Of a stretch of DNA of 64,000 nucleotides, positions 1 to 64,000 are shown piece by piece. The first letter of the stretch is position 1. Each line of letters begins with the position of its first letter. Source of the stretch: Granulicella paludicola. Its GTDB lineage: Bacteria > Acidobacteriota > Terriglobia > Terriglobales > Acidobacteriaceae. The notes under the pieces were generated by a model, which was given only the letters and a program-made list of their open reading frames with translations, was not told where the DNA came from and did no database searches. Location of the stretch: assembly GCF_025685545.1 (NCBI RefSeq), contig NZ_JAGSYC010000026.1, positions 496,001 through 560,000 on the forward strand. Reading direction: 5' to 3'. The position numbers were made by a program, and so were the translations under genes.

Positions 1-821
1 TACTTGTATTTTTGCCAGTCGCCGCCATACAGCGTGACCTGGGTTGAAGCCAGGACTGCACCTGTCGCGTCGCTTACCAGCTTCGCCGTTAGAACGTCGA
101 GACCCTCCGCCTTCGCATAAAAGCCTCCCTCGTATCGGGTATGCGAACGCACTGGAATTCCCCAGTAGCCGACATTGCTCAGCCCCGCCTCGTTGCCCTC
201 CGAAGCCTCGTCGATCTTCAGCTTCAAGCTCGTCGGCAGCGCCTTACTCGGCCCTGCTTCCTTGTCTATCTTGGCCTCGGCCTTCGCATCGCCATTGCGG
301 ATCAGTCCCCAGCCCTCCACGCCCGCCCAGTTATTGCGGAAGGTGTGGTTGCTCAACAGCTGGGCGTAGAGACCACCGTCATATGAGTGGTTGATCTCCT
401 CGGTCATAAGGCCATAGAGCATCGAACTCACCGGCTTGCCAGCATCCTGGGCATCGATGGTCAACGTAGCTGTGCCCACAGCACCGCCACCAAGCTGAAT
501 CGCGCGTGTCCCTTTGAGCAGAGGTGTAACCCGCTGTGTCTCTAAGTGTTGACCATCGAGAACAATGGGTCGGGGTGTCTTCGCCACATGTACCGTCGCA
601 GCCTTGGTCGAAGGTGCAGCGGCCACTGGCTCTGCAAGCGTGATGGGCTTAGGCGTCTTTGCGACGTGCGCGGGCTTGGTGGACGCAGTGGAAGCTGCAA
701 GAGCATCCGGATCTGTCAGCGTAATCGGATGCACAGACTGAGCAGCACTGCCGGCACAGAGAACCGCCGCCACACACAGACCTAAGGAAAGACGGCTCTT
801 CACCACGTCAGAAAACATCAT
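1..821 (-). CDS. GH51-type alpha-L-arabinofuranosidase, N-terminal part (runs off left edge)
   Basis: This is an open frame of 273 codons with no stop before the window edge, so the C-terminal catalytic part is missing. Residues 1-28 look like a signal peptide ending near AGSAAQS. A linker of about 100 residues carries two HVAKTP(K/R)PI repeats (near 52-60 and 78-86). From about residue 133 the sequence SMLYGLMTEEINHSYDGG matches the conserved start of secreted GH51 arabinofuranosidases, followed by the carbohydrate-binding-like sandwich. The family releases arabinose from arabinan and arabinoxylan. The first of two adjacent ATGs is chosen because GGAG lies about 10 nt upstream. A LacI-type operator lies 17-30 nt upstream. 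The family call is firm in type, but the active site is not visible here. Confidence 0.8.
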   Translation of the reverse strand, partial: MMFSDVVKSRLSLGLCVAAVLCAGSAAQSVHPITLTDPDALAASTASTKPAHVAKTPKPITLAEPVAAAPSTKAATVHVAKTPRPIVLDGQHLETQRVTPLLKGTRAIQLGGGAVGTATLTIDAQDAGKPVSSMLYGLMTEEINHSYDGGLYAQLLSNHTFRNNWAGVEGWGLIRNGDAKAEAKIDKEAGPSKALPTSLKLKIDEASEGNEAGLSNVGYWGIPVRSHTRYEGGFYAKAEGLDVLTAKLVSDATGAVLASTQVTLYGGDWQKYK

Positions 822-837
822 TGCGCACAATCTCCGT

Positions 838-851
838 TGAAATCGGTTTCA
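838..851. promoter_or_regulatory. Putative LacI/GalR-family operator
   Basis: TGAAATCGGTTTCA is a near-perfect palindrome with a central CG and a 6/7 match between half-sites, the usual form of LacI-family sugar-regulator operators. It lies just upstream of the arabinofuranosidase start at 821, where a bound repressor would block transcription. Control by arabinose or arabino-oligosaccharide is inference. The divergent deaminase gene starts at 917. Confidence 0.55.
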
Positions 852-916
852 GGCTCGAATGCATTCTACCCGACCAACCTTGCCGCTGACTCGCTCGCTT
901 GTATGCTTGAACCAAG

Positions 917-1378
917 ATGTCGACCCCTTTTGCTCCTGATTACTCCGCCATGCTCCTTGTCGCACTCGAAGAAGCCCACGCAGGCCTAGCCGAGGGCGGA
1001 CTCCCCATCGGCGCCGCGATCTTCCATACGGACGGCACGCTCATCAGCCGCGGCCACAACCGCCGCGTGCAACAGTCCGACCCTAGCATCCACGGTGAAA
1101 CCGACGCCTTCCGCAACGCCGGCCGCCAGAAGAGCTACCGCGATCTCATCATGGTGACTACGCTCGCGCCCTGCTGGTATTGCTCCGGCCTTATTAAGCA
1201 GTTCGGCTTTCAGACTGTGGTCGTCGGCGAGAGCCAGAACTTTTCCGGCGGCGAGCATTGGCTCCGTGAACTCGGCATCAACATCATCGACCTCGCCGAT
1301 CCCGCCTGCATCGACATGATGCGCACCTTCATCGCCGACCACCCGGCGCTGTGGAACGAAGATATCGGCGTCGACTAG
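917..1378 (+). CDS. Yeast-type cytosine deaminase (nucleoside/cytosine deaminase family)
   Basis: The 153-residue zinc deaminase has H59-G-E61 and P85-C86-x-x-C89, giving the zinc ligands and catalytic glutamate, plus N48 of the substrate pocket. It resembles fungal Fcy1 cytosine deaminase along its length: GGLPIGAAI near 27-35, RGHNRR near 45-50, VVGESQNF, and a C-terminal W-x-EDIG like the yeast protein, whose terminal Asp contacts the base. The expected reaction is cytosine to uracil, although guanine or another base is possible in this superfamily. A nucleobase permease lies 630 bp downstream, which supports a role in base salvage. Its stop overlaps the stop of the convergent cupin gene in a shared CTAG. 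Confidence 0.8.
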   Translation: MSTPFAPDYSAMLLVALEEAHAGLAEGGLPIGAAIFHTDGTLISRGHNRRVQQSDPSIHGETDAFRNAGRQKSYRDLIMVTTLAPCWYCSGLIKQFGFQTVVVGESQNFSGGEHWLRELGINIIDLADPACIDMMRTFIADHPALWNEDIGVD

Positions 1379-1935
1379 ATCTTCTTCGTCAAGGCTCGAA
1401 TCCGTTCCGACTCATGCGGCCACTTCGCGATCAGCTCCTCCGCCGTCGCATCCTGATAGTCCACGAACTCAAACCCCGGACTCACCGTACACCCCAATAG
1501 AGCCCACTCGCCTTCGAGCAATCGCGAACCCTGCCACACTCCGCGCGGCACCACATGCTGCAGCTTCTGTCCGGCGGCAATGTCCTTGCCTATCAACGTC
1601 ACCTGTGTGGAGCCGTCCTCGAACAGCTGCAGCAACTCCACCGCATCCCCTAGATAGTGATGGAAGATTTCGTCGCTCTGCAGCAGGTGCATCTCGCTGA
1701 AGGTATGCGGCTCCAGCAGGTAATAGATCGCTGTCGACGTCCGACGAGGTCCGTCATAACGCGAACGCTCTGGGTGCCCCATGTCCCGATTCTTGGACGC
1801 GGAATTCCCGCCACCAAACGCCTCCGCCGCTAGAAACTCGGCCGACTCCCACGTCCGCACATACCAACCGCCCTCTTGCGGATGCGGCTGCAACCCCAGT
1901 AGTGTCTTCACCTCGTTAGCTGTCATCTCGGCCAT
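1375..1935 (-). CDS. Cupin family protein, DUF985 (cupin_5)
   Basis: The 186-residue cytosolic cupin starts with LLGLQPHPQEGGWYVRTW and contains STAIYYLLEP, SEMHLLQSDEIFHHY and LLGCTVSPGFEF, all typical of DUF985 cupins of unknown substrate. SD GAGGAG lies 4 nt before the ATG. Between the first motif and STAIYYLL there is an extra segment of about 25-30 residues containing MGHPERSR. It looks like a translated copy of the dispersed CATCCTGAGC-type repeat inserted in frame into a surface loop. It lies between the deaminase and the AzgA permease but on the opposite strand, so no functional link is implied. Confidence 0.8.
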   Translation of the reverse strand: MAEMTANEVKTLLGLQPHPQEGGWYVRTWESAEFLAAEAFGGGNSASKNRDMGHPERSRYDGPRRTSTAIYYLLEPHTFSEMHLLQSDEIFHHYLGDAVELLQLFEDGSTQVTLIGKDIAAGQKLQHVVPRGVWQGSRLLEGEWALLGCTVSPGFEFVDYQDATAEELIAKWPHESERIRALTKKI

Positions 1936-2009
1936 AGCACTCCTCTACGCTATTCTTTACGAAACTGTTCGCAACAACCACTCTCTGCCGCGAGGACCTA
2001 CCGCCCGCT

Positions 2010-3317
2010 ATGCGCACTCGTCTCGAAACCTACTTCAAGTTCGCAGAGCACCAGGCCACCTGGCGCACCGAAATCCTCGCAGGCCTCACCACCTTCATCA
2101 CGATGGCCTACATTATCTTCGTGAATCCGGCCATTCTCTCGCAGACCGGGATGCCCCTCGCGGCGGTCACCACCTCCACGTGCCTCTGTGCAGCCCTTGG
2201 CAGCATTCTTATGGGCGTCATCGCGAACTACCCGCTCGCCCTCGCTCCTGGCATGGGCCTCAACGCCTACTTCACGTACACCGTCGTCAAGGGCATGGGC
2301 GTCAGCTGGCAGACCGCCCTCGGCGCTGTCTTTCTGTCCGGAGTTATCTTTCTGCTGCTCACCTTCGGAGGCATCCGTCAGCGCCTCGTCGGCGCGATTC
2401 CGCATCAGCTGCACGCCTCCGTTGCCGGAGGCATCGGCCTCTTCATCGCCTTCATCGGCCTGCACAATGCAGGCATTATCGTACCCAGCGCAGCGACGGT
2501 CGTCACGCTCGGCAACATGCACTCTCCCGCCGTGCTGCTCGCCATCTTCGGTATCGTGCTCATCGCCATCCTGCAGGCCTATCGCGTCAAGGCCTCCATG
2601 CTCATCGGAGTCCTCGCCACCCTCGCGCTAGGCATCGCGTTGCATCAGGTAAAGTACCAGCCCAGCACCTTCAATCCCATGGCGATTCGCGACACCGCCT
2701 TCCATCTCGACATCCGCGGCGCACTCAAGATGAACGCCCTTGAGATCATCTTCGTCTTCCTCTTCGTCGACCTCTTCGACAACATCGGAACGCTGGTGGC
2801 CGTGACCGAGCGCGCCGGGCTGATCGCGGAGGATCACACCATCCCGCGCCTCGACAAGATCTTCTTCGCCGACGCCACCTCCACGGTCATCGGCTCGCTC
2901 GCCGGTACCAGCACGGTCACCAGCTATATCGAGTCTTCCGCAGGCGTCGCCGCCGGAGGCCGCACCGGCGTCACAGCCATCACCACCGGCATCCTCTTCT
3001 TCATTGCCATCTTTGTCGCGCCCGTCGTCGGAGCGATCCCAGACTTCGCTACCGCGCCCGCGCTCATCCTCGTCGGCGCGCTCATGGTCGCCGGGGCCGC
3101 GCGCATCAACTGGGACGAGCCCACCATCGCCATCCCCAGCTTTCTCACCCTCATCACCATCCCGCTCACCTACTCCATTGCGACGGGCCTCAGCTTCGGC
3201 CTCATCAGCTTCGCGATTCTTGAGCTCGCCACCGGCAAGGGGCGCCGCGAACACTGGATGCTGTATTTGCTGGCGCTGCTTTTCCTGGGCCGATTCATCT
3301 ACCTGCACGCCAGCTAG
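2010..3317 (+). CDS. NCS2-family purine permease, AzgA/PbuG type
   Basis: The 435-residue polytopic membrane protein starts with the AzgA signature (TYFKF near the N-terminus, then GLTTFITMAYIIFVNP near 27-42) and has roughly 12-14 hydrophobic segments. NLALAPGMGLNAYF-like sequence (ALAPGMGLNAYF, near 76-87) and SLAGTSTVTSYIESSAGV near 297 are conserved substrate-site regions of the AzgA subgroup, which imports adenine, guanine and hypoxanthine by proton symport. Together with the upstream deaminase it suggests nucleobase scavenging. The exact substrate cannot be read from sequence. Confidence 0.9.
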   Translation: MRTRLETYFKFAEHQATWRTEILAGLTTFITMAYIIFVNPAILSQTGMPLAAVTTSTCLCAALGSILMGVIANYPLALAPGMGLNAYFTYTVVKGMGVSWQTALGAVFLSGVIFLLLTFGGIRQRLVGAIPHQLHASVAGGIGLFIAFIGLHNAGIIVPSAATVVTLGNMHSPAVLLAIFGIVLIAILQAYRVKASMLIGVLATLALGIALHQVKYQPSTFNPMAIRDTAFHLDIRGALKMNALEIIFVFLFVDLFDNIGTLVAVTERAGLIAEDHTIPRLDKIFFADATSTVIGSLAGTSTVTSYIESSAGVAAGGRTGVTAITTGILFFIAIFVAPVVGAIPDFATAPALILVGALMVAGAARINWDEPTIAIPSFLTLITIPLTYSIATGLSFGLISFAILELATGKGRREHWMLYLLALLFLGRFIYLHAS

Positions 3318-3404
3318 GTCTAAAATCCAGAAGGTCGATCGCTACTCGGCGACCTTCGCATCTCACCTCTCGTCAGTCGCATCTCACTCAGCAAGGAGAA
3401 ATAC

Positions 3405-3833
3405 ATGGACCGCAAAGCAACAGCCATCTGGAACGGCGACCTCAAGGCCGGCAAGGGCAGCATCACTACGCAGAGCACCACTCTCAACGAAACGCAGTAC
3501 AGCTTCAAGAGCCGCTTCGAAGAGGGCGTGGGTACGAACCCCGAAGAGCTCATTGCAGCCGCGCACTCCGGCTGCTACTCCATGGCCTTCGCCAACGCGC
3601 TCGCCGAAGCGGGTCACGTCGCCATCTCCGTCGAAACCACCGCTATCGTCACGCTGAACCCTGCAGCGGAAGGCGGCCCGACCATCACCAAGATCCACCT
3701 CATCAACAAGTCTGAGGTTCCCGGCATCGACAAGGCCAAGTTCGACGAGATCGCTGCTGCCGCCAAGGCAGGCTGTCCGGTTTCGAAGGTTCTCAAAGCC
3801 GCAGAGATCACTCTCGACGCCACCCTCGTCTAA
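3405..3833 (+). CDS. OsmC-family organic hydroperoxide reductase
   Basis: The 142-residue OsmC/Ohr-fold protein has the two conserved cysteines C57 (AAHSGCYSM) and C124 (KAGCPVS) that form the peroxidatic pair, and EGVGTNPEELIAAA ahead of the first. OsmC proteins reduce organic hydroperoxides in the cytosol. The sequence resembles OsmC more than Ohr. The start is well set by AAGGAG 6 nt before the ATG. A strong bidirectional terminator follows at 3915. Confidence 0.92.
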   Translation: MDRKATAIWNGDLKAGKGSITTQSTTLNETQYSFKSRFEEGVGTNPEELIAAAHSGCYSMAFANALAEAGHVAISVETTAIVTLNPAAEGGPTITKIHLINKSEVPGIDKAKFDEIAAAAKAGCPVSKVLKAAEITLDATLV

Positions 3834-3850
3834 AAACTTCTTTCAACCTT

Positions 3851-3880
3851 GTCATCCTGACCCGCAGGCGGAGGAAGTGC
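3851..3880 (+). repeat. Dispersed CATCCTGAGC-type repeat copy
   Basis: GTCATCCTGACCCGCAGGCG followed by GAGGAAGTGC is a member of the short dispersed repeat also seen near 11336, 11785, 37480, 37534, 37594 and 41573. Here it sits in the 3' untranslated region of the OsmC gene, before the terminator. Confidence 0.6.
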
Positions 3881-3914
3881 TTTACCGAACTGACACAGGT
3901 CTCATCACTACAAA

Positions 3915-3947
3915 CGCAAAAGCCCGCCATATCGGCGGGCTTTTGCG
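3915..3947. terminator. Bidirectional intrinsic terminator
   Basis: A perfect 14-bp stem (CGCAAAAGCCCGCC with its complement) encloses a 5-nt loop ATATC. The A-tract on one side and T-tract on the other allow function both for the OsmC gene (+) and the small secreted-protein gene ending at 4020 (-). Confidence 0.85.
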
Positions 3948-4019
3948 ATTACACCTAGTGCAGCTGCCAGTGTTATCCAGATCCAGCCTCCTTGCTTATT
4001 CACCAGATTGCTGCCCTAT

Positions 4020-4415
4020 CTACGGTTGCGGTGATTCAACGGGTTTCGCAGGCGGCTGGGCAGCGGAGCCAAGCTTCGTCAGCGATTCATCGACACGCTT
4101 TTTTAATGCGTCTACATCGTCATTCACGAGGCCACTGTATGAGGTTTGGACCTGAAGCTCGCATCCGGTAGGAATTGTATTCAGCACCAGCGAATTGATG
4201 CGCTTTCCGGTGAGGAAGCCGCCAATGTTATAGGACGCTGTCAGTTCTTCGTTCGAAATTCCGATGATGCCGTACTTGCCGGAGTTGCGAAGCGTGTCCT
4301 TGACCGCAGGCCACAAAACATTGCACGGCTGGGAATAGTTGAACTTGTGCGTTTTTGCGAGGGCGGGTGTGGCTACACCTATGGCGAGCGCGAGCGGAAC
4401 TATTTTCTTGAGCAA
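4020..4415 (-). CDS. Small secreted hypothetical protein
   Basis: The 131-residue product has a signal peptide (LLKKIVPLALAIGVATPALA). The mature part has two cysteines (SQPCNVLW, PTGCELQ), a stretch NEELTASYNIGGFLTG and a Pro-rich tail PPAKPVESP. The family is not recognised beyond a general periplasmic hypothetical. The start is taken as TTG at 4415 because AGGAG lies 5 nt upstream and the signal peptide begins there. The longer ATG frame from 4526 would overlap the next gene and lack an SD. Confidence 0.65.
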   Translation of the reverse strand: MLKKIVPLALAIGVATPALAKTHKFNYSQPCNVLWPAVKDTLRNSGKYGIIGISNEELTASYNIGGFLTGKRINSLVLNTIPTGCELQVQTSYSGLVNDDVDALKKRVDESLTKLGSAAQPPAKPVESPQP

Positions 4416-4488
4416 GGCTTCTCCTTGAACCGACGGCTGGAAGGATTTCCTGTGGCGCTGGGGTTGCTCGCGAAAGTATAAGACATCT

Positions 4489-5457
4489 TTAGTGGGCGTG
4501 GCTGTGCGAGTGGCCGCCCGCCCCATGATGATGGTGCGAGTGCCCGTCGATCACATCCGGCACCGGCGGCGAGCTGCAACCGTCGACCGTCGGACAGTCC
4601 GTGACTTCGATCTGGATCGTCGTGTGATGAATGCCGTGGTGATCGCGCAGCTCGTGGTTCAGCCGCTCCAGCACCGTCTCGCTGTCCGCCAGCTGCATCT
4701 CGATCACCTGGACGTGACATGCGAGCGCGTGGCTCTGCGAAGTCAAGCTCCAGATGTGCAGGTCATGCACATTCACCACGCCTTCGATCGACTGCATCGC
4801 CGCGCGAATCTCACCCAGGTCCAGCGACTTCGGCGTACCTTCCAGCAGAATATGCAGCGTCTCCTTCACGATGCCCCAGCTGCTCAGCAGGATCATGCCC
4901 GAGATGATCACGGACAGCACCGGATCGATCCACTGCAGGTGGGTCAGCTGAATCAGGAACCCGCCCACGATCACGGCCGCGGTCGAAATCGTATCGCCCA
5001 GCATGTGCAGGAACACGCTCCGTATGTTTACATCGCCGGAGAACTTATAGAGCAGCGCGGCAATCGCTCCGTTCATCAGCACGCCTGCCGCCGCAACGAT
5101 CATCATCAGGTGCGGTTCCACCGTCACCGGATGGAAGAACCGTCCGATCGCTGCAATCAAAATCCACGCTGCCAGCACCATCAGGCTCAGTGCATTCACA
5201 AACCCTGCCAGAACGCCCGCGCGCTGATACCCAAATGTGCGCGTGTCGGTGGCCGGCCGCGTCTGCAGCCAGACCGCCACAAAGCTCAGCCCCAGAGCCG
5301 CGAAGTCCGACACATTGTGTCCCGCCTCAGAGATCAGCGCGAGCGAGTGCGCGCGCAGGCCGAAGAACAGCGTTGCAGCGATATACAGCGCCGTCAGCAA
5401 CAGCGAAAATTTGAGGATTCGCTGCATCCCGCCACTCGGTTTGGCCACCATGTGCAT
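4489..5457 (-). CDS. Cation diffusion facilitator (zinc exporter, CzcD/ZitB type)
   Basis: The 322-residue inner-membrane CDF transporter has six TM segments. The metal site is visible as H47-x3-D51 (GHNVSDFA) in TM2 and H151-x3-D155 (HMLGDTIST) in TM5, the HD/HD arrangement of ZitB and CzcD that favours Zn(II)/Cd(II). A cytoplasmic domain follows (VHDLHIWSLTS near 232). The C-terminus is a His-rich tail (GHSHHHHGAGGHSHSHAH) that probably binds zinc. It exports zinc in exchange for protons. The start could be at M1 or M3. Confidence 0.9.
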   Translation of the reverse strand: MHMVAKPSGGMQRILKFSLLLTALYIAATLFFGLRAHSLALISEAGHNVSDFAALGLSFVAVWLQTRPATDTRTFGYQRAGVLAGFVNALSLMVLAAWILIAAIGRFFHPVTVEPHLMMIVAAAGVLMNGAIAALLYKFSGDVNIRSVFLHMLGDTISTAAVIVGGFLIQLTHLQWIDPVLSVIISGMILLSSWGIVKETLHILLEGTPKSLDLGEIRAAMQSIEGVVNVHDLHIWSLTSQSHALACHVQVIEMQLADSETVLERLNHELRDHHGIHHTTIQIEVTDCPTVDGCSSPPVPDVIDGHSHHHHGAGGHSHSHAH

Positions 5458-5532
5458 ATTCCGATTGTAGTCTGAGCGTCCCCAGCCGCCTGCGCCGCAT
5501 CCAAAAGCAAATCAGTTTTGGGAGAGTCGCCA

Positions 5533-6249
5533 ATGAAGATCAAACCCATATCGCAGCACGGCATGCAGCTCACACGCTTCGGCCTGATGAACTGCTATCT
5601 CGTACGCGAAAGCGATGGCTTCACCCTGATCGACACCACGATCGGTGGCTCCGGCGACCAGATTCTCGCTGCGGCCCGCAGCCTGGACGCTCCCATTCGC
5701 CGCATACTTCTCACCCACGCACATGTGGACCACATCGGCGCCCTCGACGAACTAGCCACCAAACTCCCGGGTGTGCAGGTCGCCATCGGAGACCGCGAAT
5801 CGCTGATGCTGCCCAAGCCGCCGAAGCAGAACCTCAATCCGTTACCCGGCGAACCGCCCTGCAAGCTCAAAGGCGGCTACCCCGGCGCAAACACGCCAGC
5901 AACGCATCTGATCTCCGCACAGGAGCTGTTCGGATCGCTGCGCTGCCTCGCCACCGAAGGCCACACACCCGGCCACATGAGCTTCCTCGACGAGCGCGAC
6001 GGCACTCTGTACACCGGCGATGCGATGGTCACGGTCGGCGGCAAGCCACACGTTCCCGGCTACGGCCCCTGGTTTTTCCCGCTACCCAAATTCGCGACGT
6101 GGGATAGACCCACGTCCGTGGCCGTCATCCAGCGTCTGATTAGCGATCCGCCTCTCATTGCGATCGCCCGCCTCGCTCCTGGGCACGGTCCGGTGCTTGA
6201 GGGTGGCCGTAACCTTCTTGAAGCGGCGCTCCTCGAAGTAAAGGCATAG
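5533..6249 (+). CDS. MBL-fold metallo-hydrolase
   Basis: The 238-residue metallo-beta-lactamase-fold enzyme has the zinc motif H62-x-H64-x-D66-H67 (THAHVDH), then GHTPGH near 148, TGDAM near 165 and a final GHG. No signal peptide is seen, so it is probably cytosolic. It resembles glyoxalase II-like or general MBL hydrolases, and the substrate is unknown. ATG 5533 is preferred to an upstream in-frame TTG at 5518 because GGGAGAG lies about 6 nt before it. It is divergent from the CDF exporter. Confidence 0.8.
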   Translation: MKIKPISQHGMQLTRFGLMNCYLVRESDGFTLIDTTIGGSGDQILAAARSLDAPIRRILLTHAHVDHIGALDELATKLPGVQVAIGDRESLMLPKPPKQNLNPLPGEPPCKLKGGYPGANTPATHLISAQELFGSLRCLATEGHTPGHMSFLDERDGTLYTGDAMVTVGGKPHVPGYGPWFFPLPKFATWDRPTSVAVIQRLISDPPLIAIARLAPGHGPVLEGGRNLLEAALLEVKA

Positions 6250-6259
6250 ATAGCGGGCC

Positions 6260-7702
6260 TTACTTCGTGGGGCAGGAGCATTCGACAAAGCTCTTCGTCG
6301 TATCGTTCGTCAGCGAGCACGCATACGCAGGCCATACGATGCCCAGCGCCGCCGCCCGCAGGTTCAGGCCACCGGCGTTGCCGCTGGGGAAGTAGAAGCT
6401 CTCATAAGCCTGCGTCTGCGGGCTCTGGCTGGTGCGGTCGGCGAGGAAGCCATCCATGATGGCCTTAAGCGACGCTGCAGAATAGTCCGGCTGCTTGTAG
6501 GTGGTGGAGTAAGTGTATTCGGGTGACCACTTGCTTGCGATGCCGGTAAGGTTGGTCGCCACATACACCGTGTAGTCGAGCAACACGGCTTTCGCCGGAT
6601 CGACCGAGCCGATCGTAAACGCCGGATGATTCCCATTGACTGGCGAGATCGACGGAACGAGCTTACCGGGTGCCCCACCTGTGCCTGACCTCGCCGTGTA
6701 GAGCTTCATCTCGTCCATGTGGGTATGCCCCAGCAGAACGAGGGAGATCACATCCGCGTAATCCGCAAGCGTATCGGCAAAGAGCTCGGAGTTGAGAAAG
6801 AGTGCGGGATCGGTGTAGGGGCAGGCGCCTGCAGACTGCTTCTTCGTGAAAGTGGAGTAGGCGTCGATACCCGGAGGGATGTGCGCCATAATCCAGATGC
6901 GCTGATGTTTAGAGCGGGCTTCGTCGAGCTGCCGGCGCAGCCAGGCAGTTTGAGCCGCACCTGCCTCTGGAGCGGACCTTCCATCGCAGGCGACGTACTT
7001 CTTCGCCTCGAAGATATCCTGCATCACCAGCAAGAGCGTGTTTTTGAACGGTGCGGGAAGCTTCACACTGTAGTCGCCGTAGGTGGAGAACTCAGCAGAG
7101 ATGCTCGCGGAGTTGGCTTTGTCGAGCGCAACGGCCGCGAAGGTCTTGCCATCCTTGGAGAGGTAACTGCTGCTGGAGTCTTCGCGATAATCCTTGCATC
7201 CTGAGTCATTATTGCCCAAGGAGAGATAGATAGGGGTCTTGGGAAAGCTGACATGCAGTTGCTGCGCGACGAATGCTACAGTCTTCGCTGCAAAATCGGA
7301 GTAGTCACGCTCCGAGCCCTTGGGGACGAGAGCTTTATAGCGGCAGTCAAACTGATGGGCCATCAGGTCGCCGGAGACGGTGATAAACAGTGGTGCAGGT
7401 AGCTGCTTCTGTTCGGCGGCGAGCGAACTGCTGAGCAACGTATAGCTTGTGTCGGAGCCGCGCGCGTTGCAGGTGGACTGCAGTTGTTCGTAGGCCTGCT
7501 CATCCATGGGCGTCGTGGGCGTGGCGAGGATTGAGGGCCAGTCTTCCACCTTCGCGGCGACAAGCTTTGGAACGAGTGTCGGGTTCTGGAAGGGATCGAA
7601 GTGAATGTCCGAAAGCATCAGGACAGGCTCGGGCTTCGGCTTCTGCGAGTATGCAGTCAGCGTGACGGAAAGAAGGAGCAGGCTGGGCAGAAGGCGGCGC
7701 AT
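6260..7702 (-). CDS. Secreted metallophosphoesterase, acid-sphingomyelinase-like
   Basis: The 480-residue product has a signal peptide (RRLLPSLLLLSVTLTAYSQ) and calcineurin-type motifs: SD32-I-H34-FDP, SGDLMAHQ, LGNND, MAHIPPG and LGHTHMDE. The order, length and Cys-rich mature part fit acid-sphingomyelinase-like phosphodiesterases, which act outside the cytoplasm on phosphodiesters. The true substrate is unknown. A longer frame starts at 7768, but the signal peptide begins at 7702. Its stop lies close to the convergent MBL gene. Confidence 0.82.
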   Translation of the reverse strand: MRRLLPSLLLLSVTLTAYSQKPKPEPVLMLSDIHFDPFQNPTLVPKLVAAKVEDWPSILATPTTPMDEQAYEQLQSTCNARGSDTSYTLLSSSLAAEQKQLPAPLFITVSGDLMAHQFDCRYKALVPKGSERDYSDFAAKTVAFVAQQLHVSFPKTPIYLSLGNNDSGCKDYREDSSSSYLSKDGKTFAAVALDKANSASISAEFSTYGDYSVKLPAPFKNTLLLVMQDIFEAKKYVACDGRSAPEAGAAQTAWLRRQLDEARSKHQRIWIMAHIPPGIDAYSTFTKKQSAGACPYTDPALFLNSELFADTLADYADVISLVLLGHTHMDEMKLYTARSGTGGAPGKLVPSISPVNGNHPAFTIGSVDPAKAVLLDYTVYVATNLTGIASKWSPEYTYSTTYKQPDYSAASLKAIMDGFLADRTSQSPQTQAYESFYFPSGNAGGLNLRAAALGIVWPAYACSLTNDTTKSFVECSCPTK

Positions 7703-7797
7703 GCAGGTAGTGTAGCTGGCGAAGCGCAAGGACAGCCTGACGCCCCAGAGAACAGAGCGAACCCACACCTCCGCCCAACCCCGACGCCTGTTATCTA

Positions 7798-8856
7798 ATG
7801 GGTCGTATGAGGCGAATTCCTTTTGAAGACTTGCAGGCGCGCATCGAGCAGGTGCTCATCGCGCTCGGTGTCCCGGCGCAACGTGCCGCTCTCGGTGCAA
7901 GGCTTACCGCAGAAACCGATCGCGACGGCGTAAAGACGCATGGCATTGCGCGATTGCCACGATTTGCGGCGCAGGTGCGCGCAGGTGTGGTGGTGCCGGA
8001 GGCGGTGCCGGAATGCGTGGCAAGATTTGGTGCGATCGAGCGATGGGCAGGGCATCGTGGGCCGGGGAACCTCGCTGCCCATGCAGCGATGGCTCGTGCC
8101 ATGGATCTAGCGAAGGAGTATGGGCTGGGATGCGTGGCTCTGGGCGACACCTCGCACTGGATGCGCGCGGGCAGCTATGGCTGGCAGGCAGCAGAGGCTG
8201 GGTTCGCGGCGATGTGCTGGAGCAATACACTGCCGAATCTGCCGCCATGGGGAGCGAGTTCGCCTGCGCTGGGGAACAATCCGCTGGTGATTGCGGTGCC
8301 CCGGTATAAAAAAGACGGACAAGATCCGGAGGTCATAGCCGAGCATATGGTGCTGGACATCGCGATGAGCCAGTTCAGCTACGGCTCACTGGCAAGCTAT
8401 GCGGCGAAGGGTGAGGCGCTACCGGTGCCGGGCGGATATGACAGCGAGGGCGTGCTGACGACGGATGCAGCGGCGATCGAGCGCTCGCAGCGTGCTCTGC
8501 CAATCGGCTTCTGGAAGGGGTCGGGGCTGAGCTTTGTTCTGGATGTGCTAGGCGCCATGTTGAGCGGCGGCAAGGCTACGCATCAATTTTCTGCGAATGC
8601 ACTGGAAGAGGTTGGGCAGTCGCAGGTATTCCTCGCGATCGCTCCTCAGAGCGTGAGTGCGCTCGGAGAGATGCGCAGCGTAGCTGAGGGTGCGATCGCC
8701 GCTGTGCACGAAGCCACACCGGTTGAAGCCGGGAAGCCTGCGCGCTATCCCGGTGAGGGAGCGCTGCGGTTGCGGGAGGAGAGTCTGCGATTAGGCGTGC
8801 CTGTGGAGGATGCTGCCTGGGAAGGGTTTGTGAAGCTGGAAGAAAGCAAGGTGTAG
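7798..8856 (+). CDS. Malate/L-lactate dehydrogenase superfamily, 2,3-diketo-L-gulonate reductase (YiaK/DlgD)-like
   Basis: The 352-residue NAD(P)H-dependent oxidoreductase has catalytic H48 in KTHGIARLPRF, and matches E. coli YiaK at HWMRAGSYGWQAAEAG, PPWGASSPALGNNPL and GFWKGSGLSFVLDVL. YiaK reduces 2,3-diketo-L-gulonate in L-ascorbate/L-gulonate breakdown. No other gene of that pathway is adjacent, so the physiological substrate is inferred only from similarity. Starts at 7798 and 7807 are both possible. Confidence 0.82.
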   Translation: MGRMRRIPFEDLQARIEQVLIALGVPAQRAALGARLTAETDRDGVKTHGIARLPRFAAQVRAGVVVPEAVPECVARFGAIERWAGHRGPGNLAAHAAMARAMDLAKEYGLGCVALGDTSHWMRAGSYGWQAAEAGFAAMCWSNTLPNLPPWGASSPALGNNPLVIAVPRYKKDGQDPEVIAEHMVLDIAMSQFSYGSLASYAAKGEALPVPGGYDSEGVLTTDAAAIERSQRALPIGFWKGSGLSFVLDVLGAMLSGGKATHQFSANALEEVGQSQVFLAIAPQSVSALGEMRSVAEGAIAAVHEATPVEAGKPARYPGEGALRLREESLRLGVPVEDAAWEGFVKLEESKV

Positions 8857-8918
8857 AGAAGGGAGGAAGAATACGTTATCGTCCCGCTCCTCGCTCCTCT
8901 ACACACACTTCTCTGTTC

Positions 8919-9860
8919 TTACATATTCGCGTTGCCGGCGCGCATATCTTCGTTGAAGGTGGGCTTCAGGAAGTTGAGGGCTTCGGCGAGTTCGGCGCGG
9001 TACTTGTCGTCCTGATTGCGGAGCGTGTCGGTTGCGGTGGCCCATTCACCATCGCCTTCGAGGAGGACGAGGCCTTCCTTCGCGAGCGCCGCTGCCTGCA
9101 GCTTCAGCTCTTCCACGGTCGTGTTGAGGTACTGCGCATCGCGGGGATCAGCGATCCAGACGGGAGCGCCGCCGCCGAGCACGTGCGACAGCCAGAAGAC
9201 CTTCGCCTGCAGGTAGTCGTGGCGCTGCTGTTCCTTGGTGTCGTTGAAGCTGAAGGTCTTCTTCCACGGCGAGTAGTAGCGCGTGGTGACAGGCACCGGC
9301 TGGCGGTTGCCGGACTTCACGAGCTCGAGCTGCCCCTGGTCGAAGGTCTTGCGAACGGCGTTGTAGATGAAGCCCTCAGCGAAGGGCTGCTCGCGCGAGA
9401 CGAGAGTCTCGGAGAAGGTCTGCGTCAGCGCAGCCGCGACCTTGGCGTGCAGAGGCTGCGCGCCTGAGGCGATCTCGCCGCCGTCGTTGAGGGTGACCGT
9501 GCCGTGGACGACGAAGGTGTCCGCGCCGGAGGTCGAGAAGTGGAAGGGCCATGCGAAGTTGCCGAAGACCAGCGGCAGACCATGCAGAGTGATGTACTGG
9601 TCCGGGTGCGGATTGCGCAGGCGCTTGCCAGCCTCAGTGAAGAAGGCCGTAAACTGCTTGACGAACTCGGGATTGGACGCGTCGAAGTCCGAGGAGAGCT
9701 CAAGGGTCTGGGTCTTCGACGGATCGGCGGCAAGCGCAACTGTAGCGCGGGTCGTGGTAGCGCCGTTGTAGTCGGTGCCGTTCTCGATGGAGAGGATGGT
9801 GAGGCCGGCGGCCTTGGCGGCGGCTTCAAGCGCGGGTGCGGGTGCGGCGATGGTGGACAT
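8919..9860 (-). CDS. Hypothetical protein, 313 aa
   Basis: I do not recognise the family. The product has an Ala-rich N-terminus without a clear signal peptide, a central part with HGLPLVFGNFAWPFHFSTSG and TFVVHGTVTLND, then TTRYYSPWKKTFSF, and a helical acidic C-terminus. The start is supported by AAGG about 6 nt before the ATG. The upstream leader carries a CAGGGAGTAG-type tandem repeat. It follows the S9 peptidase gene on the same strand by 81 bp and may be co-transcribed with it. Confidence 0.7.
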   Translation of the reverse strand: MSTIAAPAPALEAAAKAAGLTILSIENGTDYNGATTTRATVALAADPSKTQTLELSSDFDASNPEFVKQFTAFFTEAGKRLRNPHPDQYITLHGLPLVFGNFAWPFHFSTSGADTFVVHGTVTLNDGGEIASGAQPLHAKVAAALTQTFSETLVSREQPFAEGFIYNAVRKTFDQGQLELVKSGNRQPVPVTTRYYSPWKKTFSFNDTKEQQRHDYLQAKVFWLSHVLGGGAPVWIADPRDAQYLNTTVEELKLQAAALAKEGLVLLEGDGEWATATDTLRNQDDKYRAELAEALNFLKPTFNEDMRAGNANM

Positions 9861-9869
9861 CTTTACCTT

Positions 9870-9900
9870 CAGGGAACAGGGAGTAGGGAGCAGGGAGTAG
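9870..9900. repeat. Short purine-rich tandem repeat (CAGGGAGTAG type)
   Basis: The unit GGGAACAGGGAGTAGG is followed by GAGCAGGGAGTAG, giving about three degenerate copies of a 7-10-mer. It lies 10 nt upstream of the minus-strand gene start at 9860. A related element lies at 14083, 25 nt upstream of prfA. Confidence 0.5.
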
Positions 9901-9941
9901 AAAAATGCCCTCCGCTGTCATCGCTCTCCATTTTAGCGGTT

Positions 9942-12332
9942 TTAAGGCTTCAATGTGCGTTCGAAGAACTCCGCGGCGGCGGTGTAGGCCTTGAGCCAGG
10001 TGCTGTGCAGAAGGAACTCGTGGATCTCGTCGGGGAAGATGAGCTCCTCCACGTCGACCTTCTGGTCGGCCGGAAGGCTTGCGTTGCGGGCGCGGAGGGC
10101 GTCCGCCAGCAGCGGAGTCTGCGCGTAGGCTACGTTGCCGTCGTTGTCGCCGTGGATCAGCAGGATGGGCGAGTGCCATTTGCTGAGGTCTGCGAGCGGC
10201 GAGCTTTGCAGGGCTTTGGCGGCGATCGCGTCCTGCTGGGCAAAGCTACCGCGCTTCCAGTCGGAGGCGTTGTCTTCGAGGTTCCAGTCGTGGACGCCGT
10301 GGAAGTCGACACCGGCGGCGAAGAGGTCGGAGTTGCGGGCGAGCGCAAGCGCGGTGAGGTACCCGCCATAACTGCCCCCCCAGACCCCGATGCGTTTCAC
10401 GTCGACATCCGGGCGCGAGGCAAGATACTTCTGCGCCGCGAGAACGTCGTTGTATTCCTTCGCACCCGTTGCACCTTCGCCCTCGCACTGGTGGAAGTCG
10501 AGCCCATAGCCGATGCCGCAGCGATAGTTGACGGAGAGGACGATGAAGCCGCGCGAGGTGAGGTACTGGTTCATCGCGTAGGCGTTGGAGTAATAGCCCA
10601 TGGCCGGGTAGCCGAGCAGCATCTGCCGCATGGGGCCTCCGTGGAAGAAGAGGATGGCGGGGTGCTTGGTCTTTGGGTCGAGATTCTTCGGGAGGAAGAG
10701 TTGTCCGTGAATTTGCAGGCTGTCGGTGGACGGGAAGAGAACTTGCTGCGGTGTAACGAAGGCCGTCTCCGAGAGACTGGAATGATCGACAGGGTGAAGA
10801 TTTTTCATTCTGCGGGCGCCATCGATAAGGACAGGATGCATCGGTTCCCTGGAGTCTGCTGCGAGTGTCGCGAGATTCAGGTGATAGAACGCAAGAGGAT
10901 ATTCCTTCTGTGCGTCTTCTGAAGCAGGCATATTCTCCGTGATGGCAGAGATGGCATACAGATGCGTTTCGATTCCGGAACCGATCGTCAGCGGTATGGT
11001 TCCCCGGATGTCATCCCTGTGTACGAACGTCGCGAGCCTCACGTGGCTTCGATCTGCATCTGCTTCATCTGCTTCGATCTCATTGGAAACATAGAGCACG
11101 TTAAAGCCGTCGGGAGTCACGCGGAACTCGGTGACATCGAACTCGCCTGGGGTTAGTGGTGCAGCACCCTTGCCACTGCGCGTATCGGCGGCGTAGAGAT
11201 GTGTCCAGCCATCCATGTTTCCGGCAAAGATCACTCGATGATCTGCTGTCCAAACTAGATAGGGGTCGTGGCCGCCAGGATCGGGGAGGACGCTGCCGGG
11301 TTTGTTAGGAGTGGGCTGGTAAATTGTGCGGCTTCCGGGAGATAACGCAGGTCGTTCGCTGAGTTCAGGATGACAGGTAAAAGAGGGAATGCAGGGCACA
11401 AATTCAGGGTTTACGCTGCCCCCTTCGACATGCTTCGGCAAGTTTGCGGACGTGATATCCAGCAACTGAATCGACCATGGTGTTGCGCTGGTTCGGGGGT
11501 TGGCGAACTCGGGGATGTCGGTGAAAGGGGTGCGTATCCAGGCGAGTTGTTTGCCGTCGGGTGAGAATGCTGGTGCGGAGTCGTCGCCGGTGCTCGGGGC
11601 GGGGAAGCTCAACGTGTGCGTCTTCAGATCGAGCAACGCGAGGAAGCTGTGCGAGGGCTGATTGACCTCGCGGCGGCGGCTGATGAAAGCGAGCGTATTG
11701 CCGTCGGGCGAGAGCGTGAGGGCCGAGGCGGTGCCGCGGTCGAAGACAAGCTGGTGAGTGGGGGACTGCGGTGGTTCCGGTAAAGCAGTTCCTTCGACTT
11801 CGCGCTGCGCGCTCCGCTCAGGATGACAATCGCTAAGGCAGGCAGTGAAAATCTGGCCTGCGCGCAGGAAGAAGAGGCTCTTGCCGTCGCGGGAGAAGAG
11901 CGGGGCGCGGCCTTCGCCGACGATGAGAGACTTTGCATTCGCATCGAGCGGCTGCACGATAACCTGCACGGGCGTCGACCGTTGCAGATGCGCGGGGTTC
12001 GCAGGTTTCCCATCGGCTCCATTCGGAGCGCCGTAGGTGTAGGCGATAAGTTTTGCATCCGGCGACCACGCAAGCTGCGAGATGTCCTGCGCATCGTCTT
12101 CGGTGTTGCTCGTGAGCTGCCGCGCCGCAACCTCCTTGCCGCCGACATAAAGGTTGTGGCGGCCTTCGGCATCTTCTACCCACGCAAAGAGATTGCCCAC
12201 GGGCGCTGCCGTCAGGTCGGTCGCGTACGGTGCACTCAGCGCCTGTTGCAGCGTGAATGGTTTCGATGTCTGCGCGATGAGCGAGGAGGCTGTAGCGAGC
12301 GCGAGCAGGACGAGAGGCCGAAGATGTCTCAT
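9942..12332 (-). CDS. Secreted S9-family prolyl oligopeptidase (DPP IV/acylaminoacyl-type)
   Basis: The 796-residue product has a signal peptide (LVLLALATASSLIAQ), a beta-propeller of WD40-like PD40 repeats (LAWSPDAKLIAY, LTLSPDGNTLAF, PAFSPDGKQLAW) and a C-terminal alpha/beta-hydrolase domain. The catalytic triad is S654 in GGSYGG, D731 in GDNDGNV and H771 in DEIHEF. It should cleave short peptides in the periplasm or outside the cell. Two insertions in the propeller, SDCHPERSAQREVEG and TCHPELSERPALSPG, are in-frame translations of the dispersed CATCCTGAGC repeat. Confidence 0.9.
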   Translation of the reverse strand: MRHLRPLVLLALATASSLIAQTSKPFTLQQALSAPYATDLTAAPVGNLFAWVEDAEGRHNLYVGGKEVAARQLTSNTEDDAQDISQLAWSPDAKLIAYTYGAPNGADGKPANPAHLQRSTPVQVIVQPLDANAKSLIVGEGRAPLFSRDGKSLFFLRAGQIFTACLSDCHPERSAQREVEGTALPEPPQSPTHQLVFDRGTASALTLSPDGNTLAFISRRREVNQPSHSFLALLDLKTHTLSFPAPSTGDDSAPAFSPDGKQLAWIRTPFTDIPEFANPRTSATPWSIQLLDITSANLPKHVEGGSVNPEFVPCIPSFTCHPELSERPALSPGSRTIYQPTPNKPGSVLPDPGGHDPYLVWTADHRVIFAGNMDGWTHLYAADTRSGKGAAPLTPGEFDVTEFRVTPDGFNVLYVSNEIEADEADADRSHVRLATFVHRDDIRGTIPLTIGSGIETHLYAISAITENMPASEDAQKEYPLAFYHLNLATLAADSREPMHPVLIDGARRMKNLHPVDHSSLSETAFVTPQQVLFPSTDSLQIHGQLFLPKNLDPKTKHPAILFFHGGPMRQMLLGYPAMGYYSNAYAMNQYLTSRGFIVLSVNYRCGIGYGLDFHQCEGEGATGAKEYNDVLAAQKYLASRPDVDVKRIGVWGGSYGGYLTALALARNSDLFAAGVDFHGVHDWNLEDNASDWKRGSFAQQDAIAAKALQSSPLADLSKWHSPILLIHGDNDGNVAYAQTPLLADALRARNASLPADQKVDVEELIFPDEIHEFLLHSTWLKAYTAAAEFFERTLKP
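11336..11380 (-). repeat. CATCCTGAGC-type repeat inside the S9 peptidase gene (copy 1)
   Basis: Read on the minus strand, CTGTCATCCTGAACTCAGCG and the following bases are a member of the dispersed repeat, translated as TCHPELSERPALSPGS between two propeller segments. Confidence 0.6.
11785..11830 (-). repeat. CATCCTGAGC-type repeat inside the S9 peptidase gene (copy 2)
   Basis: Read on the minus strand, ATTGTCATCCTGAGCGGAGC then GCGCAGCGCGAAGTCGAAGG is a near-canonical copy of the repeat found between genes elsewhere. It is translated in frame as CHPERSAQREVEG. Confidence 0.7.
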
Positions 12333-12412
12333 GCGGTTGAGGATAACCGAGGTCGCTCCCCGTAAGGTCTGAGTCGGTACGATATATGCATCTCAGTAAG
12401 CAGAGGTAAGCC

Positions 12413-12916
12413 TTGCCACGGACGCACATTCAAGACCACGTCGACCTGATCGCGAAGCATGAGCTGGAGTTTCTTGCGAACCGCACACGCGCCGAACGCA
12501 TCATCGATGCGGTCGCAGGGTACATCGGTAGTCTTACGTTCGTGGTTGTCCACATCATCTTCTTTGCCCTGTGGATCGTGTGGAATGTGCTGCCGCATAC
12601 CCGCCACTTCGACACGCGTCCCTTCTCGTTGCTGCAGACACTAGTGGCCATGGAGTCGATCCTCGCAGCCAGCTTTATCCTGATGCGGCAGGGACGCCTG
12701 GGACGGCGCGCAGACGAGCGCGATCATCTGATGCTGCAGATCCTGATCCTGAGCGAGAAAGAAATTACGGCACTGCTGGGTGTGAACCGCGAGATTGCCA
12801 ATGAGGTCGGCGTAAGCGATATGGCTAATGAAGATGAGGTCCGCGCGCTAAGCGAGCCCACTTCGATTGACGACGTGGCGCAGACCATTGCGGAGAAGCT
12901 GCCGGGGAATGGCTAA
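12413..12916 (+). CDS. DUF1003 membrane protein
   Basis: The 167-residue protein has two TM helices (about 38-58 and 73-92) linked by NVLPHTRHFDTRPFSLL, and an ASFILMRQGRLGRRADERD segment at the end of TM2 that is diagnostic for DUF1003. A soluble helical C-terminus follows. Its function is unknown. The TTG start at 12413 is supported by AGAGG 6 nt upstream. It is divergent from the S9 peptidase and convergent with prfA. Confidence 0.85.
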   Translation: MPRTHIQDHVDLIAKHELEFLANRTRAERIIDAVAGYIGSLTFVVVHIIFFALWIVWNVLPHTRHFDTRPFSLLQTLVAMESILAASFILMRQGRLGRRADERDHLMLQILILSEKEITALLGVNREIANEVGVSDMANEDEVRALSEPTSIDDVAQTIAEKLPGNG

Positions 12917-12917
12917 A

Positions 12918-12990
12918 ACAGCGAGAAGATAAGCGTGAAAAGAGGAACTTCGCTTCCCTTCTCATTCTGGTCTTCTCACTTGCCGCTGTC
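12918..12990. repeat. Imperfect inverted repeat between convergent genes (possible terminator)
   Basis: ACAGCG near 12919 pairs with CGCTGT near 12985, and GAGAAG/CTTCTC tracts pair inside. It fills the whole gap between DUF1003 (+) and prfA (-), where a shared terminator would be expected. There is no clear T-tract. Confidence 0.4.
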
Positions 12991-14058
12991 TTAAGCTGCT
13001 TCTGATTGCGCCTTCAACTTCTCTGCCGTCTCGTGCGCGATCAGGGCGTCGATCGTCGGCTGCAGCAGGCCTTCCATCACCATCTGCAGATTGTGGTTCG
13101 TCAGGCCGATGCGGTGGTCCGTAAGGCGGTTCTGCGGGAAGTTGTAGGTGCGGATCTTGTCGCTGCGGTCGCCCGAGCCGATCTGGCTCTTGCGGTCCTT
13201 CGCCTGTAGCTGGTGAATGCGCTCGGCTTCGACCTCATACAAACGCGAACGGAGAACGCGCATAGCTTTCTCGCGGTTCTTGATCTGCGACTTCTCGTCC
13301 TGGCAGCTGACAACGGTGTTCGTCGGCAGATGCGTGATGCGGATCGCCGAGTACGTCGTATTCACCGACTGTCCGCCAGGGCCTGAGGAGCAGAAGGTGT
13401 CGATGCGCAGGTCCTTCTTTTCGATCTTGATGTCGACCTCTTCCGCCTCCGGCAGCACGGCCACCGTGATGGCGGAGGTGTGGACACGACCTTGCGTTTC
13501 GGTCGCAGGAACGCGCTGCACGCGGTGCGTGCCAGACTCGTACTTCATCAGCGAATAGACCTTGTCGCCTTCAAAGATCGCAGTGATGTCTTTCAGGCCG
13601 CCTACGTCAGAGTCAGTCTGCGAAAGGACTTCGACCTTCCAGCGATGCTGCTCAGCGTAGCGAAGGTACATGCGGAAGACCTCCGCCACGAAGAGAGAGG
13701 CTTCGTCGCCGCCGGTGCCGGCGCGGAGCTCGATGACGACGTTCTTATCGTCGTTCGGGTCCTTGGGCAGCAGCAGAACCTTTAGCTCGTCTTCCACGAC
13801 AGGTAGCTGCGGTTCGAGCTCGGCGAGCTCCATCTCCGCCATCTCGCGCATGTCGGCATCGGCGAGCATCGCCTTCGCGTCGGCAATGGAGTTGGTGAGT
13901 TTGCGATACTGCCGGAACTTTTCGACCGTGGGCTCCAGGTCGCGGTGCTGCTTGGCGACCTTGCGGAAGTTTTCCTGGTCGTTGACGAGGGTGGGGTCGC
14001 CGAGCTGCGCGCCGAGTTCTTCATAGCGGGCTTCGAGTTGATCGAGACGTTCGAACAT
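12991..14058 (-). CDS. prfA: Peptide chain release factor 1
   Basis: The 355-residue RF1 releases completed peptides at UAA/UAG. The peptide anticodon PAT is at 184-186 ([10 protein letters not shown]), the catalytic GGQ at 228-230 ([12 protein letters not shown]) and [12 protein letters not shown] at 112-123, all expected of RF1 rather than RF2. The length is normal. SD AGGAGGAG lies just before the ATG. PrmC, which methylates the GGQ glutamine, is encoded in this window at 34119-34940. Confidence 0.97.
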
Positions 14059-14082
14059 TTGGGACTCCTCCTGCGATAACGG

Positions 14083-14114
14083 CAGGGATTAGGGAACAGG
14101 AATTAGGGATGAGA
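14083..14114. repeat. Purine-rich tandem repeat (CAGGGATTAGGGA type)
   Basis: CAGGGATTAGGGAACAGG continues into AATTAGGGATGAG, related to the element at 9870-9900. Both lie shortly upstream of minus-strand starts. Confidence 0.45.
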
Positions 14115-14259
14115 AAGGCGCGGATCCACGCGGCTGCGAGTTAGGCGCAGCTAGGCAAAGTCGTGACGGAGAGTCACGCGGGAGGTCAACACCGGATTTG
14201 CGCTGGAAAACTTCATCGCTCTTTAGATGATAACGCGAGGATTCGGGATTCTGAAGTGG

Positions 14260-15429
14260 CTACTTCGGCTCGTCCGCGGGCTTGCCCTTGGCATAACCGG
14301 GCACGTTGTGGGTCAGGTGGTCCAGTACGAACTCTCGGAAGAGGCCCTCCACCGCGTTGCCGCCGATGCCAATGCCCATGTTTCTGCCCGCGAGGGAGCC
14401 AGCGGAGTTTCCCGCCGGGTGGTATAGCGTTGAAAGAGCTCCGGCGGCGCCGTTGCCAAGGATATGTGAATACGCAGGCTGCAAATGCCCGTTGTCGCCG
14501 CGCGTGATGATGCCCGACGAGATCGCGTGCCATATACGGGACTTCATCGGCTGAGCCGGCCCCATATAGAAGTAGCGTGGGTCCTGGTGGAAGATCGAGG
14601 GGAAGATGGCGTAGCCAAGAAAGCGGCCAAAGAGGGCGTCTCCGTAGGCGGCGGCAAACCGTTTGCCATAGCTGGGAGCGTCCTGTCCCCAGCCTGGAAA
14701 GGTATCGTGGGCAGTCTCTACCCCGGCAATGATGGCAGTTGGGACGAGGATGAAGGGATCAGTGCGCGACTTCGTAGCGAGATAGAATTTCTGCCGCGTG
14801 TTCAGCGGCGCGGCATTCCAGACAAAGCTCTCGTAAAAATTGGGCGCAAGACCCAGCACGCGCTGGTGCGTCTCCAACTTCAACTCGGCATCCGCGACCT
14901 GCGCGCTGGTGGCATAGACGTCGATGGCCGTGCCAGCCGTGGCGACGAGCAAGGCCACATTGGGCAGCTCAAAGTGCTGGCCTGCTGCGAGCTCGATACG
15001 CTCCGTCAGGAAGGGCTCAAGGCCCTTGGCCGTGATGCGGGCACGATAGCTTCCTGCGGGCAGATCGAGGAACTCAAACTCTCCAGCGGAGTCCGAGGTG
15101 GTCTCGCGCAGCGGCTTGTGCTGGCTGGCGAGCTCGCCCGAGGTCGGCTTCTCCGTCAGATGGACTGCTTTGCCGTCTTCCTCCAGCTTGATCGTAGCGC
15201 CGGGAACAAGAGCTCCGGCGACATCGCTGACTAGCCCGCGGATGCGAGCATGCGCTTCGGCTGACGGCACGGTTTGCGCCGTGGCGGCCTGCAGAAAGCT
15301 CGGTGCGTCCGGCAGAGAGGCACTTGCGAGGTTCTGCGCTGCTGCGGTAAAAGCCAGCGGAAAGGCAATCGCTGCGATGGCGATAGAGACGCGCGGGGCC
15401 CTGAAAAAAGACGTGTGAGACGTGGTCAT
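14260..15429 (-). CDS. Secreted carboxypeptidase-regulatory-like domain protein
   Basis: The 389-residue product has a signal peptide (VSIAIAAIAFPLAFTAAAQ) and one CarboxypepD_reg-like beta-sandwich (about 62-150: RGLVSDVAGALVPGATI ... GEFEFLDLPAGSYRARI). A longer C-terminal part follows with FYLATKSRTDPF, PGWGQDAPSYGKRF and IFHQDPRYFYMGPA, a combination common in Terriglobia and otherwise uncharacterised. It is probably attached to or within the cell envelope. The two minus-strand genes here have no obvious functional link. Confidence 0.75.
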   Translation of the reverse strand: MTTSHTSFFRAPRVSIAIAAIAFPLAFTAAAQNLASASLPDAPSFLQAATAQTVPSAEAHARIRGLVSDVAGALVPGATIKLEEDGKAVHLTEKPTSGELASQHKPLRETTSDSAGEFEFLDLPAGSYRARITAKGLEPFLTERIELAAGQHFELPNVALLVATAGTAIDVYATSAQVADAELKLETHQRVLGLAPNFYESFVWNAAPLNTRQKFYLATKSRTDPFILVPTAIIAGVETAHDTFPGWGQDAPSYGKRFAAAYGDALFGRFLGYAIFPSIFHQDPRYFYMGPAQPMKSRIWHAISSGIITRGDNGHLQPAYSHILGNGAAGALSTLYHPAGNSAGSLAGRNMGIGIGGNAVEGLFREFVLDHLTHNVPGYAKGKPADEPK

Positions 15430-15531
15430 GGAAGTGAGTTCTAGTTCACAGCATGACAGATTGGGCGACAGCGGAACGTTGCGAGAACAAAAACATTCAC
15501 ATCGGGTAGCGACACCGTCGCAGGGACGCCT

Positions 15532-16281
15532 TCACGGAGCATCGCTTGCAGGGCCGAGCGTGACGCTCGCGGTGAAGAGCTTGCAGTTGGTGTAGGTTGA
15601 TTCGAAGCGGTCGAGGAACTTACCGTTGGGGCGCTCGGACACCATGTGACTGGAGAGCTGGTAGGTCACATCGTTCAGCGTTACGGGCGCGAGATCAACC
15701 TGCGCGAAGGGGATCAACGCATACAGCGCAGTTCCCTGCGCGGTGACGCGGCGCTCGAGGTGCTGAATATTGCCAGTGGGGTCGAGCGTGACAAAGCCGC
15801 GGACACCAACGCTGCGGCAGCCGGGGAGCTTAGCTGCATCCGGGGCGCCTTCGAAATCGATGCGGTCAGTCGAGAGCGTGTATCGATAGCAAGCCTGCTG
15901 ACCGGGCAGAAAATAGGCCAGTGCCTGGCGAAAACCTCCCTGCGCATAGGCGGGCATGGTGAAGCCGCCGCCCGTGAAGGGCTGCCCGTTCACCGTCAGG
16001 AACTCCGCCGCCTCGGTCAACTGGCCGTCCGCACCGCGCCGCACGCGCAGATTGGCTGTGAAAGTCACGTGGCGCAACACCCGGGGCGGTTCGTTCTTTT
16101 TGCCGGGGAGCAACTCATCGCTGCTCGCTGTCTGCAGGCAGCTGAAGTTCGGAAGAGAACGATCGAAGGCGGCAGCCTGCTCGCCAAGTCGAGCGAGAAG
16201 TGTCTCCAGCGTCGGCTGCTGCGCATGGCCAAGGCCTGCAACCGCGAGCAGCGTAATCGGGATAACCTGTGACAGTCGCAA
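15532..16281 (-). CDS. Secreted hypothetical protein, 249 aa
   Basis: The product has a signal peptide (LRLSQVIPITLLAVAGLGHAQ), then an all-beta-looking domain with PNFSCLQT, RHVTFTANLRVRRG, ACYRYTL and GRSVG-like turns. I know of no function, although similar proteins are frequent in Acidobacteria. The TTG start at 16281 is supported by CAGGAG 7 nt upstream and by the signal peptide. The longer frame to 16470 would run through the divergent ligase gene. The ligase starts only 87 bp away, so the two probably share a divergent promoter region. Confidence 0.65.
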   Translation of the reverse strand: MRLSQVIPITLLAVAGLGHAQQPTLETLLARLGEQAAAFDRSLPNFSCLQTASSDELLPGKKNEPPRVLRHVTFTANLRVRRGADGQLTEAAEFLTVNGQPFTGGGFTMPAYAQGGFRQALAYFLPGQQACYRYTLSTDRIDFEGAPDAAKLPGCRSVGVRGFVTLDPTGNIQHLERRVTAQGTALYALIPFAQVDLAPVTLNDVTYQLSSHMVSERPNGKFLDRFESTYTNCKLFTASVTLGPASDAP

Positions 16282-16368
16282 CCGGAAACTCCTGAATGTT
16301 GATTGTATGAGCGCGGAGTTGCAGGACACGTTGAGCGGCGGCGAATCGTGCGCGATGCTAGAGAGATG

Positions 16369-18171
16369 GCAGGATTTGCAGAGGTCGCGAAGCTGGCGGA
16401 GATGCTGGCGAAGGAACCGGGACGGCTGAAGAAGCGCGCGGCCATCGCAGAGGCCATCGCGACGGTACATGCCGAAAGCGGAAGCGAAGACGCCGGTCAG
16501 TTTTGTCTGTATCTTGCCGGCCAGCCGTTTGCGGAGGCCGATCCGCGCAGGCTAAACGCGGGTGGTGCGCTGCTATCGAAGGCGGTGAAAGAGGTCTCCG
16601 GTGCCAGCGACTCGTTACTTACAGCGGCGTACCGACGCCACGGGGATCTGGGTGCGGCTGCCGCTGATTTGTGGCCTGAGAAGATGCACGGGCAGTTGAC
16701 GCTGGTCGAGGTGGATGAAGCTTTTGCGGCCATGGCGGTGGCGCGGAGCACAGCCGCCCGTGCCGCGCTGGTAGAGGGTTTGCTGCGTCGCGCCACAGCA
16801 CTGGAGGCGAAGTATCTGCTGAAGCTGATGCTCGGTGACATGCGCATCGGTGTGAAGCAGAGCTTGATTGAAGAGGCGATTGCCGTCGCTGCGACGGCGG
16901 AGCTGACGGCCGTTCGCAATGCCGTGATGCTGCAGGCAGACCTGGCGCAGGCCGTACGCATGGCCTTTGCAGGCACGCTGGATGAGGCGCGGATGAGGCT
17001 GTTTCATCCCTTGGGGTTCATGCTGGCGTCGCCGGTAGAGTCACCGGAAGAAGCTGTGGCGCGGTTCACGGGCAAGCCCGAGCTGGACGAGTCTGCCGTA
17101 GTCCACGCGCTGCTGGAGGACAAGTTCGACGGCATGCGTGCGCAAGTCCACTGCGGCGATCCATCACAGCCGGGGCGCGTCGCGATCTACTCGCGCAACC
17201 GTGAGGACATCACCGAGAGCTACCCCGAGATCGTCGAAGCGCTGCGCCACGCCCCCACGCCCATGATTCTGGACGGCGAGATCCTTGGCTGGGACTTTGC
17301 AACGGATAAGGCTTTGCCGTTCGCGCGGCTGGGGCAGCGCATCGGCCGCAAGCGCGTCGATGACGCCATGCGGCGGCAGATTCCGGTGGTGCTGATGGCC
17401 TTCGACCTGCTGTTCGAGGGAGACCAACTTCTGATTCCCCTCCCTCTGCGCGATCGCCGCGCCCGTCTGGAGCAAGTATTTGCGCGACTCGGGGCAAGTG
17501 CCGTCGCTCCGCTCGAAGCAGTAAAGACCGTTTCGCAAGGCAACCTGTTTGCGGCAGCTGAACCACCAGGAGCTTCTCTGCCGAGACTGCAGCTTTCGCG
17601 AGCGCAGATGGTGGAAAGTGCCGAGCAGATCGATCTGGCCTATGCCGAAGCACGCGGCCGGGCGAATGAAGGCGTCATGCTGAAGGCGGCGGGGTCAACC
17701 TATCAACCGGGACGCCGAGGCCTCGCCTGGGTGAAACTCAAACGCGAACTCGCGACACTGGATGTGGTGATCACCGGCGCTGAGTTTGGCCACGGCCGGC
17801 GTGCCGGGCTGCTGAGCGACTACACCTTCGCCGTACGCGGCGATGGCGGCGAGCCGCTCAACGTCGGTAAGGCCTACTCCGGCGTGACCGATGCCGAGAT
17901 TGCTGAGCTGACAGAGTGGCTGAAAGAACACACGCTGGAGGATCACGGTCATTTCCGCACAGTCGAGCCGTTGCGCGTGCTGGAGGTCGCGTTCAATAAC
18001 GTCATGCGGTCCGACCGCCACGCCAGCGGGTTCGCGCTGCGGTTTCCGAGGATCTTGAAAATCAGGGACGACAAACCAGTGGAGCAGATCGATACCCTGG
18101 AAGCTGTGGAAGCGATTTTTCAATCACAGCCCGATAAAGATGTTGATGAGAGTGAAGTATCTCCACCGTGA
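16369..18171 (+). CDS. ATP-dependent DNA ligase (LigB-like)
   Basis: The 600-residue ATP-dependent ligase has an N-terminal DNA-binding domain (1-220). The nucleotidyltransferase core holds motif I K252-FDGMR with the adenylated lysine, motif III LDGEILGWD, FDLLF, motif IV EGVMLK and motif V WVKLKRE, and an OB domain follows. The architecture resembles archaeal ligases and mycobacterial LigB, not the bacterial NAD-dependent LigA, so it is likely an accessory repair ligase. ATG 16369 aligns with family N-termini. An upstream in-frame TTG at 16303 lacks an SD. Confidence 0.88.
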   Translation, partial: AGFAEVAKLAEMLAKEPGRLKKRAAIAEAIATVHAESGSEDAGQFCLYLAGQPFAEADPRRLNAGGALLSKAVKEVSGASDSLLTAAYRRHGDLGAAAADLWPEKMHGQLTLVEVDEAFAAMAVARSTAARAALVEGLLRRATALEAKYLLKLMLGDMRIGVKQSLIEEAIAVAATAELTAVRNAVMLQADLAQAVRMAFAGTLDEARMRLFHPLGFMLASPVESPEEAVARFTGKPELDESAVVHALLEDKFDGMRAQVHCGDPSQPGRVAIYSRNREDITESYPEIVEALRHAPTPMILDGEILGWDFATDKALPFARLGQRIGRKRVDDAMRRQIPVVLMAFDLLFEGDQLLIPLPLRDRRARLEQVFARLGASAVAPLEAVKTVSQGNLFAAAEPPGASLPRLQLSRAQMVESAEQIDLAYAEARGRANEGVMLKAAGSTYQPGRRGLAWVKLKRELATLDVVITGAEFGHGRRAGLLSDYTFAVRGDGGEPLNVGKAYSGVTDAEIAELTEWLKEHTLEDHGHFRTVEPLRVLEVAFNNVMRSDRHASGFALRFPRILKIRDDKPVEQIDTLEAVEAIFQSQPDKDVDESEVSPP

Positions 18172-18261
18172 ACTGCCTATCTTGCGCTGTAAAACCCAGT
18201 AGACCCCAGCAAAAGCGGAAAGTATGCCGTTACCAGCGTGAGGCCACCTTTTTCTTGACGG

Positions 18262-18291
18262 TTAGGCAACCCGGGAAGGCTGGGGTAGAAT
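18262..18291 (+). promoter_or_regulatory. Possible sigma70-type promoter
   Basis: TTAGGC (18262-18267) and TAGAAT (18286-18291) are separated by 18 bp, upstream of the DUF882 endopeptidase gene. The -10 is good and the -35 poor. Confidence 0.3.
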
Positions 18292-18419
18292 CGCGACAGC
18301 GGAATGAAGAATGGCGATTTTGATTTGTGTCAGCCATTTCGCGCACTCATTACGAAGAGCGATCCGAACGACTGATTTTCTTTTCAATGTTGCACTTTTT
18401 TTCTTGGAGATTCAGACCT

Positions 18420-19193
18420 TTGAACCTTTCAGTGCGTACCTCTCTTACTTCCGGCCTCTTTTCGTCCAAGGCTGTCGCCTCCCTTCTGTGTGCAGGTCTT
18501 CTTCTTTGCGCCAACGGAACTGCCAGCGCCCACCATGCTCGCATTCATGCGCGCAGCTCTCATTCCCTGCCCTCCATGCGCTCGCTCTCCAGCCTGATGA
18601 TGCTGCCGGCGCTGACACCGGGCATTCTGCCGGAGACGGAGGCTGATGTTCCGGCTGACGGCAAGCCTTACTCGCTGCGTCTGGCCGCGCTGCACACCGG
18701 CGAAAGCATCGACATCGTCTACCGCATCGGCGATACCTACATCCCCGAGGCGCTGGAGAAGTTGAATACGTTTCTTCGCGATCACCGTACCAATGAAGTC
18801 ACGCACTACGATCCCAAGGAGTTCGACCTGCTGCACAACCTGATGACTCGGTTGGGCAAGCCGAACGGCACAGTCGACGTAGTCTGCGGCTACCGCACCG
18901 CTGAAACCAACGAGCTCCTCCGCGAAAACGACCCCGCGACGGGCGTTGCCAAGAGGTCGCAGCACATCGAAGGCCACGCGATCGACATCCGCGTCCCCGG
19001 CGTCGCCACCACTCAGATACGTAATGCGGCCCTCAGTCTTGAAGCAGGCGGCGTCGGCTACTACCCCAAGAGCCAGTTCGTTCACGTAGACGTAGGCCCG
19101 GTCCGCACCTGGACCTTTGGCGGCGGCGTCCACAGCGTCAAGGGCAAGCGCTCGCGCAACGGACATCGCGCAGTACGCCGGCACAGAAGCTAA
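18420..19193 (+). CDS. Murein endopeptidase, MepK/YcbK-like (DUF882, peptidase M15A fold)
   Basis: The product of about 257 residues has a signal peptide (LFSSKAVASLLCAGLLLCANG). The zinc motifs of the M15/DUF882 fold are SQHIEGHAIDIR and QFVHVDVGPVRTW, preceded by VVCGYRTAETNELL. E. coli MepK cuts peptidoglycan cross-links in the periplasm, and a similar role is inferred. The C-terminus is Arg/Lys-rich. The start is uncertain: TTG 18420 has GGAG 10 nt upstream and begins at the signal peptide, but ATG 18387 and GTG 18327 are in frame. It precedes alr, another wall gene. Confidence 0.8.
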   Translation: MNLSVRTSLTSGLFSSKAVASLLCAGLLLCANGTASAHHARIHARSSHSLPSMRSLSSLMMLPALTPGILPETEADVPADGKPYSLRLAALHTGESIDIVYRIGDTYIPEALEKLNTFLRDHRTNEVTHYDPKEFDLLHNLMTRLGKPNGTVDVVCGYRTAETNELLRENDPATGVAKRSQHIEGHAIDIRVPGVATTQIRNAALSLEAGGVGYYPKSQFVHVDVGPVRTWTFGGGVHSVKGKRSRNGHRAVRRHRS

Positions 19194-19225
19194 GCCAGAC
19201 AGTAGTGACTGGTGGATAGACAAGT

Positions 19226-19254
19226 AAAGGGGCGGCCAACTGAGTCGCCCCTTT
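19226..19254 (+). terminator. Intrinsic terminator
   Basis: A 9-bp perfect stem AAAGGGGCG/CGCCCCTTT encloses an 11-nt loop, 32 bp after the endopeptidase stop. The T-tract is inside the stem end. Confidence 0.65.
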
Positions 19255-19327
19255 CTGCGTCTGCTGGTGTCTTTCACTCCTGTCTACTCACTACTCACTC
19301 CTGTCTGCCGTAGATAATGGTTCTTGC

Positions 19328-20488
19328 ATGAAGAGCTGGATCGAAATCTCGCGCGCAAACCTTGGTCATAATCTGCGCGCTGTGCAGACGCTTGCAGGAC
19401 CCGCCGTAGAAACCCTTGCCGTCATCAAGGCAGACGGCTACGGCCACGACGCCACGCTCGTCGCGCAGGTGCTCGCCGAAGCAGGAGCACCGTGGCTCGG
19501 CGTCACCGATGCGGAGGAAGGCGTCCGTGTCCGGTCGGCGGTCGGCTGGTCCAAGCCCAGAATCCTCGTTATGTGCGGTAGCGAACCTGCGGATGCGCCC
19601 TCGCTGATCGAGTACAAACTCACACCTGTGGTCTGGACACTCGAGCACCTGCACACCCTCGAGCATGCCGCGCAGGGCACCGCCGAACGCTTCGCCGTGC
19701 ACCTTGAAATCGACACCGGCATGTCGCGGCAGGGCGTCACTCCGGGCCCGGATCTCGATGCGATGCTCCGGCATTTTGCCTCCTCGCCCACCCTCTTTTG
19801 CGAAGGCGTCATGACGCACCTCGCCTGCGCAGAGGCTAGCGACGGTACACGCGGCGCCTCCGTCACCGAGCGCCAGGGCGATCAGTTTCACCAAGCGCTC
19901 AAGCAGGTGAAGGCGGCAGGAATCAAGCCCGCTTACATCCACATGGGCAACACCTCCGCGCTCGATGAAGGCTCCACCATGCCATGGATTCGTGCGGTCG
20001 CCGCCTCCTTCGGGGCGCATGCCATGGTCCGCACCGGGCTCGCCCTCTACGGCGATGCGCTGCCCCTTGAGGGCAATGCCTCCGCCGCGCTGCATCCACA
20101 CTTGAAGCCAGTGCTGACGTGGAAGACCCGCATCCTCGGCCTGCGCGAGATCGCTGCTGGAACCACTGTCGGCTACGGAGCCACCTTCACCGCGCCCCAC
20201 CCCATGCGCCTGGCACTGCTCGCTGTCGGCTACGCAGATGGTTTCCGCCGTGAGGCCTCCAGTGGAGTCGGCAATGGCTGGGTCGTGATCGCAGGCCAGC
20301 GCGCCGTCGTGGTTGGCCGGATCTCGATGAACCTTCTCGTGGTGGACGTCACGCACATCGCCGTCACGCTACAAGACGACGCCACCCTTCTAGGCGAAGG
20401 CGTCTCCGCAGACGACCATGCCCGTTGGTGTGGCACGATTCCCTACGAGATCCTTTGCGGAATCCGTGCGCAGGGTCGCCTCATATAG
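19328..20488 (+). CDS. alr: Alanine racemase
   Basis: The 386-residue PLP enzyme makes D-alanine for peptidoglycan. The cofactor lysine is K34 in VIKADGYGH, and the second catalytic base is the Tyr in TTVGYGATF (near 280). HLEIDTGMSRQG and YIHMGNTSAL are also conserved, and the length is typical. No strong SD is present. It follows the wall endopeptidase but is separated from it by a terminator. Confidence 0.95.
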   Translation: MKSWIEISRANLGHNLRAVQTLAGPAVETLAVIKADGYGHDATLVAQVLAEAGAPWLGVTDAEEGVRVRSAVGWSKPRILVMCGSEPADAPSLIEYKLTPVVWTLEHLHTLEHAAQGTAERFAVHLEIDTGMSRQGVTPGPDLDAMLRHFASSPTLFCEGVMTHLACAEASDGTRGASVTERQGDQFHQALKQVKAAGIKPAYIHMGNTSALDEGSTMPWIRAVAASFGAHAMVRTGLALYGDALPLEGNASAALHPHLKPVLTWKTRILGLREIAAGTTVGYGATFTAPHPMRLALLAVGYADGFRREASSGVGNGWVVIAGQRAVVVGRISMNLLVVDVTHIAVTLQDDATLLGEGVSADDHARWCGTIPYEILCGIRAQGRLI

Positions 20489-20498
20489 CTCTACTTTG

Positions 20499-20526
20499 TT
20501 GACTTTTTTATCCGAATCGCTATAAC
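20499..20526 (+). promoter_or_regulatory. Strong sigma70-type promoter
   Basis: TTGACT (20499-20504) and TATAAC (20521-20526) are separated by 16 bp, directly after the alr stop. Transcription would begin near 20532. No gene longer than 14 codons lies between it and the terminator at 20581-20615, so it appears to drive a short RNA. Confidence 0.6.
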
Positions 20527-20531
20527 TGCAT

Positions 20532-20615
20532 ATGGACGTGGACGGCTTTGCCTACGCGACCGCTTGTGGAACGTAAAAAGCCTCTGAGCGCCTGGCAGCA
20601 CCCAGAGGGGTTTTT
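20532..20615 (+). ncRNA. Candidate small RNA of about 84 nt
   Basis: A good promoter at 20499-20526 and an intrinsic terminator (stem 20581-20608, then GGTTTTT) bracket a transcript of about 84 nt. It contains only a 14-codon frame starting with ATG at the predicted first nucleotide (MDVDGFAYATACGT), so a leaderless peptide cannot be excluded. Its 3' end overlaps the 3' end of the convergent membrane-peptide gene by about 40 nt, as in convergent type I antitoxin RNAs. The hairpin might alternatively be only the alr terminator. Confidence 0.45.
20575..20615. terminator. Bidirectional intrinsic terminator
   Basis: An 11-bp stem (20581-20591 with 20598-20608, two G-T wobbles) has a 6-nt loop CTGGCA. 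On the minus strand it is followed by CTTTTT, on the plus strand by GGTTTTT. It closes both the micro-ORF transcript (-) and the alr/small-RNA transcript (+). Confidence 0.8.
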
Positions 20616-20620
20616 CGTGA

Positions 20621-20731
20621 TCAGCGATGTAGTAAGTACAGCGCCACAGCAATCTTCGAGAGCAGGAAGAGAATTACTTCTCCCGGCACCTGCATCGAAA
20701 ACCGCCCGCAGCGAACCCGAACGGCTCGCAT
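20621..20731 (-). CDS. 36-residue membrane peptide (small ORF)
   Basis: ATG 20731 has a near-perfect SD, AAAGGAGG, with 9 nt between AGGAGG and the start. The peptide has an Arg-rich N-terminus (four Arg in the first ten residues), then a hydrophobic helix VILFLLSKIAVALYLL and a His-Arg end: a single TM span with a positively charged cytoplasmic side. The stop is 12 bp before a strong terminator. The SD lies inside a folded leader (20741-20844). The family is unknown. The candidate roles are a type I toxin-like peptide or a small regulatory membrane subunit. A 73-codon frame over the same bases has its SD too close to the start and looks non-protein-like. Confidence 0.55.
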   Translation of the reverse strand: MRAVRVRCGRFSMQVPGEVILFLLSKIAVALYLLHR

Positions 20732-20740
20732 AAGGCATCA

Positions 20741-20844
20741 CCTCCTTTACAGATCGCCCCGAAGCTCTTACTTCGGGGCATTCGCTTTCAGGGCGAACTT
20801 CTCAGTCGGCGGCTCCCTGTGCGAGCCAGCTCTGTAAAGGCAGG
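20741..20844 (-). ncRNA. Structured 5' leader: four-way junction sequestering the Shine-Dalgarno
   Basis: On the minus strand, P1 pairs 20831-20840 with 20744-20753 (10 bp) and extends 3 bp past a one-base bulge (20842-20844 with 20741-20743), covering the AAAGGAGG of the downstream micro-ORF. Three hairpins lie inside: P2 GGCTC/GAGCC (20811-20827), P3 TTCGC/GCGAA (20781-20797) and P4, a 9-bp stem GCCCCGAAG/CTTCGGGGC (20756-20779). The P2 loop GCACAGG and the P3 loop CCTGAAA can form a 4-bp kissing pair CAGG/CCTG. I do not recognise a known riboswitch class. Confidence 0.55.
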
Positions 20845-21053
20845 ATCAGTATCGCATTGGCAAATAAAAAGCGAAAGTAGCGAAAGTCGTAGCGCGTAAG
20901 CCCTTTCCTTGCCTCAGCGAGCGGCAGTCTTCAGTGTGATGAGAAGCAAAAGGTCGCTGCCAACCTCAAGATATTCCGAGCGGATTTGATGTGCATGCGT
21001 CTTCCGTATGTGACCTCCAGCGTCGTCATGCTGTGAGAGCGAAGGAGTTCAAG

Positions 21054-21908
21054 TTGATCGTCCATCCAACAAAGTTAAGGACCCTAACTCTAGTCATCGT
21101 TTGCCTGACTGCAGGCCTTTGTGTCTCTGCAGTAGCACAAGATAATTCGAAGCCGATGCCGGCGACCGTGCGAAAAGCGATGACGGATCCGAATCCATCG
21201 TTTGAGGTGGCGACCCTGAAGCCAACCGACCCGGCGCATCCAGGCAGATATTTTCGCGTTGCGGGCCGCAAGTATTACACCCATGACACCTCTCTCGCAG
21301 ATTTGATCGACCTCTGCTACGGTGTTCATCCCAGTCAGATCATCGACGCTCCAGCCTGGGTAAGAACGGAGAAGTTCGATCTGGTCGGCACGCAGCCGGG
21401 TGAAGACGAGCCCAGCGGAACGCAGTGGCTGGCAATGATTCGCAACCTGCTCACGGATCGCTTTGGTCTAAAAATTCGCCGTGAACAACGTGACTTGGCT
21501 TCGTATGTATTGACAACGGATAAAAACGGACCGAAGAACCTTATTCCTGCGAAAAGTACTGCTCCTTATCCGAGCCTTGAATTCAACCGCGTGGCTAACG
21601 GTCTAGTTTTACCTGCCAGGAACGCCGCCCTCAGCCAGTTCTGCCAGATGATGCAACAGGTGGTTCTCGACCGTCCCGTCATAGACAAAACCGGACTCGC
21701 CGGCAGATTCGACTTCCTGCTGGTATTCATGCCGAATGAAAGCCAGTTCGATGGGCATCCACCGGTTACGTCCTCACAAGTGACGGGAGAACCTGCACCA
21801 GATCTGTTCGAGGCCATTCGCACTCAGCTGGGCTTGAAGCTGGAGTCAGCGAAGGTGCCGACAAACGTCCTCGTTGTGGAACAAGTTCAGAGACCGACGG
21901 AGAACTGA
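21054..21908 (+). CDS. TIGR03435 family secreted protein
   Basis: The 284-residue product has a signal peptide (LTLVIVCLTAGLCVSAVAQ). The TIGR03435 hallmarks of soil Acidobacteria are SFEVATLKPTDPAHPG, the LADLIDLCYGVHPSQIIDAPAW-type segment (seen as LIDLCYGVHPSQI), LLTDRFGLKIRREQRDL and VIDKTGLAGRFDFLL. Function is unknown. TTG 21054 is chosen because AAGGAG lies 6 nt upstream and the signal peptide starts there; the longer frame to 20991 adds a non-signal-like stretch. A second family member is at 58296. Confidence 0.88.
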   Translation: MIVHPTKLRTLTLVIVCLTAGLCVSAVAQDNSKPMPATVRKAMTDPNPSFEVATLKPTDPAHPGRYFRVAGRKYYTHDTSLADLIDLCYGVHPSQIIDAPAWVRTEKFDLVGTQPGEDEPSGTQWLAMIRNLLTDRFGLKIRREQRDLASYVLTTDKNGPKNLIPAKSTAPYPSLEFNRVANGLVLPARNAALSQFCQMMQQVVLDRPVIDKTGLAGRFDFLLVFMPNESQFDGHPPVTSSQVTGEPAPDLFEAIRTQLGLKLESAKVPTNVLVVEQVQRPTEN

Positions 21909-21961
21909 TACCGGTTTGACCTTTCCCCCCTCTCTTAAGGACGAAACGGTAAACTGAAGAA

Positions 21962-23161
21962 ATGGTTTCGAAGCTTTACGCCAAGTGGATGTACGCGTGG
22001 GAATACGCGCTCACAACGAGGGACAGCAACCGGGTCGAGCGCCCACTGGAGTGGGGCTTCGATCACCTCGCCGACTTTGGAGGCACCGAAGCAGCCGCGC
22101 GGGTGGAGCGTGGTGAAACGACTCCACTGGCAGCCATGGCAGCGTTGAACCAGCGCATCGTGTCCGATCCTCACGCGTTCTTCGACTACGCCACACCGAC
22201 AGACTTCCGCATCGAGCAGCGCCACCCCGAGCTGTACCCCACCAATGTCCGCCCCGAAACCCTGTCCCAGGACCGCGAGTGGAAGCGCCAAGCTGAAGCA
22301 GGCGAGTTGCGCAAAGAGCCTTTCCTGCGCTTTACCTCCGCCGTGCGTACACCGTATCCCGAGAACGATCAGGTCAATGCGCGCTGGTATACCGCTGAGC
22401 ATAAGGACAAGAGCAAGCCGAAGCAGGCCATGATCATCATGCCGCAGTGGAATGCGGATGCGTTCAGCCACAATGCGCTGTGCGATATCTTCAACAAATT
22501 TGGCGTGTCGTGCCTGAGGCTCTCGAAGCCGTACCACGATGTGCGTCGCCCGGCTGAGCTGGAGCGGTCAGACTACGCGGTGAGTTCGAACGTTGGCCGC
22601 ACCCTCGCGGCCTGTCGCCAAGCCGTCGCGGATGTCCGCAGCTGTATCGACTGGCTTGAATCGCAGGGCTACGAGCAGTTCGGCGTGCTCGGTACGAGTC
22701 TTGGCAGCTGCTATGCGTTTCTCGCTGCAGCGATGGACCCCCGCATCCGCGTCTGCGCCTTCAACCACGCGTCCACCGAGTTTGGCGACGTGGTCTGGAC
22801 GGGCCAGAGCACACGGCACGTAAAAGCGGCGTTCGAGCACGCCGGCCTGACGCAGGATGAGGTGCGCACGATCTTTGCCGGACTTAGCCCCGCGAAGTTT
22901 ATGGAGGCCTTCGCGGCCAACCCGCGCCGCGTACTGGTTATCCACGCGACCTACGACCTCACCTTCATCCAAGAGTACTCGCTCGATGTTCTGAAGAACT
23001 TTGATAGCCACAAGATCGATTACGTCTCAAAGGTACTGCCCTGCGGCCACTACACGACCGGCGAGTTCCCCTATAAGTATCTGGACGGCTGGTGGATGGG
23101 CTCCTTTGTGTATCAGTCCTTCAAGCGGCTGGCGGAAGAAGGTGCTTTGGTGAGGAGCTAG
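21962..23161 (+). CDS. Alpha/beta hydrolase, ABHD18-like
   Basis: The 399-residue hydrolase has nucleophile Ser in GVLGTSLGSCYA, an acid in VIHATYDLTF and His in LPCGHYTTGEFP, in the right order. It has no signal peptide. The long N-terminal region (about 1-140) and the TGEFPYKYLDGWWMGSF ending are seen in ABHD18-type proteins. The substrate is unknown. It is 10 bp before the TMEM175-like gene, so the two may be co-transcribed with glyA. Confidence 0.75.
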   Translation: MVSKLYAKWMYAWEYALTTRDSNRVERPLEWGFDHLADFGGTEAAARVERGETTPLAAMAALNQRIVSDPHAFFDYATPTDFRIEQRHPELYPTNVRPETLSQDREWKRQAEAGELRKEPFLRFTSAVRTPYPENDQVNARWYTAEHKDKSKPKQAMIIMPQWNADAFSHNALCDIFNKFGVSCLRLSKPYHDVRRPAELERSDYAVSSNVGRTLAACRQAVADVRSCIDWLESQGYEQFGVLGTSLGSCYAFLAAAMDPRIRVCAFNHASTEFGDVVWTGQSTRHVKAAFEHAGLTQDEVRTIFAGLSPAKFMEAFAANPRRVLVIHATYDLTFIQEYSLDVLKNFDSHKIDYVSKVLPCGHYTTGEFPYKYLDGWWMGSFVYQSFKRLAEEGALVRS

Positions 23162-23170
23162 ACTGTCTGC

Positions 23171-23767
23171 ATGGCGGAGCCGGAGGCACAAAATGGACCG
23201 GAGAGACTGGCAGCTTTCTCTGATGGCGTGATCGCGATTCTGATCACGATCATGGTGCTCGATTTGCGACCGCCCCATGCGTTGGGGCTGGCTGCTTTGT
23301 GGCCCATGCGGCTTACGTTTCTTAGCTATGCGTTAAGCTTCCTTTTCCTGAGCATTGCCTGGATCAACCATCACCAGCTCGTGCGCGACGTGAAGCACGT
23401 GCAGCCCTGCCTGATGTGGAGCAACCTCGGTTTTCTATTTGGGCTATCGCTCCTTCCGTTTGGCACGGCGTATATGGCGGAGCAGAACATGGCCCCCTTC
23501 ACGGTAGCGCTCTATGCGTTCATCTTTCTGGTTTCCACGCTGGCCTATATCGTGATGGAATTGTTCGTCGCAGCACAGAGCGGCGAGCACGCCGGTGTGA
23601 AGCAGGCTACGATCAGGCGCAGTCTGCTGGCGCTGCTGATCTTCGGTGGTGCCATTCCGTGCGCGTTTTTATCCGGCTGGCTGGCATTGGCTTTGATTGT
23701 GGGGGGCGCAACACTGTATGCGCTGTCGGATTGGATCCGCCGCAGGAGCCAGGGAAAGTCAGCGTAA
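23171..23767 (+). CDS. TMEM175-family (DUF1211) potassium channel-like protein
   Basis: The 198-residue membrane protein has six TM segments. The N-terminal [21 protein letters not shown] is the FSDGV signature of TM1 in TMEM175, whose bacterial members are tetrameric K+ channels with a single repeat, and the WINHHQLV motif in the third segment is also typical. It lies directly between an ABHD18-like hydrolase and glyA. Ion selectivity is inferred from the family. Confidence 0.85.
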
Positions 23768-23780
23768 AATTAGGGCTGAT

Positions 23781-25043
23781 ATGTCCATCGACCTGAACGC
23801 CACGCTCGCCGCCTCCGACCCGCTCATCTATCAGCAGATTCAGAACGAGATTCATCGCCAGCATGAAGGGCTGGAGATGATCGCCAGCGAAAACTTCGTA
23901 TCGCGCGCTGTGCTGGAAGCTGCAGGCACGGTCTTCACGAACAAGTACGCCGAGGGCTACCCCGGCAAGCGCTACTACGGCGGCTGCGAGTACGCCGATG
24001 TGGTCGAAAACCTGGCACGCGATCGCGCCAAGGAGCTCTTCGGCGCGGAGCACGCGAACGTGCAGCCCCACGCGGGCTCACAGGCCAATGCGGCGGCCTA
24101 TATGACGATGGTGGAGCCAGGCGATACCGTCCTCGGCCTCGATCTCGCCAACGGCGGACATCTCACACACGGTCACAAGCTGAACTTCTCCGGCAAGCTC
24201 TACAAGATCGCCGGCTACAAGGTCCGCGAGGATACCGAAGTCATCGACTACGACCAGCTCGAGGAGCAGGCGGTCGAAGTGAAGCCGAAGATGATCATTG
24301 GCGGCGGTTCAGCGTACCCGAGGCAGTTCGACTTCGCGCGCATGCGGCAGATCGCGGACAAGGTCGGCGCGAAGCTGTTCATCGATATGGCGCACTTCGC
24401 TGGCCTCGTCGCCGGTGGCGCGCATCCCTCGCCGGTTCCATACGCGGACGTGGTCACTACGACGACGCACAAAACGTTGCGTGGACCGCGCTCGGGTCTG
24501 ATCCTGTGCAAGCAGGAGTACGCAGCCAGCATCGACCGCAGCGTCTTCCCCGGCCAGCAGGGCGGCCCACTCGTCCACATCATCGCGGCCAAGGCCGTCG
24601 CCTTCAACGAAGCCCTGCAGCCCGAGTTCAAGACCTACGCCGCGCAGACCATCGCCAACGCGAAGGTGCTCGGCGACGCGATGCAGGCCGAAGGCTATCG
24701 CGTGATCTCGGGCGGTACGGACACGCACCTGATTCTGGTCGATGTCTTTGCTAAGGGTATCTACGGCAGTGAGGCTGAAGCGGCTCTCGGAGCCGCGGGC
24801 ATCACGGTCAACAAAAACGCCATCCCCTATGACAAAAATCCGCCGATGAAGCCTTCCGGTATCCGCATCGGCTCCCCCGCGCTGACGACGCGCGGCATGA
24901 AGGAATCCGAGATGCGCACCATCGCCAGGTGGATCGCCGAAGCTCTCGAACACCGCAACGACGAAGCGAAGCTCGCACAGATTCGCGGCCAGGTTGGCGA
25001 GCTGGCCGAGCAGTTCCCGCTCTACGGCTACCTACGCGGATAG
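23781..25043 (+). CDS. glyA: Serine hydroxymethyltransferase
   Basis: The 420-residue PLP enzyme interconverts serine and glycine while charging tetrahydrofolate with a one-carbon unit. Cofactor K231 is in [20 protein letters not shown] (37-42), [13 protein letters not shown] and [13 protein letters not shown] are all intact, and the length is typical. ATG 23781 is the true start because an upstream extension to 23697 overlaps the previous gene. It ends in a very long hairpin terminator. Confidence 0.97.
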
Positions 25044-25067
25044 CTTTTCTGCGCGAGTAGCTTCAGC

Positions 25068-25120
25068 AAAACCAAGTGCCCCGTGTTCGAGAGTTCTCGA
25101 ACACGGGGCACTTGGTTTTT
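25068..25120. terminator. Very strong intrinsic terminator of glyA
   Basis: AAAACCAAGTGCCCCGTGTT and the next bases form a perfect stem of about 24 bp with a 4-nt loop and a TTTTT tail. It also lies downstream of the minus-strand gene ending at 25155 and can act in both directions. Confidence 0.88.
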
Positions 25121-25154
25121 AGCGACTCTCTTCACGAGCGAGTGACTTCTATCT

Positions 25155-25538
25155 CTACGGAATCTTCTGAACCCACTGGCTCCGCCACGCGGGCGCTTCG
25201 AAGGGATCGGCGAAGTACTGAGTCTCGTGCACGACTTTGTCATTGTTGAATTCCATCATGCTCACGGTGTATGCCGGCCTTCCCTGATAGTCGATGACAT
25301 ACTCCGTAATCCAGAGATCGCCTCCCCCAACAATCCGTCTGACCTTGAAGCCAGACGGCTTACCGGGATGATGGCTGCGCAAGGCCTGCAGGTTTCTTCG
25401 CCCCAGAATGCGCTCGCCCGATTGCGGGTAGTCGCAGATGGCATCGTCTGCGTAGATGTCATGTTCTGCCTCTGCATCCCCTGCGGCGGAGGCCTGCCAA
25501 TGTGCATCGAGTGCTGCTCGTATCTCCTCATCTCGCAT
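25155..25538 (-). CDS. SnoaL-like/NTF2-fold protein
   Basis: The 127-residue cone-fold protein starts EEIRAALDAHWQASAAGD, then DIYADDAICDYPQSGERI, which is the N-terminal helix and first strands of SnoaL-like polyketide-cyclase/NTF2 proteins, and ends ETQYFADPFEAP. No catalytic role can be assigned. ATG 25538 is favoured by GGAGAGGGG about 8 nt upstream. Confidence 0.8.
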   Translation of the reverse strand: MRDEEIRAALDAHWQASAAGDAEAEHDIYADDAICDYPQSGERILGRRNLQALRSHHPGKPSGFKVRRIVGGGDLWITEYVIDYQGRPAYTVSMMEFNNDKVVHETQYFADPFEAPAWRSQWVQKIP

Positions 25539-25680
25539 CGTCGTCCCCTCTCCCATAACGATCTCGATCACTATTGTGCGCTCGCGAGCCGTCTCAGAAA
25601 AAATTCACAGTACCGTCATATCCAGTCACTATCTTCAAAGTCGCTTCTCAACTTACTTGCACCAAACATAGGACTCCCCG

Positions 25681-28254
25681 ATGCCGTTGGCGTTTTCGCG
25701 TAAATCTGCCCTATCTGCTGCTGCCCTGACCCTCGCGGGCCTCCTGTTTGCAACCTCCGTGCTGTGCCCACATGCGCAGGCGCAGTCCGGCACCAACGAC
25801 GGGGCGCCGAAATTCACGCCAGGAAACCTCGTAGTGGTAGTCGAAGGCTGCGGCGTTAACGGCGGCACCTGCACCTCTACTCCCAATGGCACAGGGACGG
25901 GCGCAGGCAACAGCTCTGTCGGCGGCTACGGCGACAACCAGGGCGCGCCAGTCACGCTGTTCCAATACACGCCCAACGGCACCACATCCGTACAGTTTGT
26001 GAACTCGTTCGTGTTGCCGCAGACGGCCTCCGGTGCGAACCTGCCGATCTCGGGAGAATACGGCTCCTCATCCGAAGGTTCGCTCTCACTCTCCGGCGCG
26101 GGCCAGTACCTGGTCTTCGGGGCCTACGGCATCAACGCAGCCACGTTCAACGCGAACCCGACAACCTACGGCGCAGCTCCGTCACTCGCGCTCGCACAGT
26201 CCGGCTCGCTCACCACGCAGAGCACCTACACGCCGATCCCGCGAACCGTGGTGATGATCGATCCTGCCGGCAACGTCAACTCCTCCACCGCCGTCTTCAA
26301 CGTGTTCAACAACAACAATCCGCGCAGCGTTTACACGCTCGACGGTGTGAATGCCTGGATCTCCGGCCAGGGCAACAGCCCGGATAAAACAGGCGGCGTC
26401 TTCTACACCCCGCTCGGCGCCGTGAACAACGCGCCCGTATCCATCACCGGCCTCGATACCAGCACTAACACCGCAACACAGGACACCCGCAACGTGCAGG
26501 TCTACAACGGCACGCTCTACGTCTCGGTGGATAGCAAGGAAGGCTCCGGGGCAGCGCGCTCCTACGTCGGCACACTCGGCACGCCCCCGGCCACCAGCCT
26601 TTACGCCAACAACGCCGGTCCCACGCAGCTGACTGAGACCAGCAGCTCTGGCGGATCCATCACCAGCACCAGCAAGATCACTCTCACCGCGCCCGAGACG
26701 AACGGCATCAACAGCACAGGGCTTCAGGTGAATCTCAGCCCCTCCGGCTTCTACTTCGCCAGCCCCTCCGTGCTCTACGTAGCCGACACCGGCCTCGGCA
26801 AGCAGACCGCTGCCACCAGCTCGCTTGGCGACGGCGGCTTGCAGAAGTGGGTCAACTCCAAGGCGGACGGCTCGGGCACCTGGGTCTTTGAGTACACCAT
26901 CGCCGCCGGTCTGAACCTCGTAGCCAACACGGCGACCGCAGGTACCACCGGCCTGTATGCGCTGACGGGCACCGTCTCCGGCTCCAACGTCTACCTCTAC
27001 GCCACCAACTACACCGTCGGCGACCTCGACCAGCGCTACCTCTACGGCTTCACCGACGTCCTCGCCGCCACGACGAAACCCAGCACCAGCTTCACCGTTC
27101 TCGCCACCGCCCCCGCGGACTCCAACTTCAAGGGCGTCTCCTTCGCTCCCAGCTATCCCGCCGGAAGCGCCACGCTGACCACAGTCCCCTCGGGCCTCAC
27201 CATCACCACCGCAGGCACAGGCTGCGTTCCCGGCACCTACGTCACGCCGGTCACGCTCGTCTGGACACCCGGCAGCACCTGCTCGCTCACCACGACGGCA
27301 TTCCAGGCCAACGGCACCACGCCTGATGTCTTCGCGCAGTGGAATGACAACACCACCTCGACAACCGACATGGTGATTGCACCGAGCACCTCGGCCAGGT
27401 ATACCGCTACCTTTGCCGTCGCCTCAGCCAGTCTCACGACCAGTTCCAACTCGGTGATCCTCGGCACCGCCAGCACAACGCTCACGACGAAGGTCGCCTA
27501 TACGGGCGCAGCCGCTCCGGTGGCCTCGGGCATCACCTTCACCGTGAACGGCAGCTCCACCGGCGTTGGCGCGACAACCTGCACCGGCACGACCTCGCCG
27601 ATCGTATGCACGGCCACCTTCGCCTCCTCCACGCTCGCGCTTGGCAGCTATCCGATCGTCGCCACCAGCGCAGCCTCGACGGCCTACCCCGCGGCCAGCA
27701 CCAACTCCAGCAGCCTCACCGTCACCGCAGCTACTGACTTCAGCTTCACGGCCACAGGCACAACCACGCAGACGGTCAACTCTGGCAGCAACAGCGCGAC
27801 CTTCACCTTCGCGCTCGGCCTCACACAGCCCAGCTTCCCGGCCACGGTGACCTTTGCCGCCGTAGTCCCACCCAACGCCACCTATACGATCTCGCCGACG
27901 TCGGTCACAGCTACAGGCGGAGCGCAGACCATCACCCTCACCGTGCTGAACTCCACGCTGCTCTCGCGGAAGAACGCTCCACTGTCACCCTTCGGCCTCG
28001 CGCCGGGAGCGATCTTCGCCTCCTTCCTGGTTCTGCCGCTCTGCTTCCGCCGCCGTCTCCGCGGCGGGGTCATGCGCTCGCTCTCCATCGCCTTCTTCGC
28101 AGTCGGTGTTCTGGGAGCCTCCACCGCTCTCAGCGGCTGCTCCGGCAACAACAAAGCTCCCACGCAGTCCCCGATCAACTATGGCGTGGTTGTCACCGCG
28201 ACCAGCGGCACGGTCTCGCACTCCGCTACCGTGACACTTACGGTGCAGCCGTAA
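25681..28254 (+). CDS. Large secreted Ig-like repeat surface protein
   Basis: The 857-residue product has a signal peptide (AALTLAGLLFATSVLCPHAQA). A Gly/Thr/Ser-rich beta-propeller-like region (about 40-500) has CGVNGGTC and many NGT-type turns, then at least two Ig-like segments in 560-780 (SLTTSSNSVILGTASTTL, FTFALGLTQPSFPATVTF). Near the end are two hydrophobic segments split by RRRLRGG, then SGCSGNNK, resembling an internal lipobox, and a last beta domain. It is probably exported and membrane anchored; the function is unknown. The base composition is strongly biased to C-ending codons. Confidence 0.75.
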   Translation: MPLAFSRKSALSAAALTLAGLLFATSVLCPHAQAQSGTNDGAPKFTPGNLVVVVEGCGVNGGTCTSTPNGTGTGAGNSSVGGYGDNQGAPVTLFQYTPNGTTSVQFVNSFVLPQTASGANLPISGEYGSSSEGSLSLSGAGQYLVFGAYGINAATFNANPTTYGAAPSLALAQSGSLTTQSTYTPIPRTVVMIDPAGNVNSSTAVFNVFNNNNPRSVYTLDGVNAWISGQGNSPDKTGGVFYTPLGAVNNAPVSITGLDTSTNTATQDTRNVQVYNGTLYVSVDSKEGSGAARSYVGTLGTPPATSLYANNAGPTQLTETSSSGGSITSTSKITLTAPETNGINSTGLQVNLSPSGFYFASPSVLYVADTGLGKQTAATSSLGDGGLQKWVNSKADGSGTWVFEYTIAAGLNLVANTATAGTTGLYALTGTVSGSNVYLYATNYTVGDLDQRYLYGFTDVLAATTKPSTSFTVLATAPADSNFKGVSFAPSYPAGSATLTTVPSGLTITTAGTGCVPGTYVTPVTLVWTPGSTCSLTTTAFQANGTTPDVFAQWNDNTTSTTDMVIAPSTSARYTATFAVASASLTTSSNSVILGTASTTLTTKVAYTGAAAPVASGITFTVNGSSTGVGATTCTGTTSPIVCTATFASSTLALGSYPIVATSAASTAYPAASTNSSSLTVTAATDFSFTATGTTTQTVNSGSNSATFTFALGLTQPSFPATVTFAAVVPPNATYTISPTSVTATGGAQTITLTVLNSTLLSRKNAPLSPFGLAPGAIFASFLVLPLCFRRRLRGGVMRSLSIAFFAVGVLGASTALSGCSGNNKAPTQSPINYGVVVTATSGTVSHSATVTLTVQP

Positions 28255-28289
28255 CAACGTCAGCGAAGTCTTTACCGTAAGAATCAGCC

Positions 28290-28362
28290 AGCGCAACAAA
28301 CCTTGAAAGGACCCGCGACGTCCTAAAATGTTTGTTGCGCTGAACTTTTGTTGCGCTGAACT
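28290..28362. repeat. Perfect 16-bp tandem repeat with an inverted copy
   Basis: TTTGTTGCGCTGAACT occurs twice head-to-tail (28331-28346 and 28347-28362). AGCGCAACAAAC at 28290-28301 is the inverse of GTTTGTTGCGCT at 28330-28341. It lies 22-94 bp upstream of the P-loop kinase gene, where it could bind a regulator or form a hairpin. Confidence 0.6.
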
Positions 28363-28383
28363 GTTGATGCGAGGAGTTCGAAG

Positions 28384-28890
28384 ATGCCGATAACAAGTGT
28401 CTGCTGGATTCTGGTTGCTGGGCCCACCGGCGCAGGCAAGACCACCGCTGCGCGAGCTATCGCGGCACGCTTCGGCGGAGTCGTGTTCTCCATCGACGAG
28501 TGGATGAACAATCTCTTCTGGATAGACTGTCCGCAGAAGAACGACCTGCCTTGGGCTTTGGACCGGATCGCCCGATGCGAGGCGCAGATTGCAGCGGTGG
28601 CCGCACAACTCGCAGCGACAGGCGTCTCTGCGGTGCTGGACCTCGGGTTCACGCAGCGGGAGCATCGGCAGGCATGGCTTGCGCGCGCAAAGGCAGCGGC
28701 GGTTTCAGTAGAACTGGAAGTGCTCGACCTGCCTGCGGACGAACGATGGAAGCGCGTGCAGGACCGCAACCGCGGCGAAAGTGCGACCCACTCCTTTGAA
28801 GTGACTCGCGAGATGTTCGACATGATGGAGCAGCGCTGGGAAGCTCCAGACGCAGTCGAGTCAGCCTCCTTCGAGACAAGCGCGCGATAG
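28384..28890 (+). CDS. AAA_33/zeta-toxin-like P-loop kinase
   Basis: The 168-residue P-loop protein has a Walker A motif at 13-20 (GPTGAGKT), a SIDEWM segment resembling the acceptor-binding loop of nucleoside or aminoglycoside kinases, DLGFTQREHR after strand 3, and the LID-like RVQDRNRGE. It probably phosphorylates a small molecule. No antitoxin partner is seen, so a toxin role is not supported. GAGGAG lies 7 nt before the ATG, behind a 16-bp tandem repeat. Confidence 0.75.
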   Translation: MPITSVCWILVAGPTGAGKTTAARAIAARFGGVVFSIDEWMNNLFWIDCPQKNDLPWALDRIARCEAQIAAVAAQLAATGVSAVLDLGFTQREHRQAWLARAKAAAVSVELEVLDLPADERWKRVQDRNRGESATHSFEVTREMFDMMEQRWEAPDAVESASFETSAR

Positions 28891-28969
28891 TTTTTCTGCA
28901 TCCGCTGAAGGATCGCGACAATCACATAAATAGCCGAAAAAAGTATGGCCGGAATGGTAAACACGGCCT

Positions 28970-28991
28970 CCTGCAGAAGCTCTTCTGCAGG
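28970..28991. promoter_or_regulatory. 22-bp near-perfect palindrome
   Basis: CCTGCAGAAG and CTTCTGCAGG are separated by 2 bp in the gap between the kinase and VOC genes. It could be an operator for the VOC gene. No promoter hexamers are clear. Confidence 0.35.
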
Positions 28992-29017
28992 TCTGTCTCA
29001 CCCGCATACGGGAGTGA

Positions 29018-29105
29018 CCCACGGCGATGGCGGTAGTGCATGTATGCACTGCCAAACCGTCGCATGGGTTTTTGACAGAGTTCGGTCCCGTCCCACCCAT
29101 GCGAC
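29018..29105 (+). promoter_or_regulatory. Structured leader of the VOC gene with two mutually exclusive hairpins
   Basis: A long hairpin (29018-29068: outer CCCA/TGGG, middle 7 bp, inner 10-bp GGTAGTGCAT/ATGCACTGCC with a G-T pair) is followed by TTTTT (29069-29073), as in an intrinsic terminator. Its last ten bases, GTCGCATGGG (29059-29068), are also perfectly complementary to CCCATGCGAC at 29096-29105, just before the Shine-Dalgarno. It could be the kinase gene terminator or a leader switch. Confidence 0.45.
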
Positions 29106-29135
29106 TGCTTCTGAAACCGAAGGAGATCGCTACCA

Positions 29136-29513
29136 ATGACAAAACTCAATCACTGCAACCTTTCCGTTTCAAACGTCACAGAGGTCTGCCGCTTTTTCGA
29201 AGCCTGTTTCGGCTTCGAAACTACCGATCGTATCGGCGAGGACAAGCTGGTTGTTATGCACGGGGAAGACGGTGCCGTCCTGACGCTGATGTACGACAAG
29301 ACCGTCACGCCCGACACCTACCCTCGCATGTTCCACATCGGATTTCTAGAGCAGAACGAAGGCTCCGTGGTGCGTCGCCACCAGCGCATGGTGCAGGCTG
29401 GATTCGCAGCACCTGAACCCGCCGTCATCCACCGCGGTGGCCCGAAGACCTTTGGCTTCTACTACACGCCTCCCGGCGGAGTGGTCGTTGAAGTAAGCTG
29501 CCCCGCTGAATAG
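29136..29513 (+). CDS. VOC superfamily protein (glyoxalase/dioxygenase fold)
   Basis: The 125-residue single-domain VOC protein starts KLNHCNLSVSNVTEVCRFFE, with FHIGFLEQ and a C-terminal TPPGGVVVEVSCPAE carrying the last metal-ligand Glu. The likely metal ligands are His6, the His of MFHIGF and the C-terminal Glu. Its reaction is unknown. AGGAG lies 10 nt before the ATG. A structured leader precedes it. Confidence 0.85.
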   Translation: MTKLNHCNLSVSNVTEVCRFFEACFGFETTDRIGEDKLVVMHGEDGAVLTLMYDKTVTPDTYPRMFHIGFLEQNEGSVVRRHQRMVQAGFAAPEPAVIHRGGPKTFGFYYTPPGGVVVEVSCPAE

Positions 29514-29556
29514 CTGAATGACGAATAGACGAAAGCTGGGGCGAAGGCGATACAGT

Positions 29557-31071
29557 ATGGCTATGAATCTGCGCCGCCTCGCTCCAGCTCTCCTCCTCTT
29601 CGCCCTTCCTGCGTTCGCGCAGAAACCCGATGCCGCGCCCAAGCCCGATGCCGCGAAGGCGGATGCCAAGCCTGAGACCAAGCCTGAGACCAAGCCCGAG
29701 ATGCTGCCCGCAGACAAGTCTGTCACGCAGACCATCACCGTCAACGGCAAGACGCTGCACTACACCGCCACCGTCGGCACCATCACACTGAAGAACGCAG
29801 AAGACAAGCCCACCGGCCAGGTCGTCTACACCGCCTACACTCTCGACGGAGCGAAGGACCGTCCCGTTACCTTCGCCCTCAACGGTGGCCCTGGAGCCTC
29901 GTCCGTCTATCTGAACCTCGGAGCCATCGGACCGAAGCATGTGAAGTTTGGCAACGCGGGCGATTCGCCCTCCGACGCCGCCACACTGACCGACAATCCC
30001 GGCACGTGGCTCGACTTCACTGACCTGGTATTCATTGACCCCATCGGCACAGGCTTCTCCAAATCGCTCGTCGATGAAGCTACCACCAAAAAGACCTTCT
30101 ACACCCCGAACACGGACATCCAGTACCTCTCGCTGGTCATCTACAAGTGGCTCGTCAAGAACGATCGCCTGCTCGACAAGAAGTACCTCATCGGAGAGAG
30201 CTACGGTGGCTACCGTGGCCCGCGTGTGACCTATGAGCTCGAATCGCAGCTCGGCGTCGCACTCAACGGCCTCGTGCTTGTCAGCCCCTACCTCAACCCC
30301 GAGTTCGGCGACAGCAACCTCTCGCCCATCCCGTGGATGACCACGCTGCCCTCCATCACCGCCGCGCACCTCGAAGCCGAACACAAGCTCACCGACGACG
30401 CCATGCAGCAGGTGATTGCCTACACCAAGGGCGACTACGCCAGCGCTCTCATCAAGGGCAACAGCGACCCCGCCGCTCGCCAGGCCATGATCGACAAGGT
30501 CACGCAGATGACCGGGCTTGATCCCGTCTATGTGAAGTATGCAGGTGGACGGCTGGATACGGGTTCCTACCTGCGCGAGGTGCATCGTTCGCAGGGGCTA
30601 CTCGGCTCCGTGTATGACTCGAACGTGACGGCGCTCGATCCGTTCCCTTACTCACCCTACCAGGAGGCGAACGATCCCCTGCTCGACAGCATCATCGCTC
30701 CGACGACGACCGCGATGGTCGACTTCATTACCCACACCGTCGGCTGGAAGACCGACGACCGCTACTATGCTCTGTCGATGACCGTGAACCAGCAGTGGGA
30801 TCGCTCGACCAACCTGCGTGACGGCTCGGTGCACGAGCTGCGCCAGGCCGTGGCGTCGGACCCCAAGCTGCGGGTGCTGATCGTGCATGGTTGGAACGAT
30901 CTCTCCTGCCCGTTCATGGGCTCGGTACTGACGGTAGACCAGATGCCCCTCCTCGGCGATCCAGGCCGCGTCTCCGTCCACGAATTCCCCGGCGGCCACA
31001 TGTTTTACACCCGCCCCGCCAACGGCGACGGCCTACATAAGCTGGCTGAAACGATGGTGGCCACCCATTAG
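29557..31071 (+). CDS. Secreted serine carboxypeptidase (peptidase S10)
   Basis: The 504-residue product has a signal peptide (RLAPALLLFALPAFA), then a low-complexity linker KPETKPETKPE encoded by a 12-bp tandem repeat (29667-29700). The S10 domain carries NGGPGASS, Ser in IGESYGGYRGPR, Asp in HGWNDLSCPF and His in FPGGHMFY. S10 enzymes remove C-terminal residues at acidic pH, consistent with a periplasmic or extracellular role. The start could also be the second ATG at 29563. Confidence 0.9.
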   Translation: MAMNLRRLAPALLLFALPAFAQKPDAAPKPDAAKADAKPETKPETKPEMLPADKSVTQTITVNGKTLHYTATVGTITLKNAEDKPTGQVVYTAYTLDGAKDRPVTFALNGGPGASSVYLNLGAIGPKHVKFGNAGDSPSDAATLTDNPGTWLDFTDLVFIDPIGTGFSKSLVDEATTKKTFYTPNTDIQYLSLVIYKWLVKNDRLLDKKYLIGESYGGYRGPRVTYELESQLGVALNGLVLVSPYLNPEFGDSNLSPIPWMTTLPSITAAHLEAEHKLTDDAMQQVIAYTKGDYASALIKGNSDPAARQAMIDKVTQMTGLDPVYVKYAGGRLDTGSYLREVHRSQGLLGSVYDSNVTALDPFPYSPYQEANDPLLDSIIAPTTTAMVDFITHTVGWKTDDRYYALSMTVNQQWDRSTNLRDGSVHELRQAVASDPKLRVLIVHGWNDLSCPFMGSVLTVDQMPLLGDPGRVSVHEFPGGHMFYTRPANGDGLHKLAETMVATH

Positions 31072-31089
31072 CTTGATCCGAAGCAAATG

Positions 31090-31117
31090 AAAGAGGGGCC
31101 GAAAGGTCCCTCTTTTT
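31090..31117 (+). terminator. Intrinsic terminator of the S10 gene
   Basis: An 11-bp stem AAAGAGGGGCC/GGTCCCTCTTT has a GAAA tetraloop and a TTTTT tail, 19 bp after the stop. Confidence 0.9.
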
Positions 31118-31208
31118 ATGGAAGCCACCGAAATGACACTCGTAGAAATATCGAATTTGGGACTAAAGTAACGCGCGGCAAATCCACAGGAGCGATTAGC
31201 ATGGCACC

Positions 31209-33491
31209 ATGCGCCGCTATCTGTCCGTCCCACTTCTGCTGGTAACCTCGTGCATCAGCGCGCGGATCTTCGCCCAGTCGCCGAACGTTCCTGACGACGA
31301 GCGGAAGGGATTTACGACCCTCGTGCAGGACGACCTGCGCCATGATGTCTCTTTCCTCGCCTCCGACCACCTCCAGGGTCGTATGAGCATGCAGCCGGGG
31401 GACGATCTCGCCGTGCAGTGGATCGTCGGCCAGTTCGCCAAAGCCAATCTTGACCCCATCGCCGTGAAGGCCAGCGGCATGCCGGGCTATGAGCAGAGCT
31501 TCAAGATCATCGAGTACCGGCCAGACCGCGCCAACACTGCCATCACCCTGCTGCGCAAGGGCAAGCCTACCGAGGTCTGGCATGCGCCTGAAGCTTTCGG
31601 AGCCTACAAAGAGCCCATCGACCTCACCGCGCCGGTCGTCTTCGCTGGCTTTGGCATCACTGCGCCCGAACTCAAGTACGACGACTACGCAGGCCTCGAT
31701 GCCACCGGCAAGATCGTGCTTATCTTCGACCACGAACCGCAGGAAGACAACCCGCAGTCCGTCTTCTACGGCACCGGGAATACGCGCTACGCCACCACCC
31801 GCGTGAAGGTGCTCAACGCGCAGCAGCATGGCGCCGTCGGCGTCATCATCGTCGCCGAGCCGAACCGCAAGCATCCCACCAATGCAGAGCGCGCCGCCCG
31901 CATCGGCGGCAGCATCACGCGCAGCAATCCGCTACCCGTCCAGGCCATCGCGGACGACGAAGTGACGATCCCCTCCATCACCGTCAACGACGACGTCGCC
32001 AAGGCCCTGCTCGCCACCAGCGATATGCTCGGCAGTGATCTCCAGACAAAGATCGAGGCGACCCTCACTCCGCAGAGCCGCACCCTGCCGGACACCACCC
32101 TCACCCTGCATCTGCGTAACCTTTCCGCGAACGAAGGCCGCATCAGCAACGTCGTCGGCCTGCTGCGCGGCAGCGATCCCCGTCTGCGGCCCGAGACGAT
32201 CATCATCAGCGCGCACCATGACCACGACGGCATCTCCGACTGCCCCGCTGGTACAGGCGGAGTCGACCAGCTCGGGCAGACCACCACCGCCGGCGCCGAC
32301 TGCAAGGCGATCTGGCATGGTGCCGACGATAACGCCTCCGGCACCGCTGGCGTCATCGCCCTTGCACGCGCCTTTGCCGCCAACGGAGTGAAGCCCAAAC
32401 GCTCCATCCTCTTCGTCGTCTTTGCCGGAGAAGAGCGCGGCCTGCTCGGCGCGTATTGGATGGCGGCTCATCCGCTGCGCCCTCTTCAACTCACCCGCGC
32501 CCAGATCAACTTCGATATGATCGGCCGCGATGAGAAGGCCAGCCCCCAGACCGACGGTCTCATCAAGATTCCCGCCGACACCTCCAACCGTCTCAACCTC
32601 GTCGGTGCCGAGTACTCCCCCGACTACGCCCGCATCGTCACCGATGAGGACAAGAGCGTCGGACTTGTCATCGACGACCGCTTCGATCATGAGAACGCCC
32701 TCAACGTCCTCTTCCGTTCGGACCAGTTCCCTTTCCTGCTACACAACATCCCGGCCATGTGGTGGTTTACCGGCTTCCATCCCGACTACCACCACATCAC
32801 TGACACCGCTGAGAAGATCGACTACGCCAAGATGACGAAGATCCTGCAACTGGCGTACCTCTCGGCCTGGCGTTTCGGCAGCGACGACAGCGTTCCCGCC
32901 TTCGTCGTCAACCCCGGACCGCCCCCGACGCCCGCGCCTGAAGCCCCCGTCACGGCTGACTCCGCTACTGTACCGGACGCTGTCCCCGAAAAGCCGCGTC
33001 ATCATCGCCCGGTGACGGCTGTGAACCTTGGCAATGCGCAGGTCAAGGAGAAAGAGGAAGAACCGGCCTCGCTGGTGCTGCCACCACCGATGACGACCGT
33101 CTCCATCCCCAGCACGACCACTGCGGTTTCCTCCGACGAGGCTGCACCGACCTCGCATGCGCCCATCGCGCCGGTAGCCGCCACAGGCAACGCCGCCGCC
33201 GCGGAACCGCGGCACCATCGCCCCGTCGCTCCGGTGCAGATCAAGGACACCACCAGCATTGTGCCGGTCGACGACTCCGTTGCCGACGCGCCTCCGCCCG
33301 TCGCTCCTGTCTCCACCGGCATCACGGCCGACCCCAACGGCAACGTCAAGCCCGCCGTTGCACCCGTCGCACTCGCGCCCAACGCCGCTTCGCAGGCTGG
33401 CAACGCTAAACCCGCCGTCACCCCTGTCAAACTGGGTGGAAAACAAGCCGGCCAGGACGAGTACGATCAAGAAAACGGGCCGCCGAATTAG
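31209..33491 (+). CDS. Secreted M28 zinc aminopeptidase with PA domain and Pro/Ala tail
   Basis: The 760-residue product has a signal peptide, a PA-like insert (about 140-300) and an M28 catalytic domain. The zinc ligands are H336 (SAHHDHD), D373 (GADDNASG), E408-E409 (GEERGLLG), D436 (NFDMIGRD) and H528/H529 (HHITDTAEK). Residues 561-760 form a low-complexity tail rich in Pro, Ala, Val and Thr with two PRHHRPV-type motifs and repeats of NxKPAVxPV. The tail is absent from ordinary M28 enzymes and may attach the protein to the wall or outer membrane. With the S10 gene upstream it suggests protein scavenging. Confidence 0.9.
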   Translation: MRRYLSVPLLLVTSCISARIFAQSPNVPDDERKGFTTLVQDDLRHDVSFLASDHLQGRMSMQPGDDLAVQWIVGQFAKANLDPIAVKASGMPGYEQSFKIIEYRPDRANTAITLLRKGKPTEVWHAPEAFGAYKEPIDLTAPVVFAGFGITAPELKYDDYAGLDATGKIVLIFDHEPQEDNPQSVFYGTGNTRYATTRVKVLNAQQHGAVGVIIVAEPNRKHPTNAERAARIGGSITRSNPLPVQAIADDEVTIPSITVNDDVAKALLATSDMLGSDLQTKIEATLTPQSRTLPDTTLTLHLRNLSANEGRISNVVGLLRGSDPRLRPETIIISAHHDHDGISDCPAGTGGVDQLGQTTTAGADCKAIWHGADDNASGTAGVIALARAFAANGVKPKRSILFVVFAGEERGLLGAYWMAAHPLRPLQLTRAQINFDMIGRDEKASPQTDGLIKIPADTSNRLNLVGAEYSPDYARIVTDEDKSVGLVIDDRFDHENALNVLFRSDQFPFLLHNIPAMWWFTGFHPDYHHITDTAEKIDYAKMTKILQLAYLSAWRFGSDDSVPAFVVNPGPPPTPAPEAPVTADSATVPDAVPEKPRHHRPVTAVNLGNAQVKEKEEEPASLVLPPPMTTVSIPSTTTAVSSDEAAPTSHAPIAPVAATGNAAAAEPRHHRPVAPVQIKDTTSIVPVDDSVADAPPPVAPVSTGITADPNGNVKPAVAPVALAPNAASQAGNAKPAVTPVKLGGKQAGQDEYDQENGPPN

Positions 33492-33520
33492 CCGCGGTCC
33501 ACGATCTGAGGTTCGAAGCA

Positions 33521-34015
33521 ATGGCGTGGTATCTACTTCTCGGTATCTCGAACGGAATGCGCACCATGACCCCCGTGGCGGTGTTGTGCTGGTTCAGCTG
33601 GCTTCGCCTGTTTCCTGAGCCTGGCTGGGCTTTCTGGACAGGCAACCTCATCTCGGTGATCATCTTCACCCTCTGCGCCGTTGGCGAGTACTTCGGCGAT
33701 ACCCGATCCAACATTGGCAACCGCACCGATCCGCCGCAGCTCCTGGCGCGGCTGGCCTTTGGCGGACTGGCTGGCGCGCTCGCCGCGCAGAGCATGGCCG
33801 AGCCCATCATCGGTGGCGTCCTCTTCGCCTGGGTCGGCGTGCTGATCGGCGCCTTCGGTGGACTCCGCGTTCGCCTCTGGCTCTCTCGCAAACTCAACAG
33901 CAACACGGCCGCCGGCCTATGCGAGTCTGCCCTGGCCCTCGGCCTGGCCCTGCTGAGCGCCTGGATGCTGCATGTAAGCAACCTGCCGCCGACCGATGTC
34001 CCGTTGATGCCATGA
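33521..34015 (+). CDS. DUF4126 family membrane protein
   Basis: The 164-residue protein has about four TM segments. GISNGMRTMTPVAVLCW near the N-terminus and GALIGAFGG-like sequence (VLIGAFGGLRVR) fit DUF4126 proteins of unknown function. It starts 29 bp after the M28 gene and may be co-transcribed with it. Confidence 0.75.
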   Translation: MAWYLLLGISNGMRTMTPVAVLCWFSWLRLFPEPGWAFWTGNLISVIIFTLCAVGEYFGDTRSNIGNRTDPPQLLARLAFGGLAGALAAQSMAEPIIGGVLFAWVGVLIGAFGGLRVRLWLSRKLNSNTAAGLCESALALGLALLSAWMLHVSNLPPTDVPLMP

Positions 34016-34118
34016 GGCAGGGGTCGGTCTAGCTTCTGAACAGCGCTGCTCTTGAGTCGGTCGCCAAGGCTTCAAGCCGGCTTCAGGCACAGATGCTCTA
34101 CACCCGGCTCAGACCTTG

Positions 34119-34940
34119 TCACCCTGAGGTTGCCAGCACTACCCGCGGAATCCCCGCATAGTCGTCCAGAAACCGCACTTCCTCCCACCCCGTCAGCAGC
34201 TCCGCAAGCGCCTCCCGCTGACCATATCCGAACTCCATCGCCAGCAGTCCCCCCAGCCGCAACGCCGCCTTCGCCTGCGGGATGAGCCGCCGATACACCT
34301 CCAAGCCATCACTCCCGGCGAATAGCGCCGTGTGCGGCTCGAAATCGCGCACCTCCGGCTGCATCTCGGCGGCATCTCCTGCGGGAATATACGGCGGGTT
34401 CGACACCACCACGTCGAAGCGAACGCTACCATAGGCTGCCAGCAGGTCCGACTCCGCAAATTGCACCCGACCGCTCAACCCCAGCCGCGTCGCGTTCTGT
34501 TGCGCCACGGCCAGCGCCGCAGCAGAAAAATCACACGCCACCACCTGCGCCTGAGGTAGATGCGTGGCGATTGCCAGCGCAATGGCCCCTGTCCCCGTGC
34601 CTACGTCGATCACCGCCACCGGCGGGGCCTGTTGTGCGGCCCACGCCAGCACGGCCTCCACCAGCAGCTCGGTCTCCGGACGCGGAATCAGCGTCGCTGG
34701 CGTCACTTTCAGCTCGAGCCCATAGAACTCCTGCGTGCCCGTCAGATACTGCAACGGTTCACGTGCCGCCCGACGCGCCACCAGCTCAAAGAACTCTACC
34801 CGCAGCTCCTCCCCGAGCTCCTCATCCGCATGCGTAAACAGCCATGCGCGCCCCTGCTGCAGCAGATGCAACAGCAGTGTCTCTGCATCACGACGAGCGA
34901 TCGGCGGCGAAGCTGCGGAGATGGCCTGTTGAACGGTCAC
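34119..34940 (-). CDS. prmC: Release factor glutamine methyltransferase
   Basis: The 273-residue SAM-dependent N5-glutamine methylase acts on the GGQ glutamine of RF1/RF2. It has an N-terminal helical domain with RRDAETLLLHLL and LTGTQEFYGLEL, then TLIPRPETELLVE, SAM site VIDVGTGTGAIALA and the catalytic NPPYIP. GTG 34940 aligns with family N-termini. The longer frame to 35012 adds 24 residues not seen in relatives. Its substrate RF1 is encoded at 12991-14058. The stop overlaps a degenerate CATCCTGAGC-like sequence (GTCACCCTGAG). Confidence 0.92.
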   Translation of the reverse strand: MTVQQAISAASPPIARRDAETLLLHLLQQGRAWLFTHADEELGEELRVEFFELVARRAAREPLQYLTGTQEFYGLELKVTPATLIPRPETELLVEAVLAWAAQQAPPVAVIDVGTGTGAIALAIATHLPQAQVVACDFSAAALAVAQQNATRLGLSGRVQFAESDLLAAYGSVRFDVVVSNPPYIPAGDAAEMQPEVRDFEPHTALFAGSDGLEVYRRLIPQAKAALRLGGLLAMEFGYGQREALAELLTGWEEVRFLDDYAGIPRVVLATSG

Positions 34941-35021
34941 AGCTTCTAAGCATAGCCGCTGCGCAAACTGTAGCCATTGAGTGCAGTCTGCCCGCGAAGA
35001 CGGTGCGGGCAAAAAAGTGGC

Positions 35022-35038
35022 CGCCCTCGAAGAGGGCG
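35022..35038. terminator. Short GC-rich hairpin
   Basis: CGCCCTC-GAA-GAGGGCG is a 7-bp perfect stem in the 180-bp gap between prmC (start 34940) and the outer-membrane protein gene (stop 35122), both on the minus strand. There is no T-tract on the relevant side, so the terminator role is uncertain. Confidence 0.3.
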
Positions 35039-35121
35039 ACCCAATACCGGTTTATTTATTAGTTGCTAGAGACAGTACACAGGCAAAATTTCCAGGCGTC
35101 TCTACCCCTTTCGGGGCAGCT

Positions 35122-35829
35122 TTACTGAGGAGGCTCGGCTGCCTGTGGCAGGGGTTGCCGCGATGGCGGAGCCGCCTTCACCGGCGCCTGCTTCGGAAAG
35201 CCCCATTGCAGCCCTTTGGGTCGCCCGCTGCCGAATCGGTACGCCACGCCCACCGTCCCCACCATCGGCGTAAGTCCGTGAGGAATCCCCAGCCCCGAGA
35301 GCCAGTACTGGTATTCGAAGTCCACGCGCGCCTTCAGCCACGGCTTGATCTCATACTCGCCGCCCGCGCCGCCGGTAAGGATGTTGTACGCAATGTTGTT
35401 GTAAAAAATCGTGCCATCCGAGTATCGATAGCCCGAGTTGTAGTTCAGGACCCCACGGCCATACATGCCCTTCGCATACGGCGTAAACAGACCATAATGC
35501 TTCGGGATGTACCGCCCGCCCGCCTCATAGGTGCGCTCGTAAAACTTGTCCTGCCCATGGGTCATCTCGTGGAAGTCCACCTCCACGCCAAAGTGCTTCG
35601 TGAAATCGAAGCTGCTGTAAAGAGTCGCGCCCTTCAGCCGAAAGCCGTTATAGTCGGACTCCGCCACGCTGAAGCCGCCACCTGCCTGCAGATCACCCGC
35701 ACGGCTCGCCGTCGTCAACGACTGCGCACAGGCCAAGCTGCCAGAACTCAAGCCTGGTAGAAGGCTGAGGCACGCTGTAAAAAGAATTGCCGCGAGGCTG
35801 CGTCGAACCTCAATCGATAGGTCTTGCAA
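35122..35829 (-). CDS. Outer-membrane beta-barrel protein
   Basis: The 235-residue product has a signal peptide (SLAAILFTACLSLLPGLSSG) and alternating aromatic strands (LYSSFDFTKHFGVEVDFHE, LKARVDFEYQYWLSGLG, GTVGVAYRFG), typical of an eight-stranded OmpA/OmpW-like barrel. A Pro-rich tail follows. Function is unknown. TTG 35829 is chosen because GGAG lies 7 nt upstream and the signal peptide follows. The longer frame to 35982 is Arg/Cys-rich and not protein-like. Confidence 0.75.
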   Translation of the reverse strand: MQDLSIEVRRSLAAILFTACLSLLPGLSSGSLACAQSLTTASRAGDLQAGGGFSVAESDYNGFRLKGATLYSSFDFTKHFGVEVDFHEMTHGQDKFYERTYEAGGRYIPKHYGLFTPYAKGMYGRGVLNYNSGYRYSDGTIFYNNIAYNILTGGAGGEYEIKPWLKARVDFEYQYWLSGLGIPHGLTPMVGTVGVAYRFGSGRPKGLQWGFPKQAPVKAAPPSRQPLPQAAEPPQ

Positions 35830-36029
35830 TGTGTCGCTCCGGTGTCGTTGGACAGGGTTGCTGCAACTGCGCCGCCGTACGCTTCCCGGTGGCAGGGCCC
35901 CACGCCGATTGTAGCAATGCAGTGCGTCTTCGCCGAAGACTCTCCGCATTCTGTAGGCCGCGTTCTGTCGTCTGACGCCCACAGGCCACCACGAGGGTTA
36001 CGCCCACCCAACTTTCAGACACACTCTTT

Positions 36030-36063
36030 TATGACGGAGGCGCTTCTATGACGGAGGCGCTTC
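36030..36063. repeat. Perfect 17-bp tandem duplication
   Basis: TATGACGGAGGCGCTTC occurs twice head to tail (36030-36046, 36047-36063), 18 bp after the stop of the PHP gene. It is probably a slippage duplication. The 250-bp gap 35830-36080 holds nothing else I can name. Confidence 0.7.
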
Positions 36064-36080
36064 GGCCCCTCAGCCCCCGG

Positions 36081-37328
36081 CTAAACCAGCTCCACGCCTG
36101 CATTGAGACGATCCGTGAGGTCGTTCACCTTGGGAAACGCCAACCGCAGCGGCGCGCCCAGCCCACGTACGCCGCACGTACGGATCACGTTGATGCAGCC
36201 CTGCAGCAGCTTCGGCGGATGGCCATCCGGCCAAAGCTCCGCAAACGACTTCATCTGACCGTCGCGGTCGGGATGGAATGCGCGCTCATCCCAGCGCTGC
36301 CATCCTGGCATGAAGTCCGGAAAGTCCGTAATTGCATTCAGCGTCGAGGCCACGATCCGCTGCTCCCAGCGCTGCGCATACTGGTCCATGAAATGCACAT
36401 GGCTGCGGCGCTCGACGCGGATCTCTTCGACAAACTCGGTAAAGCTAGCTGCCGTTGTCAGGTTGATGTTCGCATTCGGCTCCAGCCCATGGCGGTCGCC
36501 GCCGGAGATCGCGAGGTGCCCGGTCTCCTTTGTTAGCTGGATCACCTCGCGGTTCTCGCGCGCATGGCGCAGGCCGTTCAGTTCCAGCGCATGGATCGTG
36601 CTGCCTGCCAGCTCCAGAAAACGGCGCAGCTCCGAAACATGCACCGGGCCCGTCTTGTGCAGGTCCCACAGAGGATGGTTCATCACCACCAGTACCTGCG
36701 GCTCCGCGTGCAACTCCTTCAGCATGTTCAGCAGCTGCGCGTCGCTCTGCTCCGAGCACGGCGGATGTCCTTCCCCGATCGCCAGCGTTGGCCGAGCCTG
36801 GGCCGTGAACGCCTCAAACCGCTTCATCCACGCCATGCCATCCGCGCTCTTCAAATTGTGAATGCCCAGGTGGAACGTCGTTCGCCCAAACGGCGCGGAC
36901 CACTCCACACTCACCGGAATATGTCGCGAACTGGGCACCGTGCGCAGCAGCATCGGCGCCTCGACCGTATCGTGATCCGTGATCGACACGAGCGAGTTCA
37001 GATTGAGCCGCTGAATCTGCTTCGACTCCAGGTCGTACGCCATGCGCGGCTGCAGCGGTGGACGCCAGTTCGCCCGCTCAAAGTCCAGCTTGATCCCATG
37101 CCTGTCCGATCGGCGCTGATAGTGCTCGAAGAGGTTCTTCATTGCCGGAAACGCAACGAACATCGCGTGGATGAACCCCAATGTCTCCTCGGAGATGCTG
37201 GTATGACTGTGCAGGCTGACACCCGTGACATACGGCTCAACGGCATCGGCTTGCTGCCAGTTGGTCGTAATCTGCGTCCGACGCGTCGTCGAAGTCCTGA
37301 GGGATGCTGCTGAGCTGACAGTCTGCAT
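36081..37328 (-). CDS. PHP-domain metal-dependent phosphoesterase
   Basis: The 415-residue PHP-fold protein has VSLHSHTSISEETL (HxH motif), SITDHDTVEAPMLL, VVMNHPLWDLHKTG and ISGGDRHG, together supplying the usual His/Asp trinuclear metal site. No signal peptide is seen, so it is probably cytosolic. The C-terminal 120 residues (DQYAQRWEQRIVAS ... GVRGLGAPLRL) are not recognised. The substrate is unknown. ATG 37328 is favoured by GGAGG 10 nt upstream over the longer frame to 37475, whose extra part is not protein-like. Confidence 0.8.
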   Translation of the reverse strand: MQTVSSAASLRTSTTRRTQITTNWQQADAVEPYVTGVSLHSHTSISEETLGFIHAMFVAFPAMKNLFEHYQRRSDRHGIKLDFERANWRPPLQPRMAYDLESKQIQRLNLNSLVSITDHDTVEAPMLLRTVPSSRHIPVSVEWSAPFGRTTFHLGIHNLKSADGMAWMKRFEAFTAQARPTLAIGEGHPPCSEQSDAQLLNMLKELHAEPQVLVVMNHPLWDLHKTGPVHVSELRRFLELAGSTIHALELNGLRHARENREVIQLTKETGHLAISGGDRHGLEPNANINLTTAASFTEFVEEIRVERRSHVHFMDQYAQRWEQRIVASTLNAITDFPDFMPGWQRWDERAFHPDRDGQMKSFAELWPDGHPPKLLQGCINVIRTCGVRGLGAPLRLAFPKVNDLTDRLNAGVELV

Positions 37329-37479
37329 AGCCGGTTGTCCTCCGCAAGAGCTCGCCGTAGCAACTCCTGCTGGGAACGATTCTCGACAGGCAACGCAAAC
37401 AAACCGTGACCGTAAGAAGAATAGAAGCTTAATTTCACCCCGTCCCCAGCCAGATACCCCCTCCCCAGGTTCCAAACAT

Positions 37480-37615
37480 TGTCATCCTGAGCCGCAGGCG
37501 AAGGACCTGCTTCCCCGACTCATCACAACTCTCTGTCATCTCGACCCTGAGCGCAGCCGAAGGGCCGCGTCTTTTGCGCCGCCGTGGAGAAGCCTGCCCT
37601 GAGCGAAGTCGAATG
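37480..37615. repeat. Cluster of three CATCCTGAGC-type repeats (intergenic)
   Basis: Copies lie at 37480-37514 (GTCATCCTGAGCCGCAGGCG then AAGGACCTGC), 37534-37570 (TCGACCCTGAGCGCAGCCGA) and 37594-37615 (CCTGCCCTGAGCGAAGTCGA). They lie in the 384-bp gap 37329-37712, which otherwise holds only the terminator at 37668-37696. Confidence 0.75.
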
Positions 37616-37667
37616 GAACCCCTGTATCTATCGCAGCGAGAGCTGAAAGCGCGAGCCTCCAAATAAC

Positions 37668-37696
37668 AAAAGGGGCACGGCATAAAGCCGTGCCCC
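37668..37696 (-). terminator. Intrinsic terminator of the small helical-protein gene
   Basis: A perfect 10-bp stem GGGGCACGGC/GCCGTGCCCC has a loop ATAAA, followed on the minus strand by TTTT, 17 bp after the stop at 37713. Confidence 0.88.
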
Positions 37697-37712
37697 CTAG
37701 AAACTCTCCAAC

Positions 37713-38186
37713 CTACCGCCAGTGAGAGCTGCGCCAAGCTGCATCGACCGTCTGGTGCGCTTGCGAGATGTGCATCATCGCGCGATCGCGCAGACCGCGT
37801 GACTGCGGCACGTCCTCGGCACGATCCAGATCGTGCATGGCCTTGAACAGAAGCTCATTCGCCTTCCCAAATCGGTCGCGAGGCGCCAGGTGCTCATCGA
37901 TCGGGAACGGATCATTCAGGCCTTTGCCATCGTCGATCGCCGCGTGCTTGATCTCGTTGATCGCAGCATCGATCTCATGCACAGCGGCATCGTCCTCATG
38001 CCGCACCGCGCCCCAGCTCCAGCCGTCGTTCAGGTAGTGCCGCGCCGCGCGCAGATCGCTCAACGCATGCAGATACGCAGGATGCGGTCCCGGAACCTGC
38101 TGCCAGCCCTGTGCCTTCATCGTTGCCGGTGCCGTCACTACCACCAGCGCTGCCACTGCCATTGCAAACTGCATCATCTTCTTCAT
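37713..38186 (-). CDS. Small secreted helical hypothetical protein
   Basis: The 157-residue product has a signal peptide (FAMAVAALVVVTAPATMKAQ). The mature part is alpha-helical and His/Asp/Ala-rich, with HPAYLHALSDLRAARHYL, HEIDAAINEIKHAAIDDGK and MMHISQAHQTVDAAW. Proteins of this type are common in Acidobacteria and have no known function. ATG 38186 is preferred over 38201 because AAGGGAA lies about 5 nt upstream and the signal starts there. Confidence 0.72.
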   Translation of the reverse strand: MKKMMQFAMAVAALVVVTAPATMKAQGWQQVPGPHPAYLHALSDLRAARHYLNDGWSWGAVRHEDDAAVHEIDAAINEIKHAAIDDGKGLNDPFPIDEHLAPRDRFGKANELLFKAMHDLDRAEDVPQSRGLRDRAMMHISQAHQTVDAAWRSSHWR

Positions 38187-38559
38187 GTCGTTCCCTTTCA
38201 TGCTGCTTGTAAGGTCGCTATGTTAGAGGCCTTCGGCCTCTCTGTCACACGCAATCTTCAAACCGCGCTGCAATGATTAGTTGTGGCCCATTTCGTGATC
38301 TTTAGAATCGTTATCCGATGAATCACTGCGAGAATTGAAGCTGCGTTCCCTCTTGCAGTCGCAAGGAGGCTGCATCGCACATCTGCCACAAGTACCTTGC
38401 AACCACCTCCGTTGCGCTCCTTGATTCCTTCCTATCCGCAGCTCCGGAAATGCAGCACAGGAACCGCGCCTAAAGTGCCGGAATACAACCCTTTCACGAT
38501 CTTTTGCAGCGCGTTTCGCTGTGCAATTCCGGGCATGAAACCCGCTATAATCAAGGGTG
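38187..38559 (+). promoter_or_regulatory. Divergent intergenic region with gyrA promoter
   Basis: This is a 373-bp gap. A 7-bp hairpin AGAGGCC-TTC-GGCCTCT lies at 38225-38241. A perfect TATAAT is at 38546-38551, only 8 bp before the gyrA ATG (38560), so a transcript from it would be leaderless or nearly so. No good -35 is seen at 17 bp. I see nothing else in the gap. Confidence 0.45.
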
Positions 38560-41496
38560 ATGGCAGACGATCAGAACCAGCTCCCCCTCGGCAGTGACGA
38601 CAACATAAACCCCACCTCGCAGGATGCAAATTCCAACAACCCGCCCGCTGGCGGTAGCGGCGGTGACGGTCCCACTGCGCCCACCGGCCCCGGTGCCCTC
38701 CAGATGTTGTCCATCAACATCGAGGAGGAGATGCGTCGCAGCTATCTCGACTACTCGATGTCGGTCATCATCGGCCGCGCCCTGCCCGACGTCCGCGACG
38801 GCCTCAAGCCCGTGCATCGCCGCATCCTTTATGGCATGCAGGAGATGGGCCTCCAGTTCAACAAGAAGTACACCAAGTCCGCCAAGGTGACCGGCCACGT
38901 GATGGGCAACTACCACCCGCACGGCGACTCCGCCATCTACGACACCATGGTGCGCCTCGCCCAGCCCTTCTCGCTGCGCTACCCACTCATCGACGGCCAG
39001 GGTAACTTCGGCTCCGTCGACGGCGATCCACCGGCCGCCATGCGTTACACAGAAAGCCGTATGACGCGCCTCGCCGGTGAGATGCTCGCCGACATCGACT
39101 CCGACACCGTCGACTTCGTCCCCAACTACGACGAATCCACGACCGAGCCCGCCGTCCTGCCCGCGCGCATCCCCAACCTCATCATCAACGGCAGCACCGG
39201 CATCGCCGTCGGCATGGCGACCAACATCCCACCGCACAACCTCACCGAGGTTCTGAACGCCACCATCGCGCTGCTCACCCGCGCCAAGGACGAGACCCGC
39301 ACCGACCTAGAACTCGCTCTCGAATTCGTCCAGGGCCCGGACTTCCCCACCGGTGGTTTCATCCACGGCAAGAGCAACATCAAGCAGACCTACTCCACCG
39401 GTCGCGGCCGATTCATGATGCGCGCCAAGTGCGGTAAGGAAGCCATCTCCGGTGGCCGCGAAGCTATCATCGTCACCGAGATCCCCTACCAGGTCAACAA
39501 GTCCACGCTCATCAAGCGCATCGCCGAGCTCGTCACCGAAAAGATCATCGACGACATCTCCGACGTACGCGACGAGTCCGACCGCGACGGCATGCGCATC
39601 GTCATCGAACTCAAGCGCGGAGCCCAGATGGAGATCGTGCTCAATCAGCTCTACAAGCACACATCCATGCAGGAAAGCTTCAGCATGATCTTCCTCGCCG
39701 TGCACAACGGCCAGCCGAAGGAACTCCCGCTCGACAAGGCGATCCACGCCTTTATCGACCACCGCATCGACGTCGTCCGCCGCCGTACCGCCTTCCTGCT
39801 CAACAAGGCACGCGACCGCGAACACGTTCTGCTCGGTTACCAGATCGCGCTCGATCACCTCGACACGGTCATCAAGATCATTCGCCAGTCCAGCAGCCGC
39901 GCCAACGCACGTGAAAACCTCTATAGCTACTTCTCCAACAAGCGCATCACGCTCAACGGAGCCGAGCTCGACGGCATCACGCTCGACCCGACGAAGTACA
40001 ACATCAACCTGCTCGGCGGCAGCGTCAGCGCCCAGCTGGCCAACGCCTCGGCCGGCACGCTGATCCTCAGCTACAAGCAGATCGATGCCATCCTCGAACT
40101 GCAGCTCTACCGCCTCACGCAGCTCTCCATCGACGAGCTCCTCAACGAGCTCCGCGCCGTCCGCGACAACATCACCGAATACGAGTCCATCCTCGGCAGC
40201 GAGAAGAAGCTCCGCGGCGTCATCCGCAAGGAGCTCGAAGACATCCGCGACAAGTACGGCGACGAACGCCGCACCATCATCCTCGACGAGTCCACCGAGC
40301 TCACCCTCGAAGACCTCATCCAGGACGAGCAGGTCGCCGTCACCGTCTCCAACACCGGCTACCTCAAGCGCACGCCCATCGCCACCTACCGCCAGCAGAA
40401 GCGCGGCGGCACCGGTCGCATCGGCATGAAGACCCGCGAGGAAGACTTCATCTCGCAGCTCATCATCGACTCCACCCACGCCTACCTGCTCTGCTTCACC
40501 AATAGCGGCCGCGTCTACTGGCTCAAGGTCTACGAGATCCCCGACGTCGGCGCCGCCGGCAAGGGTAAGGCGATGGCCTCGCTCATCGACCTCCAGCCCG
40601 GCGAAAAGGTGGTCACCATCCTGCCCGTCCGCAACCTCGAAGAAGACTCCAAGTACGTCCTCTTCGCCACGCGCAACGGCGTCGTCAAGAAGACCGCCCT
40701 CAAGGACTTCTCCAACGTCATGGCCCGCGGCATCATCGCCATCGGCATCGACAAGGAAGACGAGCTCATCACCGCCAAGATCACCGACGGCGAGCAGATC
40801 ATCTTCCTCGCCACCCACGACGGCATGGCCATCCGCTTCAACGAGCAGGACCTGCGCAGCATGGGACGTCCCGCTTTCGGCAACAAGGGCATCACGCTGA
40901 AGAAGGACGACTACGTCATCGGCGCGGCTGTAACTCCATCGCCCGAGGCCCGCAACAAGCAGCGCCTCGAACGCGCAGCCGCCGCAGGCCTTACGGATCA
41001 GGTCGCTTCGGTGATCGACGAGGCACAGGACTCCGCTTCCTCACAACCTCTAGCTCTCGCCGAATCCGACGACACCCCAGCCGCGCCTGTCGTTTCGGAG
41101 GAGGTCGCCGCGAAGCTCGCCAAGCTGGATGAAAAGCTCGGCCTTACGCCCTGCCTCATCCTCTCCGTCTCCGACAACGGCTACGGTAAGCGCACCGATG
41201 TTGATGCTTACCGCTTGCAGTCTCGCGGCGGCAAGGGCGTCATCAACATGAAGACCGGCTCGAAGATCGGCAAGGTCACGACGATTCAGCTCGTCGACGA
41301 CACCACCGAGATGATGGTCATCAGCCAGTTCGGCAAGATCATCCGCATCGACACCAAATCCGTCCGCGCCGCCGGCCGCAGCACCTCCGGCGTCCGCCTC
41401 CTAAACCTCGAGCAGGACGACAAGGTAGCCTCCGCCACCGTCATCCCCCCCGACGACTCCAAATACGGCAACGAAGGCGGCCCACTCCTCCAGTAA
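38560..41496 (+). CDS. gyrA: DNA gyrase subunit A
   Basis: The 978-residue type II topoisomerase subunit has catalytic Y163 in AMRYTESRM. The quinolone-site residues S124 and D128 ([10 protein letters not shown]) are wild type. The C-terminal pinwheel carries a GyrA-box-like KRGGTGRIG and a later SRGGKGVIN. It is longer than E. coli GyrA (875) because of a Gly/Pro/Asn-rich N-terminal extension of about 47 residues before [17 protein letters not shown] and an acidic/Ala insert near 830-880 inside the pinwheel. GTG 38557 is an alternative start. It ends in a strong terminator. Confidence 0.97.
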
Positions 41497-41508
41497 CCGG
41501 AAGTAGCC

Positions 41509-41554
41509 GCAAACATAAAGGGTCGAGGCTTCTGCCTCGACCCTTTATGTTTGC
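41509..41554. terminator. Very strong intrinsic terminator of gyrA
   Basis: A perfect 21-bp stem (GCAAACATAAAGGGTCGAGG plus one base) has loop TTCT. The A/T-rich base allows function in both directions. Confidence 0.88.
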
Positions 41555-41572
41555 CCGCGCACTTTTTTGCAT

Positions 41573-41600
41573 TGTCATCCTGAGCGGAGGACCTGCTTCA
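41573..41600 (+). repeat. CATCCTGAGC-type repeat copy
   Basis: TGTCATCCTGAGCGGAGGAC followed by CTGCTTCA lies directly after the gyrA terminator. It is the same family as the cluster at 37480. Confidence 0.65.
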
Positions 41601-41644
41601 CCCGGACCACCACTACTCTCCCCAGAAAAGCACCCCGGAAGGGC

Positions 41645-41815
41645 CTAACTTAAATCAGCCAACAAAGACCCCATAAAAAGAAACAGGGCGCGGACTGCGT
41701 TCGACTTGTCCACGTTGTAGGCGAAGACCAGATTGCCGCTCTGCGCGTCTTTCACCGTCACGCTGGCCTCGGCATGGGGGTTCGGAGACACGAAGATCGT
41801 CTTCGCCCATCCCGC
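41645..41815 (-). pseudogene. Fragment of an acidobacterial secreted-protein gene
   Basis: The minus-strand frame reads KTIFVSPNPHAEASVTVKDA then GNLVFAYNVDKSNAVRA and soon ends LFLFMGSLLADLS. The VVFAYNVDK(S/G)N-type sequence resembles the C-terminal part of a small envelope-protein family common in Terriglobia, which I recall only from general pattern memory. The frame has no own start or SD and merges upstream into the antitoxin gene's end, so it looks like a 5'- and 3'-truncated remnant. The call is tentative. Confidence 0.35.
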
Positions 41816-41828
41816 CTTGACCCTGAAG

Positions 41829-42332
41829 TTACGCTGCCTTTGACTGCACAACCCAGCTCCGGCCTGCGTCATGCGTCGCTATGATTTTCTGCTTGTGGTT
41901 GATCGCCGCCCAGTTGGCTTCGGCGACTTTTTCCATCAGGTCTTTGGGGAAGGTCGACTTCAGCAGGCCCAGGCCGATAAACATCAGGCGGATGAGCTTG
42001 TCGTTGGGGGCCGTGAGGACTGCCCCGTTTTCGATGCGCGAGTACTGCTCGCTGGTGAGACCGACCATGGCGGCAAAGTCCTTGGATGACCTGCCCAGGC
42101 GCTTACGGAGAAAGCGCAACTCATCGCCGGTCAGCGTCGAGTCTTTGGTGACCACCGCGACGGCAAGCGCGTTCAGCAATTCGGGCAGGCAGGGAATGCC
42201 GACGGACTCCTCGCCGGTGTCGGCATCGGCCGTGCACTCCACACCCACCAGATACACGTTCGGCAACCCGGCTCCCGGGTAGTGATACGGCTTCTGCTTC
42301 GTCGATACCTTCACTTCTGCTTTACGCGCCAT
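41829..42332 (-). CDS. XRE-type antitoxin/regulator, MqsA-like without zinc cysteines
   Basis: The 167-residue product has an N-terminal YHYPGAGLPNVYLVGVE that matches the region following the zinc finger in MqsA/YgiT antitoxins, but the CxxC pairs are missing. A helix-turn-helix follows, LTGDELRFLRKRLGRSSKDF then MVGLTSEQYSRIENG, as in MqsA-type and XRE proteins. It lies 38 bp downstream of a DUF4258 gene on the same strand. The toxin-first order fits mqsRA. It probably neutralises the partner and autoregulates, by family inference. SD AGGGGAACAGG lies before the ATG. Confidence 0.7.
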   Translation of the reverse strand: MARKAEVKVSTKQKPYHYPGAGLPNVYLVGVECTADADTGEESVGIPCLPELLNALAVAVVTKDSTLTGDELRFLRKRLGRSSKDFAAMVGLTSEQYSRIENGAVLTAPNDKLIRLMFIGLGLLKSTFPKDLMEKVAEANWAAINHKQKIIATHDAGRSWVVQSKAA

Positions 42333-42370
42333 GTCCTGTTCCCCTTGTTGCTCTGCGCTCTAGACGCGCA

Positions 42371-42772
42371 CTAAAACTTTGTGATCACGCTGAGCTTTTG
42401 TCCTTCTGTGTTCACGGAGACGATGAGCGTCAACTCATCCCCTTCTATATCGGCACCACGTACCCGGTACTTCCAGTTGCGATGCTCCTCGCTCCACTCC
42501 GGAGTTCGTTCCAGCGCCCAGGGTCCCAGCAGCATGTGCTGGATATCGTCGTCGCTGACATTGCGGTAGCTGCGGTCTTGTCCGGCATGCCGCGTCTGCC
42601 AAACAGTGCCATAGTGGACGATCCTCGTGATCGCTAGACGCAGATCGGGCTCAGCCAGACTTGGAGGCCGCTCGCCAGAACTTGCGTTTATATCAATTTT
42701 AGATGCAGAGGCCCGGCTTTGCGCAAGCCCTTTCCTGGGGAAAGGGAGCACTTTCGACTTCTTCTGTCCCAC
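42371..42772 (-). CDS. DUF4258 protein, putative RelE/MqsR-like toxin
   Basis: The 133-residue product has a disordered basic N-terminus (1-45). The C-terminal part matches DUF4258: LRLAITRIVHYGTVWQT, the SDDDIQHMLLGPW segment, NWKYRVRGADIEGDELT and LIVSVNTEGQKLSVITKF. DUF4258 is a small mRNA-interferase-like fold often paired with helix-turn-helix antitoxins. An HTH/MqsA-like gene follows directly. Toxicity is inference from fold and neighbourhood. Confidence 0.68.
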   Translation of the reverse strand: MGQKKSKVLPFPRKGLAQSRASASKIDINASSGERPPSLAEPDLRLAITRIVHYGTVWQTRHAGQDRSYRNVSDDDIQHMLLGPWALERTPEWSEEHRNWKYRVRGADIEGDELTLIVSVNTEGQKLSVITKF

Positions 42773-42920
42773 AGCGAACCTCTCAGCGGCCTGGAATCCG
42801 CCAAGTGTAACAAACCGCTAGCTCCACAACACGGGTCTGACTCTGAGACAATTCCCTCGTGGGAACGCGACATTACCTGGCGCTCCAGAATCTTTCCTAT
42901 AAAGGACACTCGCAGACACC

Positions 42921-43958
42921 ATGGCTCACCTCTCACCGTCACGCTGCCTTAAGCTTCTCGCCCTTGCCTCGTTTGCACTTGCTCTAGGAGCGCACTCCGC
43001 CGCAGCACAAAAACTGACAGAGCACCCCTGCGATCTGCTTGCGGCGAAGACGCCTTGTGTTGCGGCCATCAGTACGACGCGGGCGCTTTATCGCAGCTAT
43101 GCCGGGTCGCTGTATCAGGTGACGCGGCTGCATGATGGGAAGGCTGCTGACGTTGGGGTGCTGCCGGATGGCGTCGCCGATGCGGCTGCGCAGGATACGT
43201 TTTGCCGGGATACGACGTGCGTGATCACGAGGCTGTACGATCAGTCGCCGAACCATAACGACCTGACGCCTGCGCCTCCGGGCGGGTATGCGCATGGGAC
43301 CGGGCCGGAGGGCTATGACGTGCCGGCGGTGGCTACGGCGCTGCCGGCGATGGTGGGCGGGCATAGGGTGTATGGGATCGCGATCGAGCCGGGCCAGGGG
43401 TATCGCAACAACCAGCCGAAGAAGACGGCGGTGCATGGGGAGCCCGAGGGCGTGTATATGGTGACCTCCGCGCTGCACCTGAACGAGAGGTGCTGCTTCG
43501 ACTTTGGCAATGCCGAGGTGGACAGCAAGGACAACAAGTATGGCCACATGGACGCGATCAACATTATGTATCGGGCGAAGTTGAATGCTCCGGATGTGGG
43601 GCTCGATATGGAGGACGGCATACCGGGTGGGCTGGCGGTGCCTGCCGGGACCATGTTCGTCACTGATATGGGCGCGAACGACGGCCAGCATACCTACGCG
43701 ATGTATCAGGGCGATGCGCAGGGGAGGCTGAACGGCGGCAAGCTGAGCTCGACTGGCAAGGTGCCGCTGCTGGACCACTATCAGCCGATGAAGCAGGAGG
43801 GCGCGATCATCCTGGGGATCGGGGGCGATAACAGCAACTCGGCGACGGGGTACTTTTTTGAAGGCGTGATGACGCAGGGCGAGCCCGACGCGGCGGCGAT
43901 GCAGCGGGTGCAGGATAATGTTGTCGCCGCAAAGTATGCAGGGACGCTGCGGCCGTAG
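42921..43958 (+). CDS. GH54 alpha-L-arabinofuranosidase (catalytic domain only)
   Basis: The 345-residue product has a signal peptide (LLALASFALALGAHSAAAQ). The GH54 catalytic domain matches fungal Abf[47 protein letters not shown], the vicinal-Cys segment CCFDFGNAE, LDMED carrying the nucleophile E231 and LGIGGDNSNS with acid/base D303. The C-terminal CBM42 of fungal enzymes is absent. It should release arabinose from arabinan and arabinoxylan outside the cytoplasm, alongside the GH51 gene at the left edge. GH54 is mainly fungal, so horizontal origin is possible. Confidence 0.9.
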   Translation: MAHLSPSRCLKLLALASFALALGAHSAAAQKLTEHPCDLLAAKTPCVAAISTTRALYRSYAGSLYQVTRLHDGKAADVGVLPDGVADAAAQDTFCRDTTCVITRLYDQSPNHNDLTPAPPGGYAHGTGPEGYDVPAVATALPAMVGGHRVYGIAIEPGQGYRNNQPKKTAVHGEPEGVYMVTSALHLNERCCFDFGNAEVDSKDNKYGHMDAINIMYRAKLNAPDVGLDMEDGIPGGLAVPAGTMFVTDMGANDGQHTYAMYQGDAQGRLNGGKLSSTGKVPLLDHYQPMKQEGAIILGIGGDNSNSATGYFFEGVMTQGEPDAAAMQRVQDNVVAAKYAGTLRP

Positions 43959-44011
43959 CTTGGGGATGGCTCGAGACTGCGCGGCTGCATCTAAGGAAGA
44001 GAGAACCCACC

Positions 44012-44497
44012 ATGCTCCTGCGCACGAACCGTTTCGCTACCTTCGCTACCTTCGCCGCTGCTGCTTTCTTTTCGGCCAATGTATGTTTGCAGGCTCAGGC
44101 TCGTACGGCCGTGAAGGCCGCTGCTCCGTGTGCACTCCTGAGCGATGCGCAGGTGAAGGCCGTGCTCGGCTCGCCGGTGCAGCCCGGGCAGGCGGGACCG
44201 AACGAATGTACCTGGAAGGACGCCAAGGGCGAAACCCGCGTGTACCTCTCCGTGAAGGACGCCGGCATCGAGTACAAAGCGTTCCGCGACCAGATGCAGG
44301 CAACGGGCAAGATGGTTCCTGTGACCGGGCTGGCTGAGGATGCTTTCTATATTGCGAGCTCCGGCTCCAGTGCCGCGCTGTATGCGCTGAAGGCCAAGCA
44401 CCTCATCCTCGTGACGGTGGATGGCGAGAAGGCCTCGAAGGCCGATAACGAGGGCGCCGAGAAGGTGCTCGTCACGCAGGTGCTGCCGAAGCTTTGA
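44012..44497 (+). CDS. Small secreted hypothetical (DUF3558-like)
   Basis: The 161-residue product has a signal peptide (FATFATFAAAAFFSANVCLQAQA) whose DNA contains a 9-bp tandem repeat TTCGCTACC. The mature part reads PCALLSDAQVKAVLG, NECTWKDAKGETRVYLSV, GLAEDAFYIA and VTVDG, resembling DUF3558-type envelope lipoproteins, with a likely disulfide between the two cysteines. Function is unknown. It is 53 bp after the GH54 gene. Confidence 0.65.
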   Translation: MLLRTNRFATFATFAAAAFFSANVCLQAQARTAVKAAAPCALLSDAQVKAVLGSPVQPGQAGPNECTWKDAKGETRVYLSVKDAGIEYKAFRDQMQATGKMVPVTGLAEDAFYIASSGSSAALYALKAKHLILVTVDGEKASKADNEGAEKVLVTQVLPKL

Positions 44498-44663
44498 AAC
44501 CGCTGCCCCGAGGTGGTGCGATTTTGCGACGTCCGGAGGCAACCTCTAAGCCTTGCGCTCTCAGGACTTTGACCCAGACCTTCGGGAGAGGCAGCGGGAC
44601 CCTCAGACATCCTCAAAGCCCCTTTTGAACATCCCTCTAACTGAAAAGAGAGGAAGCAAAACA

Positions 44664-44909
44664 ATGTCCAAACATGAAGTTGTAGAACACGAGCAGAAGT
44701 CAAAGCAGCACGAAGCTCACGCTCCGCACGAAGAGCATGCAAAAGGTCCCCACGATCCGAAGGAAATCAATCCGAAGATCGCATCCGATATCGCTTACTG
44801 GTCGAAGGAATTCAACGTGACCAGCCAGGAGCTGCACGAAGCCATTCGCTCGCACGGAACGCACGTCGATAAGGTTCGTGCCGCGCTGCATCCAGTAAAG
44901 ACAGCCTAG
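44664..44909 (+). CDS. DUF3606 small protein
   Basis: The 81-residue product has an N-terminal half very rich in His, Glu and Lys (EHEQKSKQHEAHAPHEEH), then the DUF3606 core INPKIASDIAYWSKEFNVTSQELHEAI with VDKVRAAL. The function is unknown and there is no signal peptide. ATG 44664 is chosen because AGAGGAAG lies upstream and the longer frame to 44553 is not protein-like. Confidence 0.78.
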   Translation: MSKHEVVEHEQKSKQHEAHAPHEEHAKGPHDPKEINPKIASDIAYWSKEFNVTSQELHEAIRSHGTHVDKVRAALHPVKTA

Positions 44910-44950
44910 TACTCTGGCTACAGTTCGAAAACCTGCGGAGAGTGCGTAGC

Positions 44951-45661
44951 GTGACAAGTCGTCCACGAAAGACAGTGAACTTAGCAGGCGTTTTGCTTCT
45001 GCTACCGGCTTGCGCGCGCGCACAATCCGTCTCTCCAATCCCGAAGCTTGATAAGGCAAGTCTCGTCGGCAGCTGGTACGAAGCAGCTCGCCTGCCCAAT
45101 AAGCGCGAGAAGCACTGCGCAGCCGACGCAATCGAGTTGATCGCCCTCGGGGATAAGCCTACGCAGTTGCAGCTGGTCGACGCCTGCACAGATGTCAAAG
45201 GCTACAAAGACTCCTGGAACTTCACCACGGTGAAGGACAACGGTTCCGGCGCGCTGAAGGTGCGGACCTACTTTCCGCTCACCCGCAAATACTGGGTGGT
45301 CGCAGTCGGACCGATCGTTCCGGTAACAGCGACACCTGCGGCGAAGAAGGAAGATCCAACTGCGGTATCCGCAAACCCTGCTAGCAGCAGTACTACAGCA
45401 ACAACGCCCGACGCTTCAGCAGGCGGAATGCCTGCCGCGACAGCGGCCAATGGAGCCGTGATGCCCCACATCGCTCCGCCGCCCCCACCCCCGTCGACAG
45501 GCTATGCGTGGACTTTGATTGGCACGCCGAATCATAAGTCCCTCTGGATCTACACGCGCGAGCTGAAGCCATCGGATGAAGAGCTTGCCTCGATCAGAGC
45601 CCAGGCCGCGGCGATGGGCTTCGATGTATCCAAGTTGATATCTGGGCCGCAATCGAAATAG
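44951..45661 (+). CDS. Lipocalin (Blc-like) with a Pro/Ala insert
   Basis: The product of about 236 residues has a signal sequence (VNLAGVLLLLPACARAQ). The first lipocalin motif is VGSWYEAARLPNKREKHC, then a strand LKVRTYFPLTRKYWVVAVG, and the closing motif is YAWTLIGTPNHKSLWIYTRE, as in bacterial Blc, which binds lipids at the outer membrane. A 50-residue Pro/Ala/Thr-rich insert with seven consecutive prolines breaks the barrel between two strands. It probably forms an exposed loop. GTG 44951 and GTG 44942 are both possible starts. Confidence 0.8.
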   Translation: MTSRPRKTVNLAGVLLLLPACARAQSVSPIPKLDKASLVGSWYEAARLPNKREKHCAADAIELIALGDKPTQLQLVDACTDVKGYKDSWNFTTVKDNGSGALKVRTYFPLTRKYWVVAVGPIVPVTATPAAKKEDPTAVSANPASSSTTATTPDASAGGMPAATAANGAVMPHIAPPPPPPSTGYAWTLIGTPNHKSLWIYTRELKPSDEELASIRAQAAAMGFDVSKLISGPQSK

Positions 45662-45674
45662 TAGAAGAAGACAA

Positions 45675-45717
45675 GCAACAGAGAGAGGGTGCAGCTAAGC
45701 TGCACCCTCTCTCTGTT
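45675..45717. terminator. Bidirectional hairpin between convergent genes
   Basis: A perfect 20-bp stem starts CAACAGAGAGAGGGTGCAGC and has a 3-nt loop TAA, centred between the lipocalin stop (+) and the receptor stop at 45732 (-). It has no strong T-tract. Confidence 0.7.
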
Positions 45718-45731
45718 GGTGATGAGGTGGA

Positions 45732-48700
45732 TTAGAAGGAGACCTTGAAGCCTCCCTGGAAGACACGCGCGCTGGAGGCGCCCGGTCCGGGTTCGTTGGT
45801 GGTGGCCGAGATCTGTCCGAAGGTTCCCGAGACTGCAGGACCCGCGCCTGTGCTGGCGCTGGGGTTGCTGAAGTTCGGGTGGTTGAGGGCGTTGAACGCC
45901 TCCAGACGGAAGTCGAGGTTGACGAGGCCGTGGATGACGAAGATACGCGAGATCTGCGCATCCACCTGATAGGAAGGAATACCGCGGAAGGAGTTGCGAC
46001 CGATGTTGCCGTAGGTTCCCGGAATCAGGTTCGGCGCGAAGGCTGCCTGGTTCAGATAGCCATGCGTCGCTTCGCTTGCGACCTTCTCGATGTTCTGGTG
46101 CAGATAGATCGGCACACCCGGAACCAGGTTCGGACGATCGTTGCCGACATCGGTCAGAGAGATATCCGAACCCTGCGTAACGGTGAACGGAGCGCCGCTC
46201 TGGATGTGGACCAGCGGAGCAAGTTCCCAGTTGTTGACCAGCAGCTTGACGAGCCTGTTGGAGAGGCCGAACTCGCTCTTAGCCACGATCACTACGTTTT
46301 CGATGTGGCGGTAGTCCGAGCCACAGGGGCCGTAGTCCAGCGCCGGGTTGGCTGGATTCTCGATGCTGGTGCCAGCGAGATCGCCCATGCCGTCGGCTTC
46401 GTTGAGGCACTTCGACCACGTCCAGTTTGCGAGCAAGCTGAAGGTGGAGGAGAGACGATGCTGCACGGTGGTGACGAGGCCGTTGTAGTTGGCCGTACCG
46501 AAGTCGTTGATGACGACCGAGCCGCCGCCGCCGCCAAGGTACTGGTTGCCCTGCAAGGGGTTGGCAATGGCGAGAGCGAAGCGCGACTTCTGGTTCGCCG
46601 TCGTGGAGCAGGGAGTACCTGCAGCACCCGGCGTAACCGCCGCCGGTCCCGTGGTCACGATGCCCGCACAACCTGTTCCACCAGCGCCCCAGTTTCCTGG
46701 GATGTAGACAGCCGGGTTGAAGGGTGTGCCGATGGGAGAGTGGCTGGTCTTGTTACCGATGTAGTCGAGTTGCAGCTCCCAGCCATGCGAAAACTCATGC
46801 TGAATGCTGGCCGTCCATTGGAACGTGTCGGAAGGCAGGAAGTGCTTGGGGAGGACAATGAACTGACCCTGCGCCGGGAAGACAGCCTGTGCCTTGGTGG
46901 GCACGACTGGCTGCGGGAAGGGTGACGTATTTGTGCCGCCGACTTGAGAGCAGCCGTAACCTGTGCCTCCGATCAGCCACGGGGTGCTGAAGCAAAGCTG
47001 CTGCGAGGTGTTCGGGCTGCTGGCTGTGGCGAAGGGTGGGTTCTGATTGACGCGCTGAGCGGTGAAGTAGTTGGGCTGGTCGTAGACAAACTCTGCGCCG
47101 GCACGGATGACAGTCTTGCCATTGCCGCCGGGATCGTAGGAGAGGCCGACGTTTGGAGAGAACTGCCAGGGAGAGTTCTGTGTGAACTCGCGCGTTACGC
47201 CGGGATCGCCATAGAAGAACGAACCAGCGGGTGCGGTCGGATAGACGGAGCTGACCTGATTCGCGAGGAAGGCAGCCATATTGAAGATGGAGCCGCGGTT
47301 GAAGACGTCGACCGGCATGTAGGTCGGAGACCAGCGGAGACCGGCCACCATGGTGAGCTTCTTGTCCGCATGCCAGGTGTCCTGCGCGTAGAGGCTGGGC
47401 ACGTTGCCACGCAGAGCGTTCTGCTGCTGCTTGCTCTGCTGGTAGGCACTCATGGAGCCCATCAGGAAGTCCAGGTTCGCATCGCCAGCGGTAGCGGCCT
47501 TGGTGGCTCCGGGCAGGAGTCCGGTAGGTCCGTTGCCGCTATAGATGCCGCTGTCTGTGAAGTTGCCGTTGGATTCGTACGCACCCACGATGTTGAGCTG
47601 GTTGCGGACGTACTCTCCACCGAAGACGATCTGATGCTTGCCGCGGACGAGGTTCACATCATCGTCAATCGTGAGCGTGTTGTCGTTATAGTGCCCTGGA
47701 GCGCAGGTGCCGCAGTAGGTGTTCCAGTAGTGGTTTTTGACTGACGAGCTACCGACGGCGAGTTGCAAGCCGGTGGCTACGGCGCAGTACTGGGTGATGC
47801 CGATGTCGCAGGCGTTAATACCCGGGGCGGACGAGCGAACATCCACGCGCCGATTGATCGTGATGTGCGCGGAGTTCACCGTGGTGCTGCTCAGCGCGTA
47901 GTCCTCACCGATGGTGCCGCTCTGAACGCGCTCGTAGTTGCCGGGAGCATTCTGCGTGATGAGGATGTTGGTCGGCGAGAAGAAGCTGGGGAACTGGTAG
48001 CCATCGAGGAGGTAACGACCATAGAGGTGGTTCTTCGCGTTGATGGTGTAGTCCTCGCGCGTGACGAACTGCTTGTCGAAGAGCTGGTACGGGATGGCGA
48101 ACTTCACCAGGCCGCAATTGCTCACGTCCACTGAAGGATCGATCTTGGGCAGGTACTTGTAAAGCGCAAGTGCCTGGGCGTTGTAGGTAGGCAGAGCAGG
48201 TCCACCGGGCTGACCGTACTTGTTGCCGGGCAGAGCGACGCCGGTGATGGGGTCATAGAGCTGCTGGACGCTGCCGCAGTTGTTCGCCACACCTGTTCCA
48301 CCCGAGGCGAGTGGAGCCGGATCGGTTGTGGACCAGTCGCCTGCGAGGTTGGCCGCGGTCGGGATGTACTGTGTGGTGGTTGCGGTGGACTGGACTGCTT
48401 TCTCAAACTGGTAGCCAACGAAGAAGAAGAGTCTGTCTTTGCCGTTGTAGAGCTTGGGGATGCGGACAGGGCCGCCGAAGGTGCCACCGTACTGGTTCTG
48501 GTGGAGCGTGTCCTTGCCTGCAGCGAAGAAGTTGGTGGCATCGAGATAGTTGTTACGGATGAACTCAAAGCCGGAGCCGTGGTATGTGTTGGTGCCGGAG
48601 CGCGTGACGACGTTGACCTGTCCACCGCTGTGCGTGCCGCTCTGCGCGCCGAGTGCTGTCGACTCTACGCTGAACTGGCTGACGGCGTCGGGAAAGGGGA

Positions 48701-49364
48701 AGGGCAGGTTGCCGCCGCCCATGAAGTCGTTGTTGTTGCCGCCGTCGAGCAGCCACTCTGTGCTGTTGCCGTTACCGCCGGCGATGGAGACGGAGACGGT
48801 CTGGTACGAATACTTGCTGCCGGTGAAGTCGCCGCCCGGTGCGGGAGCAGAACCGCCGGAGAGCGCGATGAGGCCGGTCATCTGGCGACCGTTGAGGGGC
48901 ATCTCGGTGACGGCCTTCTGATCGATGGTCTGCTTGAAGGCAACGTCTTCGGTCTGCAGCGCGAGTTGGTCGGTCGTGACTTCGATCTTCTGATCGGTGG
49001 AGCCCACCTGAAGACCGGCATTGATGGCGATACTGCTACCAACTTCAAGCACGATGTTGTTTTGCTGGAAGGTCTTGAAGCCTGCCATGGAAACGGTGAG
49101 TGTATAGGTGCTAACGGTGATGTTGGGGAAGCTATAGACGCCGCCGGAATCTGTGGTTGCCGTGCGCTTGGTCTGTGTGGAGTTCTCTACCAGGACGACC
49201 GTTGCGCCGGGAACGACCGCGCCGGTGGAGTCCGTCACCGAGCCCTGGATGGAACCAGAGCCTGCGATCTGCGCGAATAGGGAAGCCGGGAGAAGACATA
49301 AGAGCAGCACGACCGGAAGGGTTCGGACGAGCTGAAAGGTAAGGCTGGAAAAGGATTTCCGCAT
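45732..49364 (-). CDS. Oar-like TonB-dependent receptor with carboxypeptidase-regulatory domain (1)
   Basis: The 1210-residue product has a signal peptide (TLPVVLLLCLLPASLFAQ). The CarboxypepD_reg domain (about 36-115) starts GSIQGSVTDSTGAVVPGA. A plug-like segment has KAVTEMPLNGRQMTGL and GGNGNSTEWLLDGGNNND, then a long outer-membrane barrel ends LDFRLEAFNALNHPNFSNP with a terminal aromatic VSF. Terriglobia carry many such receptors, thought to import plant polymers or related ligands. No SusD partner is adjacent. A palindrome overlapping TTGACA lies about 140 bp upstream. Confidence 0.9.
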   Translation of the reverse strand: MRKSFSSLTFQLVRTLPVVLLLCLLPASLFAQIAGSGSIQGSVTDSTGAVVPGATVVLVENSTQTKRTATTDSGGVYSFPNITVSTYTLTVSMAGFKTFQQNNIVLEVGSSIAINAGLQVGSTDQKIEVTTDQLALQTEDVAFKQTIDQKAVTEMPLNGRQMTGLIALSGGSAPAPGGDFTGSKYSYQTVSVSIAGGNGNSTEWLLDGGNNNDFMGGGNLPFPFPDAVSQFSVESTALGAQSGTHSGGQVNVVTRSGTNTYHGSGFEFIRNNYLDATNFFAAGKDTLHQNQYGGTFGGPVRIPKLYNGKDRLFFFVGYQFEKAVQSTATTTQYIPTAANLAGDWSTTDPAPLASGGTGVANNCGSVQQLYDPITGVALPGNKYGQPGGPALPTYNAQALALYKYLPKIDPSVDVSNCGLVKFAIPYQLFDKQFVTREDYTINAKNHLYGRYLLDGYQFPSFFSPTNILITQNAPGNYERVQSGTIGEDYALSSTTVNSAHITINRRVDVRSSAPGINACDIGITQYCAVATGLQLAVGSSSVKNHYWNTYCGTCAPGHYNDNTLTIDDDVNLVRGKHQIVFGGEYVRNQLNIVGAYESNGNFTDSGIYSGNGPTGLLPGATKAATAGDANLDFLMGSMSAYQQSKQQQNALRGNVPSLYAQDTWHADKKLTMVAGLRWSPTYMPVDVFNRGSIFNMAAFLANQVSSVYPTAPAGSFFYGDPGVTREFTQNSPWQFSPNVGLSYDPGGNGKTVIRAGAEFVYDQPNYFTAQRVNQNPPFATASSPNTSQQLCFSTPWLIGGTGYGCSQVGGTNTSPFPQPVVPTKAQAVFPAQGQFIVLPKHFLPSDTFQWTASIQHEFSHGWELQLDYIGNKTSHSPIGTPFNPAVYIPGNWGAGGTGCAGIVTTGPAAVTPGAAGTPCSTTANQKSRFALAIANPLQGNQYLGGGGGSVVINDFGTANYNGLVTTVQHRLSSTFSLLANWTWSKCLNEADGMGDLAGTSIENPANPALDYGPCGSDYRHIENVVIVAKSEFGLSNRLVKLLVNNWELAPLVHIQSGAPFTVTQGSDISLTDVGNDRPNLVPGVPIYLHQNIEKVASEATHGYLNQAAFAPNLIPGTYGNIGRNSFRGIPSYQVDAQISRIFVIHGLVNLDFRLEAFNALNHPNFSNPSASTGAGPAVSGTFGQISATTNEPGPGASSARVFQGGFKVSF

Positions 49365-49667
49365 ACGAGTTATTGGGCCTTCAAGAAGAAGTCGATTTCA
49401 CAACGCATTACAAGATCCGTTTAGAAAGTCGAAGGATCGTGGCTTGTTGCGCCACTTTTTTTGTATTGCTTTGATCGCGGACGGAACAATGAACCTGTTA
49501 GACAAGGCTTGTCAAGTGGTAATGCAAGAAATGGTTCGCATTAGCGCTGCACTCGAGGGATTTTCTGGGAAATCTGTTGCTGCAACGTAGGTCTTAGTGA
49601 AATCCCGGCTAGTCAGATTCGTAAACTTTTCGGATTACGACGCATCTAAAGTAGTAGAGGTTTTCAA
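49365..49667. promoter_or_regulatory. Divergent promoter region with palindrome over a -35
   Basis: This is a 303-bp gap between divergent starts. TTGACA reads on the minus strand at 49510-49515 and overlaps a 13-bp palindrome GACAAGGCTTGTC (49501-49513), a plausible operator. A -10 about 17 bp further is only weakly matched. I see nothing else. Confidence 0.4.
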
Positions 49668-50549
49668 ATGCCACGGCTCACACGCTTTCTCCCTCTTGCC
49701 CTGGCCACTCTGTCCGCAACTGCATTGTTAGCGCAGGCGGACCCAGCCGGTCAGACACCTTCTTCGCAAGTAACAAGCACGCAGGACACAGCAGCGCCGA
49801 TTGAGCGCCATGCTCCCAGCCCGGAGCAGTACGAGCGCCAGCACGGTTTGCAACGCGGTCCCAATCAGAGCTACGACGCTCGTCTGAGCGCAGGCGGCGT
49901 ACTCGCGACCTCCGGCGGCACCGCCAATGCTGTACCTTTGCCGGGGGTGTACCTCCGGGTTGCGCCGGACAGCACCGTACGCGAGATCGCCTCCGATGCG
50001 AAGCACACCGAGTTCCGTGTAGAGCGTGGGCTTGCCAACATCAGTGTTCATGCGCCTTCCGATGGCATGCTGCTGCTCGTCGACCTGCCGAATGGACAGG
50101 TGCAGATGCTGAAGAATGGCCTGTACACCTTCAACGCGACCACGAATACGGCTCGCGTGCTGAAGGGGGAGGCGAACGCCTTCGCTAACAACGCGGGGCC
50201 GGATACCAAGCCTGTGAAGGTGAAGGAAGACCACGCAGTGACCTTCACCGCAGCGGCGGGCAAGTTGCGCTCCATCGAGTTCTACCCGATGGAAGCGCGG
50301 ACCGACGTGATCCCCATGCCCTATCGCCAGGGCGAAGAACGTGTCGCGGGTGGTCCAGGCTATGGATATGAACCGTATTCTGGCTTCTACGGCGGATATG
50401 CACCGTATGGCTATGGTTGGGGCGGGCCATGGGGTTGGGGCGATCCCTACTTCGGTTATCCGTTCGGACTTGGCGTCGGCTTTGGTTACGGCTTCGGCGG
50501 CGGGTTCTATGGCGGCGGATGGGGCGGCGGCTTCCGTGGACGTCGCTAG
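49668..50549 (+). CDS. FecR-like secreted protein with Gly/Tyr-rich tail
   Basis: The 293-residue product has a signal peptide (FLPLALATLSATALLAQA). The central FecR/LPS-export-like beta domain (about 85-205) reads LRVAPDSTVREIASDAKHTEFRV in short pieces, MLLLVDLPNGQVQMLKNGLY and VKEDHAVTFTAAAG. The last 80 residues are rich in Gly, Tyr, Phe, Trp and Pro (GYGYEP, GWGGPWGWGD). No TM anchor is seen. The aromatic tail suggests an envelope or self-associating role. SD AGAGG lies 8 nt before the ATG. It lies between the two large receptor genes and divergent from the first. Confidence 0.72.
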   Translation: MPRLTRFLPLALATLSATALLAQADPAGQTPSSQVTSTQDTAAPIERHAPSPEQYERQHGLQRGPNQSYDARLSAGGVLATSGGTANAVPLPGVYLRVAPDSTVREIASDAKHTEFRVERGLANISVHAPSDGMLLLVDLPNGQVQMLKNGLYTFNATTNTARVLKGEANAFANNAGPDTKPVKVKEDHAVTFTAAAGKLRSIEFYPMEARTDVIPMPYRQGEERVAGGPGYGYEPYSGFYGGYAPYGYGWGGPWGWGDPYFGYPFGLGVGFGYGFGGGFYGGGWGGGFRGRR

Positions 50550-50570
50550 AAGAGGTTTCCTGTAGCACCA

Positions 50571-50604
50571 GGCCCGTGCGTCCTCGCGATGCGCGGGCCT
50601 TTTC
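50571..50604 (+). terminator. Intrinsic terminator of the FecR-like gene
   Basis: A 10-bp stem GGCCCGTGCG/TGCGCGGGCC with two G-T pairs encloses a 9-nt loop and is followed by TTTTC. Confidence 0.8.
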
Positions 50605-50637
50605 TGTTGCAAGCGTAGTCACTGGCTACAATCGGAT

Positions 50638-51237
50638 ATGCGTCTCGGGTACTTTGGCGGCTCCTTCGATCCACCTCATCTCGGCCACCTTGCCGTAGCG
50701 CGAGCGGTCGCGGATACATACGCGTTAGATCGCATATTGATGGTGCCAACAGGCAATCAGCCATTGAAACCAAATGGCGCGACGGCTTCTTACTCCGATC
50801 GATTCGCGATGGTGAGGTTGTTGTGTGAAGGCGATCCGCGCCTGCAGGCCTCGGCGATTGAAGCACCGACGGATCCGCCCAGGCCAAACTACACCATCGA
50901 CACGCTACGGCGGTTGAAGGCGGAAGGGCTCGATACGGAGTTGTTTGTGGTGGTGGGGGCCGACGCCTTCCATCAGTTACTGCTGTGGCGTGAGCCCGGA
51001 AGCCTGCTGGCGATCGCGGAATGGATCGTGGTGACACGCCCGCACGCCGCGAACGATGAGCTGAGTCTGCCTCCATTGACGACGGCGCAACGCAACCGTG
51101 TGCATACCTTGAGCACACTCGATCACCCTGCCTCTGCAACTGCCATCCGCGCGGAGCTCGCAAGCGGAGGCGACTGCGCTGGGATGCTCTCGTCAGAGCT
51201 GCTTGCCTACATCCGCGAACACCATTTGTATCGCTAG
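50638..51237 (+). CDS. nadD: Nicotinate-nucleotide adenylyltransferase
   Basis: The 199-residue enzyme makes deamido-NAD from nicotinate mononucleotide and ATP. It has the HxGH nucleotidyltransferase signature GGSFDPPHLGHL (8-19), the MVPTGNQPLK substrate loop, RPNYTIDTLR, VVGADAFHQLLLW, VVTRP and a terminal ASATAIRAELASG corresponding to the ISSTxIR motif. Its neighbour rsfS is the usual partner, and nadD-rsfS pairs are widespread. Confidence 0.95.
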   Translation: MRLGYFGGSFDPPHLGHLAVARAVADTYALDRILMVPTGNQPLKPNGATASYSDRFAMVRLLCEGDPRLQASAIEAPTDPPRPNYTIDTLRRLKAEGLDTELFVVVGADAFHQLLLWREPGSLLAIAEWIVVTRPHAANDELSLPPLTTAQRNRVHTLSTLDHPASATAIRAELASGGDCAGMLSSELLAYIREHHLYR

Positions 51238-51331
51238 AGACGGCGAGTTATTACGAGCTTTTCTTCGTTATCGCTGGCATCTTGCGCCGCATCTCATTAG
51301 GCTAGAACGGTAGCTGTTTTGAAGGAGTTCC

Positions 51332-51952
51332 ATGGCAAGTAAGAGCGCGACCGAAAAACGTACCGACATTCAAGTGCTGCTCTCCGCAGCCGTAGCGGCA
51401 GCCGAAGACAAGAAGGCCGAGGATATCCGCATCCTCGCGCTCGATCCCTCCGAGAGCGGCCTTACCGACTACTTCCTGATTTGCAGCGGTAACAGCGATC
51501 GGCAGAACGTCGCGATCACCGATGAGATCGAGATCCGCCTGAAGCGCGACTTCGGCACCTATCCGAACTCGGTTGAAGGCCGCCGCCAGGGTGAGTGGAT
51601 TCTGATGGACTACGTCGACTTCATCGTCCACGTCTTCTCCGCAGAGAAGCGCGCCTTCTACGGGCTTGAGCGCCTGCGGAAGACCGCCACGGTCGTCAGC
51701 ATCGACGAGCTGCACAACGAGATCAAGTCCGCGATCAGCTCTACGCGCAAGAAGGCGGCGCCTGCAAAGAAGGCGGTCGTCGCGAAGCCCGTCGTAGCGA
51801 AAAAGGCAGCACCGGCAAAGAAAGCGGTAGTGAAAAAGGCTGTTCCTGCAAAGAAGGCTGTGGCCGCGAAGAAGTTGGCCCCAGCAAAGAAGGCCGTTAC
51901 GAAGAAGGTTGCGCCGGGGAGGAAGGCCTCCGCTAAGAAGCGCGCTAACTGA
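51332..51952 (+). CDS. rsfS: Ribosomal silencing factor RsfS with histone-H1-like tail
   Basis: The 206-residue protein has an RsfS domain (about 12-125: DKKAEDIRILALDPSESGL, TDYFLICSGNSDRQNVAI, GEWILMDYVDFIVHVF) that binds ribosomal protein uL14 and blocks subunit joining. Residues 136-206 are a low-complexity Lys/Ala/Pro/Val tail made of repeats of AAPAKKAVV and VPAKKAV type, like bacterial H1 homologues (AlgP/Hc1). RsfS is normally 105-130 residues, so the tail nearly doubles it. SD AAGGAG lies 4 nt before the ATG. Confidence 0.93.
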   Translation: MASKSATEKRTDIQVLLSAAVAAAEDKKAEDIRILALDPSESGLTDYFLICSGNSDRQNVAITDEIEIRLKRDFGTYPNSVEGRRQGEWILMDYVDFIVHVFSAEKRAFYGLERLRKTATVVSIDELHNEIKSAISSTRKKAAPAKKAVVAKPVVAKKAAPAKKAVVKKAVPAKKAVAAKKLAPAKKAVTKKVAPGRKASAKKRAN

Positions 51953-51985
51953 GATACAAAATCTAGTTTTAGTTCGACAAGTCAA

Positions 51986-52017
51986 AAGCCTGCGACGAGT
52001 TTCCTCGTCGCAGGCTT
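51986..52017. terminator. Bidirectional intrinsic terminator
   Basis: A perfect 14-bp stem AAGCCTGCGACGAG/CTCGTCGCAGGCTT has a TTTC loop, between rsfS (+) and the second receptor gene (-). Confidence 0.85.
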
Positions 52018-52041
52018 CTTAGCGTACGTGTGATAGTTGAT

Positions 52042-55000
52042 TTAGAACTCAAGGCGCAGCGCAACCTGCACCACGCGAGCACCATTGTTTAGATTGCCTG
52101 CTGGCTCGACTGTGCTCGTGATGTTGCCGAAGGTGCTGCTCGTCACGTCCTGCTGGTCGTATCCATTGAATGCATTCGATTGTGGCAGGGCGAAGTTAGG
52201 ATGGTTGAAGGCGTTGAACGCATCGGCACGGAACTTGAGGTTCAGCCTATCCGAGTAGATTGGGAAGTTCTTCGCCAGACCAAGATCCTGGTTGAAGAAC
52301 TTGGGACCACGCAGACCATTACGAGCTCCAATAGTGAAGCCTACGGGACCCGTGTAAGCGCCTTGGGCGGCCGCTTGATTGGCGAAGATGTTGACTCCTC
52401 CACCCGCGAGTTTCTGGAGATGCGTCTGCACTAGGTTTTTGGAGCCCACGAGAATACCGGGAGCGTCATTCGAATAGCTTGCGTCGAATGCATTCGAGTT
52501 TGTACCCCAGGCGATGCCGGAGTGCCAGTCCGTGATACCACTAATGTCCCAGCCACCCACCATCTCTTCCAGCCAGAGAGGAGCGTTGCTTAGGAACGCG
52601 CGATGACGGCCAACAGGGAGCTGGTACGTCGCGTTTGCGGTGACATAGTTGGTGATGTCGAAGTCAGAATTCGCCCGGCACTCGCGGGGGCGGATGTCGT
52701 CACAGATTAAACCAATGCCTCCGATACCTGTATCACCAGAGCTGTTCGCGAAGGCCGATGTGTTGTCGATTGAGTGAGCGAAGGTGTAGTTCACCTGGAA
52801 CTGCAGCCCATGCGACAAGTTCTTCTGAAGAGAAGCGAGAAGAGCGTTGTAACTTGAGAAACCCTTGCTTGTGTAGAACGAGTTCTCAGAGAACTGAGCA
52901 GCCGAACCAAGGTTGAGGGGAGCGCCCAGGGCAGCAAGAGCCTGAACGAAATCTCCAAAATCGCCATTATGAACCAAGCCTGTGTAGTTTTCGGCGAGGA
53001 AGCTTGTGTAGCCCGCCCCAAGGATGTTTTCAAAGAAGGGCTGAGGGGTGATATTCGCCGCGGCGACACCTGCACGGTTTTGGAGCGTCATTGAGGCGAA
53101 AGCCTGTGAGAGCGTCTGACCAGATGCCTTATCCGGGAAATCCAGAATTTGGTTGGCATCCGCCTGAGCGAGAAGACGACGGCCAAGACGACCCATGTAG
53201 CTCAGCTTCATCACCATGTCGCCAGCAAAGGTGTGCTCCATGCCAAAGTTATAGGCAATCGAGTATGGAGTTTTCAGGGCTGGATCGATCGTAGCATTGA
53301 AAGCCAAACCGTTTTGGAGCCCGCACGGATAGGTGCTGAAACCCAACGCAGTGCAGATGGATGGAGTCGCGAAAGGCGAATATGGAGGCGTCGGAGTCGA
53401 TGGCGGCTGAATGTTGAGTGTCTTCGCAAGGGTGCCGGGAGAACTCAGCTCTGCGCTGGACAGTCGTGGATCATTCTTTAGCGACGTGACCGGGTCGCCC
53501 GGGGTTCCGTAGGGTGTAGACGAGGTTTGCTGGAAGAGGTAGGAGTCAGCATCTTGAATCTGCTGGATAGCATTAATGATTGTGCGGTCGTACACGATGC
53601 CTGCGCTGCCGTTGAAGACCGTCTTGCGATCAAAGCCGGGATTGTAAGAGAAGCCCACGCGAGGCGCGAATAGGTTGTGCTGCGGCTGATAGATACCGGG
53701 ACCATTGTTGGCCTTGCCGCCAAGAACATAGTTGATGATCGGCACGGCGTTGGGTCCGGTTGCTCCCGCGTTGCTCTGTGCGACGCGCGCCTTCATGTAA
53801 TCGTTGAACGTGGTGGTTTCCACGCTCTCCAGACCGCGGGTCTCGTAGGGAACTGAGTAAAGCTGATAGCTGATTCCGTAGGAGATCGTTAGTTGCGGTG
53901 TCGCCTTCCAAGTATCGGCAGCGTAGACCGATGTCTCGTAGTTTTGATAGATGCGAACATCACCTGTCAGTTGGGGAAGAACAGCGCCGCTCGCGTTGTA
54001 GTTGTAGTCGCTCTGAACATTTCCTAAGCGACCCAGAACGAACGCGAAGGCCTGATCGTAGGTCTGCTCAGCGGTGTTCTGAAGCGTGGTTTGCGCTGCC
54101 GTCGCGCCAGCGGGGGCCTGGTAAATATCGCCGGGACGCAAGCTGGAGTTCAAGCCCAGTGTCTGACCACCAAGACCAACCTCAACCGTGTTGTAGTCAG
54201 CCTTCGTCACATTTACCGGTCGAATATCCTCGAATAGTCCACCAAACTGGAGAGTGTGGCTACCTTTGGTCCATGTGAAATTATCGGCGAGTTGCATGAC
54301 TGGAATGCGGCGGCTCGATGAGCTCGGGTTGAGGTAGAGTGATGATGCTAGCGCCGCCTGGGTTCCGTCGCCAAAGGTGAAGAAGGTAGAGCCGTCCGGG
54401 TTGAAGGTATTCGGGAACGAATAGTTCTCGACAGTCTCACCAAGGATCAACTCGTTTGTCTTGTTGGAACCGATGATCCAGTTATGTCCGACAACGAACG
54501 CGTATGTGCGGTCGATGAACGGGGAAGTCTGCGGGTCACCGGAGAACTCGTTCGCAGCTTCGGCTGCGTTCTCATGGGAGACGGTGAAGCGTGCAAAGAG
54601 TTTCTGCTTAGCGGTCAGGTTGTAGTCGACTTTGCCGGTGTAGTTCGTAGCAAAATCGTTTTCAGGCGCGTTGAAGTTATATCCACCGGAGTTGACTCCG
54701 TCGCCCCCCGCTGCGTTGGAGATGGGGAATCGAGAGGCATACGCGGCGATCCAAGCTGAGTCCGCGCCAATGCTGGCAGGATCGAGGGCAGCAATCTGGG
54801 CGGACGTTAGGGTAGCAATGTTGCCGGCGCTATTGATGTAATTCACTTGGCCGTTACGCAAGGAAGCAAGGGGAACCGTACGCTCTGTCAGGGCCGAGCG
54901 GATGATGCGTGAGTCGTCAAAGTTAAAGAAGAAGAACAGCTTGTCCTTAAGTATTGGACCGCCGATGTTTCCGCCAAACTGGTTTTGGATAAGGTGGTTA

Positions 55001-55845
55001 CGCGGAACTACTGGCGAGGCGTTATTGCTGAACCAGCTATTTGCGACCAACGACGGATCTCGGTGGTACTCATTTATATTTCCGTGAAACTTATTGGTGC
55101 CACTCTTGGTCACCAGTTGGAACTGACCACCGCTACCAAGTCCGCTTACAGATGTAAACCCGCCGACAGTGGCGTGGAATTCTTCAACAGCGTCAATCGG
55201 AGCATGTCCGACGATTGCGCCACCAAATCCCGAAGATACACCGGAGTTTGACTGGGAAGCGTTGCCGGTTGCGAAGTCGTTCACATCAAGGCCATCGAGT
55301 GTGATGTAGTTCTGGTCAACGCGCGCGCCCGTGGTGGAACCTTGGTCCGTGACGCCAGGTTGAGACGTAAACAACGCCGTCGGATCGTTCCGCTGCTGTA
55401 CCGGAAGCGAATTCAACTGCTTCACATCAAAGGTGTTACCAATCTGCGCATCCGTCGTATTGATCGTAACTTCCGAGTTTGAAGCGGTCACTTCCACTTC
55501 CGTGTTCGCGCCAGCAAGCAGCTTTGCGTCCTGTGTCCGGGTTGTCGCAACCGTCAGATAGATATTCTGAATATCCAAAGGATTGAAGCTGGGAGCCGTG
55601 AACGTCGCATCGTAACCCTGCCCTGGAGGCACGCTGGTAAAGCGGTAGGAACCGCTACCGTTGGTCGTTTGCGTGAACTTCACGCCTGTCGCCTTATTGG
55701 ACAGGACCACTGTGGCTCCTGAGATGGCGGCACCGGTAGAGTCAGTTACCGTACCCGTCATGCCTGAAAGATCCTGAGCAGAGAGAAGGGAGGGCATGCA
55801 GAAACTGGCCACCAGAAGAATGAAGCATGCAACGGACTTTTTCAT
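52042..55845 (-). CDS. Oar-like TonB-dependent receptor with carboxypeptidase-regulatory domain (2)
   Basis: The 1267-residue product has a signal peptide (VACFILLVASFCMPSLLSAQ). The CarboxypepD_reg domain (about 25-115) reads LSGMTGTVTDSTGAAISGA. The plug segment has DVKQLNSLPVQQRNDPTALF and NYITLDGLDVNDFATGN, and the barrel ends NLKFRADAFNAFNHPNFALP with terminal LEF. ATG 55845 is chosen for its SD GGAG 10 nt upstream and signal peptide. The longer frame to 55932 has neither. Codon use appears less C-ending than in neighbouring genes. Ligand unknown. Confidence 0.9.
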   Translation of the reverse strand: MKKSVACFILLVASFCMPSLLSAQDLSGMTGTVTDSTGAAISGATVVLSNKATGVKFTQTTNGSGSYRFTSVPPGQGYDATFTAPSFNPLDIQNIYLTVATTRTQDAKLLAGANTEVEVTASNSEVTINTTDAQIGNTFDVKQLNSLPVQQRNDPTALFTSQPGVTDQGSTTGARVDQNYITLDGLDVNDFATGNASQSNSGVSSGFGGAIVGHAPIDAVEEFHATVGGFTSVSGLGSGGQFQLVTKSGTNKFHGNINEYHRDPSLVANSWFSNNASPVVPRNHLIQNQFGGNIGGPILKDKLFFFFNFDDSRIIRSALTERTVPLASLRNGQVNYINSAGNIATLTSAQIAALDPASIGADSAWIAAYASRFPISNAAGGDGVNSGGYNFNAPENDFATNYTGKVDYNLTAKQKLFARFTVSHENAAEAANEFSGDPQTSPFIDRTYAFVVGHNWIIGSNKTNELILGETVENYSFPNTFNPDGSTFFTFGDGTQAALASSLYLNPSSSSRRIPVMQLADNFTWTKGSHTLQFGGLFEDIRPVNVTKADYNTVEVGLGGQTLGLNSSLRPGDIYQAPAGATAAQTTLQNTAEQTYDQAFAFVLGRLGNVQSDYNYNASGAVLPQLTGDVRIYQNYETSVYAADTWKATPQLTISYGISYQLYSVPYETRGLESVETTTFNDYMKARVAQSNAGATGPNAVPIINYVLGGKANNGPGIYQPQHNLFAPRVGFSYNPGFDRKTVFNGSAGIVYDRTIINAIQQIQDADSYLFQQTSSTPYGTPGDPVTSLKNDPRLSSAELSSPGTLAKTLNIQPPSTPTPPYSPFATPSICTALGFSTYPCGLQNGLAFNATIDPALKTPYSIAYNFGMEHTFAGDMVMKLSYMGRLGRRLLAQADANQILDFPDKASGQTLSQAFASMTLQNRAGVAAANITPQPFFENILGAGYTSFLAENYTGLVHNGDFGDFVQALAALGAPLNLGSAAQFSENSFYTSKGFSSYNALLASLQKNLSHGLQFQVNYTFAHSIDNTSAFANSSGDTGIGGIGLICDDIRPRECRANSDFDITNYVTANATYQLPVGRHRAFLSNAPLWLEEMVGGWDISGITDWHSGIAWGTNSNAFDASYSNDAPGILVGSKNLVQTHLQKLAGGGVNIFANQAAAQGAYTGPVGFTIGARNGLRGPKFFNQDLGLAKNFPIYSDRLNLKFRADAFNAFNHPNFALPQSNAFNGYDQQDVTSSTFGNITSTVEPAGNLNNGARVVQVALRLEF

Positions 55846-55953
55846 GAATCTGAATCTCCTGCACTCGTAAAAGACAGCTGGCGAGCGCACAGTAATATTT
55901 GTGAATATGTCAGCATGTAGCCTGCCAAACATCTGATTACGAGGAAAGCCTGT

Positions 55954-55970
55954 AATTTCCTGCGGGAATT
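55954..55970. promoter_or_regulatory. A/T-flanked inverted repeat in the receptor-rlmH divergent gap
   Basis: AATTTCC-TGC-GGGAATT is an imperfect palindrome in the 200-bp gap 55846-56045. A second short inverted repeat, ATATT/AATAT, lies at 55895-55908. Both are candidates only. Confidence 0.25.
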
Positions 55971-56045
55971 TATCTTTGATCTAATGCTTCGCGTACCAAC
56001 CGGAGTATATAAATATGAATTTCTGGATAAACTGACAAAGATTCT

Positions 56046-56498
56046 ATGAAAATTTTACTTTCAGCCATCTCGGCGAGTCGCCCTAATGCTAGGGGTTCTT
56101 TTGCTCCCCTTATCGAGGAGTACGTAAAGCGGAGCGCCCGGTACGCTCAAACGTCTTATCGATCGTTTTCTCTAGAGGCTGATTTATTAGGCTTCCTCCA
56201 AGAATCCGCCACCCGCACCCGGCCACATTTGCTTCTGGCGGATAGCCAGGGGCAGCAGTTGTCGTCTCCGGAGCTGGCTGCGTTGCTGGGGCAGCAGTTC
56301 GATGCGGGGACGCAGACGCTGATCTTTGCCATCGGGCCGGCGGATGGCTGGTCTGCTGCCGCTCGGAAGCGGGCGGACAAGCTGGTCGCCTTCGGGCGCA
56401 TCACCTTGCCGCATGAGCTTGCTGCCGTCGTCGCAGCCGAGCAGCTGTATCGGGCGCTGACCATCCGCGCCGGGCACCCCTATCACTCCGGCCACTGA
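56046..56498 (+). CDS. rlmH: 23S rRNA (pseudouridine1915-N3)-methyltransferase
   Basis: The 150-residue SPOUT-fold methylase modifies helix 69 of 23S rRNA. It has LLLADSQGQQLSSPELA, the SAM-knot segment LIFAIGPADGW, ITLPHELAAVVAAEQLYRAL and the characteristic C-terminus GHPYHSGH. It starts with MKILLSAIS, close to family N-termini. It lies 76 bp before mnmE, another RNA-modification gene, in the same direction. Confidence 0.95.
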   Translation: MKILLSAISASRPNARGSFAPLIEEYVKRSARYAQTSYRSFSLEADLLGFLQESATRTRPHLLLADSQGQQLSSPELAALLGQQFDAGTQTLIFAIGPADGWSAAARKRADKLVAFGRITLPHELAAVVAAEQLYRALTIRAGHPYHSGH

Positions 56499-56574
56499 GG
56501 GCTCTGCACCGGACTCGCATAGCCTTCTCGCTTATGCTTAGGGGTGCGCCCGGTTCCCCCGCGCAACGACCTCC

Positions 56575-58008
56575 ATGGACTCGACCCCCTTCGCTCCGCA
56601 GGACACGATTGTCGCCATCTCGACCCCGCCCGGCCGCGGCGGCATCGGCATTGTGCGCCTCAGCGGGCCGGATGCGCTGACCGTCGCCGGCGCGCTCCTG
56701 CAACTGCGGCACTCCCTCGACGCTCCGCAGGCCCACGCCCGCGCCACCTTCGCGCGCGTCCTCGATCCAGCCTCGCTGCGTAGCAGTGGGCCGGAGCGCA
56801 CCATCGACGACTGCCTGGTGACCGCATTTCACGCTCCGCACAGCTACACCGGCGATTCTTTGGTGGAGATCGCCGCCCACGGGTCTCCGGTCATCCTTGG
56901 CGTGCTGTTGCGCGGGGCGCTTGCTCAGGGCGCTCATTCTGGCCTGCCGGTGCGTCTGGCCGAGCCCGGGGAGTTCACACAGCGCGCTTTTCTCTCCGGC
57001 CGGCTCGATCTGACCCAAGCCGAGGCCGTCCACGACCTGATCGCCGCGCAGACGCTGCAGCAGGCGCGGGTGGCCGCACAGCAGCTTGGGGGAGCACTCT
57101 CCCGGCGCGTGGCCCCGGCAAAAGACTCCTTGCTCCACCTCATCGCACTGCTGGAGGCTGGCATGGACTTCGCTTCTGGCGAGCTGGACGACGTGGAGGT
57201 GGTGCCTCCCGCTCAGATTGCTCTATATATAGAGGGAGCTCGAACGCCGCTGGCGGCTCTCGCTGCGACCTTCCAGCGGGGGCAGCTGCTGCGCAATGGC
57301 GCGGCGATTGCCCTGGTCGGTCGCCCAAACGCTGGAAAATCTTCTCTTTTCAATCGTTTACTGGAGCGCGAGCGCGCGATCGTGACCCCGATTGCCGGCA
57401 CGACACGAGACACGCTTGAAGAGGCGCTCTCGCTCGACGGCATCCCGCTGCGATTGATCGACACGGCCGGCCTGCACACAGCAGCCAGCGATGCAGCGGA
57501 GCAGCAGGGCATCGCCCGCACCTACGAGGCCCTTGCCGATGCCGATCTGGTGCTGCACGTCCTCGACGCCACGCAGCCCGTCACCGAAGACGACCAGGCT
57601 CTGCTGCATTCCCTTAGCGGACGCCCGCACCTCGTCATCTGCAACAAGGTCGACCTGGCGGAAGGGGAAGCTATCCCTGATCCACTTTTGTCTGTAACTT
57701 CGCTTGCCACCAGTGCCCTCACAGGCCTGGGCCTGGACGATCTGCGAACAGCCATCCTCGCTCAGTTCAACGCCGTCGGCTCGCTGGCAGAGGAAGGTCT
57801 GCTGAACAACCTTCGCCAGCAGCAGGCGGTGACGGAGACGCTCTCCGCACTGGCCACGGCAGAGGCGGCGAATGAAGCGGGTCTGCCCCACGAGCTCATC
57901 CTGGTAGACCTGCACCACGCTCTGCAGGCGCTGGACACACTCACCGGTGCCACTACGACCGACGATATTCTGGGCCGCATCTTCTCCACCTTCTGCATCG
58001 GCAAATAG
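56575..58008 (+). CDS. mnmE: tRNA modification GTPase MnmE (TrmE)
   Basis: The 477-residue GTPase installs (carboxymethyl)aminomethyl groups on U34 of some tRNAs with MnmG. It has an N-terminal tetrahydrofolate-binding domain (TIVAISTPPGRGGIGIVRLSG split at 11-31), the GEFTQRAFLSGRLDLTQAEA segment, G1 at 249-256 (GRPNAGKS), G2 TTRDT, G3 DTAG, G4 NKVD and the C-terminal CIGK with the essential cysteine. Length and motifs are complete. A 183-bp repeat begins 19 bp after its stop. Confidence 0.97.
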   Translation: MDSTPFAPQDTIVAISTPPGRGGIGIVRLSGPDALTVAGALLQLRHSLDAPQAHARATFARVLDPASLRSSGPERTIDDCLVTAFHAPHSYTGDSLVEIAAHGSPVILGVLLRGALAQGAHSGLPVRLAEPGEFTQRAFLSGRLDLTQAEAVHDLIAAQTLQQARVAAQQLGGALSRRVAPAKDSLLHLIALLEAGMDFASGELDDVEVVPPAQIALYIEGARTPLAALAATFQRGQLLRNGAAIALVGRPNAGKSSLFNRLLERERAIVTPIAGTTRDTLEEALSLDGIPLRLIDTAGLHTAASDAAEQQGIARTYEALADADLVLHVLDATQPVTEDDQALLHSLSGRPHLVICNKVDLAEGEAIPDPLLSVTSLATSALTGLGLDDLRTAILAQFNAVGSLAEEGLLNNLRQQQAVTETLSALATAEAANEAGLPHELILVDLHHALQALDTLTGATTTDDILGRIFSTFCIGK

Positions 58009-58026
58009 ATTCTTTCCGGCGGCATC

Positions 58027-58209
58027 CTCCTGCCGGAACGATCCTGCCTGATCCCTGGTACGGCGTGCCACTCAAGTCTAAGGTGATGGACTGCCTCGCC
58101 TTTCACCAAGCTGATGTCGTCCACATCGAACATCTACTATGCGAACTGAAACATCTTGCTTGGTGGCCTTTCTCTTGTAGACAGGTAATACGAAGATCTC
58201 GCTTCAATC
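58027..58209. repeat. 183-bp direct repeat, copy A
   Basis: This 183-bp segment is repeated at 59245-59427 with four differences, all transitions (about 98% identity). It starts CTCCTGCCGGAACGATCCTG and ends CGCTTCAATC. One plus-strand frame stays open through it, but all four differences change the residue in that frame, so it does not look protein-constrained. It has no terminal inverted repeats. It lies between mnmE and the TIGR03435 gene. Confidence 0.9.
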
Positions 58210-58295
58210 TGCTCATGAAGGCTGCGGAAGACGCAGGGATCGTCTTTCTATGCAGGTAAATCCCGAATGGCAAATCGTGATACTTTACGTATTAA

Positions 58296-59063
58296 ATGCG
58301 CTATCTTTCGGCCTTCGCGCTCCTCATTGTAGCCAGCTTTAGCATTTTTGTTTCCTTGAATGCACAGAGCGTCCTAGAGGTTTCTACCGTCAAACCGCAT
58401 CCTGATGGTGCGCCGTGTGGTGAAACACGAGTGCAGGCCGGAGGTCGAGTCGAGATTGCCTGCTTCAATCTTCAAACTGTGATTCGCGAAGGTCTCAATA
58501 TCCTTCCGAATCAGTTAACGGGCGGAGAGGATTGGGTCCGGCATGACAATTGGGATATCGTCGCGCAGGATAGCAGTGCGGCAGGGAAACGCGAAGAGGA
58601 TGTGTACAGAGAGGTGCTTCTCGCAATTGCCTATGAGCGCTTCAGCGTCAAACTTCATTCAGAGAGGCGACCAGCAAAAGGTTTCGCCTTGACTGTTGCG
58701 TTCGCAGGCAAGCTCGGCCCTGGTCTGAAGCCATCCAGCGGACAGCCGCATTCCATTGATTTGAAGTCAGGACCTACCTTAATAGCTCACGGAATCAGCA
58801 TGAGCGAATTGGCCGAATGGCTCAAGTGGCCAGCTGGTGCAGGAAGAGTGGTTGAGGACAAGACCGGCCTATCCGGCCTGTACGACGTAAACCTACACTG
58901 GACGCCTCTAAGAATCGATCAAGTCACCGATCCTGCTATCGACAAGGATGGGCCGGAGCTCTTTACGGCGTTACGGGAGCAGTTAGGCCTGAAAATCGTC
59001 ACCATGCAAGTAGTAGCGGAACGTTACGAGATCCAGGCTGCGGAACGTCCCGGTGCAAACTGA
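58296..59063 (+). CDS. TIGR03435 family secreted protein (second copy)
   Basis: The 255-residue product has a signal peptide (ALLIVASFSIFVSLNAQS). It carries the family pattern LEVSTVKPHPDGAPCG, FNLQTVIREGLNI, LLAIAYERFSVKLHSERRPAKG, VVEDKTGLSGLYDVNL and LREQLGLKIVTM. Function is unknown. It diverges from the copy at 21054. It sits inside a 1.2-kb unit bounded by 183-bp direct repeats, which suggests a recent duplication or mobilisation event. Confidence 0.88.
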   Translation: MRYLSAFALLIVASFSIFVSLNAQSVLEVSTVKPHPDGAPCGETRVQAGGRVEIACFNLQTVIREGLNILPNQLTGGEDWVRHDNWDIVAQDSSAAGKREEDVYREVLLAIAYERFSVKLHSERRPAKGFALTVAFAGKLGPGLKPSSGQPHSIDLKSGPTLIAHGISMSELAEWLKWPAGAGRVVEDKTGLSGLYDVNLHWTPLRIDQVTDPAIDKDGPELFTALREQLGLKIVTMQVVAERYEIQAAERPGAN

Positions 59064-59542
59064 TGGCTAACTGGATCGCTGTCATTTCTGGTGAAAGAAT
59101 TAGTCGGAAGGTTTGCGCCGTAGTTACTGATAGTGCGACGTTTCAGGGAGCCGTGAGATGTGTGCTGAACGAAAGCCGTTTCCTCGAACGATGTTGCTCT
59201 GTGACGACCTGTCGGCGACCAACTGACTTCTAAGTCACGCATCGCTCCTGCCGGAACGATCCTGCCTGATCCCTGGTACGGCGTGCCACTCAAGTTTAAG
59301 GTGATGGACTGCCTCGCCTTTCACCAAGCTGATGTCGTCCACATCGAACATCTACTATGCGAACTGAAACATCTTGCTTGGTGGCTTTTCTCTTGTGGAC
59401 AGGTAATACGAAGATTTCGCTTCAATCAGGAAGTATCTCTGACAAGAAGCGCGTTTATCGGGACTAAACGGGCGCGCTGTGAACGGCCAAGCTATTTCCT
59501 GGACTCCATGCTTATTAGTGCAATAAGCCGTGAGGCTGACCC
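59064..59542. other. Intergenic region holding repeat copy B
   Basis: In this 479-bp gap the only clear content is repeat copy B at 59245-59427. The 180 bp before it and 115 bp after it show no gene, promoter or strong hairpin that I can support. Unlike copy A, copy B is not followed by a TIGR03435 gene. Confidence 0.6.
59245..59427. repeat. 183-bp direct repeat, copy B
   Basis: It is the same length as copy A, with differences at four sites (C/T, C/T, A/G, C/T). The distance between copy starts is 1218 bp. The sequence diverges abruptly on both sides, marking sharp boundaries. Confidence 0.9.
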
Positions 59543-60109
59543 CTATCGGGGTGTCTTCGCAGGAGCCTGCTCAGGAAATTGTTTCAGGAGTTCGGATAGC
59601 GGGGGCACACCGTATTTCGCACGTTCTTCATCCGTGGTTTTCCGGTCGATAGGGACAAGCTCCTCTTTCCCCGTAACCTGATTATTCACACGATTCGTAC
59701 CGTACTTCTGATAGCCCTCCGTGAAACTTAGATAGCGGTCGATGGAGGCAGCGATCAAATAGCGGGCGTCCTTATACCCGCCTTCATAGGCACTGATAAA
59801 TAGGTAGTGTGCCATCAGGTAGTTGTCCGCGCTCATGCTCACCAATTTGCCGTCGCATAAGGTCAGCGGAGTGTGCTGCAAAACAAGAGCAGCGTCGAAC
59901 TGATCTTGTGGCCCTTTGAGACTTCCCTTTGCAATCAGCTCTAGTACAAGCTTGATGCGATCTTGATCAGAGCGCGTCACACTCTTTCCCATCCGCGAAT
60001 CTTGATCCTCTTGGACCAGTTGTTTCAGCAGCGGCGTCTGCCCCCACGCCAACGAAGAACTAAGGAATGAAACAAATAGCATCACGCATAGCACGCCAAA
60101 TCTCTTCAA
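59543..60109 (-). CDS. Secreted DUF6624-like hypothetical protein
   Basis: The 188-residue product has a signal peptide (FGVLCVMLFVSFLSSSLAWG). The mature part reads QDQDSRMGKSVTRSDQDR, LIAKGSLKGPQDQFDAALVL, YLMAHYLFISAYEGGYKDA and ASIDRYLSFTEGYQKYGTNR, a pattern shared with DUF6624 proteins of unknown role. A Pro/Lys tail ends it. Confidence 0.7.
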   Translation of the reverse strand: MKRFGVLCVMLFVSFLSSSLAWGQTPLLKQLVQEDQDSRMGKSVTRSDQDRIKLVLELIAKGSLKGPQDQFDAALVLQHTPLTLCDGKLVSMSADNYLMAHYLFISAYEGGYKDARYLIAASIDRYLSFTEGYQKYGTNRVNNQVTGKEELVPIDRKTTDEERAKYGVPPLSELLKQFPEQAPAKTPR

Positions 60110-60409
60110 CTTTCCTCCCGTTCAGCCAGCAAGCACGCAAGATCGATTGCAAAATTATATCGGGGTAGTACCGGGAAGTCGGCTTCTCGGAAGCCTGTAT
60201 CTCTAGGTCATCTACAAAGTAGGTCTCAAAGGGAGAGAGGTTGCTGAACTGCGTTCAGGCAATTGCTCTTTACGCCAGACGAAAGCCGCTGTATGGCAAT
60301 GTCCGCTGCACGACAGGTGGTTTCGTAGAGGCACAAACACTTTGACTTAGTGAAGCTGGACGTATCGTTCAGAATCGAACGAGCCCTTAAGCTCAGCATC
60401 ACAGTTTAG
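60110..60409. other. Intergenic region upstream of the coupled operon
   Basis: This 300-bp gap lies between divergent genes. There is a 5-bp hairpin TGAAC-TGC-GTTCA near 60245 and short GC-rich repeats near 60175-60200. No confident promoter, operator or gene is seen. The operon promoter must lie here. Confidence 0.5.
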
Positions 60410-61099
60410 ATGGTGACGTCGATTATTAGCGAGCCGGACTGGCTGCAGGCGCTTGGTGGGCTCCCCTTCTGGCACCCTCCCAACACGCGGACACTCATCC
60501 TCTCTCCTCATCCTGATGATGAAACCCTGTCGGTGGGTGGTCTCATTCATTCGCTCACACACGCAGGCACGGATGTATCTGTTGTCGCGGTGACGGATGG
60601 GGAGAGTGCCTACGAAGGCGAGTCCGGTCTCGGTCCTGTTCGCGTGGCCGAGCAAGAAGCGGCGCTCGCCGTTCTTGGAGTACCGCAGCACAAAGTTTAT
60701 CGCCTGAGGCTGCCGGATAGCGGTCTGCACCAGGTCCAATCGGAGCTTGAAAACTCGCTATCTTCCATCGTGAGGCCTGGCATGCATGTCATCGCTCCAT
60801 GGACCGGAGACTTTCACCCGGACCATGAGGTTTGTGGCCGCGCAGCGCAGGTCGCGGCCCAGGCGGCAGGTGCGCACCTGACCTTTTACTTCTTCTGGAC
60901 CTGGCACAGAGGCACACCATCGACTCTGGATGGTTTGAGTCTCGTCTCCTTCCCTCTTAGCGACGACGACCTCGCAGCAAAGCAGGACGCACTGCGCTGT
61001 CACGATTCACAGCTCTATCATCCGAGCGGGCATCCCATATTGCCTGCCGATCTGCTTGATCCAATGCAGCGCAACTTTGAGGTCTATCTCCCATCATGA
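60410..61099 (+). CDS. PIG-L/LmbE-family deacetylase
   Basis: The 229-residue zinc N-deacetylase has LILSPHPDDETLSVGG with ligands H34, D37 (catalytic D36), VAVTDGESAYEG, and HPDHEVCGRAA carrying the third His. The family removes acetyl groups from GlcNAc-type substrates such as GlcNAc-PI, mycothiol and bacillithiol intermediates. It is the first gene of a four-gene operon. Its stop overlaps the next start in an ATGA (4 bp). The substrate is probably an N-acetyl amino sugar conjugate, by inference. Confidence 0.88.
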   Translation: MVTSIISEPDWLQALGGLPFWHPPNTRTLILSPHPDDETLSVGGLIHSLTHAGTDVSVVAVTDGESAYEGESGLGPVRVAEQEAALAVLGVPQHKVYRLRLPDSGLHQVQSELENSLSSIVRPGMHVIAPWTGDFHPDHEVCGRAAQVAAQAAGAHLTFYFFWTWHRGTPSTLDGLSLVSFPLSDDDLAAKQDALRCHDSQLYHPSGHPILPADLLDPMQRNFEVYLPS

Positions 61100-61674
61100 A
61101 TGCCTACAGCCACTCAAGCGCCGACTTCTTTGAGGCCAAATACAAAGCAAGCACGGACCCATGGAACTTTGAAAGCAGCGATTACGAGTTGCGACGGTAC
61201 GACGCGATTCTTCATATGCTCGATGGCTCTACCTATCGGTCTGCACTCGAACCGGGATGTTCCATTGGTGTTCTGACCGAAGGGCTCGCAACTATCTGTG
61301 AAAACGTCTTCGCACTCGACTTTTCGCCCACAGCACTCAAGGAAGCCGCGAAGCGGTGCGAGAAGCTAACGCATGTCCAACTTGCTTGTATCAGTCTGGA
61401 AGAGATCGATTCTTACGCTCCTTTTGACCTTATCGTCCTTAGCGAGATTGGTTATTACTTCGCGGAGGATCGATGGAGACAGATCACACAAGAGATCGTC
61501 GCTGAGATGAAGTCTGGATCAACTTTGCTTGCTGCACATTGGACTGGCACTTCAAGCGATCATGAAATCAGTGGAGATCTGGTGCATGAAATTCTGCTGG
61601 CAGATCCACGGCTCAGCCTTCAGCAGAGAGAGCGCCACGCAGGCTTTCGCCTGGAACGTTGGGAACGGATATGA
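61096..61674 (+). CDS. NodS-like SAM-dependent methyltransferase
   Basis: The 192-residue class I methylase has the NodS-type N-terminus FFEAKYKASTDPWNFESS-DYELRRYDAIL and SAM motif I ALEPGCSIGVLTEGLA, then ALDFSPTALKEA and DLIVLSEIGYYF. NodS in rhizobia N-methylates the deacetylated GlcNAc of Nod factors. Here it is preceded by a deacetylase and coupled to it by a 4-bp ATGA overlap, so N-methylation of a freed amine is a reasonable hypothesis. Confidence 0.85.
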   Translation: MNAYSHSSADFFEAKYKASTDPWNFESSDYELRRYDAILHMLDGSTYRSALEPGCSIGVLTEGLATICENVFALDFSPTALKEAAKRCEKLTHVQLACISLEEIDSYAPFDLIVLSEIGYYFAEDRWRQITQEIVAEMKSGSTLLAAHWTGTSSDHEISGDLVHEILLADPRLSLQQRERHAGFRLERWERI

Positions 61675-62378
61675 ACCAGTGGCATATTGCCGTTCTGATC
61701 CCCGCTAGAGACGAAGAGGAACTTCTACCCCGCTGTCTACTTTCCCTGGAACGCGCTCGCGCACTTCTGCCTTCAGATGTTACGAGTGATGTGATCGTGG
61801 TATCCGATTCTTCGACAGACCAGACCTACCAGATCGCAAAGAAGATGCTCGCAGATCGCGGCTGCGCGATGACGGGGAGATATGGTTGCGTGGGCACGGC
61901 ACGTATCGCTGCTGCGGAGATCGCCTTACGAAGATCTCAAGTGCCCCTCCACCAATGTTGGCTTGCCAACACAGACGCCGACTGCGAGGTACCAGCCGCA
62001 TGGCTGCTTGATCAGGTCAGGATGGGGCAAAGGGGCATTGCTGCCGTTGCAGGCACGATTGACGTCGACTCTTTCGAGGAACATCAGCCACGGGTTCGCG
62101 ACCTCTTCCGCACCACGTATCTTATCCACGCAGATGGCACACATCCTCACGTGCATGGAGCCAACCTCGGCATCCGAGCAGACGCTTACAAGGAGGCCGG
62201 AGGGTGGGCACGCCTGCAGACAGCCGAAGATCACGATTTGTGGAGCCGTTTGGGCGTCAGTGGATGCAATCGTGTCTCGGACGCACGGCTCCGCGTTTTG
62301 ACCAGCGGAAGGCGAGTTGGAAGAGCGCCTTTGGGGTTCGCAGGCGCCTTGGCGGCGCACAATGAGGTGACCGTTTGA
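61671..62378 (+). CDS. Glycosyltransferase family 2
   Basis: The 235-residue GT-A glycosyltransferase starts IAVLIPARDEEELLPRCLLS, with VIVVSDSSTDQT, the DxD-type metal site in LANTDADCEVPAAW, and HGANLGIRADAYKEAGGW then EDHDLWSRL as the acceptor-side motif. It has no TM segments. It would transfer a sugar from a nucleotide donor. ATG 61671 overlaps the previous stop by 4 bp (ATGA), which favours it over the longer frame to 61659. Confidence 0.88.
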   Translation: MNQWHIAVLIPARDEEELLPRCLLSLERARALLPSDVTSDVIVVSDSSTDQTYQIAKKMLADRGCAMTGRYGCVGTARIAAAEIALRRSQVPLHQCWLANTDADCEVPAAWLLDQVRMGQRGIAAVAGTIDVDSFEEHQPRVRDLFRTTYLIHADGTHPHVHGANLGIRADAYKEAGGWARLQTAEDHDLWSRLGVSGCNRVSDARLRVLTSGRRVGRAPLGFAGALAAHNEVTV

Positions 62379-63319
62379 CATCGAGCGAACTGAAAAGCCG
62401 CCTCCGAGAGGTGGTCAAAGAGCGCCTTCCATCACTTGGCGGTGGGGAAACACCGAAGAGGCTGACACGCCTACTTGAGATAGGTGAAGAAGATCTTTCT
62501 CTCGCTAAGCTTGCCGAAGCGCATTGGGACGCCGTGGCAATTCTTACAGAGTCTGGAATCGAGCCGAAGGCAGACGCAATTTATGGCGTTTGGGCCTCGG
62601 AGATACCAGGACGGGCGCTTCGTCTGCGCCCGCACGGAGACGGTTTCCTCTTGACCGGGAGCAAGCCGTTTTGCAGCGGACTCGGAATCGTGGACCGAGC
62701 ACTGGTAACAGTGAATGACCCCAAGAGCTTCCTCTTCGACATCGATCTGCACGATCAAACCGACCAACTGCGGGCGGACCTGAGTGCGTGGCAGACGGAT
62801 GCGTTTCGAGACACCAATACAGGCACCATCACATTCGAGGCATTCAGAATCTCGCACCTTAGGAGAGTTGGCGGAGAGAACTTCTATCTAAACCGCCCGG
62901 GGTTCTGGCAGGGTGCCTGCGGCCCGGCAGCGTGCTGGGTTGGTGGCGCGGCAGGGCTCGTCTCTTACGCCAAGAAGTCGAAGCGATCGGACCCTCACAC
63001 ATTGGCGCACCTCGGGGCCATGGATGCGGCTCTATGGATGATGAAATCAGCGCTCGCCTCTGCAGGTGCAGAGATCGATGCCCTTCCGGATGGGAACGCG
63101 ATGGTCCTTGCCCTGCGTCTGCGACACGTGGTCGAGCAAGCCTGCTCAGACATACTGCATCGCCTGCCTCGTGCCTATGGACCTCATCCGTTGGCGATGG
63201 ATGAACAGATCGCACGACGTTATCACGAACTAGACCTCTATCTACGTCAAGCTCACGGGGAGCGCGATCTCGAAGGTCTGGGAAGGACACTCGCAGGCAA
63301 GGAGGAGACGGCAATATGA
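62375..63319 (+). CDS. Acyl-CoA dehydrogenase-like protein
   Basis: The 314-residue protein has an N-terminal helical domain and an ACAD-like middle beta domain: AIYGVWASEIPGRALRLRP, FLLTGSKPFCSGLGIVDRAL and ITFEAFRISHLRRVG. The helical C-terminus reads YHELDLYLRQAHGERDLEGLG. It is shorter than typical ACADs (about 380) and lacks a recognisable catalytic-Glu region, so the activity is uncertain. TTG 62375 overlaps the GT2 stop in TTGA. It is the last gene of the coupled set. Confidence 0.8.
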   Translation: MTSSELKSRLREVVKERLPSLGGGETPKRLTRLLEIGEEDLSLAKLAEAHWDAVAILTESGIEPKADAIYGVWASEIPGRALRLRPHGDGFLLTGSKPFCSGLGIVDRALVTVNDPKSFLFDIDLHDQTDQLRADLSAWQTDAFRDTNTGTITFEAFRISHLRRVGGENFYLNRPGFWQGACGPAACWVGGAAGLVSYAKKSKRSDPHTLAHLGAMDAALWMMKSALASAGAEIDALPDGNAMVLALRLRHVVEQACSDILHRLPRAYGPHPLAMDEQIARRYHELDLYLRQAHGERDLEGLGRTLAGKEETAI

Positions 63320-63408
63320 CGTGTGAAGGAGTGCGGGCGTCATTTGCAATTGATAGCACTACGGCGTCTCGCATGACCGGGGTGGCGAGATGCGATCGAA
63401 TCTATTGG

Positions 63409-63552
63409 CTAACCACGCATCTTCACGAAGCGGCGGCTGCAGAAGTCACAGCGATAAGCGCGAGAAATCATCAAGAGGCGCTCCCACAAACGCCGCTGGG
63501 AGCGCCTGATTTCAGTCGACTTGCAATGCGGACAAGCGATAGAGAGCAGCAC
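63409..63552 (-). CDS. 47-residue zinc-ribbon protein (small ORF)
   Basis: The GTG start at 63552 is set by CGGAGG 6 nt upstream. The protein has two knuckles, CPHC near the N-terminus and CDFC near the end, separated by an Arg-rich helix (STEIRRSQRRLWERLL), then SRRFVKMRG. This CPxC-IRRS-ERLL-YRCxxC-RRF pattern is that of small single zinc-ribbon proteins common in Acidobacteria, of unknown function. An in-frame ATG at 63570 would add six residues. An 11-bp inverted repeat (63476-63507) lies within the coding sequence. Confidence 0.65.
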   Translation of the reverse strand: MLLSIACPHCKSTEIRRSQRRLWERLLMISRAYRCDFCSRRFVKMRG

Positions 63553-63601
63553 GTGAGACCTCCGATACATGCTCAGTATGCCCATCTGGCGGCGTTTCGA
63601 A

Positions 63602-63636
63602 AGCGGCTAATGGCGACGTTACGCGTCTTAGCCGCT
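63602..63636 (-). terminator. Possible terminator of the DUF606 gene
   Basis: A perfect 9-bp stem AGCGGCTAA/TTAGCCGCT has a 17-nt inner part, followed on the minus strand by TTTCG, 60 bp after the DUF606 stop. Confidence 0.45.
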
Positions 63637-63695
63637 ACACGAGATCAGAGTGTGACACGGTCAGCGACTGGCTGAGCGACATAGATTTCGATCCG

Positions 63696-64000
63696 TCACG
63701 ACCTGGCTACGAGTCCTATGCCGACAATCAGCAACAAGCCCCCGATGATGCGGCTAGCGTTCAACGGGTGCGGCTGCATCCTGAACCAGCCGAAGTGGTC
63801 GATGAGAAGAGACGTGATGAGAGCGGCCGTTACAGTGAAGCCGACAAACGGCCCGGCACCCACCTTATTCACCAGCGTGAGCCCGGCATATACCTGCACG
63901 GCACCTACCAAGCCGCCGACAACGGCCCACCAAGGCAGCTCCGCCAGGTCCTTCTGCGTTGGCAGTGGATGCGGGTGGATCAGCGTAGCCCCGGCGAAAA
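63696..64000 (-). CDS. DUF606 (YdcZ-like) transporter of the DMT superfamily, C-terminal part
   Basis: The open frame reaches the right edge, so its start lies outside the window. The visible 101 residues hold LPWWAVVGGLVGAVQVYAGL, VGAGPFVGFTVTAALITSLL, DHFGWFRMQPHPLN and a last TM segment IIGGLLLIVGIGLVARS. This is the second half of a five-TM DUF606 protein, a DMT-superfamily member of unknown substrate. It lies convergent to the four-gene operon. Confidence 0.82.
   Translation of the reverse strand, partial: FAGATLIHPHPLPTQKDLAELPWWAVVGGLVGAVQVYAGLTLVNKVGAGPFVGFTVTAALITSLLIDHFGWFRMQPHPLNASRIIGGLLLIVGIGLVARS

Follow-up and report, generated by a model that had tools for sequence, protein, structure and literature searches.

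A family of small-peptide loci with a covarying RNA leader in Acidobacteriaceae, probably type I toxin-antitoxin modules

In the stretch of 64,000 nucleotides from Granulicella paludicola that was analyzed here (the window), a short locus between alr and a hydrolase gene probably belongs to a hitherto undescribed family of two-RNA modules, each standing alone in the genome, most likely of the type I toxin-antitoxin (TA) kind. Its minus strand, from 20856 to 20574, constitutes a complete small transcription unit with promoter, leader, Shine-Dalgarno sequence (SD), open reading frame (ORF), and terminator, and a second promoter converges on it from the plus strand. As judged by sequence comparison, this RNA-regulated peptide family is new. 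Since leader and peptide are conserved together, the stem that locks the SD (P1) covaries, and the convergent promoter is kept, the fit to a type I reading is far better than chance. The features of the locus are as follows.

20499-20504 and 20521-20526, plus strand: convergent promoter of the putative antisense RNA, TTGACT and TATAAC with a 16-nt spacer, read in the sequence and kept across copies.
20533-20617, plus strand: candidate short antisense RNA, ~84 nt long and terminated at the shared hairpin, as promoter and GGTTTTTCG tail suggest.
20533-20789, plus strand: alternative long antisense RNA of ~257 nt, which would end at P4 and span ORF and SD.
20574-20608, minus strand: mRNA terminator, a 12-bp hairpin (20608-20581) with CTTTTT, called by terminator scan, the 3' hairpin being near-universal in copies.
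20621-20731, minus strand: 36-codon peptide gene (basic N terminus and one hydrophobic segment), from homologs and frame test.
20660-20689, minus strand: P5 hairpin within the ORF, over the VPGE codons, from synonymous-codon shuffles.
20737-20748, minus strand: SD AAAGGAGGUGAU, 12/12 match.
20738-20844, minus strand: structured leader, four-way junction P1 to P4, from fold (z, -5.7), covariance model (CM) homologs, and covariation.
20744-20753, minus strand: P1 3' strand UCUGUAAAGG, overlapping the SD, from fold and covariation.
20756-20779, minus strand: P4 hairpin, 9/9 pairs covarying; its plus-strand reading is terminator-like with tail ATTCGCTTTC and is called as a terminator.
20781-20797, minus strand: P3 hairpin UUCGC-CCUGAAA-GCGAA, with CCCUG (20789-20793) as the partner of the P2 loop, from loop-loop complementarity.
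20812-20828, minus strand: P2 hairpin, loop with CAGGG (20815-20819), read in the sequence; P2 varies among copies.
20831-20840, minus strand: P1 5' strand CCUUUACAGA, anti-SD-like, with compensatory changes in 10/10 P1 pairs.
~20841, minus strand: predicted start of the peptide mRNA at the first base of P1, from the position of the extended -10.
20856-20848, minus strand: promoter of the peptide mRNA, extended -10 TGC GATACT (TGCGATACT), a motif found at P1 across copies.

Homologous leaders were recovered by CM and peptide searches as 43 copies from 16 Acidobacteriaceae genomes, with up to six per genome, the set having been enlarged to 43 with a peptide profile and two covariance models. 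When 61 related genomes were searched at the DNA level, one congener proved to carry a syntenic copy and two more elsewhere, and in an order-wide CM search true copies were present in ~4% of 397 genomes, by our reading after inspection of the hits; several weak CM matches were dropped as ordinary GC-rich terminators of the clade. The source genome holds a single copy, one Terriglobus MAG holds up to six, and the cultured type strain Granulicella rosea DSM 18704 holds four, which makes the system testable. Among the family loci no gene recurs as neighbor on a fixed side, and no copy was found on plasmids, phages, or viral contigs. In some copies the leader is kept while the ORF is gone (L084) or carries an in-frame stop (L104). 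The lack of a recurrent neighbor, the multiple copies, and the lost or broken ORFs favor the TA reading. L084, L104, L090, and L128 are decayed, by ORF loss, in-frame stop, or P3 insertion. Comparison across the copies shows the leader fold, the coding ORF, both promoters, the 3' hairpin, and the absence of conserved partners. The notion that the signals fell together by chance between alr and the hydrolase gene, with no element present, could draw on the single copy in this genome and its ordinary neighbors; it is refuted by homologs, covariation, and conserved promoters, and we give it next to no weight.

The leader of the window folds as a four-way junction at -53 kcal/mol (z, -5.7; 0/200 shuffles as low). 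When the start codon is included, the lowest-energy fold of the window sequence differs from the four-way form, which thus rests on covariation and not on energy alone; an alternative fold of the window that pairs the start codon does not hold generally, going by visual inspection of five other copies. In the alignment of 37 leaders, pairing holds in 94.1% of cells and two-sided changes occur in 25/26 pairs. The covariation score of 0.582 compares with 0.206 for shuffled alignments (0/500 as high) and at most 0.096 for slid ones, the alignment having been fitted to the tested structure, which favors it, and the gap to the slid controls being large. Compensatory changes are found in 10/10 pairs of P1 and covariation in 9/9 pairs of P4 and also in P3; the length and sequence of P2 and of the junction differ between copies. 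The covariation shows that the RNA fold of the leader is genuine, and an intramolecular stem sequestering the SD is present, supported by P1. The first-pass annotation had drawn this junction with the SD in P1 and had named P1 covariation as a check; the fold and the 37-sequence covariation bear it out, with compensatory changes at every P1 pair. No Rfam 15 family matched the leader at gathering or relaxed thresholds.

The CAGGG of the P2 loop is complementary to the CCCUG of the P3 loop, and this loop-loop pair co-varies among copies (UUGAGC/GCUCAA, GUCAC/GUGAC, GUGGAG/CUCCAC, and others). Complementarity between the loops is 14.8, compared with 12.5 +/- 0.35 when each loop is matched with one from another copy (highest value in 300 swaps, 13.6), and for divergent loops alone it is 15.3 versus 11.7 +/- 0.6. 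In some copies 8 to 9 nt of the P2 loop (L2) are complementary to P3, extending into the P3 stem, and a mutually exclusive fold is therefore possible there. Purine-riboswitch-like kissing-loop junctions likewise consist of P1 with two neighboring hairpins joined by loop-loop pairing, whereas the present leader has an extra P4, no invariant ligand core that we could see, and no Rfam match. The main rival explanation enters here, in which a riboswitch-like or stress-sensing leader, responding to ligand, ion, or temperature, governs a small membrane protein that is beneficial and the antisense RNA only tunes it. An elaborate and strongly covarying junction with loop-loop pairing and the SD in P1 is what such a leader would look like, as is an L2-P3 complementarity that competes with P3 in the manner of a two-state switch. 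However, known riboswitch regulons do not look like these stand-alone, patchy, multicopy, and decaying loci with very diverse peptides and no pathway neighbors; P2 and the junction are variable, and riboswitches do not come with a conserved convergent promoter. We consider this explanation unlikely, at roughly one chance in five.

The minus-strand ORF from 20731 to 20621 has 36 codons with the product MRAVRVRCGRFSMQVPGEVILFLLSKIAVALYLLHR and is preceded by the SD AAAGGAGGTGAT, a 12/12 match to the ideal located 9 nt upstream of the ATG; the ORF had been called before, with an SD then described as near perfect, and both hold. The window peptide has a KD19 of 1.87. A transmembrane-like segment lies in frame in 32/39 copies and in 0 and 0 in the other two frames, the family ORFs are stop-free in frame, differences by codon position 1, 2, and 3 number 79, 53, and 113, and pN is below pS in 17/17 compared pairs (which are not independent, with pS near saturation). 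By these frame-specific patterns the ORF codes for a peptide, and a small hydrophobic peptide on a stand-alone mRNA is what a type I TA locus calls for. Start codons, a few bases past the SD, are ATG in 31 copies, GTG in 3, CTG in 2, TTG in 2, and ATT in 1; L003, L004, and L002 have non-ATG starts (CTG, TTG, and ATT) at the aligned start position. Two main peptide types (MRxVRVxW...VPxExxxxLL and LGxAKAxGSVxVxGxLxLxIVxxL...) go with a common leader. Leader and peptide, whose homologs in related genomes had been named as a check on the locus, are co-conserved in the 43 copies. Representative peptides had no significant match in Pfam, NCBIfam, PHROGs, or PADLOC, and among nine representatives no Fst, Ldr, or other toxin profile was hit in Pfam/NCBIfam at E<=5; the lack of a toxin-family match counts against the TA reading.

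Structure runs on into the ORF, where hairpin P5 (codons 11 to 16) exceeds synonymous-codon shuffles in stability, with a mean z of -1.32 and a standard error of 0.15 over 42 members. This, together with start codons that vary among ATG, GTG, TTG, CTG, and ATT, would suit a transcript that is itself functional, a sponge or regulatory RNA in which the ORF is embedded and the peptide is secondary. Frame-specific hydrophobicity, a stop-free frame, variation that falls mostly on third codon positions, and the 12/12 SD argue the other way, and we regard a functional transcript of this kind as quite improbable, at about one chance in ten.

Both promoters recur in the family. The convergent promoter has the consensus TTGACA-N17-TNNAAT and lies just beyond the 3' hairpin in most copies. 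It scores at least 7.3 in 25/43 copies, compared with 13/744 control windows (1.7%) from the same loci, and its best -35 starts with TTGAC in 31/43 copies versus 6.6% of controls. The enrichment is confined to one 300-nt window and the strand adjoining the element (59% versus 0 to 7% elsewhere), and predicted antisense starts cluster 3 to 5 nt outside the mRNA 3' hairpin. In about one-fourth of copies the promoter is low scoring, a point against the TA reading. The sense promoter is an extended -10 (TGnRATACT/CATAAT) at a fixed distance from P1, scoring at least 4.5 in 43% of 46 copies compared with 0 to 3% at 15 control positions; no -35 was found for it across copies. With a consensus on the convergent side and a sense promoter that lacks a -35, the antisense promoter should be the stronger one, which is what an antitoxin would call for. 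The plus-strand promoter (TTGACT, 16 bp, TATAAC) of the earlier reading is thus present in the sequence and conserved across the family. That reading is borne out with corrections; it had overlooked the minus-strand promoter, the P2-P3 loop pairing, and the in-ORF hairpin.

A GC-rich hairpin near the stop codon is found in nearly every copy, and in the window (20581-20608) it is followed by GGTTTTTCG on the plus strand and CTTTTTACG on the minus strand. It is asymmetric, since the G-U pairs of the minus strand turn into A-C mismatches when the plus strand is read (-21.8 kcal/mol on the mRNA strand versus -12.9 kcal/mol on the antisense strand). Across copies the best 45-nt folds are -22.0 on the mRNA strand and -18.9 on the antisense strand, a strand difference of -3.05 compared with -0.52 in controls; the weaker antisense-strand hairpin is a point against the TA reading. 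A terminator scan of the window called the shared hairpin on the minus strand and P4, at 20756-20779, on the plus strand, and across copies T makes up 0.40 of the antisense-strand sequence that follows P4, versus 0.20 for background. The asymmetry and the P4 call make the 84-nt RNA one of two possible lengths; P4 may equally well end the antisense RNA at ~257 nt, across ORF and SD. An RNA of that length would account for repression and also for why the A-rich P3 region is conserved. The first-pass annotation had placed a bidirectional terminator here, giving an RNA of about 84 nt; on the minus strand the terminator was called, while on the plus strand the hairpin is weak and P4 was called instead. 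The same annotation had put forward the type I class, which gains from the homologs, the P1 covariation, and the conserved convergent promoter, with the short RNA from a bidirectional terminator left uncertain. Complementarity between antisense RNA and leader shows no excess (18.4 observed versus 18.9 for swapped partners), which also counts against the TA reading. When the 3' hairpin loop is read on the antisense strand, the YUNR U-turn motif by which known antisense RNAs start pairing occurs in 20/42 copies versus 12.7 expected (p 0.008).

From this arrangement we infer that both RNAs are produced, that the antisense RNA represses, and that the peptide is toxic. In such a type I scheme, the weak extended -10 promoter would yield an mRNA of ~267 nt starting at P1, whose fresh leader would immediately adopt the four-way junction, held by pairing of the P2 and P3 loops, so that P1 buries the SD and the new mRNA is silent. 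The stronger consensus promoter beyond the terminator, facing the gene, would make an antisense RNA that pairs with the 3' hairpin and, if read through to P4, also with ORF and SD, thereby blocking or destabilizing the mRNA. Should the antisense RNA drop or P1 open, the strong SD would drive synthesis of a basic membrane peptide of ~36 amino acids that would impair the membrane. A more specific version is a doubly gated toxin mRNA, in which a pseudoknotted, possibly signal-sensing junction leader and a convergent antisense RNA control one strong SD, with P3/P4 both forming part of the mRNA fold and terminating the opposing RNA; we offer it tentatively, as possible though with the odds somewhat against it. 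We know of no described type I system with a dual gate whose leader hairpins act as the opposing terminator.

Among known systems, aapA1/IsoA1 of Helicobacter is present in several copies per chromosome. It combines a cationic membrane peptide of 30 amino acids, a strongly folded mRNA, and a cis antisense RNA (PMC8309996). The present family resembles it in its small cationic membrane peptide, folded mRNA, cis antisense RNA (here predicted), and several copies; it differs in the convergent promoter beyond the 3' hairpin, and overlap would be full only if the antisense RNA reaches P4. In Bacillus, bsrG/SR4 and txpA/RatA have hydrophobic peptides of the 38-amino-acid class, an antisense RNA over the mRNA 3' end, and SD sequestration (PMC8309996). 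The hydrophobic peptide, the (predicted) antisense overlap of the 3' end, and SD sequestration recur here, whereas the SD is locked by the leader's own P1 and there is no peptide homology. Point by point, save for the direct repeats, the predicted anatomy here matches that of par of plasmid pAD1 (Fst, RNA I-RNA II), a type I TA locus of the Fst/Ldr family, which has convergent promoters, an mRNA of ~230 nt, a convergent antisense RNA of ~40 nt, a hydrophobic toxin of 33 amino acids, an SD-sequestering 5' stem-loop, and a terminator hairpin common to mRNA and short antisense RNA (PMC7472228). Here, by contrast, the leader is a four-way junction with loop-loop pairing, there is no antisense-leader complementarity of the direct-repeat type (for a second pairing site of this type in the leader, complementarity equals that of swapped controls), the terminator is asymmetric, the toxin sequences do not match, and the hosts are Acidobacteriota. 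As for Fst/Ldr features, convergent promoters surround the 3' hairpin and the hairpin is stronger on the mRNA strand; lacking known toxin homology, the family is not assignable to Fst/Ldr. Our searches of PMC open-access papers turned up nothing on type I TA loci in Acidobacteriota. If the reading is true, a family with its own RNA architecture joins the type I systems, convergent two-RNA control of the par kind is present, or evolved a second time, beyond the Firmicutes, and a covarying leader is open to direct probing.

Matches of family f6 (L117, L119, L123, and L149) were excluded from the copy count; they apparently lack P1/P2 and are located behind another gene. They carry a P3/P4-like hairpin and a strong SD, followed by a short nonmembrane peptide (VRIQxGDxVVTIEIP), and a transposase-like gene lies downstream in both L117 and L119. 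Elsewhere in the window, ARAGORN places a predicted selenocysteine tRNA, with anticodon tca, at 50816-50898 of the minus strand.
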